Source of the DNA: Lutibacter sp.
Lineage (GTDB): Bacteria; Bacteroidota; Bacteroidia; Flavobacteriales; Flavobacteriaceae
Reading direction: 5' to 3'
Assembly: GCF_013139515.1 (NCBI RefSeq)
Contig: NZ_WTAR01000148.1
Coordinates: 1-37,251, forward strand
Length of the DNA: 37,251 bases
The notes beneath the pieces are model-generated. The model searched no databases, was not told the origin of the DNA, and was given only the letters and a program-made list of their open reading frames with translations. Positions 1-37,251 of the stretch are shown here, piece by piece. How positions within the stretch are numbered: position 1 is the first letter of the stretch; the number at the start of each line of letters is the position of its first letter. The position numbers were made by a program, and so were the translations under genes.

Positions 1-35
1 GAGTGAATTTAACGAATGTTAATGAGTAAAATTAG

Positions 36-110
36 TATCGAGAATCAAATTTTCGTTTTCAAAATAGTTCTCGATACAATTTTCTATCGAAAATTACTCG
101 AACTGACATT
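36..110. repeat. Dispersed TCGAGAA/TTCTCGA dyad repeat, copy 1
   Basis: Inverted arms TATCGAGAA (36-44) and TTCTCGATA (68-76) are followed by a segment ending ACTCGAACTGACA (96-108). The same arms and tail recur at 27242-27314 and 28576-28694 and in arrays at 31926-32498 and 33622-34092. No coding potential is evident. It lies beyond the terminator of the M49 gene. Confidence 0.75.
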
Positions 111-202
111 CAAATGCATAAAATAAATCAAAATGCACAACGGGTTAAAACTGTCATTTTGAACTACATTCAGAACCTCATCAAACTGATTTTTAATAAA
201 AA

Positions 203-237
203 AAAAAGCCCATTTCAAAAAATGAAATGAGCTTTTT
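203..237. terminator. Bidirectional intrinsic terminator after the M49 gene
   Basis: Arms AAAAAGC-C-CATTTCA (203-217) and TGAAATG-A-GCTTTTT (223-237) form a 15-position stem with one mismatch and a loop of five A. T-rich flanks on either strand allow termination both ways. It lies 20 bp downstream of the leftward M49 reading frame. Confidence 0.8.
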
Positions 238-256
238 AATCTATTAAATTTTTTTA

Positions 257-2287
257 TTAATTTACATCTGGCAACGTTGTATAACGTTTTGCATAATCTA
301 GCATTTGTTCAGTAAAATTGCCTGGTTGAGTTACTTTCACATCTATTATATTACCCTCAGCATCTTTTTCTGCAACTAAAACAGGATTTACAAAACCACT
401 GTAAGGAGCCGATTTAAATTTACTGTTACGCGCTAAAACTTCTTTATGAATTTCTTGGTCAACTTTTACACCATACGTTTCTACTAATGCTTTACCAGCT
501 TCAAAATCACCTTCAGATTTTATACGCTGAATTTCACGTAACAATTCACCAAACAATACTCTTAATTTATTGTAATCTCTAACAACAAAATATGTTTTGC
601 TATCTTTCACTACTTTTTCAATCACATTGTCTTTTGCGCCTTTTTCAAAAGCCCAAGCGGCAACTAATTGTCTGTTTCTCATATGAGATTCTTCAACATC
701 ATCTCCTAAATTTAATCGTGTTAATTGTGTTAACAAACCATTTCTAATATAACCATCAAAAGCAGCTTTTCCAATTCCTTTAGCATTTGGAGAAATTTTC
801 ATTTCAACTAATTTTTCTGAAGGTAAATAATACAACCCAACTAAATCTGCACGAGCTTCTTCTAGGGTTGAAGCGTAATTTTTTAACGTTTCTTTTGGTT
901 GTCCAATACCTTGGTTTATTTGTCCGCTTGCATGGCCAATTACTTCGTGTAAAGAAGTGTGTAATTTATCTGCCAACTCACCATATGTTATTTCAGCTTC
1001 TATTTCAGCTTCATCAAAAGCAAATTCTTTTAATTTACCCGTTCCACCTACATTGTTGTATGCATTTATAATATTTCCTAATTAAACTGATTTTGAACCG
1101 TGTTGTTGACGAATCCAATTATTATTAGGTAAGTTAACTCCTATTGGAGTTGATGGTGAGGAATCTCCAGATTCTGATGCAACATTAACTGTTTTGTAAG
1201 AAACTCCAACCACATTTTTCTTTTTATGAGCATCAATCAATGTTGAATTATCTTCAAACCATTGTGCATTTTCAGATAGTACTGCCATTTTTTTAGACAT
1301 ATCAAAATCTTTAATTTGAATCACTGTCTCATACGAACCTCTAAAAGCTTTTGGATCGTTATAAACCTCAATAAATCCATTTATGTAATCTATATCTCCC
1401 TCGGTATTTGTAGCCCAAACAATGTTGTATTTATCCCAAGTTTCTAAATCTCCAGTAGTGTAATATTCAATTAACAATTTTAGCGCTTCAGCTTGTTTTT
1501 CAGTTTCAGCAACTGTGACAGCTTTCTCTAGCCAAAAAATAATTTTTTCAATTGATTTACTGTACATTCCTCCAACTTTCCATACTTTTTCTTCTAAAGT
1601 ACCATCTTCATTTTTCACCAATTTAGAGTTTAAACCATACTCTATTGGTGTTTCATCTGTTCTATCAATTTTTGAAGCGTAAAATGCATCAATATCTTCA
1701 GCAGTTACATTTGGTGAATAAAAATTAATAGCCGAACCTTTAATTAACCCTTTGTCTGCATCTAAATTTACTTTTTTGGCATCAGCATCATTAAAAATAA
1801 CTTCGTATGCTTCACCTGTAAGTTCTGTATTCGTTTCTTTTAATAAGGTGTCAAAATATTCTTTTGAAAACTTTGGAATAAATTTATTGTTTGCATAGTG
1901 ATGGTGAATACCATTAGCAAACCAAACTCTTTTTAAATAGATCTCAAAACTGGTCCAATCTTCTAAATTTTTATCTCCAGCATAATTTAGATACACATTT
2001 TCTAATGCTCTTCTAATTGTTAAATTATGACGGTAATTCTGATCGTACATTATATCACGACCTTCCATTCCTGCTTGAGACAAATAATAAACTAATTGTT
2101 TTTGTTGTAATGAAAGTTCATTAAAACCAGGAATTTGGTAACGTAGTACTTTTATATCTGCAAATTGCTCAACAAAATATTCAAATTCAGAAGCTGATTC
2201 TTCTTTTACAGTTTCATTTTTATTGTTTCCACATGAAAACAATAACGCTGCTGTAAACAGCATTGGCAAAAAATATTTAAGTTTCAT
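257..2287 (-). pseudogene. Dipeptidyl peptidase III-like metallopeptidase (family M49), interrupted by an in-frame TAA
   Basis: Family M49 zinc exopeptidases remove dipeptides from the N-terminus of peptides. The first segment (2287-1082, 401 aa) starts with a lipoprotein signal peptide (lipobox LLFSC) and ends at the conserved stretch NWIRQQHGSKSV. The next codon is TAA (1084-1082). The same frame then stays open for another 35 codons before the internal ATG at 976 and continues to 257. This second part holds the catalytic motif HEVIGH (HEXXGH) and the second zinc-ligand motif EEARAD. Joined, the frame is 677 codons, normal for bacterial DPP III. As read, the first product lacks the zinc site, and the second lacks the N-terminal lobe and signal peptide. 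This is either a recent nonsense mutation or a base error. The family call is firm; loss of function is inferred. Confidence 0.88.
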
Positions 2288-2312
2288 TTTATAGTTTGTT
2301 TGATTTAAGTTT

Positions 2313-2320
2313 CAAATTTA
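2313..2320 (-). promoter_or_regulatory. Candidate -7 box for the M49 gene
   Basis: TAAATTTG on the minus strand fits the Bacteroidota -7 consensus TAnnTTTG and lies 26 bp upstream of the lipoprotein start at 2287. No TTG was found at the usual -33 spacing, so the call rests on the -7 box alone. Confidence 0.4.
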
Positions 2321-2401
2321 ACAATTTCAAAGTGATTCGTTCTAATTATAAAATAGTACAACTCCTAAAGTTTTCATAAAATTTAATAAAATACCGTATC
2401 A

Positions 2402-2965
2402 CTAAACTTCATTGTATCTAAAACATTCTGTAACATGATCGTTAATCATTCCTGTAGCTTGCATATGTGCATAAAGTACAGTTGAACCAACAAATTTAAA
2501 TCCACGCTTTTTTAAATCTTTTGAAATTTCATCAGAGAGTTTTGTAGTAGCTGGCACAGCTGTTAAATTTTTCCAGCTATTTTTAATTGGTTTTCCGTTG
2601 GTAAATTTCCAAATATAGTTAGAGAATGAACCAAATTCTTGTTGCACATTCATAAAAGCAACTGCATTTGAAATGGTTGCTTTAACTTTTAATTTGTTTC
2701 TAATAATACCTGCGTCCTGAATAAGTTCATTAAATTTAGCTTCATTATATGTTGCTATTTTTTTATAATCGAAATTATCAAAAGCTTTTCTAAAGTTTTC
2801 TCGTTTTTTTAAAACTGTAATCCAACTTAAACCCGCTTGAAAAGTTTCTAAAATTAAAAATTCAAAAAGCTTAGCATCATCATATACAGGAACTCCCCAT
2901 TCAGTATCATGATATTCAATATATAGTGGGTCTTTACCACACCAAGAACAACGTACTTTATCCAT
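2402..2965 (-). CDS. tag: DNA-3-methyladenine glycosylase I
   Basis: Cytosolic base-excision repair enzyme that removes 3-methyladenine from alkylated DNA. The 187-aa length equals the family norm. The N-terminus RCSWCGKDPLYIEYHDTEWG carries Cys6 and His19, and the C-terminus has the NDHVTECF segment; these match the Cys/His zinc ligands of E. coli Tag. The central FQAGLSWITVLKKRENFRKAF block is the family's helix-hairpin-helix region with the base-recognition Glu/Trp area. It stands alone between the M49 gene upstream on the map and a divergent lipoprotein gene. The ATG start is unambiguous because MDKVRC is the usual N-terminus. Confidence 0.95.
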   Translation of the reverse strand: MDKVRCSWCGKDPLYIEYHDTEWGVPVYDDAKLFEFLILETFQAGLSWITVLKKRENFRKAFDNFDYKKIATYNEAKFNELIQDAGIIRNKLKVKATISNAVAFMNVQQEFGSFSNYIWKFTNGKPIKNSWKNLTAVPATTKLSDEISKDLKKRGFKFVGSTVLYAHMQATGMINDHVTECFRYNEV

Positions 2966-3059
2966 TATATTTAATTTTTTGACAAGTTAAAATAAAAATA
3001 CCATAATTTAAAACTGGAATGTTTTTTGTATATTTAATAATCCCTTAAAAGCATTGATT

Positions 3060-3464
3060 ATGAGAAATTTAATTTTATTTACAGTAATTTTAGCACTTAT
3101 TTTTAGTTGTTCTTCAACTTCAAAAAGAAGTACAACAACTAAAGAAACACTTCAAAATGAAGCTGTAAGAATTGCTAATGATAGTTTGGATTATGAAATA
3201 ATTATTATTGATACTGGTTTTGAATTTTATTTAAATTCAATTGCTAAACCTGCAAATTTTTATTCGCAGTCTTACTATGAAACTAAAAATAAATTTTACG
3301 TTACAACATGGAATAGTAGAGCTCAAAACCCTTTAAGATACAATAACGATATTTATGAAAATGTAATTGATTACAATTTTAATACAAATTACGGATTAGA
3401 TGTAAACTATAAATTGTACAACTATTTTAAATTTGTTGAGTATACGTATAAAGAGGTTTTTTAG
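3060..3464 (+). CDS. DUF6146-like lipoprotein
   Basis: Small exported lipoprotein of about 134 aa. The ATG at 3060 is preferred over the upstream in-frame TTG at 3054, because it gives a clean signal peptide MRNLILFTVILALIFSC with lipobox Cys. After a Ser/Thr/Lys-rich linker the mature part has the pattern ANDSLDYEIIIIDTGFEFYL, WNSRAQNPLRYN and a C-terminal YGLDVNYKLYNYFKFVEY. I recognise these from the uncharacterised flavobacterial family DUF6146 (recalled, not searched). Function unknown. Its TAG stop directly abuts the stop codon of nhaA on the opposite strand, with no intergenic base and no visible terminator between the convergent genes. Confidence 0.75.
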   Translation: MRNLILFTVILALIFSCSSTSKRSTTTKETLQNEAVRIANDSLDYEIIIIDTGFEFYLNSIAKPANFYSQSYYETKNKFYVTTWNSRAQNPLRYNNDIYENVIDYNFNTNYGLDVNYKLYNYFKFVEYTYKEVF

Positions 3465-4775
3465 TTATTCTTCAATAATATCTTTGTTTAACGTAAATCG
3501 CAACACTAAATATCCTAAAATACCTGCCACTAAAGAACCTATAATTACACCCATTTTTGCTGCTGCAATTAAACTTTCATCAACATACGCTAAATTGGCA
3601 ATAAAAAGTGACATTGTAAATCCAAGCCCACCTAATAAACTCACTCCAAATAATTGTTTAAAATTTACATTTTCAGGCAAATCAGCTAGCTTTAATTTAA
3701 CAGCAATACCAACCATAAGCATAATACCAATAGTGTTTCCTAAAACTAATGCCAACGCTATATTATAACTAATATGAATAAAATCACCTAAACCGCTAAA
3801 ACTTAAAATTACACCTGCATTTGCTAAAGCAAAAATTGGCATAATAATATACGAAACCCAACCATGCAGTGTGTGTTCTAAATTTTGAAGTGGTGAATGC
3901 ACTTTATTTGTTAAACTTTCTACAGAATCTATTGCTTGAATTTGTTCTGTACTTAATAATTCTTCAGAAGTTGGTTTGCTAGATTTAAAAATATTAAACT
4001 GAATAGTCGCTTTTTGTATATATTCTTTTACATCTACTTTACGTTGAATTGGAATTGTAAATGCCATTAAAATTCCTGCAATAGTAGGATGAATTCCAGA
4101 CTTTAAAAATAATAACCAAACTACAAATCCCATTACAAAATAAAAGTACTTTGAGTAAACTTCTTTATAGCTTAAAAACGCAAGTACACTAAAAATTAAC
4201 ATGGCATACATAATTAAATTCCATTGAATATTAGAGCTATAAAATATTGCAATTACTAAAACAGCTCCAATATCATCAACAATAGCAAATGCTGTTAAAA
4301 ATATTTTTAAGCCTAAAGGCACTCTTTTTCCAAGCAATGTTAATATCCCTAAAGTAAATGCAATATCCGTAGCCATTGGAATTCCCCATCCATCTCCTCC
4401 TAATTTTCCATTATTTAATACAAAGAAAATAAGTACTGGAAACAACATTCCTCCTATAGCTGCAAAAATTGGTAATGATGCTTTTCTTAAAGTTGTTAAT
4501 TCACCAACCAATACTTCTCGTTTCACTTCTAAACCTATCACAAAAAAGAAGATAGCCATTAATCCATCATTAATCCAGAGTATCAATGGTTTTGATAAAT
4601 GAAAATTGGTATCTGCAAACCCAATAGTAAATTCGTGATGCCATAATTCTTCATATACATACCCATAGGATGAATTTGCCCAAATTACTGCTAAAATAGA
4701 AACTGCAAAAAGTAAAATACTTGATGATGTTTCTAATTTTATAAAGGTTTTTAAAGAATTACTTATACGTCTCAT
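3465..4775 (-). CDS. nhaA: Na+/H+ antiporter NhaA
   Basis: Inner-membrane antiporter that exports Na+ in exchange for H+, used for salt and pH homeostasis. At 436 aa it is the length of NhaA proteins with an extended hydrophilic loop. Seen in the sequence: many hydrophobic helices, the conserved MATDIAFTLGILTLLGKRVP segment, and AFAIVDDIGAVLVIAIF holding the paired Asp residues that bind the ion in E. coli NhaA. GIHPTIAGILMAFTIP is also a hallmark. A hydrophilic insertion (about residues 250-290, STEQIQAIDSVESLTNK) precedes HTLHGWVSYIIMPIFALANAGV, as is usual in this subfamily. It lies downstream of pckA but a strong terminator separates them, so it is probably transcribed alone. Confidence 0.96.
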   Translation of the reverse strand: MRRISNSLKTFIKLETSSSILLFAVSILAVIWANSSYGYVYEELWHHEFTIGFADTNFHLSKPLILWINDGLMAIFFFVIGLEVKREVLVGELTTLRKASLPIFAAIGGMLFPVLIFFVLNNGKLGGDGWGIPMATDIAFTLGILTLLGKRVPLGLKIFLTAFAIVDDIGAVLVIAIFYSSNIQWNLIMYAMLIFSVLAFLSYKEVYSKYFYFVMGFVVWLLFLKSGIHPTIAGILMAFTIPIQRKVDVKEYIQKATIQFNIFKSSKPTSEELLSTEQIQAIDSVESLTNKVHSPLQNLEHTLHGWVSYIIMPIFALANAGVILSFSGLGDFIHISYNIALALVLGNTIGIMLMVGIAVKLKLADLPENVNFKQLFGVSLLGGLGFTMSLFIANLAYVDESLIAAAKMGVIIGSLVAGILGYLVLRFTLNKDIIEE

Positions 4776-4823
4776 TTAATCTTAACTTAATTAGCGCCGA
4801 AATATACAATATTTCAAATTTTT

Positions 4824-4863
4824 AATAGTAAAAAACCTCCTAATTGGGAGGTTTTTTACTATT
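4824..4863 (-). terminator. Intrinsic terminator of pckA
   Basis: A perfect 17-bp stem, AATAGTAAAAAACCTCC (4824-4840) with its complement at 4847-4863, encloses a 6-nt loop. The run of T within the arm serves either direction. It is 20 bp past the pckA stop and 48 bp before the nhaA start. Confidence 0.85.
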
Positions 4864-4883
4864 AATTAAAGATGTATATAATC

Positions 4884-6506
4884 TTATAATTGAGGTCCTG
4901 CAGCTACTAATGCTTTTCCATCTTCATTATCTGTATATTTTTCGAAATTTTCAATAAATAAACCTGCTAATTTAGTTGCTTTAGTATTCCACTCTTCAAC
5001 ATTTTTATACGTATCTCTAGGATCTAAAATTTCAGTCTGAACTCCAGGTAATGAAGTTGGTACTTCTAAATTAAAAATAGGAATGTTTTTAGTTTCTGCT
5101 TTTTCAATAGATCCATCAAGAATTGCATTTATAATTCCTCTTGTATCTTTAATTGAAATACGTTTTCCTGTTCCGTTCCATCCTGTATTTACTAAATATG
5201 CTTCTGCACCATTAGCTTTCATTTTTTTCACTAACTCTTCACCATATTTTACTGGGTGCAATGTTAAAAATGCTGCTCCAAAACAAGCTGAGAATGTTGG
5301 TGTTGGCTCAGTAATACCACGTTCAGTTCCTGCTAATTTAGCTGTAAATCCTGATAAGAAGTGATATTGTGTTTGCTCAGGTGTTAATTTTGATACTGGA
5401 GGTAACGTTCCAAATGCATCAGCAGAAAGGAAAATTACTTTTTCTGCGTGACCTGCTTTTGAAACTGGCGCTACAATATTTTCAATATGGTTAATTGGGT
5501 AAGATACACGTGTATTTTGTGTAACTGAACCATCACTAAAATCAATTTTACCATCAGCATCAACAGTTACGTTTTCAAGTAAAGCGTTTTTCTTAATTGC
5601 TGCGTAAATTTCTGGTTCTGAATCTTTATCTAAATCAATTGTTTTTGCATAACATCCACCTTCAAAGTTAAAGATTCCTTCATCATCCCATCCGTGCTCA
5701 TCATCACCAATTAACTGACGGCTAGCATCTGTAGATAATGTTGTTTTTCCTGTTCCTGAAAGACCAAAGAAAATTGCAGTATCTCCGTCTTTACCTACGT
5801 TAGCTGAACAATGCATTGCTGCTATTCCTCTTAATGGCAAGTAGTAGTTCATCATTGCAAACATTCCTTTTTTCATTTCACCACCGTACCAAGTACCTCC
5901 AATAATTTGCATTTTTTCAGTTAAATTAAAAAGTACAAAATTCTCAGAATTTAAACCTTGTGCTTCCCAATTTGGGTTTGAAGTTTCAGAACCATTTAAT
6001 ACAACAAAATCTGGTTCTCCAAAGTTTTCAAGTTCTGCTGCAGTTGGGCGAATAAACATGTTTGTTACAAAATGTGCTTGCCAAGGTACTTCAACAATAA
6101 AACGAACTTTTAAACGAGTATCCTCATTTGCTCCACAAAAAGCATCAACAATATATAATTTTTTAGCTGATAATTCTTCAATTACCAAGTCTTTTAAATT
6201 ACTCCAAACTTCTTGAGTTGTAGGCTTATTATCATTTGGTGCTTTTTCTGAATTCCACCATAGTGTATTTTCAGTTACAGCATCTTTTACAATATATTTA
6301 TCTTTAGGTGAACGACCTGTAAATTTACCTGTCATAACATTTACAGCGCCAAGTTCTGTTAAAACACCTCTTTCAAAACCTTTTAAATTTTCATCTAATT
6401 CAGCGTTGTATAACTCATCATATGATGGATTATAAACGACCTCTTTAACATCTTTAATTCCCAAATCGTTTAACGATGTTATTACTGATTTTTTAAGGAC
6501 TTCCAT
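4884..6506 (-). CDS. pckA: Phosphoenolpyruvate carboxykinase (ATP)
   Basis: Gluconeogenic enzyme converting oxaloacetate plus ATP to phosphoenolpyruvate, CO2 and ADP. The length, 540 aa, equals that of E. coli PckA. Visible motifs are the N-terminal [15 protein letters not shown] substrate loop, the Mn/PEPCK signature around [18 protein letters not shown], the P-loop [11 protein letters not shown], the kinase-2-like [23 protein letters not shown], and the C-terminal [19 protein letters not shown] adenine region. It is flanked by a terminator downstream and by an 18-bp palindrome 63 bp upstream of the start, so it is likely a single-gene unit with carbon-source control. Confidence 0.98.
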
Positions 6507-6569
6507 TCGTTGTAATTTTATATTTATTTTAATTCTGTTTATGTTCTAGATTCGTATAAATTCAATTTT

Positions 6570-6587
6570 CACGAAAACGTTTTCGTG
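6570..6587. promoter_or_regulatory. Perfect 18-bp palindrome upstream of pckA (LacI-family-like operator)
   Basis: CACGAAAACGTTTTCGTG is perfectly self-complementary and sits 63 bp before the pckA start. The central CG and the CGAAAACGTTTTCG core resemble operators of LacI/GalR-family repressors. No such regulator is encoded in this window, so the cognate protein is unknown. Confidence 0.55.
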
Positions 6588-6706
6588 TTTTTTCAAAAAA
6601 AACTTTTTCCTTTTTTTTGATATGAAATATTTTCCAAAAGTAAATCTAATTGTTCAACTCAACAAACATTTCTGTATAGATTTTTAATGAATTATTATTT
6701 TAATTA

Positions 6707-7075
6707 TTATTCCTTTTTTAAAAACGAAAAACCCATTTTTAACCACCCTAAAATAAAAAACAAACCACCTAAAGGCGTAACAAACCAAATGCTTTTTGAA
6801 TTAACTCCAAAAGTTATAGCATATATAGACCCTGAAAAGAAAAATATGCCTGCAAAAAACAAATAACTAATCGTGTTTTTTGTTTTAATATTGAGTTTAG
6901 AATACATATTTACAATTAACAATGCAATTACATGGTACATTTGATAACGTACAGCTGTTTCAAAACTCTTTAATTCGTTAATTGTTAGCGTTTCTTGAAG
7001 AGCGTGTGCGCCAAATGCACCTAATACAATTGTTAATGCTCCTAAAAATGAAGTGATTGCTAAGTTTTTATTCAT
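6707..7075 (-). CDS. DUF423 family membrane protein
   Basis: Small integral membrane protein of about 122 aa with four hydrophobic segments. The pattern LGALTIVLGAFGAHAL near the N-terminus and TPLGGLFFILGWL near the C-terminus are the DUF423 (YgdD-type) hallmarks. The start is set at the ATG at 7075. The longer frame from 7114 would add 13 residues that overlap a candidate -7 box and break the family's usual N-terminus. No biochemical function is established. Its promoter region is shared with the divergent DUF2007 gene. Confidence 0.85.
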   Translation of the reverse strand: MNKNLAITSFLGALTIVLGAFGAHALQETLTINELKSFETAVRYQMYHVIALLIVNMYSKLNIKTKNTISYLFFAGIFFFSGSIYAITFGVNSKSIWFVTPLGGLFFILGWLKMGFSFLKKE

Positions 7076-7095
7076 GTTGCGTAAAAATTTTGTTA

Positions 7096-7103
7096 CAAAC
7101 TTA
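7096..7103 (-). promoter_or_regulatory. Candidate -7 box for the DUF423 gene
   Basis: TAAGTTTG on the minus strand matches TAnnTTTG and lies 20 bp upstream of the ATG at 7075. It supports the shorter start, since the alternative start at 7114 would lie upstream of it. No convincing -33 element. Confidence 0.4.
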
Positions 7104-7150
7104 AATTTAATCATTCAATATTTCATATATTTAAGTAAAAATAAACGATT

Positions 7151-7378
7151 ATGGAAAATAACTCAGAGACATTAGTAACACTAACAATAACTAATTTTAT
7201 TCATCAAGTTGAAATTGCAAAAACGCTATTAGCCAATAAAGGTATAGAAAGTTTTATTTTTGATGGTAATGTTACTTACACAGGACTTCCTTCCTCTACA
7301 GGATATAAATTAAAAGTAAGTGCTTTAAATTTTGAAAAGGCCAAAGAAATATTAGATACCATAAATTCTGAAGAATAA
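7151..7378 (+). CDS. DUF2007-like small protein
   Basis: A 75-aa soluble protein with a ferredoxin-like pattern: LVTLTITNFIHQVEIAKTLLANKGIESFIFD followed by GYKLKVSALNFEKAKEIL. This fits the DUF2007 family (so-called putative prokaryotic signal-transducing protein), whose members are small single-domain proteins, often with a PII-like fold assignment. No catalytic residues are visible and the real function is unknown. It is 72 bp upstream of the saccharopine dehydrogenase-like gene on the same strand and may be co-transcribed. Confidence 0.75.
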   Translation: MENNSETLVTLTITNFIHQVEIAKTLLANKGIESFIFDGNVTYTGLPSSTGYKLKVSALNFEKAKEILDTINSEE

Positions 7379-7450
7379 TTAATTTATACTATAAATAATC
7401 CTTTTAATTCGTATTTTCGTACACCTTATTAATTCTATAAAAATACGAAT

Positions 7451-8818
7451 ATGAGAAAAATTTTGTTAATTGGTGCTGGTAGATCTTCATCATCTTTAAT
7501 AACTTATTTACTTCAAAAATCTTTTTCAGAAAACTTACATATAACTATTGGCGATGTTTCTTTAGAACTTGCCAAAAGCATATTACAAAATCATAAAAAT
7601 GGAACAGCAATAGCTTTAGATATTTTTAATGATGAAGAAAGACAACAAGCTATTAAAAATTCAGATATTGTTATTTCAATGCTTCCTGCGCATTTACATT
7701 TAAATGTTGCTAAAGATTGTTTAAACTTTGGAAAAAGCATGGTTACAGCTTCATACATCTCTAATGAAATGAAAGCGCTAAATGAAGAAGCCATTAAAAA
7801 GAATCTTATTTTTATGAATGAAATTGGTCTAGATCCTGGAATAGACCATATGAGCGCCATGAAAGTATTAGATAACATAAGAGATAAAGGTGGTAAAATG
7901 TTACTTTTTGAGTCTTTTACAGGTGGTTTAGTTGCGCCAGAGTGTGATGATAATTTGTGGAATTATAAATTTACTTGGAATCCAAGAAATGTAGTACTTG
8001 CCGGACAAGGTGGTGCTGCCAAATTTTTACAAGAAGGTAAATATAAATATATACCATATCAAAAATTATTTAGACGAACTGAAATTTTAACTATTGACGG
8101 TTATGGTAAATTTGAAGGATATGCAAATAGAGATTCTTTAAAATATAAAAGTATTTATGGTTTAGATAATATTTTAACGTTGTATAGAGGAACTATTAGG
8201 CGTGTTGGTTACTCAAGAGCGTGGAATATTTTTGTTCAATTAGGAATGACTGATGATAGTTACACAATTGAAGATTCTGAGCAAATGAGTTATCGCGATT
8301 TTACAAATTCATTTTTAGCTTACAACCCTAATGATTCCGTTGAGTTAAAATTACGTCATTATCTAAAAATTGATCAAGATGATATTATTTGGGAAAAATT
8401 ATTGGAACTAGATATTTTTAATTCAACAAAAAAAGTAAAGTTAGCGAATGCCACACCTGCTCAAATACTTGAAAAAATATTAAAAGATAGCTGGACATTG
8501 AAAGAAGATGATAAGGACATGATTGTAATGCAACATCTTTTTGGGTATGAACTAAATGGTGAAAAACATCAAATTGAAAGTAGTATGGTTTGTATTGGAG
8601 ACAACCAAACATATACAGCAATGGCAAAAACAGTTGGTTTACCCGTAGCTATTGCAACTTTAAAAATTTTAAATGGTGAAATAACCACTCCAGGTGTACA
8701 AATTCCAATTACTAAAGAAGTTTATAAACCTATTTTAAAAGAATTAGAAGAAAACGGTATTATTTTTAAAGAAAAAAACGTTCCCTATTTTGGCTATAAC
8801 CCTGATATAATAATTTGA
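7451..8818 (+). CDS. Saccharopine dehydrogenase family protein
   Basis: A 455-aa oxidoreductase of the saccharopine dehydrogenase/reductase (Lys9-like) family. The N-terminal Rossmann motif IGAGRSSSSLITYLL binds the NAD(P) cofactor. SDIVISMLPAHLHLNVAKDC and NEIGLDPGIDHMSAMK are the family's typical cofactor- and substrate-domain segments, and ESFTGGLVAPECDDNLWNYKF begins the C-terminal domain. In organisms with the alpha-aminoadipate route, relatives interconvert saccharopine and aminoadipate semialdehyde. No other lysine-pathway gene is nearby, so the exact substrate is not supported by context. Confidence 0.88.
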   Translation: MRKILLIGAGRSSSSLITYLLQKSFSENLHITIGDVSLELAKSILQNHKNGTAIALDIFNDEERQQAIKNSDIVISMLPAHLHLNVAKDCLNFGKSMVTASYISNEMKALNEEAIKKNLIFMNEIGLDPGIDHMSAMKVLDNIRDKGGKMLLFESFTGGLVAPECDDNLWNYKFTWNPRNVVLAGQGGAAKFLQEGKYKYIPYQKLFRRTEILTIDGYGKFEGYANRDSLKYKSIYGLDNILTLYRGTIRRVGYSRAWNIFVQLGMTDDSYTIEDSEQMSYRDFTNSFLAYNPNDSVELKLRHYLKIDQDDIIWEKLLELDIFNSTKKVKLANATPAQILEKILKDSWTLKEDDKDMIVMQHLFGYELNGEKHQIESSMVCIGDNQTYTAMAKTVGLPVAIATLKILNGEITTPGVQIPITKEVYKPILKELEENGIIFKEKNVPYFGYNPDIII

Positions 8819-8899
8819 TAAACTGCAAGATTCTCTAAAAAAAATTAATAGATTTTGAGTATCTTAGCTTAGTCAATCATCAAAAAAACCCCGTTTTGC

Positions 8900-9376
8900 A
8901 TGAAACATTTTAAAAAAAACTCTTTATTAATAGGAACCACTATTATTATATTAATTGTTATAAGTCCTTATTTGCTTTACATAAGTGAAAGTATTTCTCC
9001 TGACATTAAACAAATAGAAACAATTTTTGGAACTATAAAATCTGGGTATTTCCCTTCAATACAAGCTTATGTTTACTGGATTTTTGCAAAGTTTGTTCCT
9101 TTTTTCTTATTAACAATATTATATGTAACTACAAAAATTGGTGGGCTCCTGCAATTTTAGTCCCAATCACTGTTTATTTATTTCAATTAATTTTTGTAGT
9201 TAATGATAATGCTGAATTTTTTGATGAACTAGCGTTTATTTATACAACTCCTATTTTAATACTTGTTTTAACAATCTTATATTTTATTAAAACTAAAATT
9301 GATATATATAGAAGCTCTTGATTTAAAAAAAGAAATGGATACTACAATGGAAAAGGAAAAAGTGCGTAACCAATAA
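8900..9376 (+). pseudogene. Frameshifted four-helix membrane protein of unknown function
   Basis: The frame from ATG 8900 gives two hydrophobic helices and ends early at TAG 9158. The other half is in the next frame: from about 9140 it reads WAPAILVPITVYLFQLIFVV and LIYTTP-type helices up to the TGA at 9319. A third frame then reads ALDLKKEMDTTMEKEKVRNQ to TAA 9374-9376. Restoring one base near 9137-9144 (in AAAATTGGTGGG) and removing one near 9310 (in the TA run GATATATATAG) yields a continuous protein of about 158 aa. It would have four membrane segments and a charged tail. The two shifts cancel. I do not know the function. Either the gene is decaying or the two sites are base-calling errors. 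Confidence 0.75.
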
Positions 9377-9444
9377 AATTAACAACTATAAACAATGCGC
9401 TATTTTTAAAAGTTCTCTCTGCAGTAGTATTCATGATATAACAA

Positions 9445-10158
9445 TTACATTTTTAAATAAAAATCTTTTGTTAACGCAGTATATTCATCCGTGTAATTAT
9501 GACGTTCAATTTCAATAATTAATTCAGTTTTTACAATTGGTTTTTCTAAAAATGAAAATTGGACTAAACTTCGTTTAAATTTAGAATTTTCAGTTCCTTT
9601 AACGTTCGTTATTCTGTTAAGACATAAGTTATTTCCTTTAGCTATAAAAATAAAATTAGTTGCTTCTTCAAAAGGAATTATAAAAGCACAACTTCCGTTT
9701 TCAGACAATAATTTAGCGACACTACTCAGTAATTCAGTATATGTCAACGTTTCAGTATGGCGAGCCATTGCTCGTTCTTTTGGAAGTTCTTTATAGGTTG
9801 AAGTATAAAAAGGCGGATTAGAAATAATTAAATCGTACGTATCATCAATTTCTTCTGAAAATTCCTGTAATGAAGCATGGTAACAAAATAACCGATCTCC
9901 CCAATCACTATTCTCAAAATTTTCAACTGTTTGCTCGTAAGCTTCATCATTTAATTCAATAGCATCAATAAGTTCAGCATTACTTTTTTGAGCCAACATT
10001 AAAGCAATTAAACCCGTTCCAGCTCCAATATCTAACACACTAAACAAATTAGATTCTAATTGCGCCCAAGCGCCCAATAAAACACCATCAGTTCCAACTT
10101 TCATTGCTGTTTTATCTTGCTCAATTGTAAATTGTTTGAATTGAAATGCTTTACTCAT
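9445..10158 (-). CDS. trmN6: tRNA1(Val) (adenine(37)-N6)-methyltransferase-like enzyme
   Basis: SAM-dependent class I methyltransferase of 237 aa. LDIGAGTGLIALMLAQ is the SAM-binding motif I, and LIISNPPFYTST contains the NPPF catalytic motif of N6-adenine methyltransferases. The opening FKQFTIEQDKTAMKVGTDGVLLGAWA and the later RAMARHTETLTYTELL are characteristic of the YfiC/TrmN6 group, which modifies A37 of tRNA1(Val). It is transcribed alone toward the broken membrane gene; no clear terminator follows. Confidence 0.9.
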   Translation of the reverse strand: MSKAFQFKQFTIEQDKTAMKVGTDGVLLGAWAQLESNLFSVLDIGAGTGLIALMLAQKSNAELIDAIELNDEAYEQTVENFENSDWGDRLFCYHASLQEFSEEIDDTYDLIISNPPFYTSTYKELPKERAMARHTETLTYTELLSSVAKLLSENGSCAFIIPFEEATNFIFIAKGNNLCLNRITNVKGTENSKFKRSLVQFSFLEKPIVKTELIIEIERHNYTDEYTALTKDFYLKM

Positions 10159-10258
10159 TTTACTAACTATCTATTTTTGGCGCAATTTACAAGAAATTAT
10201 TTTTGTTATAACGCATCGTTAACTTTTTTAAAACCTTAAAACATTACACAAATTCATG

Positions 10259-10266
10259 TAAATTTG
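10259..10266 (+). promoter_or_regulatory. Candidate -7 box of the thioesterase gene
   Basis: TAAATTTG matches the Bacteroidota -7 consensus and lies 19 bp before the ATG at 10286, implying a short leader. A -33 TTG at standard spacing is not visible. Confidence 0.4.
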
Positions 10267-10285
10267 TTCACTTAAAAATTAAGAC

Positions 10286-10726
10286 ATGAATTTTGAAATA
10301 ACCTTTCATACAAAGTGGTCAGATTTTGACCCAAACCGTCATATGCGTCATACTGCATATAATGATTATGCAGCTGAAGTAAGAGTGCGTTTTTTTCAAG
10401 AACATGGTCTTTCAATAAATGAGTTTGCCAAACTAAACATTGGCCCAGTTCTATTTAAAGAAGAAACTTCCTTTTTTAAAGAAATACATATTGGAGAAAA
10501 TATTACCGTGAAAATGGAATTAGAAGGGGTTTCAAAAGGTATTGAACGCTGGCGTTTTAAACATCAAATTTTTAATGAAGAAGGCAAACTGTCAGCTGAA
10601 ATAAAAGTATACGGAGCTTGGATAGATTTAATAAAAAGAAAGCTAACTTCTCCTCCAAAAAAGTTTGAAACAATTTTTGAAACACTCCCAAAATCAACTA
10701 ATTTTATTGAAATTCCTCTTAAGTAG
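10286..10726 (+). CDS. Acyl-CoA thioesterase, hot-dog fold (4HBT/YbgC-like)
   Basis: A 146-aa single hot-dog-fold protein. The N-terminal TKWSDFDPNRHMRHTAYNDYAAEVR has the WxDxDxxxHMxxxxY arrangement of 4-hydroxybenzoyl-CoA/acyl-CoA thioesterases, with the Asp that acts as nucleophile or base. GPVLFKEETSFFKEIHIGENI and GIERWRFKHQIF form the later beta strands. The acyl substrate cannot be told from sequence. It is a single gene preceded by a -7 box and followed by 338 bp of AT-rich spacer before the kinase gene. Confidence 0.88.
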   Translation: MNFEITFHTKWSDFDPNRHMRHTAYNDYAAEVRVRFFQEHGLSINEFAKLNIGPVLFKEETSFFKEIHIGENITVKMELEGVSKGIERWRFKHQIFNEEGKLSAEIKVYGAWIDLIKRKLTSPPKKFETIFETLPKSTNFIEIPLK

Positions 10727-11064
10727 CTATTTTTTTTAGTGATTCAATTATATTTTTAAAACATCCTAAAAAAAACACTCTCTTATCTTATTTTTTAAAC
10801 CTATCTGAAACAATAAATCACAATATGTAAATTTATGATTTTCATATAATGAAAATTTTAACTAAATTACAAGTAATATTAAAAGTGAATTTTACAATTA
10901 AAAAGAAGCAACAACACTAGTTAAAAGCTAATTTACAGTTGATAAATATCATAGATTATTTAATAAGAATTTTATATTTTTAGCGCTTTAGCCTTCCTTT
11001 TTAAATCTTAAATTTTAGGTTTAAAGGAAATTACAATTAACCCAAACCTAATAAATACCATAGA
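10727..11064. other. 338-bp AT-rich spacer upstream of the hybrid kinase
   Basis: No ORF with coding character was found. It holds the FNR-like palindrome at 10940-10951. A weak imperfect hairpin near 11000-11030 (CCTTTTTAAA paired with TTTAAAGG) precedes the kinase start. No repeat-family copy is present. Confidence 0.5.
10939..10952. promoter_or_regulatory. FNR/CRP-family-like palindrome (TTGAT-N4-ATCA)
   Basis: TTGATAAATATCAT contains a perfect 12-bp palindrome TGATAAATATCA, close to the FNR box TTGAT-N4-ATCAA. It lies about 113 bp upstream of the kinase start. The identical 12-mer recurs at 18301-18312. Binding is inferred only. Confidence 0.35.
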
Positions 11065-14000
11065 ATGAAATCTAATCCAACCTATGAAGAGCTATTGAAA
11101 AAGGTTGAGTACTACGAAAAAGAGTTTAAAATAATTAAAAATGCCACAACAGCTGTTAAAACTGTAAGTGACAATAAAGACACTACCCAAAAGTATTTAG
11201 AAAATCTTATTGGTTATGCCAACGCACCTATTATTGTATGGAACCCTAAATTCGAAATCAAACGTTTCAATCAGGCTTTTGAACATTTAACAGGTTATAC
11301 TTCAGAAGACGTTATTGGTAAAAAATTAGATGTGTTATTTCCAAAGGAAAGCATCAAAAAAACAAAAGCAGCAATTGACAGAACTTTATCTGGTGATTTT
11401 TGGGAAACCATTGAAATTCCAATCCTTTGTAAAAATGGTGAAACCAGAATTGCACTTTGGAATTCAGCCAATATTTATGATAATGATAATAAATTACTTT
11501 CAACCATTGCGCAAGGGCAAGACATTACAAAACGTATAGTTGCAGAAAATGAAATAATTAAACAACATGAAAAATTAAATGACATTTTAGATGCCTTTCA
11601 AGATGGAGTTTACTTATGCGATGCAGATAAAAATATTGAATATTTAAATGGTGCAATGATTGACCGAATTGGTTATAATGCTGTAGGTGAAAAATGTTTT
11701 AAAGCCATTCATAATTTAGATGAGCCTTGTTCTTTTTGCTTTTATGATGAATTAAAAAAGAAAAAGAGAACTAATGTTGAATTAAAAATTTCAGAAAAAG
11801 ATTATATAGTTTCATCTGTTTTATTAGAAAATAATTCTAAAATTACTGTTTATACAGATGTTACTAAATTAAAACAAATTGAGGAAGATTTAAAAAACCA
11901 AAACAAAGAACTTACAGCAGCAAAAAAAATAGTTGAAGAAAGTGAACTAAAATTAAAAGAAGCACAGTTAGTTGCTAAAATAGGAAACTGGGATTATGAT
12001 TTAGTAAATGACACACTTACTTGGTCTGACGAAATTTATAAACTCTTAGAAATTAATCCTACTACTTATAAACCATCTTATAATTCAATGCTTCAATACA
12101 TTCACCCAGACGATAGGGAATTATTGGACTACACTTTTAATAAATCTATAACTGAAAAAACTGAATATAAATTAGAACATAGGGCATTATTAAAAAATGG
12201 GGATGTAAAATGGGTTATTGAAAGAGGAAAAAGTGAATATGATACTAATGGAAACCCAATACGATCATACGGCACATTCCAAGACATTACCGAACAAAAA
12301 AACACAGAACAACAACTTATTAAATTAAAAGAATCTGCCGAAGAAAATCAAGTCTATTTTAGAACTATTTTTGATACACAAATTGATGCAATTAGTGTAA
12401 CCAAAGTTTCGGATAGCACATTTACCTATGTAAATAAAGCTTTTATTAAATTATCTAGTTTTTCTGAAAAAGAATTAATTGGTAAAAATGCCAATAAAGT
12501 AACTCTTTTTGTGAATCCAAAAGATACTGAAACTTTAAATACTAAATTTTCTAAAAACGGGATTGTTACAAATTTTGAAACTAAAGTCCAAATAAAAACG
12601 GGTGCCATTAAAACCGTTTTATTATCACTTAGGTCGTTTAAATTTAATAAAGAAAAGTTTGTAATTACTACTACACATGATATTACACAAAATACTTTAA
12701 TTGACAAAACATTGCGGTATATTTCAGGTGGATGGAGAGATAAAGGAACTGACATTTACAATACAATTCTTCCTTTTTTAACTGAAATATTAAATATAGA
12801 ATATGCTTTTATTGATGAGTTATTACCTAATCACAAAGTAAAAACAGTTGGTTTAACACTTAAAAATGAAGTACTCCCAAATATAGAATACGATTTAAAA
12901 TATACACCTTGTGAAAATGTAATTAAAGGTAATTATTGTGTTCACCCTTCAAATATTCAGAAGAAATTTCCGAAAGATCAAATTTTAATTGATATGAATG
13001 CGGAAAGTTATGCAGGAGCACCTTTATTAAATTCTAAAGGTGAAGTTATAGGTGCTCTAGGTCTTATAGGCTTAAAATCTATTAAAAATACTGAACTTAT
13101 TAAAATTATTTTAAATTTAGTTGCACCAAGAATTGCGCATCAAATTGAGCAAGATCAAAATTCAAAAAAATTAGAAAAAAATATTAAAAGCTTAAATGAA
13201 GCGCAACAAATTGCAAAAGTTGGGAATTGGGAAATAGATGTATACCATAAAAAGATTTCTTGGTCTGATGAGATTTACAATATTTTTGAAATTTCTAGAA
13301 ATAATATACCACCATCCTTAGAATATATATTAAAACATATACATCCTGAAGATAAAGAAAGGCAACGTGTTGAGTTTGAAAAGTCTAAAAAAGAAAAAAA
13401 TGGACATTCACTCAATTATCGTATTGTATTAGAAAACGGCACTATTAAATGGCTACACTCAAAAGGGCAATACATTTATAATGATGATAATGATGGGAAT
13501 TTTATAAAATCTTATGGTACGCTACAAGACATTACTGAAACTAAACTAGCTGAACAAGAACTTATTAATACCAAAGAGAAATTTAAGGATATTGTAGAAA
13601 ACACTTCTGAATGGATTTGGGAAATTGATATAGATGGTGTTCATACGTATAGCAACCCTATTGTTGAAAATATTATTGGTTATTCTCCTAATGAAATAGT
13701 TGGAAATAGCAGTTTTGATTTCATTCATCCAGTTGATATTAAAAACATTAAGCAGAAACTCCCTAACTTAATTGCAACAAATAAAGGTTGGGAGAACTGG
13801 CAAATTAAATGGCTACATAAAAATGGCACGTATCGCTATCTTGAAAGTAATGCAGTTCCAATTTTAGATTCCAAAGGAAAATTACAAGGTTATAGAGGAG
13901 TTGACAGAGATATAACCCAACGTATAAATGCTGAAAAAGAAAATAAAAAATTATTAACTGCAGTTGAACAAAGTGCAAACTCCATCTATATTACTGATAT

Positions 14001-16020
14001 TAATGGAATTATAGAATATACAAACCCTAAATTTACTGAAGTAACTGGTTATACACCTGAAGAAGCAATTGGAAAAAATCCGAAATTTTTAAAATCTGGA
14101 AATCATCCAAAAGAATACTACACCTATTTATGGTCAACAATTACAGCAGGAAAAACTTGGAAAGGCGAATTTGAAAATAAAACCAAAAACGGAAAATTAT
14201 TTTGGGAGCAAACAACCATAACTCCAATAAAAAATGAAAAAGGAGAAATAATTAATTATTTAGCTATTAAAGAGAATATTACTGCGCTTAAAGAAAATCA
14301 AAAATTACTACTAAAACAAAACGAGGAATTAAATACTGTTAGTTTAGAATTATCTAAAAAAAACAGACTACTTTTAGAAAGTAAAAATAGGTTTGGAAAT
14401 TTATTTGAAAAAAGCCCCGTATCTCTTTGGGAAGAAGATTTATCGAAATTAATTCCCTTTTTAAATGAAAAAAACTTAAAGTCAACAAAACTTAAAGTAT
14501 ATTTAGATGAACACCCTGATTTTGTTTCTGAATGTGTTTCTAAGGTTAAAGTGTTAAATGTAAATAGCATTACATTAGATTTGTTAGGATCTGAATCTAA
14601 AGATGATTTGATGAATCATTTAAGTAAAAACTTCAACTTAAAATCAATTGAAACTTTTAAAGAAGAACTCATATCAATAGCATCAAACAATAAAGAATTT
14701 GTTAGAGAAACACAATTTGTAAAAGGCGATGGAAGTATTGTTTCTGTAATTATAAAATCGGTACTTTTAGATGATACTAAAACAGCTATTGTATCTATGG
14801 TTAATATTACCGATATTAAAAATGCAGAGCTAAAATTAAAAACGCAAAACAAAACACTTAAAAAAGCAAAAGAAAAAGCTGAAGAAAGTGATCGTTTAAA
14901 AACTGAATTTTTAAACAATATGTCACATGAAATTAGAACTCCTATGAATGGTATTTTAGGGTTTACTGAACTTTTATGCACTCCTGATACAACTTTAGAC
15001 AAAAGAAAATATTTTGGCAGTATTATTAAAAGTAGTGGTAACCAATTAATGCAAGTTATAGATGATATTTTAGAAATATCAAGACTAGGAACAAAACAGG
15101 TTACAGCCATTGAAAAAGAGCTATGTTTAAACAACGAAATGTTACACTTATTTTCAATATTTGACATTAAAGCAAAAGAAAATAAAATACCCCTGTACTT
15201 AAAAAAAGGACTTTCAGATATTGAAAGTACTATATTTACTGATGCATTAAAACTAAATAAAATTTTAAGTAATTTATTAGAAAATGCATTTAAATTTACT
15301 AATGAAGGTGATATTGAATTTGGCTATGTGCTAAACAATACAAAAAAACCACAATTAGAAATTTATGTAAAAGATACTGGGGTTGGAATAAATGAAGCCA
15401 ATCAAAAAACAATATTTGATCGATTTTCTCAAGAAGAAAAAGAACTTTCAAAGAAGTTTGGAGGTTTAGGTTTAGGCTTATCAATTGCTAAAGAAAACGC
15501 CGAATTATTAGGAGGCACCATTACCTTAAAATCTAAAAAAGGAGTTGGTTCTACATTTACAGTTATAATACCCTATAAACCAACTACTAAAATAATCTCA
15601 AAAAATTCAACAAAAGAATTAAAAACTGAAACTAAGGAAGGTACACCTATAATTTTAATTGCTGAAGATGAAGAAGTTAATTATTTATTTTTAGAAACAT
15701 TGCTCCATGATTCATTAAAAATTGATTGTACTGTTTTACATGCAAAAAATGGTAAAGAAGCTGTTAAAATTAGTAAAGAAAATCCTAAAATTAATCTTAT
15801 TCTAATGGATATTAAAATGCCATTAATGAATGGTTATGAAGCTACAAAATTAATAAAAGAATTTAATCCCAATGTACCAATAATTGCACAAACAGCTTAT
15901 TCAACATCTGAAGATATTAATAAATCTATTGCTGTTGGTTGTAATGATTTTATTTCAAAACCAATTAGTAAAAAAACGTTAAGCGATATATTAAAAAAAC
16001 ATCTTACCGTACTAAAGTAA
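11065..16020 (+). CDS. Multi-PAS/GAF hybrid sensor histidine kinase with receiver domain
   Basis: A 1651-aa soluble signalling protein with no signal peptide or membrane helix, so its input is probably cytoplasmic. Order by rough residue: N-terminal coiled coil (1-40), PAS1 (44-160), PAS2 (168-270), PAS3 (300-415), PAS4 (429-545), GAF (551-697), PAS5 (712-830), PAS6 (837-955), PAS7 (963-1075), a degenerate PAS-like region (1109-1256), coiled linker, HisKA with phospho-acceptor His1288 (MSHEIRTPMNG), HATPase (N box NLLENAFKFTNEG, DTGVGI, GGLGLGLSI), and a receiver domain (1527-1651) with acceptor Asp1582 (LMDIKMP) and a downstream KP. PAS3 and PAS5 are close relatives (IGNWDYD/VGNWEID, TWSDEIY/SWSDEIY), pointing to internal duplication. 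PAS2 has a Cys-rich loop (PCSFCF). No output regulator is encoded next to it. An FNR-like site lies upstream. Confidence 0.95.
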   Translation: MKSNPTYEELLKKVEYYEKEFKIIKNATTAVKTVSDNKDTTQKYLENLIGYANAPIIVWNPKFEIKRFNQAFEHLTGYTSEDVIGKKLDVLFPKESIKKTKAAIDRTLSGDFWETIEIPILCKNGETRIALWNSANIYDNDNKLLSTIAQGQDITKRIVAENEIIKQHEKLNDILDAFQDGVYLCDADKNIEYLNGAMIDRIGYNAVGEKCFKAIHNLDEPCSFCFYDELKKKKRTNVELKISEKDYIVSSVLLENNSKITVYTDVTKLKQIEEDLKNQNKELTAAKKIVEESELKLKEAQLVAKIGNWDYDLVNDTLTWSDEIYKLLEINPTTYKPSYNSMLQYIHPDDRELLDYTFNKSITEKTEYKLEHRALLKNGDVKWVIERGKSEYDTNGNPIRSYGTFQDITEQKNTEQQLIKLKESAEENQVYFRTIFDTQIDAISVTKVSDSTFTYVNKAFIKLSSFSEKELIGKNANKVTLFVNPKDTETLNTKFSKNGIVTNFETKVQIKTGAIKTVLLSLRSFKFNKEKFVITTTHDITQNTLIDKTLRYISGGWRDKGTDIYNTILPFLTEILNIEYAFIDELLPNHKVKTVGLTLKNEVLPNIEYDLKYTPCENVIKGNYCVHPSNIQKKFPKDQILIDMNAESYAGAPLLNSKGEVIGALGLIGLKSIKNTELIKIILNLVAPRIAHQIEQDQNSKKLEKNIKSLNEAQQIAKVGNWEIDVYHKKISWSDEIYNIFEISRNNIPPSLEYILKHIHPEDKERQRVEFEKSKKEKNGHSLNYRIVLENGTIKWLHSKGQYIYNDDNDGNFIKSYGTLQDITETKLAEQELINTKEKFKDIVENTSEWIWEIDIDGVHTYSNPIVENIIGYSPNEIVGNSSFDFIHPVDIKNIKQKLPNLIATNKGWENWQIKWLHKNGTYRYLESNAVPILDSKGKLQGYRGVDRDITQRINAEKENKKLLTAVEQSANSIYITDINGIIEYTNPKFTEVTGYTPEEAIGKNPKFLKSGNHPKEYYTYLWSTITAGKTWKGEFENKTKNGKLFWEQTTITPIKNEKGEIINYLAIKENITALKENQKLLLKQNEELNTVSLELSKKNRLLLESKNRFGNLFEKSPVSLWEEDLSKLIPFLNEKNLKSTKLKVYLDEHPDFVSECVSKVKVLNVNSITLDLLGSESKDDLMNHLSKNFNLKSIETFKEELISIASNNKEFVRETQFVKGDGSIVSVIIKSVLLDDTKTAIVSMVNITDIKNAELKLKTQNKTLKKAKEKAEESDRLKTEFLNNMSHEIRTPMNGILGFTELLCTPDTTLDKRKYFGSIIKSSGNQLMQVIDDILEISRLGTKQVTAIEKELCLNNEMLHLFSIFDIKAKENKIPLYLKKGLSDIESTIFTDALKLNKILSNLLENAFKFTNEGDIEFGYVLNNTKKPQLEIYVKDTGVGINEANQKTIFDRFSQEEKELSKKFGGLGLGLSIAKENAELLGGTITLKSKKGVGSTFTVIIPYKPTTKIISKNSTKELKTETKEGTPIILIAEDEEVNYLFLETLLHDSLKIDCTVLHAKNGKEAVKISKENPKINLILMDIKMPLMNGYEATKLIKEFNPNVPIIAQTAYSTSEDINKSIAVGCNDFISKPISKKTLSDILKKHLTVLK

Positions 16021-16032
16021 AACTAACTTAAA

Positions 16033-16079
16033 ATAAAGCGTTAAAGTATTGTTAACACACTAAACCTTTAACGCTTTAT
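16033..16079 (+). terminator. Long-stem hairpin after the kinase gene
   Basis: ATAAAGCGTTAAAG (16033-16046) pairs perfectly with CTTTAACGCTTTAT (16066-16079) around a 19-nt loop. It starts 13 bp after the kinase stop and 41 bp precede the next ATG. There is no immediate U-tract, so it may be a weak terminator or a transcript-end or processing hairpin. Confidence 0.5.
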
Positions 16080-16120
16080 ACAGTCTAACTTTTTTAAACA
16101 CAATTAAATAAAATCTAAAA

Positions 16121-16732
16121 ATGAATTTACAAAAACACCTTATTTTAACTCTCCTTTTTTTTACTTTAAATACAATTGCGTTTTCTCAACAAAGAGGAAA
16201 TACATCACAACAACAAGGACAACGTTACAATCAAACTCAACAAAAAATACAACCTAAAAATATGGTTGGAATTATAATGTATGATATTGATATAGTTCTA
16301 AAAAAAATAAAAGTTAAAAAAGCCCCTAAAAAGACCATTGTATCTAAAGCAATTTCACAACATAACAACAAAATAAATGAGTTAAAAACATTTAATTACG
16401 AAACATTTGATGATGTAACTTCTTTTTTAACTAAAAAAAGAAATGAAGCTAAACTAAATCGTGATTTTAGTACTATGAAAGAATCTCAAATGCAAGCAAA
16501 TGAAATGCTAGCTCCAATTCGTTCAAAAGTAAAATTTCAAAAGAACAAGTTAAATACCACCCTTGAAAAAGAACTTTCTGAAAAACAATATAAAGCGTGG
16601 CTTAAATATCAACAAAGTGAATTAAAAAAGCTAAACCCTAAAGCTGCTGAAAGACCTCAAATGCAAAGCGGACAGCGATCTAGAGGTAGCGGTCAAAAAC
16701 AAGGAACAGGTATGGGCAGAGGCGGCTATTAA
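16121..16732 (+). CDS. Secreted protein of unknown function, Gln/Gly/Arg-rich ends
   Basis: A 203-aa exported protein. MNLQKHLILTLLFFTLNTIAFSQ is a signal peptide. A Gln-rich segment follows, then a predominantly helical, Lys-rich core (about residues 45-170), and a disordered C-terminus rich in Gly, Arg and Gln (SGQRSRGSGQKQGTGMGRGGY). The core segment LEKELSEKQYKAWLKYQQ resembles the LTxxQ-type helix ends of Spy/CpxP-like periplasmic proteins, but the match is weak. It is downstream of the kinase on the same strand and separated by a hairpin. I do not recognise a defined family. Confidence 0.75.
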   Translation: MNLQKHLILTLLFFTLNTIAFSQQRGNTSQQQGQRYNQTQQKIQPKNMVGIIMYDIDIVLKKIKVKKAPKKTIVSKAISQHNNKINELKTFNYETFDDVTSFLTKKRNEAKLNRDFSTMKESQMQANEMLAPIRSKVKFQKNKLNTTLEKELSEKQYKAWLKYQQSELKKLNPKAAERPQMQSGQRSRGSGQKQGTGMGRGGY

Positions 16733-16758
16733 ACTTTTGCGCAAAATAATAACCTACA

Positions 16759-16788
16759 AAAAAGCTTCTCAAAATTGAGAAGCTTTTT
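16759..16788. terminator. Bidirectional terminator between convergent genes
   Basis: AAAAAGCTTCTCAA (16759-16772) and its perfect complement TTGAGAAGCTTTTT (16775-16788) form a strong hairpin with T-runs on both sides. It separates the rightward secreted-protein gene from the leftward lipoprotein gene ending at 16825. Confidence 0.85.
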
Positions 16789-16824
16789 ATATGCTAACTT
16801 TCATTGTTTACAAGTAGCGGAAAA

Positions 16825-18039
16825 CTATCTAACTAGGATAAAAATCCAACCTTGTTCTTCACTAAAATCATTTGTTTGCCAAGAATTACCTTCAACATCA
16901 AACCAATTTGTTTCAATTATTGAACTTCCATTTAAAACAAACTCAGCATAAAATATTTTGGTTCCTGCTTCATTATAAATACTCTCTTTTGTTTTTTTAT
17001 TGGTTGAAGAATCTCTACTATCAATTATTGAATATCCTACTAACACTAAATTATCAGGTGTTCCTTCATAATATTCTTTTTTAGTTATATATTCATCTAC
17101 ACCATATTCTTTAGCTCTACAATATTCAAAAATATCATCATTATCATATCTAAAATCCCATCTTTTTACACGAAACAATCCTTCAATATAATCTGTAATT
17201 TCATCAAGATAATCATCATTATATTCTATCTCGCGCATAAGGTTGGTAGTGTATTCATAGGTATCTCTATCTTCGCTCTCACCTACTCTATATCTTGATA
17301 CTAACCTATTTTCACTATCGTATTCAAAAATATAAGTATCATCTAAACTACCATTATAATATTCCTTTTCTTCAACCATATTTCCATTCAAATAGGTATA
17401 CTCATAAACATCATCCCATCTTTCATTTGTATAGCTTAAAACATTCCCTTCAGTATCATAGGTAAATAATTCTTCCCATTCTTCATCTCCTCCTTCATTT
17501 TTATTCTTAACGATTTTACCGCTTAATGCTTCATGTATTTTTTTTATTAATTGCATATTTGTGTCATACTCCATATTTACAACATCTCTAATCTCACCAT
17601 CTTCTGTTTTAGTTAACTTTATAATGTAGCCCTCTAAATCATAAACATATGTAAAAGTAATTGCATCTGATTCCCAATAACCAAGTGCTTCTAATCTCTG
17701 AGAGGAAACAATAATACCTTCAGTATTAAAGTTATGAACTATTGTAAATATCTTATCTCCAAATATTCCATGTATTTTATAATTTTGATACGTCTCTATC
17801 GCTTTTCCGTTTACATAATTATGGGTAAAACCCCAAGCTGGTCTTCTGTCTGAAACAAATAATTGCTCAAACGAAGCTGAAAAATTTTTCATGTTAAATG
17901 CTTGATTTTCATCAATAGCAATTGTGATATCTTCAGGCCCTACTACCAATCCATCATCGTTGTCATCATTATTACAAGCCGTTAATGCAATTCCAATTAT
18001 TAAAATTGCCATCAGTAATTTTAAATGTATTGTTCTCAT
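16825..18039 (-). CDS. Lipoprotein with YD-like repeats
   Basis: A 404-aa lipoprotein. The signal peptide ends in lipobox IALTAC, followed by an acidic tether (NNDDNDDG), as on surface-exposed Bacteroidota lipoproteins. The body is built of imperfect repeats of the form YDxxGN/YDxENRLVSR (FTYDTEGNVLSYTNERWDD, FEYDSENRLVSRYRVGE), similar to RHS/YD or DUF4595-type beta-strand repeats. It is strongly acidic and aromatic-rich. No enzyme motif is visible. It sits alone, with a long upstream spacer that includes a second FNR-like palindrome 262 bp before the start. Its function is unknown. Confidence 0.8.
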   Translation of the reverse strand: MRTIHLKLLMAILIIGIALTACNNDDNDDGLVVGPEDITIAIDENQAFNMKNFSASFEQLFVSDRRPAWGFTHNYVNGKAIETYQNYKIHGIFGDKIFTIVHNFNTEGIIVSSQRLEALGYWESDAITFTYVYDLEGYIIKLTKTEDGEIRDVVNMEYDTNMQLIKKIHEALSGKIVKNKNEGGDEEWEELFTYDTEGNVLSYTNERWDDVYEYTYLNGNMVEEKEYYNGSLDDTYIFEYDSENRLVSRYRVGESEDRDTYEYTTNLMREIEYNDDYLDEITDYIEGLFRVKRWDFRYDNDDIFEYCRAKEYGVDEYITKKEYYEGTPDNLVLVGYSIIDSRDSSTNKKTKESIYNEAGTKIFYAEFVLNGSSIIETNWFDVEGNSWQTNDFSEEQGWIFILVR

Positions 18040-18466
18040 AGTACATATATTTAAAGTTTGCCTACTCTCTTAGCTTTTCGGCTACCGCTTATTAATAGTT
18101 AAATTCACATCAAACTAGGGTGTTTATTAAGTAGAATAGATAAAATATGTATTCTAAACTTAAAATAAATGAGGTTTATTTACTGTTTGGAGTGTACAGT
18201 AATTTATATATGAGGAATTGTATGTAATCTCTTTTTTCTTATACTTTCTTTAAAGAAAAAATGTAATTATAAATTTACCTCTCAAAAGCCAATTATTTAA
18301 TGATAAATATCATTTTATGATTTTTTAATTCATTGAATAGTGGAGTTTTAAATTAAAAACACCTTGAATTGTAGAACTCCTTGTGTGGTAAAAGTGACTT
18401 GTTTTAACTGCGTTCAAGGTAAACTCCTCGCCAATCCACCTTGTATATTTAGGCTAAATTGTAGTC
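18040..18466. other. 427-bp intergenic stretch between lipoprotein gene and tRNA-Leu
   Basis: No convincing gene. It contains a short match at about 18067-18090 (CTTAGCTTTTCGGCTACCGC) to the reverse complement of the hairpin repeat at 27377-27410. It also holds the TGATAAATATCA palindrome (18301-18312) and a patch at about 18355-18450 that is less AT-rich than its surroundings, where CACCTTGAA and TTCAAGGT recur as inverted words. The open frame through this patch and the tRNA is a false ORF. Confidence 0.5.
18300..18313. promoter_or_regulatory. FNR/CRP-family-like palindrome, second copy
   Basis: ATGATAAATATCAT is a perfect 14-bp palindrome containing the same TGATAAATATCA as the site upstream of the hybrid kinase. 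It lies 261 bp upstream of the leftward lipoprotein gene. The role is inferred from symmetry and recurrence only. Confidence 0.3.
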
Positions 18467-18498
18467 AAAAAAAAAGCTCTTCATTTCTGAAGAGCTTT
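18467..18498 (-). terminator. Terminator of the tRNA-Leu gene
   Basis: On the minus strand an 11-bp stem AAAGCTCTTCA/TGAAGAGCTTT (18498-18488 with 18483-18473, loop of four) runs straight into a T-tract at 18475-18467. It begins one base after the tRNA 3' end. Confidence 0.85.
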
Positions 18499-18499
18499 G

Positions 18500-18581
18500 T
18501 GCGGGCGGAGAGACTCGAACTCTCACACCTTGCGGCACTAGATCCTAAGTCTAGCGTGTCTACCAATTCCACCACGCCCGC
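18500..18581 (-). tRNA. tRNA-Leu (anticodon UAG)
   Basis: The minus strand reads GCGGGCG at the 5' end, pairing with CGCCCGC at the 3' end, followed by discriminator A (18500). The D-arm TGGAATTGGTAGACACG, the anticodon stem CTAGA/TCTAG with loop CTTAGGA (anticodon TAG), a long class II variable arm (TGCCGCAAGGTGT), and the T-arm GAGAGTTCGAGTCTCTC are all present. CCA is not encoded. It reads CUN leucine codons. It has its own promoter and terminator. Confidence 0.97.
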
Positions 18582-18594
18582 TTAATTGTGGCTG

Positions 18595-18623
18595 CAAATA
18601 TACACAATACTTTAAAATTGCAA
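18595..18623 (-). promoter_or_regulatory. Promoter of tRNA-Leu
   Basis: On the minus strand TTG (18623-18621), 18 nt, then TATATTTG (18602-18595) is a full match to the Bacteroidota TTG-N(17-20)-TAnnTTTG consensus. The -7 box ends 13 bp before the tRNA 5' end. Confidence 0.75.
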
Positions 18624-18671
18624 AGCGGTAAACGAATATTTTTTATCAATTTTAATCCGAATAAAATTGTG

Positions 18672-18679
18672 TATTTTTG
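18672..18679 (+). promoter_or_regulatory. Candidate -7 box of the M20 peptidase gene
   Basis: TATTTTTG fits TAnnTTTG and lies 20 bp before the ATG at 18700. No matching -33 TTG was seen. Confidence 0.4.
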
Positions 18680-18699
18680 AATAAACAAATTATACATTC

Positions 18700-20088
18700 A
18701 TGAAAAATATTAAATCATACGTTAATCAACATAAAGATAGATTTATTAATGAGCTTATTGATCTTTTAAAAATACCATCAATTAGTGCAGATTCAGCTTA
18801 CAGTCAAGATGTTTTAAACACTGCTGATGCTGTAAAAAATGCACTTGAAAAAGCCGGATGTACTACCGTAGAAATATGTGAAACGCCAGGCTACCCAATT
18901 GTATATGGAGAAAAAATAATTGATGAAAACTTACCTACAGTACTTGTATATGGACATTATGATGTACAACCTGCAGACCCAATTGAATTATGGGATTCAC
19001 CTCCTTTTGAGCCCGTTATAAAAACTACTAAAAAACATCCTGATGGCGCTATTTTTGCTCGTGGTGCTTGTGATGATAAAGGTCAAATGTATATGCACGT
19101 TAAGGCGTTAGAATATATGACTAAAAATAGCAACCTTCCTTGTAATGTTAAGTTTATGGTAGAAGGTGAAGAAGAAATTGGCTCGTCTAGTTTGGCTTGG
19201 TTTGTTGAAAGAAATCAAGAAAAATTAAGTAACGATGTTATTTTAATTTCAGATACAGGAATGATTTCTAACTCACAACCATCAATTACTACGGGTTTAC
19301 GTGGTTTAAGTTATGTTGAAGTTGAAGTTACTGGCCCAAACAGAGATTTACATTCAGGCTTGTATGGTGGTGCTGTTGCAAACCCAATTAATGTACTAAC
19401 TAAAATGATTGCTTCGCTGCATGATTCAAATAATCATATTACAATTCCTGGTTTTTATGATGGTGTAGAAGAGTTATCATTAAATGAAAGAGCTGAAATG
19501 GCAAAAGCGCCATTTTCTTTAGATGACTATAAAAAAGCAATAGATATTGATGATGTTTATGGTGAAACTGGATATACAACAAATGAACGTAATTCAATTA
19601 GACCAACATTAGATGTGAACGGAATTTGGGGAGGTTATACTGGTGAAGGCGCAAAAACAGTAATTGCCAGTAAAGCATATGCTAAAATATCTATGCGTTT
19701 AGTTCCAAACCAAGAGTGGAAAAATATCACTGAATTATTTACAAAACACTTTGAAAGTATTGCTCCTAAATCTGTAAAAATAAAAGTTACACCTCATCAT
19801 GGCGGACAAGGTTATGTTACACCAACAGATAATATTGGTTATAAAGCGGCAAATAAAGCATATACTGAAACTTTTGGCGTTCCGGCAATTCCACAACGTT
19901 CAGGAGGTAGTATTCCAATTGTAGCGCTATTTGAAAAAGAATTAAAAAGTAAAACTATTTTAATGGGCTTTGGTTTAGACAGTGATGCTATTCACTCTCC
20001 AAACGAACATTTTGGCGTATTTAATTATTTAAAAGGAATTGAAACCATTCCGTTATTTTATAAGTATTTTACTGAAATGAGTAAGTAA
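18700..20088 (+). CDS. M20 family metallo-dipeptidase
   Basis: A 462-aa cytosolic zinc peptidase of the M20 (carnosinase/CNDP-like) group that hydrolyses dipeptides. Metal-site motifs in order: GHYDVQP (His and general Asp), ARGACDDKGQ (bridging Asp), EGEEEIGS (catalytic Glu and ligand Glu), ISDTGM (Asp ligand) and AIHSPNEHFG (terminal His). The dimerisation/lid domain lies between TGLRGLSYVEVEVTGPNRDLHSGLYGG and the GGSIPIV segment. Length and motif order are normal. The next gene starts 5 bp after its stop, so the two are probably co-transcribed. The precise substrate is unknown. Confidence 0.93.
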   Translation: MKNIKSYVNQHKDRFINELIDLLKIPSISADSAYSQDVLNTADAVKNALEKAGCTTVEICETPGYPIVYGEKIIDENLPTVLVYGHYDVQPADPIELWDSPPFEPVIKTTKKHPDGAIFARGACDDKGQMYMHVKALEYMTKNSNLPCNVKFMVEGEEEIGSSSLAWFVERNQEKLSNDVILISDTGMISNSQPSITTGLRGLSYVEVEVTGPNRDLHSGLYGGAVANPINVLTKMIASLHDSNNHITIPGFYDGVEELSLNERAEMAKAPFSLDDYKKAIDIDDVYGETGYTTNERNSIRPTLDVNGIWGGYTGEGAKTVIASKAYAKISMRLVPNQEWKNITELFTKHFESIAPKSVKIKVTPHHGGQGYVTPTDNIGYKAANKAYTETFGVPAIPQRSGGSIPIVALFEKELKSKTILMGFGLDSDAIHSPNEHFGVFNYLKGIETIPLFYKYFTEMSK

Positions 20089-20093
20089 CATTT

Positions 20094-20384
20094 ATGATTA
20101 TACAGAGCAAAAGGCTTATTATTATTGTATTGATTTCAGTAATCATATTACTTCTACCATTAATTGCTATGCAGTTAACAGATGAAGTAAATTGGACTCT
20201 TTTTGATTTTATGATTGCTGGAGTTTTACTTGTTGGAACTGGTATAATCCTCGAATTTATAATGAGGAAAATAAAAGGAAAAAGAAATCGAATTATAATG
20301 ATTGTAGGTATTCTTTTAATGCTGTTCCTTATTTGGGCAGAACTTGCAGTAGGTATTTTTGGGTTACCGTTTAGCGGAAATTAA
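20094..20384 (+). CDS. Small three-helix membrane protein
   Basis: A 96-aa integral membrane protein with three predicted helices (about residues 8-26, 38-56 and 67-88) and basic loops (MRKIKGKRNR). The C-terminal WAELAVGIFGLPFSG pattern is one I recall from short uncharacterised membrane proteins across Bacteroidota and some Proteobacteria. No function is known. It follows the M20 peptidase by 5 bp and is followed by a strong terminator. Confidence 0.8.
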   Translation: MIIQSKRLIIIVLISVIILLLPLIAMQLTDEVNWTLFDFMIAGVLLVGTGIILEFIMRKIKGKRNRIIMIVGILLMLFLIWAELAVGIFGLPFSGN

Positions 20385-20449
20385 ATCTAATAAAAAACAG
20401 TATAAATCTCTAAAAACAAACTTATTACCCAAAAAATACAGGAGAGGTT

Positions 20450-20491
20450 AAAAGTTAAAAAGGCGAACAATATGTTCGCCTTTTAACTTTT
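20450..20491. terminator. Bidirectional terminator between convergent genes
   Basis: AAAAGTTAAAAAGGCGAACA pairs with TGTTCGCCTTTTAACTTTT through a 19-bp stem (one bulged A) and a 3-nt loop at most. It serves the rightward M20 operon and the leftward YceI gene ending at 20511. Confidence 0.88.
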
Positions 20492-20510
20492 ATAATTTTA
20501 AGTATTATAC

Positions 20511-21095
20511 TTATTTAGAAGCAACAATTGTAACTTGTAAATCAAAGTCATTATTAATAAACTTTTCTTTTAAATTATTAAAAAACGTTTTTGATTTGTA
20601 CTTTATATTAAATTCAGCTCTATTTATTTGAATAGTTTCACTTGTTAATGTTAACTTTTCATCGGTTTGAGTTACTGTTGCTAAAAATGAAAGTTGTTTT
20701 GTAACACCTTTGATAGTCATATCACCTGTAACAACTATTTTTCCATCTTTGTCTTCAGTACTTTTTATTGTGAAAGTTGAAGTATTGAACGTTTCAACAT
20801 CAAAAAAATCAGCAGATTTTAAATGCTTTTCTAACCTAGCACTTTCATCAACATCTTTTATTGAAGGCATGTCAACAGTAAAAGAGCCACCTTTAAGAAC
20901 ACCTTCTTCTATGTTTAACTCACCTGAAATTAAATTAATTGTTCCTTCATGAGAACCCGTTGGCTTATATCCTTTCCAATGAATGGTTGAATCTTCAACT
21001 GAAACTTTTAAAATTTCCTCATTCTTTATAGAAGTACTTACAAATGACATTGTGCTTAATGCAACAGCCACAACTAAAATTATTACTTTTTTCAT
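20511..21095 (-). CDS. YceI family protein
   Basis: A 194-aa exported lipocalin-like beta-barrel protein. MKKVIILVVAVALSTMSFVS is a signal peptide. The domain shows IHWKGYKPTGSHEGTINLISGELNIEEG, then FTVDMPSIKDVDES and LKSADFFDVETFNTSTFTIKS, then MTIKGVTKQLSF, the usual YceI order; relatives bind isoprenoid chains. The C-terminus NRAEFNIKYKSKTFF is also typical of the flavobacterial form. It stands alone between two terminators, so it is probably a single-gene unit in the periplasm. The ligand is unknown. Confidence 0.92.
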   Translation of the reverse strand: MKKVIILVVAVALSTMSFVSTSIKNEEILKVSVEDSTIHWKGYKPTGSHEGTINLISGELNIEEGVLKGGSFTVDMPSIKDVDESARLEKHLKSADFFDVETFNTSTFTIKSTEDKDGKIVVTGDMTIKGVTKQLSFLATVTQTDEKLTLTSETIQINRAEFNIKYKSKTFFNNLKEKFINNDFDLQVTIVASK

Positions 21096-21131
21096 TCTGA
21101 TTTATGTATTAGTTTAAAATACAATGATACT

Positions 21132-21169
21132 AAAAAACACCTTAACATTGTATACTAAGGTGCTTTTTT
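21132..21169 (-). terminator. Terminator after the DUF3857 gene pair
   Basis: CACCTTA (21138-21144) pairs with TAAGGTG (21156-21162) around an 11-nt loop, with A- and T-runs outside. It lies about 20 bp past the stop of the leftward gene at 21189 and before the YceI start. Confidence 0.7.
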
Positions 21170-21188
21170 AATTATTTTTTAACTTATA

Positions 21189-23138
21189 CTATTCGCTTTT
21201 TTTTAATACTATTTGTTCTAAATTTTTAGTTACAATCATTTTATAAAACTCTTTTATTTCTGAATAGTAATAGGCAGGAACAATTCCTTCATTCATTTTT
21301 AAAGTTGAAATTAATTGAACTGAATTTCCGTTATTAACAATTGAAAATTTATAAACCCCTACATTATCTCTTAGACCAATTGCTAAACTTTCTGGAATAG
21401 ACTCAATAACATATCCTTCTGGAATTTGAATACCAACTGTCACTTTTTCTTCCCACGGAAATCCAAAATCTATAGGATATTTTCTAGTATCTAATTTGAA
21501 TGGGCTTTCATTATTAGACAGAAACAACATAGGTTTTATGTATATATGATTACCTATTACCTCAGCACCGTCTTCTATTTCAAATTTATACATCTCTACA
21601 ACTGGCTTAGAAACAGAATTTAAATTTGAGACACGAAAATTTAACACTTCTAAATCATTATTTAATTGTTCAATATTACTAATAATAATTTCTTCCTTTA
21701 AATTTCCATTTTTGTTTCTATAAGCTAACGAAGAATAATTCTCATACGTAATACGATTCACACCTTCAACTATTCCGTCTTCAGTAATTTTATAATTTAA
21801 CCTTGCTATTTTACGAGAAACCTTAGATGAACTTAATTTTACAAATCCTATCGTTTTATCACCTCTAACAATTGTTCCATTCCAATTCATAGCTCTTAAT
21901 GGTAATATATTAGGTAAACTATATTTCTCTGAAGCATCTAATACTATTTTTCCTTCATCAGTTTCAACCACCGCTATAACATAATTAAACCCTCTATTTG
22001 TAGGGAAAATAGGAATTCCATTACTTCTAGTACTAACTAAAACTGGATTTGCATTAAGTCCTAATTCTCTTAAAACAGCTACCAATGTTAAATTAATATC
22101 AGCACAATTTCCAACACCTTCACTGTATGCTTTCCGCAAACCATTTTCAGTGTATTTATCATAATTTCCATTCCATTTAATTTTACTCTTTACGTATTCT
22201 AAAGCCCCAACTACTTTTGTTGAAAAATTTGTTAATTCGCTTTTTAATATGCTTATATCATCTTTTAAATGACTTATTTTCTTCAGCTCACCCTCAAATG
22301 AAGAATTCATCATAATATCCTTTGCTACCTCTTTCCAACTTGTAGTGTAATTTTCATACAACCCTAGTGTAGGAGCACTTAATGAAGCTACTTCTAGCTG
22401 TAAACCTGCTGCATAATTGTATATATTATTTACATATGGCTCATTTTTCAATGCAGGGACATTATTTTCAACTATTTTAATTATTTTATCATTCGTGTTA
22501 AAGTCATGATTAATTTTAGTTGATTCTTCTATTCTAAATGGATAATATCCTTTATGACGCTTACTAAATTGAAACCACTCTAACAACTCTAATTTAGTCT
22601 CATATCTTTTAACAGGAATTTTATATTGAACTATAATATCATCTATATTATAAAAATATGGCGAATAAATTTTATATGTCCACTCTAACACAGACCCCTT
22701 TTTTACATTGGGCATTGTAAATTTTTTTGCTGTCCAACTTTTACTTTTCTCTTCGCTAAAAATATTGTTTTTATCTAATTTTGTTGTTACAATATCTCCA
22801 TCAATAAGGTTGTATGTCACTGCTTTTAAATTAGAAAATCTTTCTCTATTACTATTTAAAGTTCCATATAAACTTATATTTTCTGTAGTCCAATCAAACC
22901 CTTCTTGGTTGTATATTTTTAATCTTACATGAATTTCAGTAATTATTTTAATTTGCCCAGCTAATACTACGGTATAACTTCTTCGTTTTTTATACAAATA
23001 AGCTGCATTTGCTGATGAATCTTGTGGGTAAAACTCTTCTTGTAGTTCTTCTTTTGAGACTTTACCAAACTTGTGATTTTGAGCAATTAATTGATTGGCC
23101 ATAAAAATTAAAACCATTGTAATTAGTATCTTTTTCAT
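21189..23138 (-). CDS. DUF3857 / transglutaminase-like exported protein (degenerate triad)
   Basis: A 649-aa exported protein with a signal peptide ending at about residue 19 (ANQLIAQ). It has an N-terminal DUF3857 beta domain (about 50-230), a transglutaminase-like core (about 305-405), and a C-terminal beta domain. The core has Cys345 (GNCADIN) and Asp401 (IVLDAS), but the expected His position, 41 residues after the Cys, is Tyr386 (GFNYVIAVV). The triad therefore reads Cys-Tyr-Asp, and normal thiol catalysis is doubtful. It starts 6 bp after its paralogue, so it is translationally close and probably co-transcribed. Function of the family is not established; a cell-envelope location is likely. 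Confidence 0.88.
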   Translation of the reverse strand: MKKILITMVLIFMANQLIAQNHKFGKVSKEELQEEFYPQDSSANAAYLYKKRRSYTVVLAGQIKIITEIHVRLKIYNQEGFDWTTENISLYGTLNSNRERFSNLKAVTYNLIDGDIVTTKLDKNNIFSEEKSKSWTAKKFTMPNVKKGSVLEWTYKIYSPYFYNIDDIIVQYKIPVKRYETKLELLEWFQFSKRHKGYYPFRIEESTKINHDFNTNDKIIKIVENNVPALKNEPYVNNIYNYAAGLQLEVASLSAPTLGLYENYTTSWKEVAKDIMMNSSFEGELKKISHLKDDISILKSELTNFSTKVVGALEYVKSKIKWNGNYDKYTENGLRKAYSEGVGNCADINLTLVAVLRELGLNANPVLVSTRSNGIPIFPTNRGFNYVIAVVETDEGKIVLDASEKYSLPNILPLRAMNWNGTIVRGDKTIGFVKLSSSKVSRKIARLNYKITEDGIVEGVNRITYENYSSLAYRNKNGNLKEEIIISNIEQLNNDLEVLNFRVSNLNSVSKPVVEMYKFEIEDGAEVIGNHIYIKPMLFLSNNESPFKLDTRKYPIDFGFPWEEKVTVGIQIPEGYVIESIPESLAIGLRDNVGVYKFSIVNNGNSVQLISTLKMNEGIVPAYYYSEIKEFYKMIVTKNLEQIVLKKSE

Positions 23139-23144
23139 AGCTGA

Positions 23145-25049
23145 TTATTTATTTAAAACAATTTTTAAATTATCATATTTTCTAATTTTTTTTATGAAAT
23201 TTCTATATGCATCATATTCTTCTTTAGGGAATTTACCTTCTTCTAGTTTAAATTTTCGCTTATAATTATAAGTTTGTTCATCCATTTTTATTAATTTCAT
23301 TGAATAGGTTCCAAACTTTGATTTTATTTCAACATTTTCTGGAATATAAAAAACATGATATGTAGTTGGTAGTTTTATTTCTATCTCATCAATATCAAGA
23401 AAACCGCTTGAAATTTCAAAAGGTAATTTTCTGTTTCTTACACGTTTTGGAACAGATGTCATTTTATTAAAAGCATTGATAGGCATTAATAGTTGCGTAC
23501 CGCTAAATGAGACATAATCTGTAGCGTTAAATTCTAACTGTTCTTCAAACCTAGATTTCTCTTTATTGTTGAATACGTCAATTTTAGAAAATTTGATATT
23601 ATTTATATTCGATAAATACTTTTTAAATAATATGTCTAAATCTTTCTGACTTTTACCATCGTATTTTTGTAAATTATCTCCGTATTGTGTTCCTGAAGAT
23701 TGAATAAAAATCGTTGCTTTAATAGTACCATTATCATCAATCTCGTAGCTTCCTTTTGTGAATTGTAAATTTTCTTCAACTTTATATACTTTGGTATGTT
23801 TTATTATACCTCCTTCAGGTGTAATTACCAACGCATCTCTATCATCTGTAAAATCTCCTATTTCGGCAAAAGGATTTTTTTGACTTGTACATTCTAACCA
23901 AATATCTTGACCTGAAATTGGTACGTATAAAATCATATGATTCCCTTCTGGTGATGCTACTTTTGCATCCATATCAATTTTATCATCAGCATAAACAAGT
24001 GTATGATACGATTCAATGCCAACTTCTTTTAAAAGTGAAGCTGTATAATTTGTTAACGCTTTACAATCTCCGTAACCTAAATTATCTACATAAGTTGCGG
24101 GCATTGGTTTAAAACCTCCAATACCAATTTGTACGCTTATGTAACGCACTTTATTTTGTACATATTCATATACAATTTTTGCTTTTTCAATTGGGTCATC
24201 AACATGAGCTGTTAATGCTTTTATTTTCTCTCTTGTTTCTTCCTTTAAATTTAAATTATATTTAATTAAATTATCATAATACCATTTTCCAAATTCACTC
24301 CAATTATTAGCTTCACCATCAACACCTTCTAAATTAAATTTATTAACTCCTAATTTCACATTTGGAAAAACATCATAAAATAATGGAGCATATGATTCAT
24401 ATTTTATAGCAGGAACTTTGTCAATTTTATAATTAATTTTACCCGGATTTTCATTTACAGTTATCGCAAAATCAGTGAAGTTTCTTTCTGATTTTCTAAC
24501 AATAACATCTAAAGGATATTTTAAACTAAAACTAGCTTTTTCTACACTTTGATAATAACCTCTAACAGGTATCCATCTATTAATAAATGCTGTGTTTGAT
24601 GTTTTTATCTCGTATTTATAATAAATTGTATAGGGATAAGATGTAGGGGTATGATCATAATACAAAAGCCTACCATCATTATAAAGTGATATTCCATCAT
24701 AGGCGCTATAATCTTTAAAATCTCTCTTTTTTATTTTTTTTACTTCATTACCAAATGCATCATAAACAATAGCCGTGATACTTTTAATAGATCTTCTCTT
24801 ATCATAATCAAGCCTTATATTGGCTATATCATCAGCTAGCTCATTGTAAATTGTAACCGCTCTTTCTGTAATAACAATCATCTCATTTTGAGATTTCATA
24901 TCAATAGATATATTTTCTAATCTAACTATTGAATTCGCGTCTTCTTTAAGATTTTCGGGAATTAATAATACATTAAAATTATAATCTTGTGCAAAAAATG
25001 GGGAACTAAAAAAAAGTACAAAAAGTACAAAGAGGTGGTGTTTTATCAT
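23145..25049 (-). CDS. DUF3857 / transglutaminase domain protein
   Basis: A 634-aa exported protein paralogous to the next gene downstream. A signal peptide (MIKHHLFVLFVLFFSSPFFAQ) is followed by DUF3857 (about 55-205), a transglutaminase core (about 265-390) and a C-terminal beta-rich part. Core residues are Cys329 (GYGDCKALT), His371 (EGNHMILYV) and, 15 residues on, Glu386 (WLECTS) where Asp is usual. It lies 51 bp downstream of dtd on the same strand with no terminator between, so rsgA, dtd and the two paralogues could form one transcript. The substrate is unknown. Confidence 0.9.
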   Translation of the reverse strand: MIKHHLFVLFVLFFSSPFFAQDYNFNVLLIPENLKEDANSIVRLENISIDMKSQNEMIVITERAVTIYNELADDIANIRLDYDKRRSIKSITAIVYDAFGNEVKKIKKRDFKDYSAYDGISLYNDGRLLYYDHTPTSYPYTIYYKYEIKTSNTAFINRWIPVRGYYQSVEKASFSLKYPLDVIVRKSERNFTDFAITVNENPGKINYKIDKVPAIKYESYAPLFYDVFPNVKLGVNKFNLEGVDGEANNWSEFGKWYYDNLIKYNLNLKEETREKIKALTAHVDDPIEKAKIVYEYVQNKVRYISVQIGIGGFKPMPATYVDNLGYGDCKALTNYTASLLKEVGIESYHTLVYADDKIDMDAKVASPEGNHMILYVPISGQDIWLECTSQKNPFAEIGDFTDDRDALVITPEGGIIKHTKVYKVEENLQFTKGSYEIDDNGTIKATIFIQSSGTQYGDNLQKYDGKSQKDLDILFKKYLSNINNIKFSKIDVFNNKEKSRFEEQLEFNATDYVSFSGTQLLMPINAFNKMTSVPKRVRNRKLPFEISSGFLDIDEIEIKLPTTYHVFYIPENVEIKSKFGTYSMKLIKMDEQTYNYKRKFKLEEGKFPKEEYDAYRNFIKKIRKYDNLKIVLNK

Positions 25050-25100
25050 AGAAATTTAATTTTTAATAAAAATAAAAAAAAACGTATTGAAAACGACTAT

Positions 25101-25553
25101 CTACTCTCTTTTTTTTGAATCAATTACAATAGTAACCGGACCATCGTTAATTAGTGCTACTTTCATAGCTGCACCAAACTTACCTGTACCAACTTTTTTA
25201 TGTATTTTATCTTCAACAGCAGTAATAAATTGTTGATACAAAGGAATTGAGATTTCAGGTTTTGCTGCTTTCATATAGGAAGGTCTATTTCCTTTTTTTG
25301 TGCTTGCGTGCAGTGTAAATTGACTTACAATAATAGCTTCTCCATCTTCATCTAACAATGATTTATTCATTACTTCATTTTCATCGTTAAAAATACGAAG
25401 GTTTATAATTTTATTTGAAAGCCATTCAATATCATCAGTCGTATCTTCAGCTTCAATACCTAGTAAAATTAATAGTCCGTTACCAATTTCACTTACTACA
25501 ACTCCATTAACAGTAACAGAGGCTTCAGAAACACGTTGAATAACAGCTTTCAT
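25101..25553 (-). CDS. dtd: D-aminoacyl-tRNA deacylase
   Basis: Cytosolic proofreading enzyme that removes D-amino acids mischarged on tRNA. It is 150 aa, the family length. It shows the N-terminal [15 protein letters not shown], the SQFTLHAST motif with the active-site Thr/Gln region, and the cross-subunit [10 protein letters not shown] (the Gly-cisPro loop is the GP here). The gene begins 3 bp after the rsgA stop, consistent with an rsgA-dtd operon. Confidence 0.97.
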
Positions 25554-25556
25554 ACT

Positions 25557-26495
25557 TTAACTATAAATATCGGTTCTATAATGTTCTTCATCTCCTTCAA
25601 CCATTTGCAAATAACTATTGTATCTTGAATACGCTATTTCTTCATTCTCTACAGCTTCTTTAATAGCACATTTAGGCTCGTTAATATGCATACAGTTATT
25701 AAATTTACATTGAGATTTTAATTTAAAAAACTCTGGGAAATAATCTGTAATTGCAGAAGGCTCAAAATCAACCACTCCAAATCCTTTAATACCTGGCGTA
25801 TCAATAATAAATCCGCCAAAACTCAATTCAAACATTTCAGCAAAAGTAGTTGTATGTAAACCTTGCTTGTGTTGTTTAGATATTTCGGCTGTTTTTAAAT
25901 TTAATGAAGGTTCTATTGCGTTTATTAAGGTAGATTTCCCAACACCTGAATGTCCAGAAAACATGGTAGTTTTACCTTTCATTAAGGCTTTTACGTTATC
26001 AATATCAATATTTTTTGTTGCTGAAATTGCCATACATTTATAACCAATATCTGTATATATAGCTTCTAATGAAGCTAATTTTTCTAATTGATCATCATTG
26101 TAAGAGTCTAACTTATTAAATAAAATTACTGAAGTAATATGATATGCTTCAGCAGTTGCTAAAAACCGATCTATAAAACCTGGAAATGTTGGTGGATTAT
26201 CTATAGTTACCAATAAAAATGCAATATCAATATTAGCTGCAATAATATGTGTTTGCTTAGATAGGTTTACAGATTTTCTAATAATGTAATTTTTCCTGTC
26301 AAGTATTTCATTAATTACACCCGTTTCTTTTCCTTCTTCAAATTCAAAATTTATAGAATCGCCTACAGCAACTGGGTTGGTGCTTTTTATTCCTTTTATT
26401 CTAAATTTACCTTTCAGCCTACAATCTACCCTATTGCCATTTTCCATGTAAACGGTATACCAACTTCCTGTAGATTTTGTGACAACTCCCTTCAA
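25557..26495 (-). CDS. rsgA: Ribosome small subunit-dependent GTPase A
   Basis: Circularly permuted GTPase that aids late maturation of the 30S ribosomal subunit. It has an N-terminal OB fold (about 1-65, with the RNA-binding loop GNRVDCRLKGKFR). The GTPase motifs occur in permuted order: LFNKLDSY (G4), ISATKN (G5), GHSGVGKSTLIN (G1), HTTTFAE (G2) and DTPGIKGFG (G3). A C-terminal zinc finger reads CKFNNCMHINEPKC. At 312 aa the length is normal. It heads a leftward gene run and has a TATATTTG -7 box upstream. Confidence 0.97.
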   Translation of the reverse strand: MKGVVTKSTGSWYTVYMENGNRVDCRLKGKFRIKGIKSTNPVAVGDSINFEFEEGKETGVINEILDRKNYIIRKSVNLSKQTHIIAANIDIAFLLVTIDNPPTFPGFIDRFLATAEAYHITSVILFNKLDSYNDDQLEKLASLEAIYTDIGYKCMAISATKNIDIDNVKALMKGKTTMFSGHSGVGKSTLINAIEPSLNLKTAEISKQHKQGLHTTTFAEMFELSFGGFIIDTPGIKGFGVVDFEPSAITDYFPEFFKLKSQCKFNNCMHINEPKCAIKEAVENEEIAYSRYNSYLQMVEGDEEHYRTDIYS

Positions 26496-26541
26496 ATTTT
26501 TAAATTTAATTTATTTGGCATGTTTTTTGCTAAAACTTCAA

Positions 26542-26549
26542 CAAATATA
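26542..26549 (-). promoter_or_regulatory. Candidate -7 box for rsgA
   Basis: TATATTTG on the minus strand, 47 bp before the rsgA start. It faces away from a second -7 box at 26566-26573, so the two divergent promoters are about 16 bp apart and could interfere with each other. Confidence 0.45.
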
Positions 26550-26565
26550 GTTTAAATAAATAGAC

Positions 26566-26573
26566 TACATTTG
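26566..26573 (+). promoter_or_regulatory. Candidate -7 box for the exported protein at 26611
   Basis: TACATTTG on the plus strand fits TAnnTTTG and lies 37 bp before the ATG at 26611. Standard-spaced TTG was not seen. Confidence 0.4.
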
Positions 26574-26610
26574 AGTAACTATTACTAACAATTAAAAGTT
26601 AAAACCTATT

Positions 26611-27066
26611 ATGAAAAAATTATTATTAGTCGCAATTATTACGCTAACAACCATTATTGAAACAACTGCTCAAAGTTACGAATACAAAGTAATTACTAGT
26701 GTTGAGTCAATTGTACCAATGGGGCTGGGTAGGTCTAGAATTATTTCTTCTGATGAAGATAAAGATTACAAAGAATTTACATCATTAAGAACTGCCGAAA
26801 ACAAGAAACAAAATAAATCAAAAAGAAGTGATGCTAAAATTGATCAGTTTGAAGAAACAAAACTGGTGAATTTCTACAGTATTGCTGGTATTAATTTTAA
26901 AAATATTGCTTCAAACGATGCGCTTATGAGTTCTAAAATTAACACAATGGTTACTGAAGGTTGGGATTTAGCTTTTGTTACTAGTGGTGTTGAAAGTGAT
27001 TCTGGAAAAGGTGATGGGAAAGGAATTTATATCACACGCTATATTTTTAAACGTTTAAAACAGTAA
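26611..27066 (+). CDS. Exported protein of unknown function (DUF4177-like core)
   Basis: A 151-aa protein with a signal peptide (MKKLLLVAIITLTTIIETTAQ). The mature part begins YEYKVITSVESIVPMGLGRSRII and ends INTMVTEGWDLAFVTSGVES then ITRYIFKR. The strand-helix-GWDL-strand pattern resembles DUF4177-type small domains, in which a Tyr-Glu-Tyr-Lys strand opens and a GWxL turn precedes the last strands. A charged insertion (about 45-75, rich in Lys, Asp and Ser) lies between. I recall close relatives in other flavobacteria, all uncharacterised. It is a monocistronic gene followed by a modified terminator. Confidence 0.75.
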   Translation: MKKLLLVAIITLTTIIETTAQSYEYKVITSVESIVPMGLGRSRIISSDEDKDYKEFTSLRTAENKKQNKSKRSDAKIDQFEETKLVNFYSIAGINFKNIASNDALMSSKINTMVTEGWDLAFVTSGVESDSGKGDGKGIYITRYIFKRLKQ

Positions 27067-27078
27067 ACTAGTTTAAAT

Positions 27079-27195
27079 AAAAAGGTTGTTTAAAAAGTTT
27101 TCAATTCGTCATCCCGAACTTGATTCGGGATCTCAAAATAGAGAAACTGAATCAAGTCCAGTTTGACGTAAAGCGACTTTTAAACAACCTTTTTT
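27079..27195 (+). terminator. Terminator stem with an inserted repeat in its loop
   Basis: AAAAAGGTTGTTTAAAA (from 27079) pairs with TTTTAAACAACCTTTTT (to 27195), a typical terminator stem ending in a T-run, but the arms are about 80 nt apart. The interior holds a separate hairpin repeat (27108-27134). See findings for the inference that the repeat inserted into a former terminator loop. Confidence 0.6.
27108..27134. repeat. GTCAT...GGGATCTC hairpin repeat
   Basis: Arms ATCCCGAA (27111-27118) and TTCGGGAT (27124-27131) enclose CTTGA. This GTCAT-stem-ATCT layout also occurs at 33403-33430 and 33499-33541 in this window. It resembles REP-like intergenic hairpins common in many bacteria. Confidence 0.65.
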
Positions 27196-27241
27196 AATGG
27201 TCATTTTTTTAGTGAAAGAGCCAGTTGATGCAATTGCGATA

Positions 27242-27314
27242 TATCGAGAACGGTTTTTAACGTTACTTTTTCTATTCTCGATACAATTTCCTCTTAAAAA
27301 TCACTCGAAGTGAC
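27242..27314. repeat. Dispersed TCGAGAA/TTCTCGA dyad repeat, copy 2
   Basis: TATCGAGAA (27242-27250), a short spacer, TTCTCGATACAATTT (27275-27289), then CACTCGAAGTGAC (27302-27314): same order of elements as copies 1 and 3. It lies in the 357-bp spacer between two convergent genes; the rest of that spacer is the terminator/hairpin repeat and another short hairpin repeat at 27377-27410. Confidence 0.75.
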
Positions 27315-27376
27315 GAAAAATTCACATCAAAAACTAATTGCACCCACAGGTTAATATACACTAAACATTTCTACTT

Positions 27377-27413
27377 CAGCCTGTCTAGAGCGATAGCCGA
27401 AAGGCTCAATGTG
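27377..27413. repeat. AGCCTGTC...GAAAGGCTCA hairpin repeat
   Basis: AGCCT (27377 onward) pairs with AGGCT near 27403-27407 around GAGCGATAGCCGAA. A closely similar unit is at 33575-33620 (AGCCTGTCTTGAGCGTAGTC then GAAAGGCTCA), and a partial one lies in reverse at about 18067-18090. It ends just before the DAHP synthase stop codon. Confidence 0.55.
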
Positions 27414-27423
27414 ACATATTTAA

Positions 27424-28500
27424 TTACTTTACGTTGTGCTGTATATTAATAGACTCTACGTGAATAGCTCTAAATATTTCTTCCACAAATTCTTTACTCA
27501 ACCCTTTTGCAACGCCTAATTCAACCATTTTTGAAATAATATCAGACCATCTTCCACTTTGTAAAATAGCTACATTTTCACTATGCTTTAATTTTCCAAT
27601 TTCAGCAGCAATACCCATTCTATCAGCTAGCACATCAATAATATTATTATCAATTAAATCTAGTTCTTTTCTGTGCATATTTAATTTACGCTGAAATTCA
27701 ACCTCCGTACTACTTTCTTTACGAATTCTTAAATCTGCCGTAATTTGTGCTAATCGTGCTGGTGTAATTTGCTGTGCAGCATCACTCCAAGCCTTATCTG
27801 GATCAATATGAGTTTCAATCATAAATCCATCATAATTTAAATCTAATGCTGTTTGAGATACATCTAAAATAGTGTCTCTACGACCACAAATATGTGAAGG
27901 ATCTAAAATTAAAGGTAAATTTGGAAATTCTTTTTTTAATTCAATCGCTAAGTGCCATTTTGGTTTGTTACGGTAATGTAATGAGTTATATGTTGAAAAC
28001 CCTCTATGAATTGCACCTAACTGAGTAATTCCTGCAGTTTTAAAACGCTCTACAGCACCTAACCATAAAGGTAAGTCTGGGTTTACAGGGTTTTTTACCA
28101 ATACTGGTATATCAACACCTTTTAAAGCATCAGCAATTTCTTGTACAACAAACGGGTTTACAGTCGTTCGTGCACCAATCCATAAAATATCAATGTCATG
28201 CTTTAAAGCTAATTCTACGTGGTTTGCGTTTCCAACTTCAGTAGTCACTAACATTCCTGTTTCTTCCTTCACTTTTTGTAACCAAGGTAATCCTAAAGCA
28301 CCAACACCTTCAAATCCTCCCGGACGTGTTCTAGGTTTCCAAATACCTGCTCTAAACACATTTGTATCTGTGTTTTTAAGTTCATGAGCTGTTTTTAAAA
28401 CCTGCTCTTCCGTTTCGGCACTACAAGGTCCTGCAATTACAATTGGGTGATCTAAACCCATAGCATCTAACCACTGTCTGTTTTCTTTTTTAATTTCCAT
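27424..28500 (-). CDS. Bifunctional DAHP synthase / chorismate mutase
   Basis: Fusion enzyme at the entry and the branch point of aromatic synthesis. The N-terminal part (about 1-262) is a type I-beta 3-deoxy-7-phosphoheptulonate synthase (AGPCSAE, FRAGIWKPRTRPGGFEG, LVKNPVNPDLPLWLGA, DPSHICGRRD), condensing PEP and erythrose 4-phosphate. The C-terminal part (about 265-358) is an AroQ-type all-helical chorismate mutase (LDLIDNNIIDVLADRMGIAAEIGKLK), converting chorismate to prephenate, the substrate of the two upstream genes. At 358 aa it matches the Bacteroidota fusion. It is the last gene of the aromatic run, 248 bp after tyrA, a gap that holds a dyad repeat and no clear promoter. Confidence 0.95.
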   Translation of the reverse strand: MEIKKENRQWLDAMGLDHPIVIAGPCSAETEEQVLKTAHELKNTDTNVFRAGIWKPRTRPGGFEGVGALGLPWLQKVKEETGMLVTTEVGNANHVELALKHDIDILWIGARTTVNPFVVQEIADALKGVDIPVLVKNPVNPDLPLWLGAVERFKTAGITQLGAIHRGFSTYNSLHYRNKPKWHLAIELKKEFPNLPLILDPSHICGRRDTILDVSQTALDLNYDGFMIETHIDPDKAWSDAAQQITPARLAQITADLRIRKESSTEVEFQRKLNMHRKELDLIDNNIIDVLADRMGIAAEIGKLKHSENVAILQSGRWSDIISKMVELGVAKGLSKEFVEEIFRAIHVESINIQHNVK

Positions 28501-28575
28501 TTTGCTGTGTCTTTTTTAGTTGTTTTTTATTTCTTATTTATTTTTTTATTGACTATTTAGGCTCCCTACTAAAAA

Positions 28576-28694
28576 TGTCAGTTCGAGTAATTTTTGTGTA
28601 ATAAAATAAAACAAAAATTATATCGAAAACATTCACTAAGATTAATTTCTCTTTTCTCGATACAATTTTCTATTGAAAATCACTCGAAATGACA
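28576..28694. repeat. Dispersed TCGAGAA/TTCTCGA dyad repeat, copy 3 (full outer dyad)
   Basis: The most complete single copy. Outer arms TGTCAGTTCGAGT (28576-28588) and ACTCGAAATGACA (28682-28694) are near-complementary. Inner arms TATCGAAAA (28621-28629) and TTCTCGATA (28654-28662) also pair. It lies between tyrA and the DAHP synthase gene within one transcription direction, so it would be transcribed and could fold in the operon mRNA. Confidence 0.8.
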
Positions 28695-28748
28695 AAAAAT
28701 TAAGTACATCTAAAGAATTCATTCTAAGTTGTTTTTTAACTAATTGCC

Positions 28749-29597
28749 CTATTTTATTCCATTTAAAATTGACTTAATATAATTTGTGTCGTTCATTGTT
28801 TCTTTTAATGTTTCACTATTATCAGTGACAATCATTTCTCTAAATTCGTTTAAATTTTTAATATATTCATCTAACGAACGTATAATGTTTTCTTTATTCT
28901 GAAGAAAAATAGGTGCCCAAGTAGTTGCTGAACTTTTTGCTAAACGCACTGTTGAAGCAAAACCTGTGCTTGCCATGTCAAAAATATGTTGTTCATTTTT
29001 TTCAATACTTAAAACCGTTTTCCCCAACATAAATGAACTTACATGAGATAAATGTGAAACATACGCAATATGCCTGTCATGTTCCTCCGGACTCATCATT
29101 TTAATTCGCATATTTAATTTTTTGAATATACTTAATGCTTTGTCCAAAATTTTCCAATCCGTTTTATCAACTTCACATAAAATATTTACCTTTTCATCAA
29201 ATAGGTTTAAAATTGCAGCTTCAGGTCCTGAAAACTCAGTTCCAGCTAAAGGATGCGCAGCTACATAATTTTTACGATTTGAATGTGAAGCAATTGCTTT
29301 ACAAATTTCATTTTTTACTGAACCCACATCAAAAACTAAAGTGTTATCTGAAACTACATCCAATACTTGCTTTGCAACTTTCGGAATCACATCAACAGGA
29401 ACGGCAATTATTACAACTGAAGCATCTGCTATTTCAGAAAACTCAATTTCAACATCAATTACACCAAGCTCCAACGCTTTTTGTATATGAGCTTTATTTT
29501 GATCTACACCATATACTTTATAGCCGTTTCGCTTCTTTAAATCTAACGCTAAAGAACCTCCTATTAAACCTAAACCAATCACCACTAACTTTTCCAT
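28749..29597 (-). CDS. tyrA: Prephenate dehydrogenase
   Basis: Converts prephenate to 4-hydroxyphenylpyruvate with NAD(P), the committed step to tyrosine. It is 282 aa, the size of the mono-functional enzyme. The Rossmann motif VVIGLGLIGGSLALDLKKR opens the protein. VGSVKNEIC, YVAAHPLAGTEFSGPEAA and HDRHIAYVSHLSHVSSFML are the family's substrate-binding segments with the catalytic His. ATGFASTVRLAKSSATTWAPIF leads into the C-terminal helical dimer domain. It begins 3 bp after the aminotransferase stop. Confidence 0.96.
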   Translation of the reverse strand: MEKLVVIGLGLIGGSLALDLKKRNGYKVYGVDQNKAHIQKALELGVIDVEIEFSEIADASVVIIAVPVDVIPKVAKQVLDVVSDNTLVFDVGSVKNEICKAIASHSNRKNYVAAHPLAGTEFSGPEAAILNLFDEKVNILCEVDKTDWKILDKALSIFKKLNMRIKMMSPEEHDRHIAYVSHLSHVSSFMLGKTVLSIEKNEQHIFDMASTGFASTVRLAKSSATTWAPIFLQNKENIIRSLDEYIKNLNEFREMIVTDNSETLKETMNDTNYIKSILNGIK

Positions 29598-29600
29598 ATG

Positions 29601-30758
29601 CTAACTCTTTACGGTTATTAATCTACTTAATACTTCTTCTAAAATTGTTGAGGAAACACATAATGATGCTCTAATATACCCTTCTCCATTTGAACCAAAA
29701 ACAGTTCCTGGGGTAATAAATACATCCTTTTCATACAATAAAGCATCTGTAAATTCTTCTGATTTTAAGCCTTCAGGTAATTTTGCCCAAACAAATAAGC
29801 CTCCAATTGCAGTATCATACGTACATTTTAAAGCATCAAATATTTCCCAAACTATTGTTCTTCTTTTTTTATAAATTTCATCTTGTGAATCAAACCAACT
29901 GGTTGATAATTTTAGCGCTTCAACGGCTCCTTTTTGAATTCCTAAAAACATACCAGAATCCATATTACTTTTTACTTTTAATATGGTATTTATAATTTCA
30001 GCATCACCAACAACCATTCCTACTCGCCAACCTGCCATATTAAATGTTTTACTCAACGAATTTAACTCAATAGCTACTTCTTTTGCACCTTCAACAGCTA
30101 AAATACTTTGCGGATTGTTATTCAATATAAAACTATACGGATTGTCATTTACAAGTAGTATGTGATGCTTTTTTGCAAAGGCTACTAATTGCTCAAAATC
30201 ACTTTTTGAAGCTACTGCTCCTGTTGGCATATGCGGATAATTCACCCACATAATTTTTACTTTAGATAAATCTTCTTTTTCTAATTCTTCAAAATTTGGT
30301 AACCAATTCTGTTGCTGTGTTAAATTATAAAATACAGGTTCAGCCTCTACTAATTTAGTGACTGATGTGTATGTTGGATACCCAGGATTTGGAATTAACA
30401 CTTTATCGCCTTTATTTAAAAAAGCCAAAGAAATATGCATAATTCCTTCCTTTGAACCCATTAATGGTAAAATTTCTGAAGTAGCATCTAACGCTACATC
30501 ATAATTGTTTTTATAAAAATTGCTAATTTCAGAACGCAACTCAGGAATGCCCTGGTAACTTTGGTATTTATGAGCAATCTCTAATTGCATGGTGTCTTTT
30601 AATGCTTCAATCACATTTAAAGGCGGCTGCAAATCTGGACTCCCAATCGCAATATTAATTACAGGTTTTCCTTTAGCCATCAAGCCAGCTACTTCCCTCA
30701 ATTTTTTTGAGAAATAGTATTCTTCCACATTATGTAATCTATCTGCTTTTTGTATCAT
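29601..30758 (-). CDS. PLP-dependent class I aminotransferase (probable aromatic aminotransferase)
   Basis: A 385-aa fold-type I aminotransferase. SLSKTFNMAGWRVG contains the Schiff-base Lys and the following Arg. INIAIGSPDLQPP, PLMGSKEGIMH, PNPGYPTY and the C-terminal ITPGTVFGSNGEGYIRASLC (carboxylate-binding Arg) are also in place. One oddity is WVNYPHMPTGAVA, where the common family motif is NYPxNPTG, with His in place of Asn. Its position between prephenate dehydratase and dehydrogenase makes phenylpyruvate and 4-hydroxyphenylpyruvate the likely substrates. Its ATG overlaps the pheA stop codon by one base (TAATG), indicating translational coupling. Confidence 0.92.
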   Translation of the reverse strand: MIQKADRLHNVEEYYFSKKLREVAGLMAKGKPVINIAIGSPDLQPPLNVIEALKDTMQLEIAHKYQSYQGIPELRSEISNFYKNNYDVALDATSEILPLMGSKEGIMHISLAFLNKGDKVLIPNPGYPTYTSVTKLVEAEPVFYNLTQQQNWLPNFEELEKEDLSKVKIMWVNYPHMPTGAVASKSDFEQLVAFAKKHHILLVNDNPYSFILNNNPQSILAVEGAKEVAIELNSLSKTFNMAGWRVGMVVGDAEIINTILKVKSNMDSGMFLGIQKGAVEALKLSTSWFDSQDEIYKKRRTIVWEIFDALKCTYDTAIGGLFVWAKLPEGLKSEEFTDALLYEKDVFITPGTVFGSNGEGYIRASLCVSSTILEEVLSRLITVKS

Positions 30759-31576
30759 TATCTTTTTCCTTTATTGTATTCACCTAGAATTTTCAAGGTC
30801 TCAACTTTTCCTTTAATTTCATTGATAGCATCATAATAATCAGCATAACTATCAAACGTAAAATCTGCAAAAAAGGCATATTTCCATGGCGTTTCAATTA
30901 CTGGCATCGATTGTATTTTTGAAAGATTTAATTGATGTTTGGCTAATATTGTTAAAATTTCGGCTAAACTTCCCGCATCATGTCCTGTGATAAATTTTAT
31001 GGAAGCTTTATTTGCAGAAACACTATTTTTTGTTGATGAATTTGTTAAAATAAAAAATCGTGTAGCATTTTCTTTTATCGTTTGAATTTCAGAAGCTAAA
31101 ATTTCTAAACCGTAGGTTTTAGCTGCCAAATCACTCGCTATAGCACCAACTCCTTCCAATTTTTTTTCTTGAATTCTTTGAGCTACAACAGCAGTATCTT
31201 TATCTTCAATTAATTTAATATGTGGGTATTGTTTAAAATATTTATGACATTGCAACAATGCCATTGGATGAGAATACACTTCTTTAATATTGTCTATATT
31301 TTGACCTTTTAAACCCATTAAATGATGATGAATTGGTAAGTGATGCTCTCCACAAATTGTTAAGTGATGTTCATCAATTAACGCGTAATTTGGTAAAATT
31401 GCACCAGCTATTGAATTTTCAATAGCCATAATAACAACCTCAGCAGTTTTATTGTGTAATAAATCTGGCATTTCACTAAATGATAAGCATTCTAACAATT
31501 CAATATTTTGACCAAAATATTGTTCAGCTACTATGTGGTGAAACGATCCTTTTATTCCTTGTATTGCTACTTTCAT
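30758..31576 (-). CDS. pheA: Prephenate dehydratase with ACT domain
   Basis: Converts prephenate to phenylpyruvate, the committed step to phenylalanine. It is a 272-aa stand-alone dehydratase without a mutase domain, which is supplied by the last gene of the run. Seen: the N-terminal IQGIKGSFHHIVAEQYF, the AIENSIAGAILPNYALI loop, the catalytic Thr-Arg-Phe in ENATRFFIL, and a C-terminal ACT domain (about 190-268, FITGHDAGSLAEILTILAKHQLNLSKIQSMP) that normally binds Phe for feedback. It is the first gene of the aromatic operon and is preceded by an attenuator-like leader with a Phe/Tyr-rich leader ORF. Confidence 0.96.
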   Translation of the reverse strand: MKVAIQGIKGSFHHIVAEQYFGQNIELLECLSFSEMPDLLHNKTAEVVIMAIENSIAGAILPNYALIDEHHLTICGEHHLPIHHHLMGLKGQNIDNIKEVYSHPMALLQCHKYFKQYPHIKLIEDKDTAVVAQRIQEKKLEGVGAIASDLAAKTYGLEILASEIQTIKENATRFFILTNSSTKNSVSANKASIKFITGHDAGSLAEILTILAKHQLNLSKIQSMPVIETPWKYAFFADFTFDSYADYYDAINEIKGKVETLKILGEYNKGKR

Positions 31577-31591
31577 TTTTACTTTTTAACC

Positions 31592-31622
31592 AAAAAAAAG
31601 TCCCGAAATATTTCGAGACTTT
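31592..31622 (-). terminator. Attenuator terminator of the aromatic operon leader
   Basis: On the minus strand AAAGTCTCGAA (31622-31612), loop ATAT, TTCGGGACTTT (31607-31597), followed by T to 31592 (eight T in a row counting the stem end). The single non-Watson-Crick pair is U.G on this strand but C.A on the other, so the hairpin is tuned for leftward transcripts. It ends 15 nt before the pheA ATG, upstream of all operon genes. Confidence 0.88.
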
Positions 31623-31650
31623 ATTATTTATTTCATTTTATAAACACATA

Positions 31651-31719
31651 CTAAGCCTCTCTTTTATTGCTAAAATAAAAGTAAAAATAAAAGCTATTCC
31701 AAGTGTTTTTAATGCTCAT
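31651..31719 (-). CDS. Leader peptide of the aromatic operon (Phe/Tyr-rich)
   Basis: A 22-codon ORF from ATG 31719 to TAG 31653-31651. It begins MSIKNTWNS and continues FYFYFYF (codons TTT TAT TTT TAC TTT TAT TTT), then a short hydrophilic tail SNKREA. Seven consecutive aromatic codons plus one Trp in so short an ORF is the signature of attenuation leader peptides. The promoter -7 box is 17 bp upstream and the terminator 28 bp downstream. The ORF's last codons GAG GCT T(AG) are complementary to the terminator's 5' arm. Its expected role is to stall a ribosome when Phe-tRNA or Tyr-tRNA is scarce; the peptide itself probably has no function. No expression evidence. Confidence 0.85.
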   Translation of the reverse strand: MSIKNTWNSFYFYFYFSNKREA

Positions 31720-31736
31720 AATCAGTAATTAGAAGA

Positions 31737-31766
31737 CAAATCTATACATTAATTTTAAAAAAACAA
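31737..31766 (-). promoter_or_regulatory. Promoter of the aromatic operon leader
   Basis: On the minus strand TTG (31766-31764), 19 nt, TAGATTTG (31744-31737): exact match to the Bacteroidota sigma-A consensus TTG-N19-TAnnTTTG. A start site about 6-8 nt beyond places it near 31730, just upstream of the leader ORF ATG at 31719. Confidence 0.8.
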
Positions 31767-31925
31767 TTTTTTTTTTTAAAAATAAATACGCATTATCAAT
31801 TTGATAGTAAAATAAACTATAAAATATTTAATCTTCAATAAAAAAAGAACATTACTCATTATTATTTAAATTAAATTCTTTTAGAATATCAATTATTTAT
31901 AAAACATCACATACCTTAACAAACA
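31767..31925. other. AT-rich spacer between aromatic operon promoter and repeat array
   Basis: No gene or hairpin of note; long A- and T-runs only (for example T11 near 31770). It separates the leftward aromatic promoter from the repeat array. Confidence 0.5.
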
Positions 31926-32498
31926 ACTTCTCGATACAATTTTTCTCCACTACATTCCGTAAAAACCACTCGAAGTGACAAAACAATGTCAGTTCGAGTG
32001 CTGGTATGTAGCAAAGCGGAATACAAGTGTATCGAGAACAATTAAAGCGTTTTAATAACAACTTCTCAATAGTTCTGCAGAACTTCTCGATAGCTCTACT
32101 GAGCGTAGTCGAAGTGCAATTTTTCTACATTACATTTCGAAAAACCACTCGAAGTGACAAAACAATGTCAGTTCGAGTGCTGGTATGCAGCAAAGCGGAA
32201 TACAAGTGTATCGAGAACTATTAGAGCGTTTTAATAACTACTTCTCAATAATTCCGTTTAACTTCTCAATAGTTCTGCAGAACTTCTCGATATAATTTTT
32301 CTTCATTGCATTTCGAAAAACCACTCGAAGGGACAAAACAATGTCAGTTCGAGTGCTGGTATGTAGCAAAGCGAAATATAAGTGTATCGAGAACAATTAA
32401 AGCATTTTAGTAACAACTTTTCAATAATTCCGTTTAGCTTCTCGATACAATTTTTCTTCATTGCATTTCGAAAAACCACTCGAAGGGACAAATAACTA
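31926..32498. repeat. Repeat array A: three full units and one partial unit
   Basis: Each unit begins ACTTCTCGATA, then AATTTTTCT, a variable TTCATTGCATTTCG-type part, AAAACCACTCGAAGTGACAA, AACAATGTCAGTTCGAGTGC, a TGTAGCAAAGCGGAATA part, AAGTGTATCGAGAAC, and a linker ending in AACTTCTCAATAGTTCTGCAG or AATTCCGTTTAGC. Units start near 31927, 32081 and 32281; a partial fourth starts near 32439 and ends at 32498. In the second unit a TACTGAGCGTAGTCGAAGTG segment of another hairpin repeat is inserted (about 32098-32118). The small ORFs inside are by-products. Confidence 0.85.
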
Positions 32499-32557
32499 CC
32501 ATATTTTTATAACTTTACATTCTAAATTCTTTAAGCTACTAAATCAAATAATATTGC

Positions 32558-33319
32558 ATGTTTCATTTTTTCAACCGTAAAAAAACACCTTTAATAGATA
32601 TCATTCCCCATGATTTTATTGATTTTCACACACATTTACTTCCTGGTATTGATGATGGTTCAAAAAACTTAGACGAATCTGTATCGTTGATTAAAAGAAT
32701 GAACGGCTATGGTATCCGTAATTTTATATGCACACCACATATCATGGAGGGTGTATGGTTCAATACACCTACAATTATTAATAAAAAACTTATTGAATTA
32801 AAAAGTTATCTAAAAAGTCTTGAAATTTCAGATATTTCAATAACCGCTGCCGCTGAATATATGGTTGATGGAAATTTCAACAACCTCTTAAAATCTAAAG
32901 AGTTAATAACTCTAGATGGTGAACATATATTAATTGAATTGCCCTATTTTAATTTACCTTATAAGGTTTATGAAATTCTTTTTAATATACAAATGGCTGG
33001 TTACAAACCCATTTTAGCACATCCAGAAAGATATGTGTATTTACATAAAAACTATACAGAATATCAAAAACTAAAAGATGCTGGTTGCATTTTCCAATTG
33101 AATCTTCTTTCACTTTCTACGCATTATGGAAAGCATATTCAAACTATTGCTTTAAAACTTTTAAAAGATAATTTAATTGATCTTGTCGCTAGCGATGTCC
33201 ACAATCATAGACATCTTGATTCATTAGAAAGTATTGACAATCCTTCTATTGTTAAATTAGTAAAACCCCTTTTAAAAAAGAATATTTTAGATTATAATTG
33301 TCCTTTTTCAACTTCTTGA
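32558..33319 (+). CDS. CpsB/CapC-type tyrosine-protein phosphatase (PHP fold)
   Basis: A 253-aa metal-dependent phosphatase that dephosphorylates BY-kinases controlling polysaccharide export. PHP motifs in order: IDFHTHLLPGIDDG (residues 21-34), FICTPHIMEGVW, AAAEYMVDGNF, ILAHPERYVYL and VASDVHNHRHL. These supply the His/Asp/Glu metal ligands. The partner would be the Wzc kinase at 34129-36510, but this gene is convergent with it and separated by 809 bp of repeats, whereas the two are usually co-oriented. Repeat arrays in opposite orientation flank it. Its TGA stop lies within the first bases of a decayed repeat copy. Confidence 0.93.
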   Translation: MFHFFNRKKTPLIDIIPHDFIDFHTHLLPGIDDGSKNLDESVSLIKRMNGYGIRNFICTPHIMEGVWFNTPTIINKKLIELKSYLKSLEISDISITAAAEYMVDGNFNNLLKSKELITLDGEHILIELPYFNLPYKVYEILFNIQMAGYKPILAHPERYVYLHKNYTEYQKLKDAGCIFQLNLLSLSTHYGKHIQTIALKLLKDNLIDLVASDVHNHRHLDSLESIDNPSIVKLVKPLLKKNILDYNCPFSTS

Positions 33320-33363
33320 TACACTTATATTTCAATTTACTGCACACAAGCGCACGAAGTGAC
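33312..33363. repeat. Decayed copy of the array-B repeat overlapping the phosphatase stop codon
   Basis: CTTCTTGATACACTTATATT... to GCGCACGAAGTGAC aligns over 52 bases, with roughly 10 mismatches and no gaps, to the start of the array-B unit at 33653 (CTTCTCGATACACTTGTATT... to GCACTCGAAGTGAC). The stop TGA (33317-33319) of the phosphatase gene falls where the repeat has CGA. Confidence 0.65.
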
Positions 33364-33402
33364 TACAAGGGTTTTTGACTTTGATTTTTTACAAATTAAA
33401 CC

Positions 33403-33430
33403 GTCATTCCGGTGTAGACCGGAATCTGTA
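33403..33430. repeat. GTCATTCCGG...CCGGAATCTG hairpin repeat
   Basis: ATTCCGG (33406-33412) and CCGGAAT (33419-33425) enclose TGTAGA. It is followed by CTGTAACTTAGGAGTTTCA, a tail nearly identical to that after the neighbouring repeat at 33499-33541. Confidence 0.7.
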
Positions 33431-33498
33431 ACTTAGGAGTTTCAAATTGAGAATTGGGAATTGAAAATTACGAATGTTAATTTTTCAACCAAAAAAAC

Positions 33499-33556
33499 CG
33501 TCATTACGAATGTAACGCAGTGAAATGAAGTAATCTGTAACTTTGGAGTTCATTAC
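33499..33556. repeat. CGTCATTACG...GTAATCTG hairpin repeat with shared tail
   Basis: CGTCATTAC (33499-33507) is paired with GTAAT (about 33530-33534) and an inner variable part (GCAGTGAAATGAA). The tail CTGTAACTTTGGAGTTCA matches that after the repeat at 33403. This is the same general GTCAT-stem-ATCTG type as at 27108. Confidence 0.65.
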
Positions 33557-33574
33557 AAACAGATCCTGAATCAC

Positions 33575-33620
33575 CCTTCGACAAAGCCTGTCTTGAGCGT
33601 AGTCGAAAGGCTCAGCATAG
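33575..33620. repeat. CCTTCGAC...GTCGAAAGG hairpin repeat
   Basis: CCTTCGACAAAGCCTGTC and GAGCGTAGTCGAAAGGCTCA form nested inverted arms. The unit is shared with 27377-27413 and in part with about 32098-32118 (GAGCGTAGTCGAAGTG). It runs directly into array B. Confidence 0.65.
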
Positions 33621-33621
33621 C

Positions 33622-34092
33622 TATCGAGAAGTTATTGTTATAACTCATTTAGGCTTCTCGATACACTTGTATTCCGCTTTGCTACATACAAGCACTCGAA
33701 GTGACAGGGTAGATACTTTTGTATGGTAGTATTTAGTCTTAGTTTTGGCTGTCCCTTTGAGTGGTTTTACGAAATGCAATGAAGAAAAATTGTATCGAGA
33801 AGTTCAACAGAACTATCGAGAAGTTTACATTAGAACTCATTTAGACCTCGACCTCAATACACTTGTATTTCGCTTCGCTACAGACAAGCACTCGAAGTGA
33901 CAGGGTAGATACTTTTGTATGGTAGTATTTAGTCTTAGTTTTGGCTGTCTCTTCGAGTGGTTTTACGAAATGTAATGGAGAAAAATTGTATCGAGAAGTT
34001 CAACAGGGCTATCGAGAAGTTTACATTAGAACTCATTTAGACTTCTCGATACACTTGTATTCTGCTTTGCTACATACAAGCACTCAAAGCGA
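33622..34092. repeat. Repeat array B, opposite orientation to array A
   Basis: Two long units and a partial third. Each reads CTCGATACACTTGTATT, CGCTTTGCTACATACAAGCA, CTCGAAGTGACA, a GGGTAGATACTTTTGTATGG linker unique to this array, TTTTGGCTGTC, GAGTGGTTTTACGAAATG, AAAAATTGTATCGAGAAGTT. The pieces are the reverse complement of those in array A (for example TAGCAAAGCGGAATACAAGT there). It ends about 37 bp before the wzc stop codon. Confidence 0.85.
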
Positions 34093-34128
34093 CTGTAGTA
34101 GTCTATTTTTCAGCATCCCAAACAACAA

Positions 34129-36510
34129 TTAACCGTTTGTCTTTTTAAACCAAGATTTAGTAGACCATCTTTTTTTCTGCTTGTCGTTATGGTATCCATA
34201 GCCGTAAGCATAACCATAGCCATACCCATATACTTTTTCATAATTGGTGTCATTTACCAATACAGCCATGTTAGGTAAGCGTTTTTCCTCATACATGATT
34301 TTTGGTATTTCCAGCATTCGTTTATCCATATAATCTGCTCTAATTACATACATAAACAAATCAGAATAATCACTTATCAACAAGGTATCTGTTACTAAAT
34401 TAACAGGTGACGTATCTACAATTACATAGTCGTAGTGTTTTTTTCCATACGCCATTACTTCACTAAATCTTCCGTTCATTAAAAGTTCTGAAGGATTAGG
34501 AGGCACGGCTCCAGAATTAATCATATCAAAACCATATTCGGCTACAGATTCTACAACATCAGTAACTTTAATAGTATCATCCATTAAAAAATGAGTTAAG
34601 CCTTTACTTCCTTTTAATTTTAAATATTCTGAAATTTTAGGATTTCTAATATCGGCACCTACCAACAATACTTTTTTAGAAGACAAGGCAAATACAGAAG
34701 CTAAATTAATGGCAATAAACGTTTTCCCTTCACCACTTAATGTTGACGTTATAAAAATTGATTTTGAAGCTTCTTTTACACTAGAAAGCATAAAATTAAT
34801 ATTGGTTCTTAACAATCTAAAAGACTCTGCAATACTACTTCTATCTAATTCTGAAACCACTATTTTATTTTCAGATTTTGAATTTGGAATATCCCCTAGC
34901 ATAGGTGCTTTTACCACCAATTCTACATCTTTACGGGTATGTACTTTATTATCTAATAAAAATAATAAATAAATGACACCAAAAGGAGCAATAAAGCCCA
35001 ATAAAACTGCTGCAACATATACCATTTTCCGATTTGGAGAAACTGGACTATTACTACCATAAGCTTTATCTATAATTTTTGCATTGGGTAATGTTACCGC
35101 TAAAGAAATTGCATTTTCTTCACGCTTTTGTAACAAATATAAATACAACGATTCTATAATTTGTTGCTGACGCTGAATATCTCTAAACTCTCGTTCTTGT
35201 TTTGGTACAGATGTGATTTTTGAGTTTAAACGAACTTCTTGTCGCATCACATCATTTAATGAAATTGTTAATACCGATTTAAAATTCTCTAAACTTTGTG
35301 AGATGCTTTTCCGTAATTGAGAAATTTGAGCATCTAAATTAATAATTATTGGGTTTAAGGCACTTGAGCTCTTAAATATTCTATTTCGCTCCAATAATAA
35401 TTCATTATATTTTAAGGTGTTTTGACTTACGGAAGCGTCTTTTAATCCTAAATTTGCTGGAATTAACCCTTCTATATTGGCTAAAACATAATCACTCATA
35501 TAATTAACTAAATTAATTTGAGTGTTTAAATCCATTATTTTTTCTTCTATAGAAGCGTTGGTTTGTGAAATAAAACTAGCTTCTGAAGAGATGTCTGTTA
35601 ATTTATTTTTAGTTTTAAAATCTTCTACCCCTTTATCAACATCGTATAAATCTTCTGTAATAATTTTTAACCGGTCATTTATAAATGTATCGGTACTTTT
35701 AGCAATCACACTTTTATCTTCTACAGCATCATTATTATACTGCGCCACCAAATTATCTAATATTACTTGTGCTTTTGCTTTAACGGGGTCTTTCAACTTT
35801 AATAAAATTACACTTGAGTAACTATTTACCAACCGTATTTGAATTTGCCTTCTGTATCTATCTATAACATTTTGAAGCCGACTGATTCTTATGGTAATCT
35901 CTTTCCCTACCATATTGGTATTTAAAGCTGTTGGTGTTATCGTAAAATCACCAAATTCTGTGTGTATATTTTCACCGAAAACATGAGTGCCTATTTCATT
36001 TCCTTCAGCATTTTTTAGCACAAAATTTGTTTTAGATTTAATAGCTATTAAAAAAACAGTATTTACATTATAAAAAACGGTATCACTTGAAAAGAAATTA
36101 AGCTTGATTAGTGCTTCCTGCTGAAATAATTCTGTATTTTTTAATCTGCCTTCATCAAAATACGTAACATTCAGATTCAAATCTTTTACCACTCGCTCAA
36201 TTAGGCTACGAGATTTCAACAATTCCATTTCATTATCCAAATTCGTTTTATTATTCCCTAACAGGCCTAAGTCTTCAAAAGCAGATAGTTCAGATGTTAA
36301 ACGTCCATAATCCTTATCATCAATTAATATTGTAGTGGAAACTTCATATAAATTTGTTGTATAACGTAAATATAAAAATGCCAAACCTATGGAAATAACA
36401 ATACCTGCTACAAACCATTTCCAATAATAGACATACTTTTCTATCTCTTCACGTAGATTTATAGATGCATCGTTCAAATTTTCAGTTTTAAACTGATGTT
36501 CATGTTGCAT
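34129..36510 (-). CDS. Wzc-like polysaccharide co-polymerase / BY-type tyrosine kinase
   Basis: A 793-aa inner-membrane protein that controls chain length and export of capsule or exopolysaccharide. It has an N-terminal Wzz domain with a first membrane helix (about residues 32-52, WFVAGIVISIGLAFLYL). A long periplasmic coiled-coil region (about 200-470) follows, ending with a GNVR-like SPVSPNRKMVY before the second helix (MVYVAAVLLGFIAPFGVIYLLF). The cytosolic kinase domain has Walker A SGEGKT (Lys about 596), Walker A' LLVGADIRNP (Gly where Asp is common) and Walker B YVIVDTSP. The C-terminus has a tyrosine cluster YGYGYGYAYGYGY, the usual autophosphorylation tail. The start lies 11 bp after the wza stop, on the same strand. 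Confidence 0.94.
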   Translation of the reverse strand: MQHEHQFKTENLNDASINLREEIEKYVYYWKWFVAGIVISIGLAFLYLRYTTNLYEVSTTILIDDKDYGRLTSELSAFEDLGLLGNNKTNLDNEMELLKSRSLIERVVKDLNLNVTYFDEGRLKNTELFQQEALIKLNFFSSDTVFYNVNTVFLIAIKSKTNFVLKNAEGNEIGTHVFGENIHTEFGDFTITPTALNTNMVGKEITIRISRLQNVIDRYRRQIQIRLVNSYSSVILLKLKDPVKAKAQVILDNLVAQYNNDAVEDKSVIAKSTDTFINDRLKIITEDLYDVDKGVEDFKTKNKLTDISSEASFISQTNASIEEKIMDLNTQINLVNYMSDYVLANIEGLIPANLGLKDASVSQNTLKYNELLLERNRIFKSSSALNPIIINLDAQISQLRKSISQSLENFKSVLTISLNDVMRQEVRLNSKITSVPKQEREFRDIQRQQQIIESLYLYLLQKREENAISLAVTLPNAKIIDKAYGSNSPVSPNRKMVYVAAVLLGFIAPFGVIYLLFLLDNKVHTRKDVELVVKAPMLGDIPNSKSENKIVVSELDRSSIAESFRLLRTNINFMLSSVKEASKSIFITSTLSGEGKTFIAINLASVFALSSKKVLLVGADIRNPKISEYLKLKGSKGLTHFLMDDTIKVTDVVESVAEYGFDMINSGAVPPNPSELLMNGRFSEVMAYGKKHYDYVIVDTSPVNLVTDTLLISDYSDLFMYVIRADYMDKRMLEIPKIMYEEKRLPNMAVLVNDTNYEKVYGYGYGYAYGYGYHNDKQKKRWSTKSWFKKTNG

Positions 36511-36521
36511 AGGATTCCTTT

Positions 36522-37251
36522 TTATCTAGTAAGTATTGCTATTAATGAAATTAACACTGAAATTGCAGAAAAAATGATACCTGTACTAGTTCCAATACCT
36601 GAATTATTTATTTTTGTTTTATTTGGTGCTACATATACTACATCATTTTGCGCTAAATAGTAATAAGGCGAGTTGAATAGTTGTTTATTCGTTAAATCTA
36701 TGTTCACAAACACTCTTTTCCCTTGTTCTTCACGTACCAACAGCACGTTTGCTCTTTTTCCTTGTATGGTTAAATCCCCTGCCAAACTAAGGGCTTCTAT
36801 AATAGAAATCCGTTCGTTCGTTACGGGGTAGGTTCCTGGATCTCTAACCTCTCCTAAAACAGAAACTTTAAAATTAATTAACCGCACATTTACTACGGGG
36901 TTTTTAATATAATCAGACAAGCGTTTTGTTAGCAAATCTGTTACTTCTTTATTGGTGAAGCCTTCTACTTTTATTTTCCCCAATACAGGGAAATTCAATT
37001 CCCCATCAATATTCACCAAATAACTCATAGCTGTTGCTGAATCCCCTGAACCTACAAATAAGTTAAAAGGTTGTACCGCCTCTATATCAATGGCAGATAC
37101 ACTTATATTCAACATGTCACCCACTTGTAATTTAGGCTCGTAATTTACAACAGTTTCCTCTATTTTTACATTCTCTATTTCTTGAAAATAGATCATTTTT
37201 TTGGAAGGAACACAGGCTACCGAAAGTAAGGCTATGCTGAATAGTATGGGG
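36522..37251 (-). CDS. Wza-like polysaccharide export lipoprotein (5' end beyond window)
   Basis: Outer-membrane polysaccharide export protein. The frame does not start at the ATG at 37196. In the same frame it continues to the window edge, and the extra residues read PILFSIALLSVACVPSKK, a signal peptide with lipobox LSVAC (Cys codon 37214-37212). The true start is therefore outside the window. The mature protein has the Poly_export domain (LQVGDMLNISVSAIDIEAVQPFNLF, GELNFPVLGKIKVEGFTNKEV), an SLBB domain (VSVLGEVRDPGTYPVTNERISIIEALSLAGDL), and a C-terminal hydrophobic helix (TGIIFSAISVLISLIAIL) instead of the E. coli Wza barrel helix. It is co-transcribed with the Wzc kinase gene. Confidence 0.94.
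   Translation of the reverse strand, partial: PILFSIALLSVACVPSKKMIYFQEIENVKIEETVVNYEPKLQVGDMLNISVSAIDIEAVQPFNLFVGSGDSATAMSYLVNIDGELNFPVLGKIKVEGFTNKEVTDLLTKRLSDYIKNPVVNVRLINFKVSVLGEVRDPGTYPVTNERISIIEALSLAGDLTIQGKRANVLLVREEQGKRVFVNIDLTNKQLFNSPYYYLAQNDVVYVAPNKTKINNSGIGTSTGIIFSAISVLISLIAILTR

Follow-up and report, generated by a model that had tools for sequence, protein, structure and literature searches.

A putative leader-peptide attenuator with mixed Phe and Tyr codons upstream of the pheA operon in Lutibacter and much of the class Bacteroidia

In this study, we describe an element upstream of the pheA operon of Lutibacter sp. that, judging from comparative sequence analysis, in all likelihood acts as a ribosome-mediated transcription attenuator, sensing charged tRNA-Phe and charged tRNA-Tyr for an operon that makes both amino acids. 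It is located in a window of 37,251 nucleotides (contig NZ_WTAR01000148.1, assembly GCF_013139515.1), by which we mean the whole stretch of DNA that was analysed. The parts of the element, their conservation, the covariation of two of its helices (1:2 and 2:3) between genomes and the invariable presence of Phe codons together with Tyr codons in the leader were observed directly.

All parts of the element are encoded on the minus strand. A promoter-like element (31737–31766), presumably of the Bacteroidetes type, consists of TTG (31766–31764), a spacer of 19 nt and TAGATTTG (31744–31737). It is followed by a leader peptide ORF of 22 codons (31651–31719; ATG at 31719, stop codon TAG ending at 31651) encoding MSIKNTWNSFYFYFYFSNKREA, in which a Trp codon (31701–31699) precedes a run of seven consecutive Phe/Tyr control codons (FYFYFYF, 31672–31692). 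Between the leader and the first gene lies an intrinsic terminator hairpin (regions 3 and 4, 31597–31622), which was recognized by reading, by RNAfold and in the genus alignment. Its 11-bp stem (5′ arm 31622–31612, 3′ arm 31607–31597, −12.2 kcal/mol) passes into a U-run of eight T (31592–31599), the first three of which are shared with the stem, and 15 nt separate the end of the U-run from the pheA start codon (ATG at 31576). The operon comprises pheA (prephenate dehydratase, 30758–31576; PF00800, 190.5 bits), a class I/II aminotransferase (29601–30758; PF00155, 208 bits), tyrA (prephenate dehydrogenase, 28749–29597; NF006307, 365.1 bits vs. a cut-off of 295) and a DAHP synthase fused to chorismate mutase (27424–28500; PF00793 and PF01817). 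A short ORF with clustered end-product codons before a biosynthetic operon and an intrinsic terminator that separates this ORF from the first gene are both features by which leader-peptide attenuators are recognized. A first-pass annotation, made from the letters of the window alone, had proposed the promoter, the leader with its F/Y run and Trp codon, and the terminator; all of them were read at the coordinates it gave, and its gene order (pheA–aminotransferase–tyrA–DAHP synthase/chorismate mutase) was borne out by the domain matches. Elsewhere in the window, we observed a match to the DUF805b RNA (Rfam RF02914; 18059–18091, minus strand; 42.5 bits vs. a gathering score of 35.6) and a hybrid histidine kinase of 1651 aa with several PAS domains and a receiver domain (11065–16020, plus strand).

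The proposed switch would consist of three mutually exclusive hairpins, designated 1:2, 2:3 and 3:4. Beside the terminator, RNAfold predicted the pairings AAACAC–GTGTTT, AGCTTTT–GAGGCTT and CTTTTATT–AATAAAAG for the window leader. The 5′ arm of the 1:2 protector helix (region 1, AAACAC, 31703–31708; RNAfold) lies before the control codons, and its 3′ arm (GTGTTT, 31642–31647; RNAfold and genus counts) directly follows the stop codon. A small hairpin, in which control codons (CTTTTATT) pair with AATAAAAG (31661–31681; RNAfold), is contained within the 1:2 structure. The antiterminator pairs region 2, GAGGCTT (31659–31653, the last leader codons), with AAGTCTC (31621–31615), which lies within the terminator 5′ arm; this complementarity over 7 bp with one G·U, likewise noticed by the first-pass annotation, was confirmed by direct reading. 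Because the antiterminator arm lies within the 1:2 structure, the protector helix excludes the antiterminator. The antiterminator in turn shares the terminator 5′ arm and is mutually exclusive with the terminator, as supported by covariation between genomes and by none within the genus. With the 1:2 protector helix added, the device thus has all three hairpins. Overall, the window leader folds at −27.2 kcal/mol vs. −19.2 kcal/mol for shuffles (z −2.5; 4/200 shuffles as good).

If both Phe and Tyr were ample, the ribosome would reach the stop codon and cover region 2, 3:4 would form and the operon would be off. If either amino acid were short, the ribosome would stall in the seven F/Y codons and block region 1; region 2 (GAGGCTT and following) would then form 2:3 with the 5′ arm of the terminator, and transcription would enter pheA. 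An untranslated leader would form 1:2, with termination at 3:4 as the consequence. We infer here that the ORF is translated, that ribosomes stall on it, that transcription terminates and that the operon responds to starvation.

The folding energies in the window (antiterminator −10.2, 1:2 stretch −14.4 kcal/mol) include one point that we count against this reading, namely that the antiterminator is weaker than the terminator. When region 1 was left out and both terminator arms were present, RNAfold still yielded the terminator for the window, and antitermination must therefore depend on the order of transcription; when a ribosome was positioned within the run before synthesis of the terminator 3′ arm, the antiterminator folded. 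The enteric attenuator model likewise needs an order of events during transcription. Across the 186 loci described below, median energies were −17.8 kcal/mol for 1:2, −13.9 kcal/mol for 2:3 and −12.9 kcal/mol for 3:4, the terminator being stabler than the antiterminator in 69/186. Region 1 is found at or just before the first control codon, and the antiterminator arm starts at a median of 11 nt (5th–95th percentile 8–13) after the last F/Y codon. This distance is similar to the downstream reach of the ribosome of about 12 nt (PMC4833913), so that a ribosome stalled at most positions of the run would leave the arm free; one at the last F/Y codon may contact the first bases of the arm. Under an assumed footprint, the arm is inside the region covered by a ribosome at the stop codon in 174/186 loci.

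In order to define a leader, a threshold of at least five F/Y in seven codons within 400 nt upstream of pheA was used, with dinucleotide shuffles as control. At this threshold (5/7), a leader was present in 35/35 loci of the genus, 122/127 of other genera of the family, 5/9 of other families of the order and 18/27 of other orders of the class, compared to shuffle means of 2.2, 4.8, 0.2 and 0.2, respectively. At 6/7, the counts were 35/35, 73/127, 5/9 and 17/27 (shuffles 0.0–0.2 per group), and 34/35 genus and 47/127 other family loci reached 7/7 (shuffles 0.0 in each). An aromatic-run ORF preceded pheA in 30/30 genus loci of a first set and in 35/35 once five more were added. The family sample comprised 127 of 176 non-genus genomes with a pheA match, one for each genus and mostly higher-scoring, 13 lower-scoring ones being included; the order sample contained 9/10 genomes from other families with a pheA match (the tenth, G059, was left out because stop codons interrupt its match), and the class sample all 27/27 genomes of other orders with a pheA match. 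Among the carriers are Lutibacter oceani, L. litoralis, L. oricola, Polaribacter irgensii 23-P and Arenibacter aquaticus. A leader together with a hairpin that runs into four or more T was found in 186/198 loci (raw count), with medians of −13.4 kcal/mol for the hairpin and 9 for the T-run. Loss of the leader with a retained terminator in close relatives, which the first-pass annotation had named as evidence against an attenuator, was looked for as well, and 35/35 genus loci keep both. Within the 80 nt that precede the leader ATG, the exact string TA..TTTG occurred for 34/35 genus, 21/126 other family, 3/6 order and 11/19 class leaders, the chance rate in mononucleotide shuffles being 0.08; its scarcity in the family counts against the attenuator reading.

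Five family loci fell below 5/7: three showed a weaker run (4/7), in one (L261) the leader is located further upstream, and one (L117) had no F/Y leader within 600 nt upstream of pheA. Instead of a leader, the 300 nt upstream of pheA in L117 contain repeated stretches with CCCGC–GCGGG hairpins. No leader at 5/7 was detected in 9/27 genomes of other orders and in 4/9 order loci, which also speaks against the attenuator reading. In a further search, 14 of 53 matching loci were checked; a leader was present in 10/10 Flavobacteriaceae, and none was found in the 4/4 Desulfovibrio/Bilophila loci among them.

Phe and Tyr codons both occur in the 7-codon core of 186/186 leaders with a detected terminator, although the search scored F or Y and the presence of both was no requirement. 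This constancy bears on an alternative in which only stalling at Phe (or only at Tyr) counts and the remaining codons play no part, as might be suspected from enteric pheL, which senses Phe alone, and from the excess of Phe over Tyr codons (means of 5.5 vs. 3.6 per family leader). The genes downstream point in the same direction as the mixed core: among 20 loci followed downstream of pheA, 15 were leader-bearing, and 13/15 of these showed a tyrA match in the stretch read, with a weak match (27%) in L291 and none in the stretch read in L289. We consider such a single-amino-acid attenuator unlikely. The other five loci came from genomes without a detected leader, of which G047 and G349 keep pheA with tyrA (pheA-tyrA operon; loci L283 and L290), G040 and G053 have a distant sole pheA match (28–30% identity) and G258 has pheA and DAHP synthase. 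Sensing of Trp through the leader Trp codon was rejected as well, because many leaders have no Trp (present in 29/35 genus, 85/126 family, 1/6 order and 4/19 class leaders) and because TGG falls within the 1:2 helix in several genera.

The reading as a dual Phe/Tyr attenuator was further assessed by covariation, at the genus level in an alignment of 35 rows with column shuffles and slid helix versions as controls. For the 1:2 helix (9-bp version), 88.4% of cells were paired vs. 33–53% in slid versions, and the covariation score of 0.123 exceeded that of column shuffles (0.077; 0/500 as high) and slid versions (≤ 0.065); double-change cells numbered 8, compared to 2.6 in shuffles and up to 9 in slid versions. 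The terminator was paired in 98.6% of cells, with a score of 0.265 vs. 0.211 for shuffles and ≤ 0.107 for slid versions, and with 7 double-change cells compared to up to 9 in slid versions. In the small hairpin CTTTTATT/AATAAAAG, all 8 pairs were standard in 35/35 rows, and changes were one-sided only. The antiterminator (2:3) was paired in 98.8% of cells; its 35 rows held 0 double changes, and its covariation score was no better than that of shuffles. Taken on its own, the evidence from the genus is suggestive and not decisive. Since the genus alone gave no double changes, the claim of 2:3 covariation rests on the other genera.

Between genomes, the duplex energy of each locus' own pair of arms was compared with that of pairs drawn from different genomes, using 2000 permutations. 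The set of 152 loci represents 148 genera, with four pairs of loci sharing a genus; left out were the 12/198 loci without a detected leader and terminator (1 family, 3 order, 8 class) and, in order to avoid near-copies, 34/35 genus loci. For 2:3, the own mean was −12.23 vs. −9.09 (sd 0.19) for permuted pairs, none of 2000 permutations was as good, and in 145/152 loci the own duplex surpassed the average of the foreign ones. The 1:2 helix behaved similarly (−12.42 vs. −9.33; 0/2000 as good; own better in 137/152). In the controls, which paired the codons before the run with the terminator arm or with post-terminator sequence, 799 and 394 of 2000 permutations were as good, respectively. Restricting the test to the family (n = 127) again gave 0/2000 for both helices, with controls at 125 and 355 of 2000, the first of these being slightly ahead of most permutations. 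For the loci from beyond the family (n = 25), 2:3 reached −14.14 vs. −9.72 and 1:2 −12.46 vs. −9.29 (0/2000 each), with controls at 1657 and 1543 of 2000.

The arms of leader and terminator were replaced wholesale with their complementarity kept: GAGGCTT/AAGTCTC in Lutibacter corresponds to CGGGACT/AGTCCCG in genera with Arenibacter-like leaders, to AGCGGGA/TCCCGCT and GAGCGGTC/GACCGCTC in other families and to GGAGGCGGGA/TCCCGCCTCC in another order. A point against the attenuator reading is that the best contiguous 2:3 match was just 5–6 bp in 9/19 class loci. In 8 genus loci, a contiguous-helix search paired ACTTTTATT with AATAAAGGT or AATAAGGGT, which is evidently wrong; the covariation statistics rest on the energy-based tests and not on this search. 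These results support the stalling and antiterminator logic put forward in the first-pass annotation, with a leader conserved over much of the class and a covarying 2:3 helix; its scheme was incomplete in lacking the 1:2 helix, which covaries as well.

The same data bear on the idea of an arrest peptide, in which the nascent chain rather than a lack of charged tRNA would stop the ribosome. A strongly conserved run of bulky aromatic residues could be read in this way. However, residues other than F/Y vary between genera in step with the RNA pairing, and the Trp residue comes and goes as given above. Since the last leader codons encode the antiterminator arm, the C-terminus of the peptide tracks the terminator sequence (REA, NETLYV, GTGLL, SGKLYV), which argues for the RNA and not the peptide as the acting part and leaves an arrest peptide very improbable.

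Translational control, with hairpins gating the access of ribosomes to the pheA start codon, would fit the window, where the U-run lies so close to the pheA ATG that one ribosome could cover both. In five genus loci (L008, L014, L016, L019 and L027), however, the hairpin and U-run are kept 100–192 nt from pheA. Furthermore, Bacteroidia ribosomes fail to recognize Shine-Dalgarno sequences (PMC9976891), so that hiding such a sequence would have little effect, and we give this explanation only a slim chance. Seven genus loci (the five above, L017 and L031) carry one to two copies of a repeat of about 90 nt between terminator and pheA, which ends near ATGCG...GCATTCC.GAGGAC and looks like a small interspersed element sparing the attenuator. 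That a short ORF arose by chance before an ordinary terminator or other structured element can practically be dismissed: the region is AT-rich and shuffles gave weak (4/7) F/Y ORFs in 9.0/35 genus and 22.8/127 family loci, but the 6/7 counts far exceed their shuffles and the covariation tests contradict it.

Similar short ORFs were observed upstream of other amino acid biosynthesis genes. His-run ORFs precede hisG in 20/20 loci scanned (L213–L232; raw count), including that of the Lutibacter sp. genome itself (L216 on contig C154; MKFIQLHRHHSHTSTQARG), and probably represent His leader-peptide attenuators. Upstream of trpE, ORFs with two or three Trp codons (WW/WWW; for example MNLKNTNTNWWWNSLNL) were found in 8/9 loci of relatives (L293, L294, L296–L301; raw count) and are probable Trp attenuators; the incomplete assembly of Lutibacter sp. 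yielded no higher-scoring trpE. For ilvD, Ile/Leu/Val-rich short ORFs such as MNQVILNIVAIRVSVIISQGG occurred in 5/7 loci scanned (L305, L307–L309, L311), and none was seen upstream of ilvD in the Lutibacter sp. genome (L312). As Ile, Leu and Val residues are common, this evidence is weaker, and the ORFs may be branched-chain leaders or have a chance origin.

Given these ORFs, the pheA device looks like one of a set. On balance, we favor a broader reading in which the attenuator is ancestral to much of the class Bacteroidia, acts on two aminoacyl-tRNAs as an OR gate that opens the operon when either Phe or Tyr is short, and belongs to a set of leader-peptide attenuators (F/Y-pheA, His-hisG, Trp-trpE and perhaps Ile/Leu/Val-ilvD). 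If such a set exists, the leading ribosome would track RNA polymerase closely enough to govern termination in Bacteroidota, despite the lack of Shine-Dalgarno pairing. A covarying set across much of Bacteroidia would carry a textbook mechanism into a major phylum, and its leaders would offer a native test of transcription-translation coupling there. The pheA leader would be a natural sensor for Phe and Tyr, for which the covariation yields single-base predictions for a reporter assay.

The first-pass annotation knew of no described example in Bacteroidota; earlier, less detailed reports do exist. A putative attenuator upstream of pheA > hisHb > aroAIb-aroQ > tyrA in Bacteroides thetaiotaomicron, drawn from a database of putative attenuators, was listed in 2005 (PMC1173090, Table 7). 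It is a prediction for the same operon type in the same phylum, and the paper names no leader peptide in its main text, from which the word "leader" is absent. In 2021, pheA of Flavobacterium psychrophilum was reported to have a structured 5′ element that is shared by further Flavobacteriaceae genera and lacks an Rfam match, and strong clues for leader-peptide attenuation of amino-acid operons were described alongside (PMC9723704, section 19). The passages concerned contain neither a leader sequence nor codons, helices or covariation, and they do not go beyond the family; this element is very probably the same as the window attenuator. Short ORFs reminiscent of leader peptides were also noted in B. 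thetaiotaomicron (PMC7366714), and in 2010 such systems were considered not to have been shown outside Proteobacteria and Actinobacteria before the authors' own Firmicutes case (PMC2965389). Among the matches listed from the open-licence literature, no description of a combined Phe/Tyr leader peptide was found. The element described here is a putative leader-peptide attenuator with dual Phe/Tyr codons that is distinct by score from the Rfam Phe_leader and extends over much of Bacteroidia. A comparative survey by Lopatovskaya and others, reportedly of 2010, may also bear on such attenuators.

The Rfam family Phe_leader (RF01859), which covers enteric pheL-pheA, is defined by leader Phe codons. 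The window leader contains such codons, with Tyr codons besides, and matches RF01859 over model positions 1–125 of 125 with 24.6 bits (E 0.059); the unrelated family MicC scores nearly equally on the same leader (23.4 bits). Because the gathering score of 55 bits is not reached, an assignment to Phe_leader was rejected. Enteric pheL-pheA shares with our element a Phe-rich leader, the logic of protector, antiterminator and terminator and the control of pheA. In contrast, the leaders detected here always mix in Tyr codons, the 5′ arm of 1:2 in the window lies mostly before the control codons, and the window operon also includes tyrA and DAHP synthase. With Escherichia coli trpL-trp it has in common the 1:2, 2:3 and 3:4 hairpins and the position of the ribosome as sensor, whereas codons, operon and sequence are different and the lineage starts translation without Shine-Dalgarno pairing. 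As for the combination of amino acids, the ilvGMEDA and thrABC leaders likewise sense more than one amino acid with a single leader.
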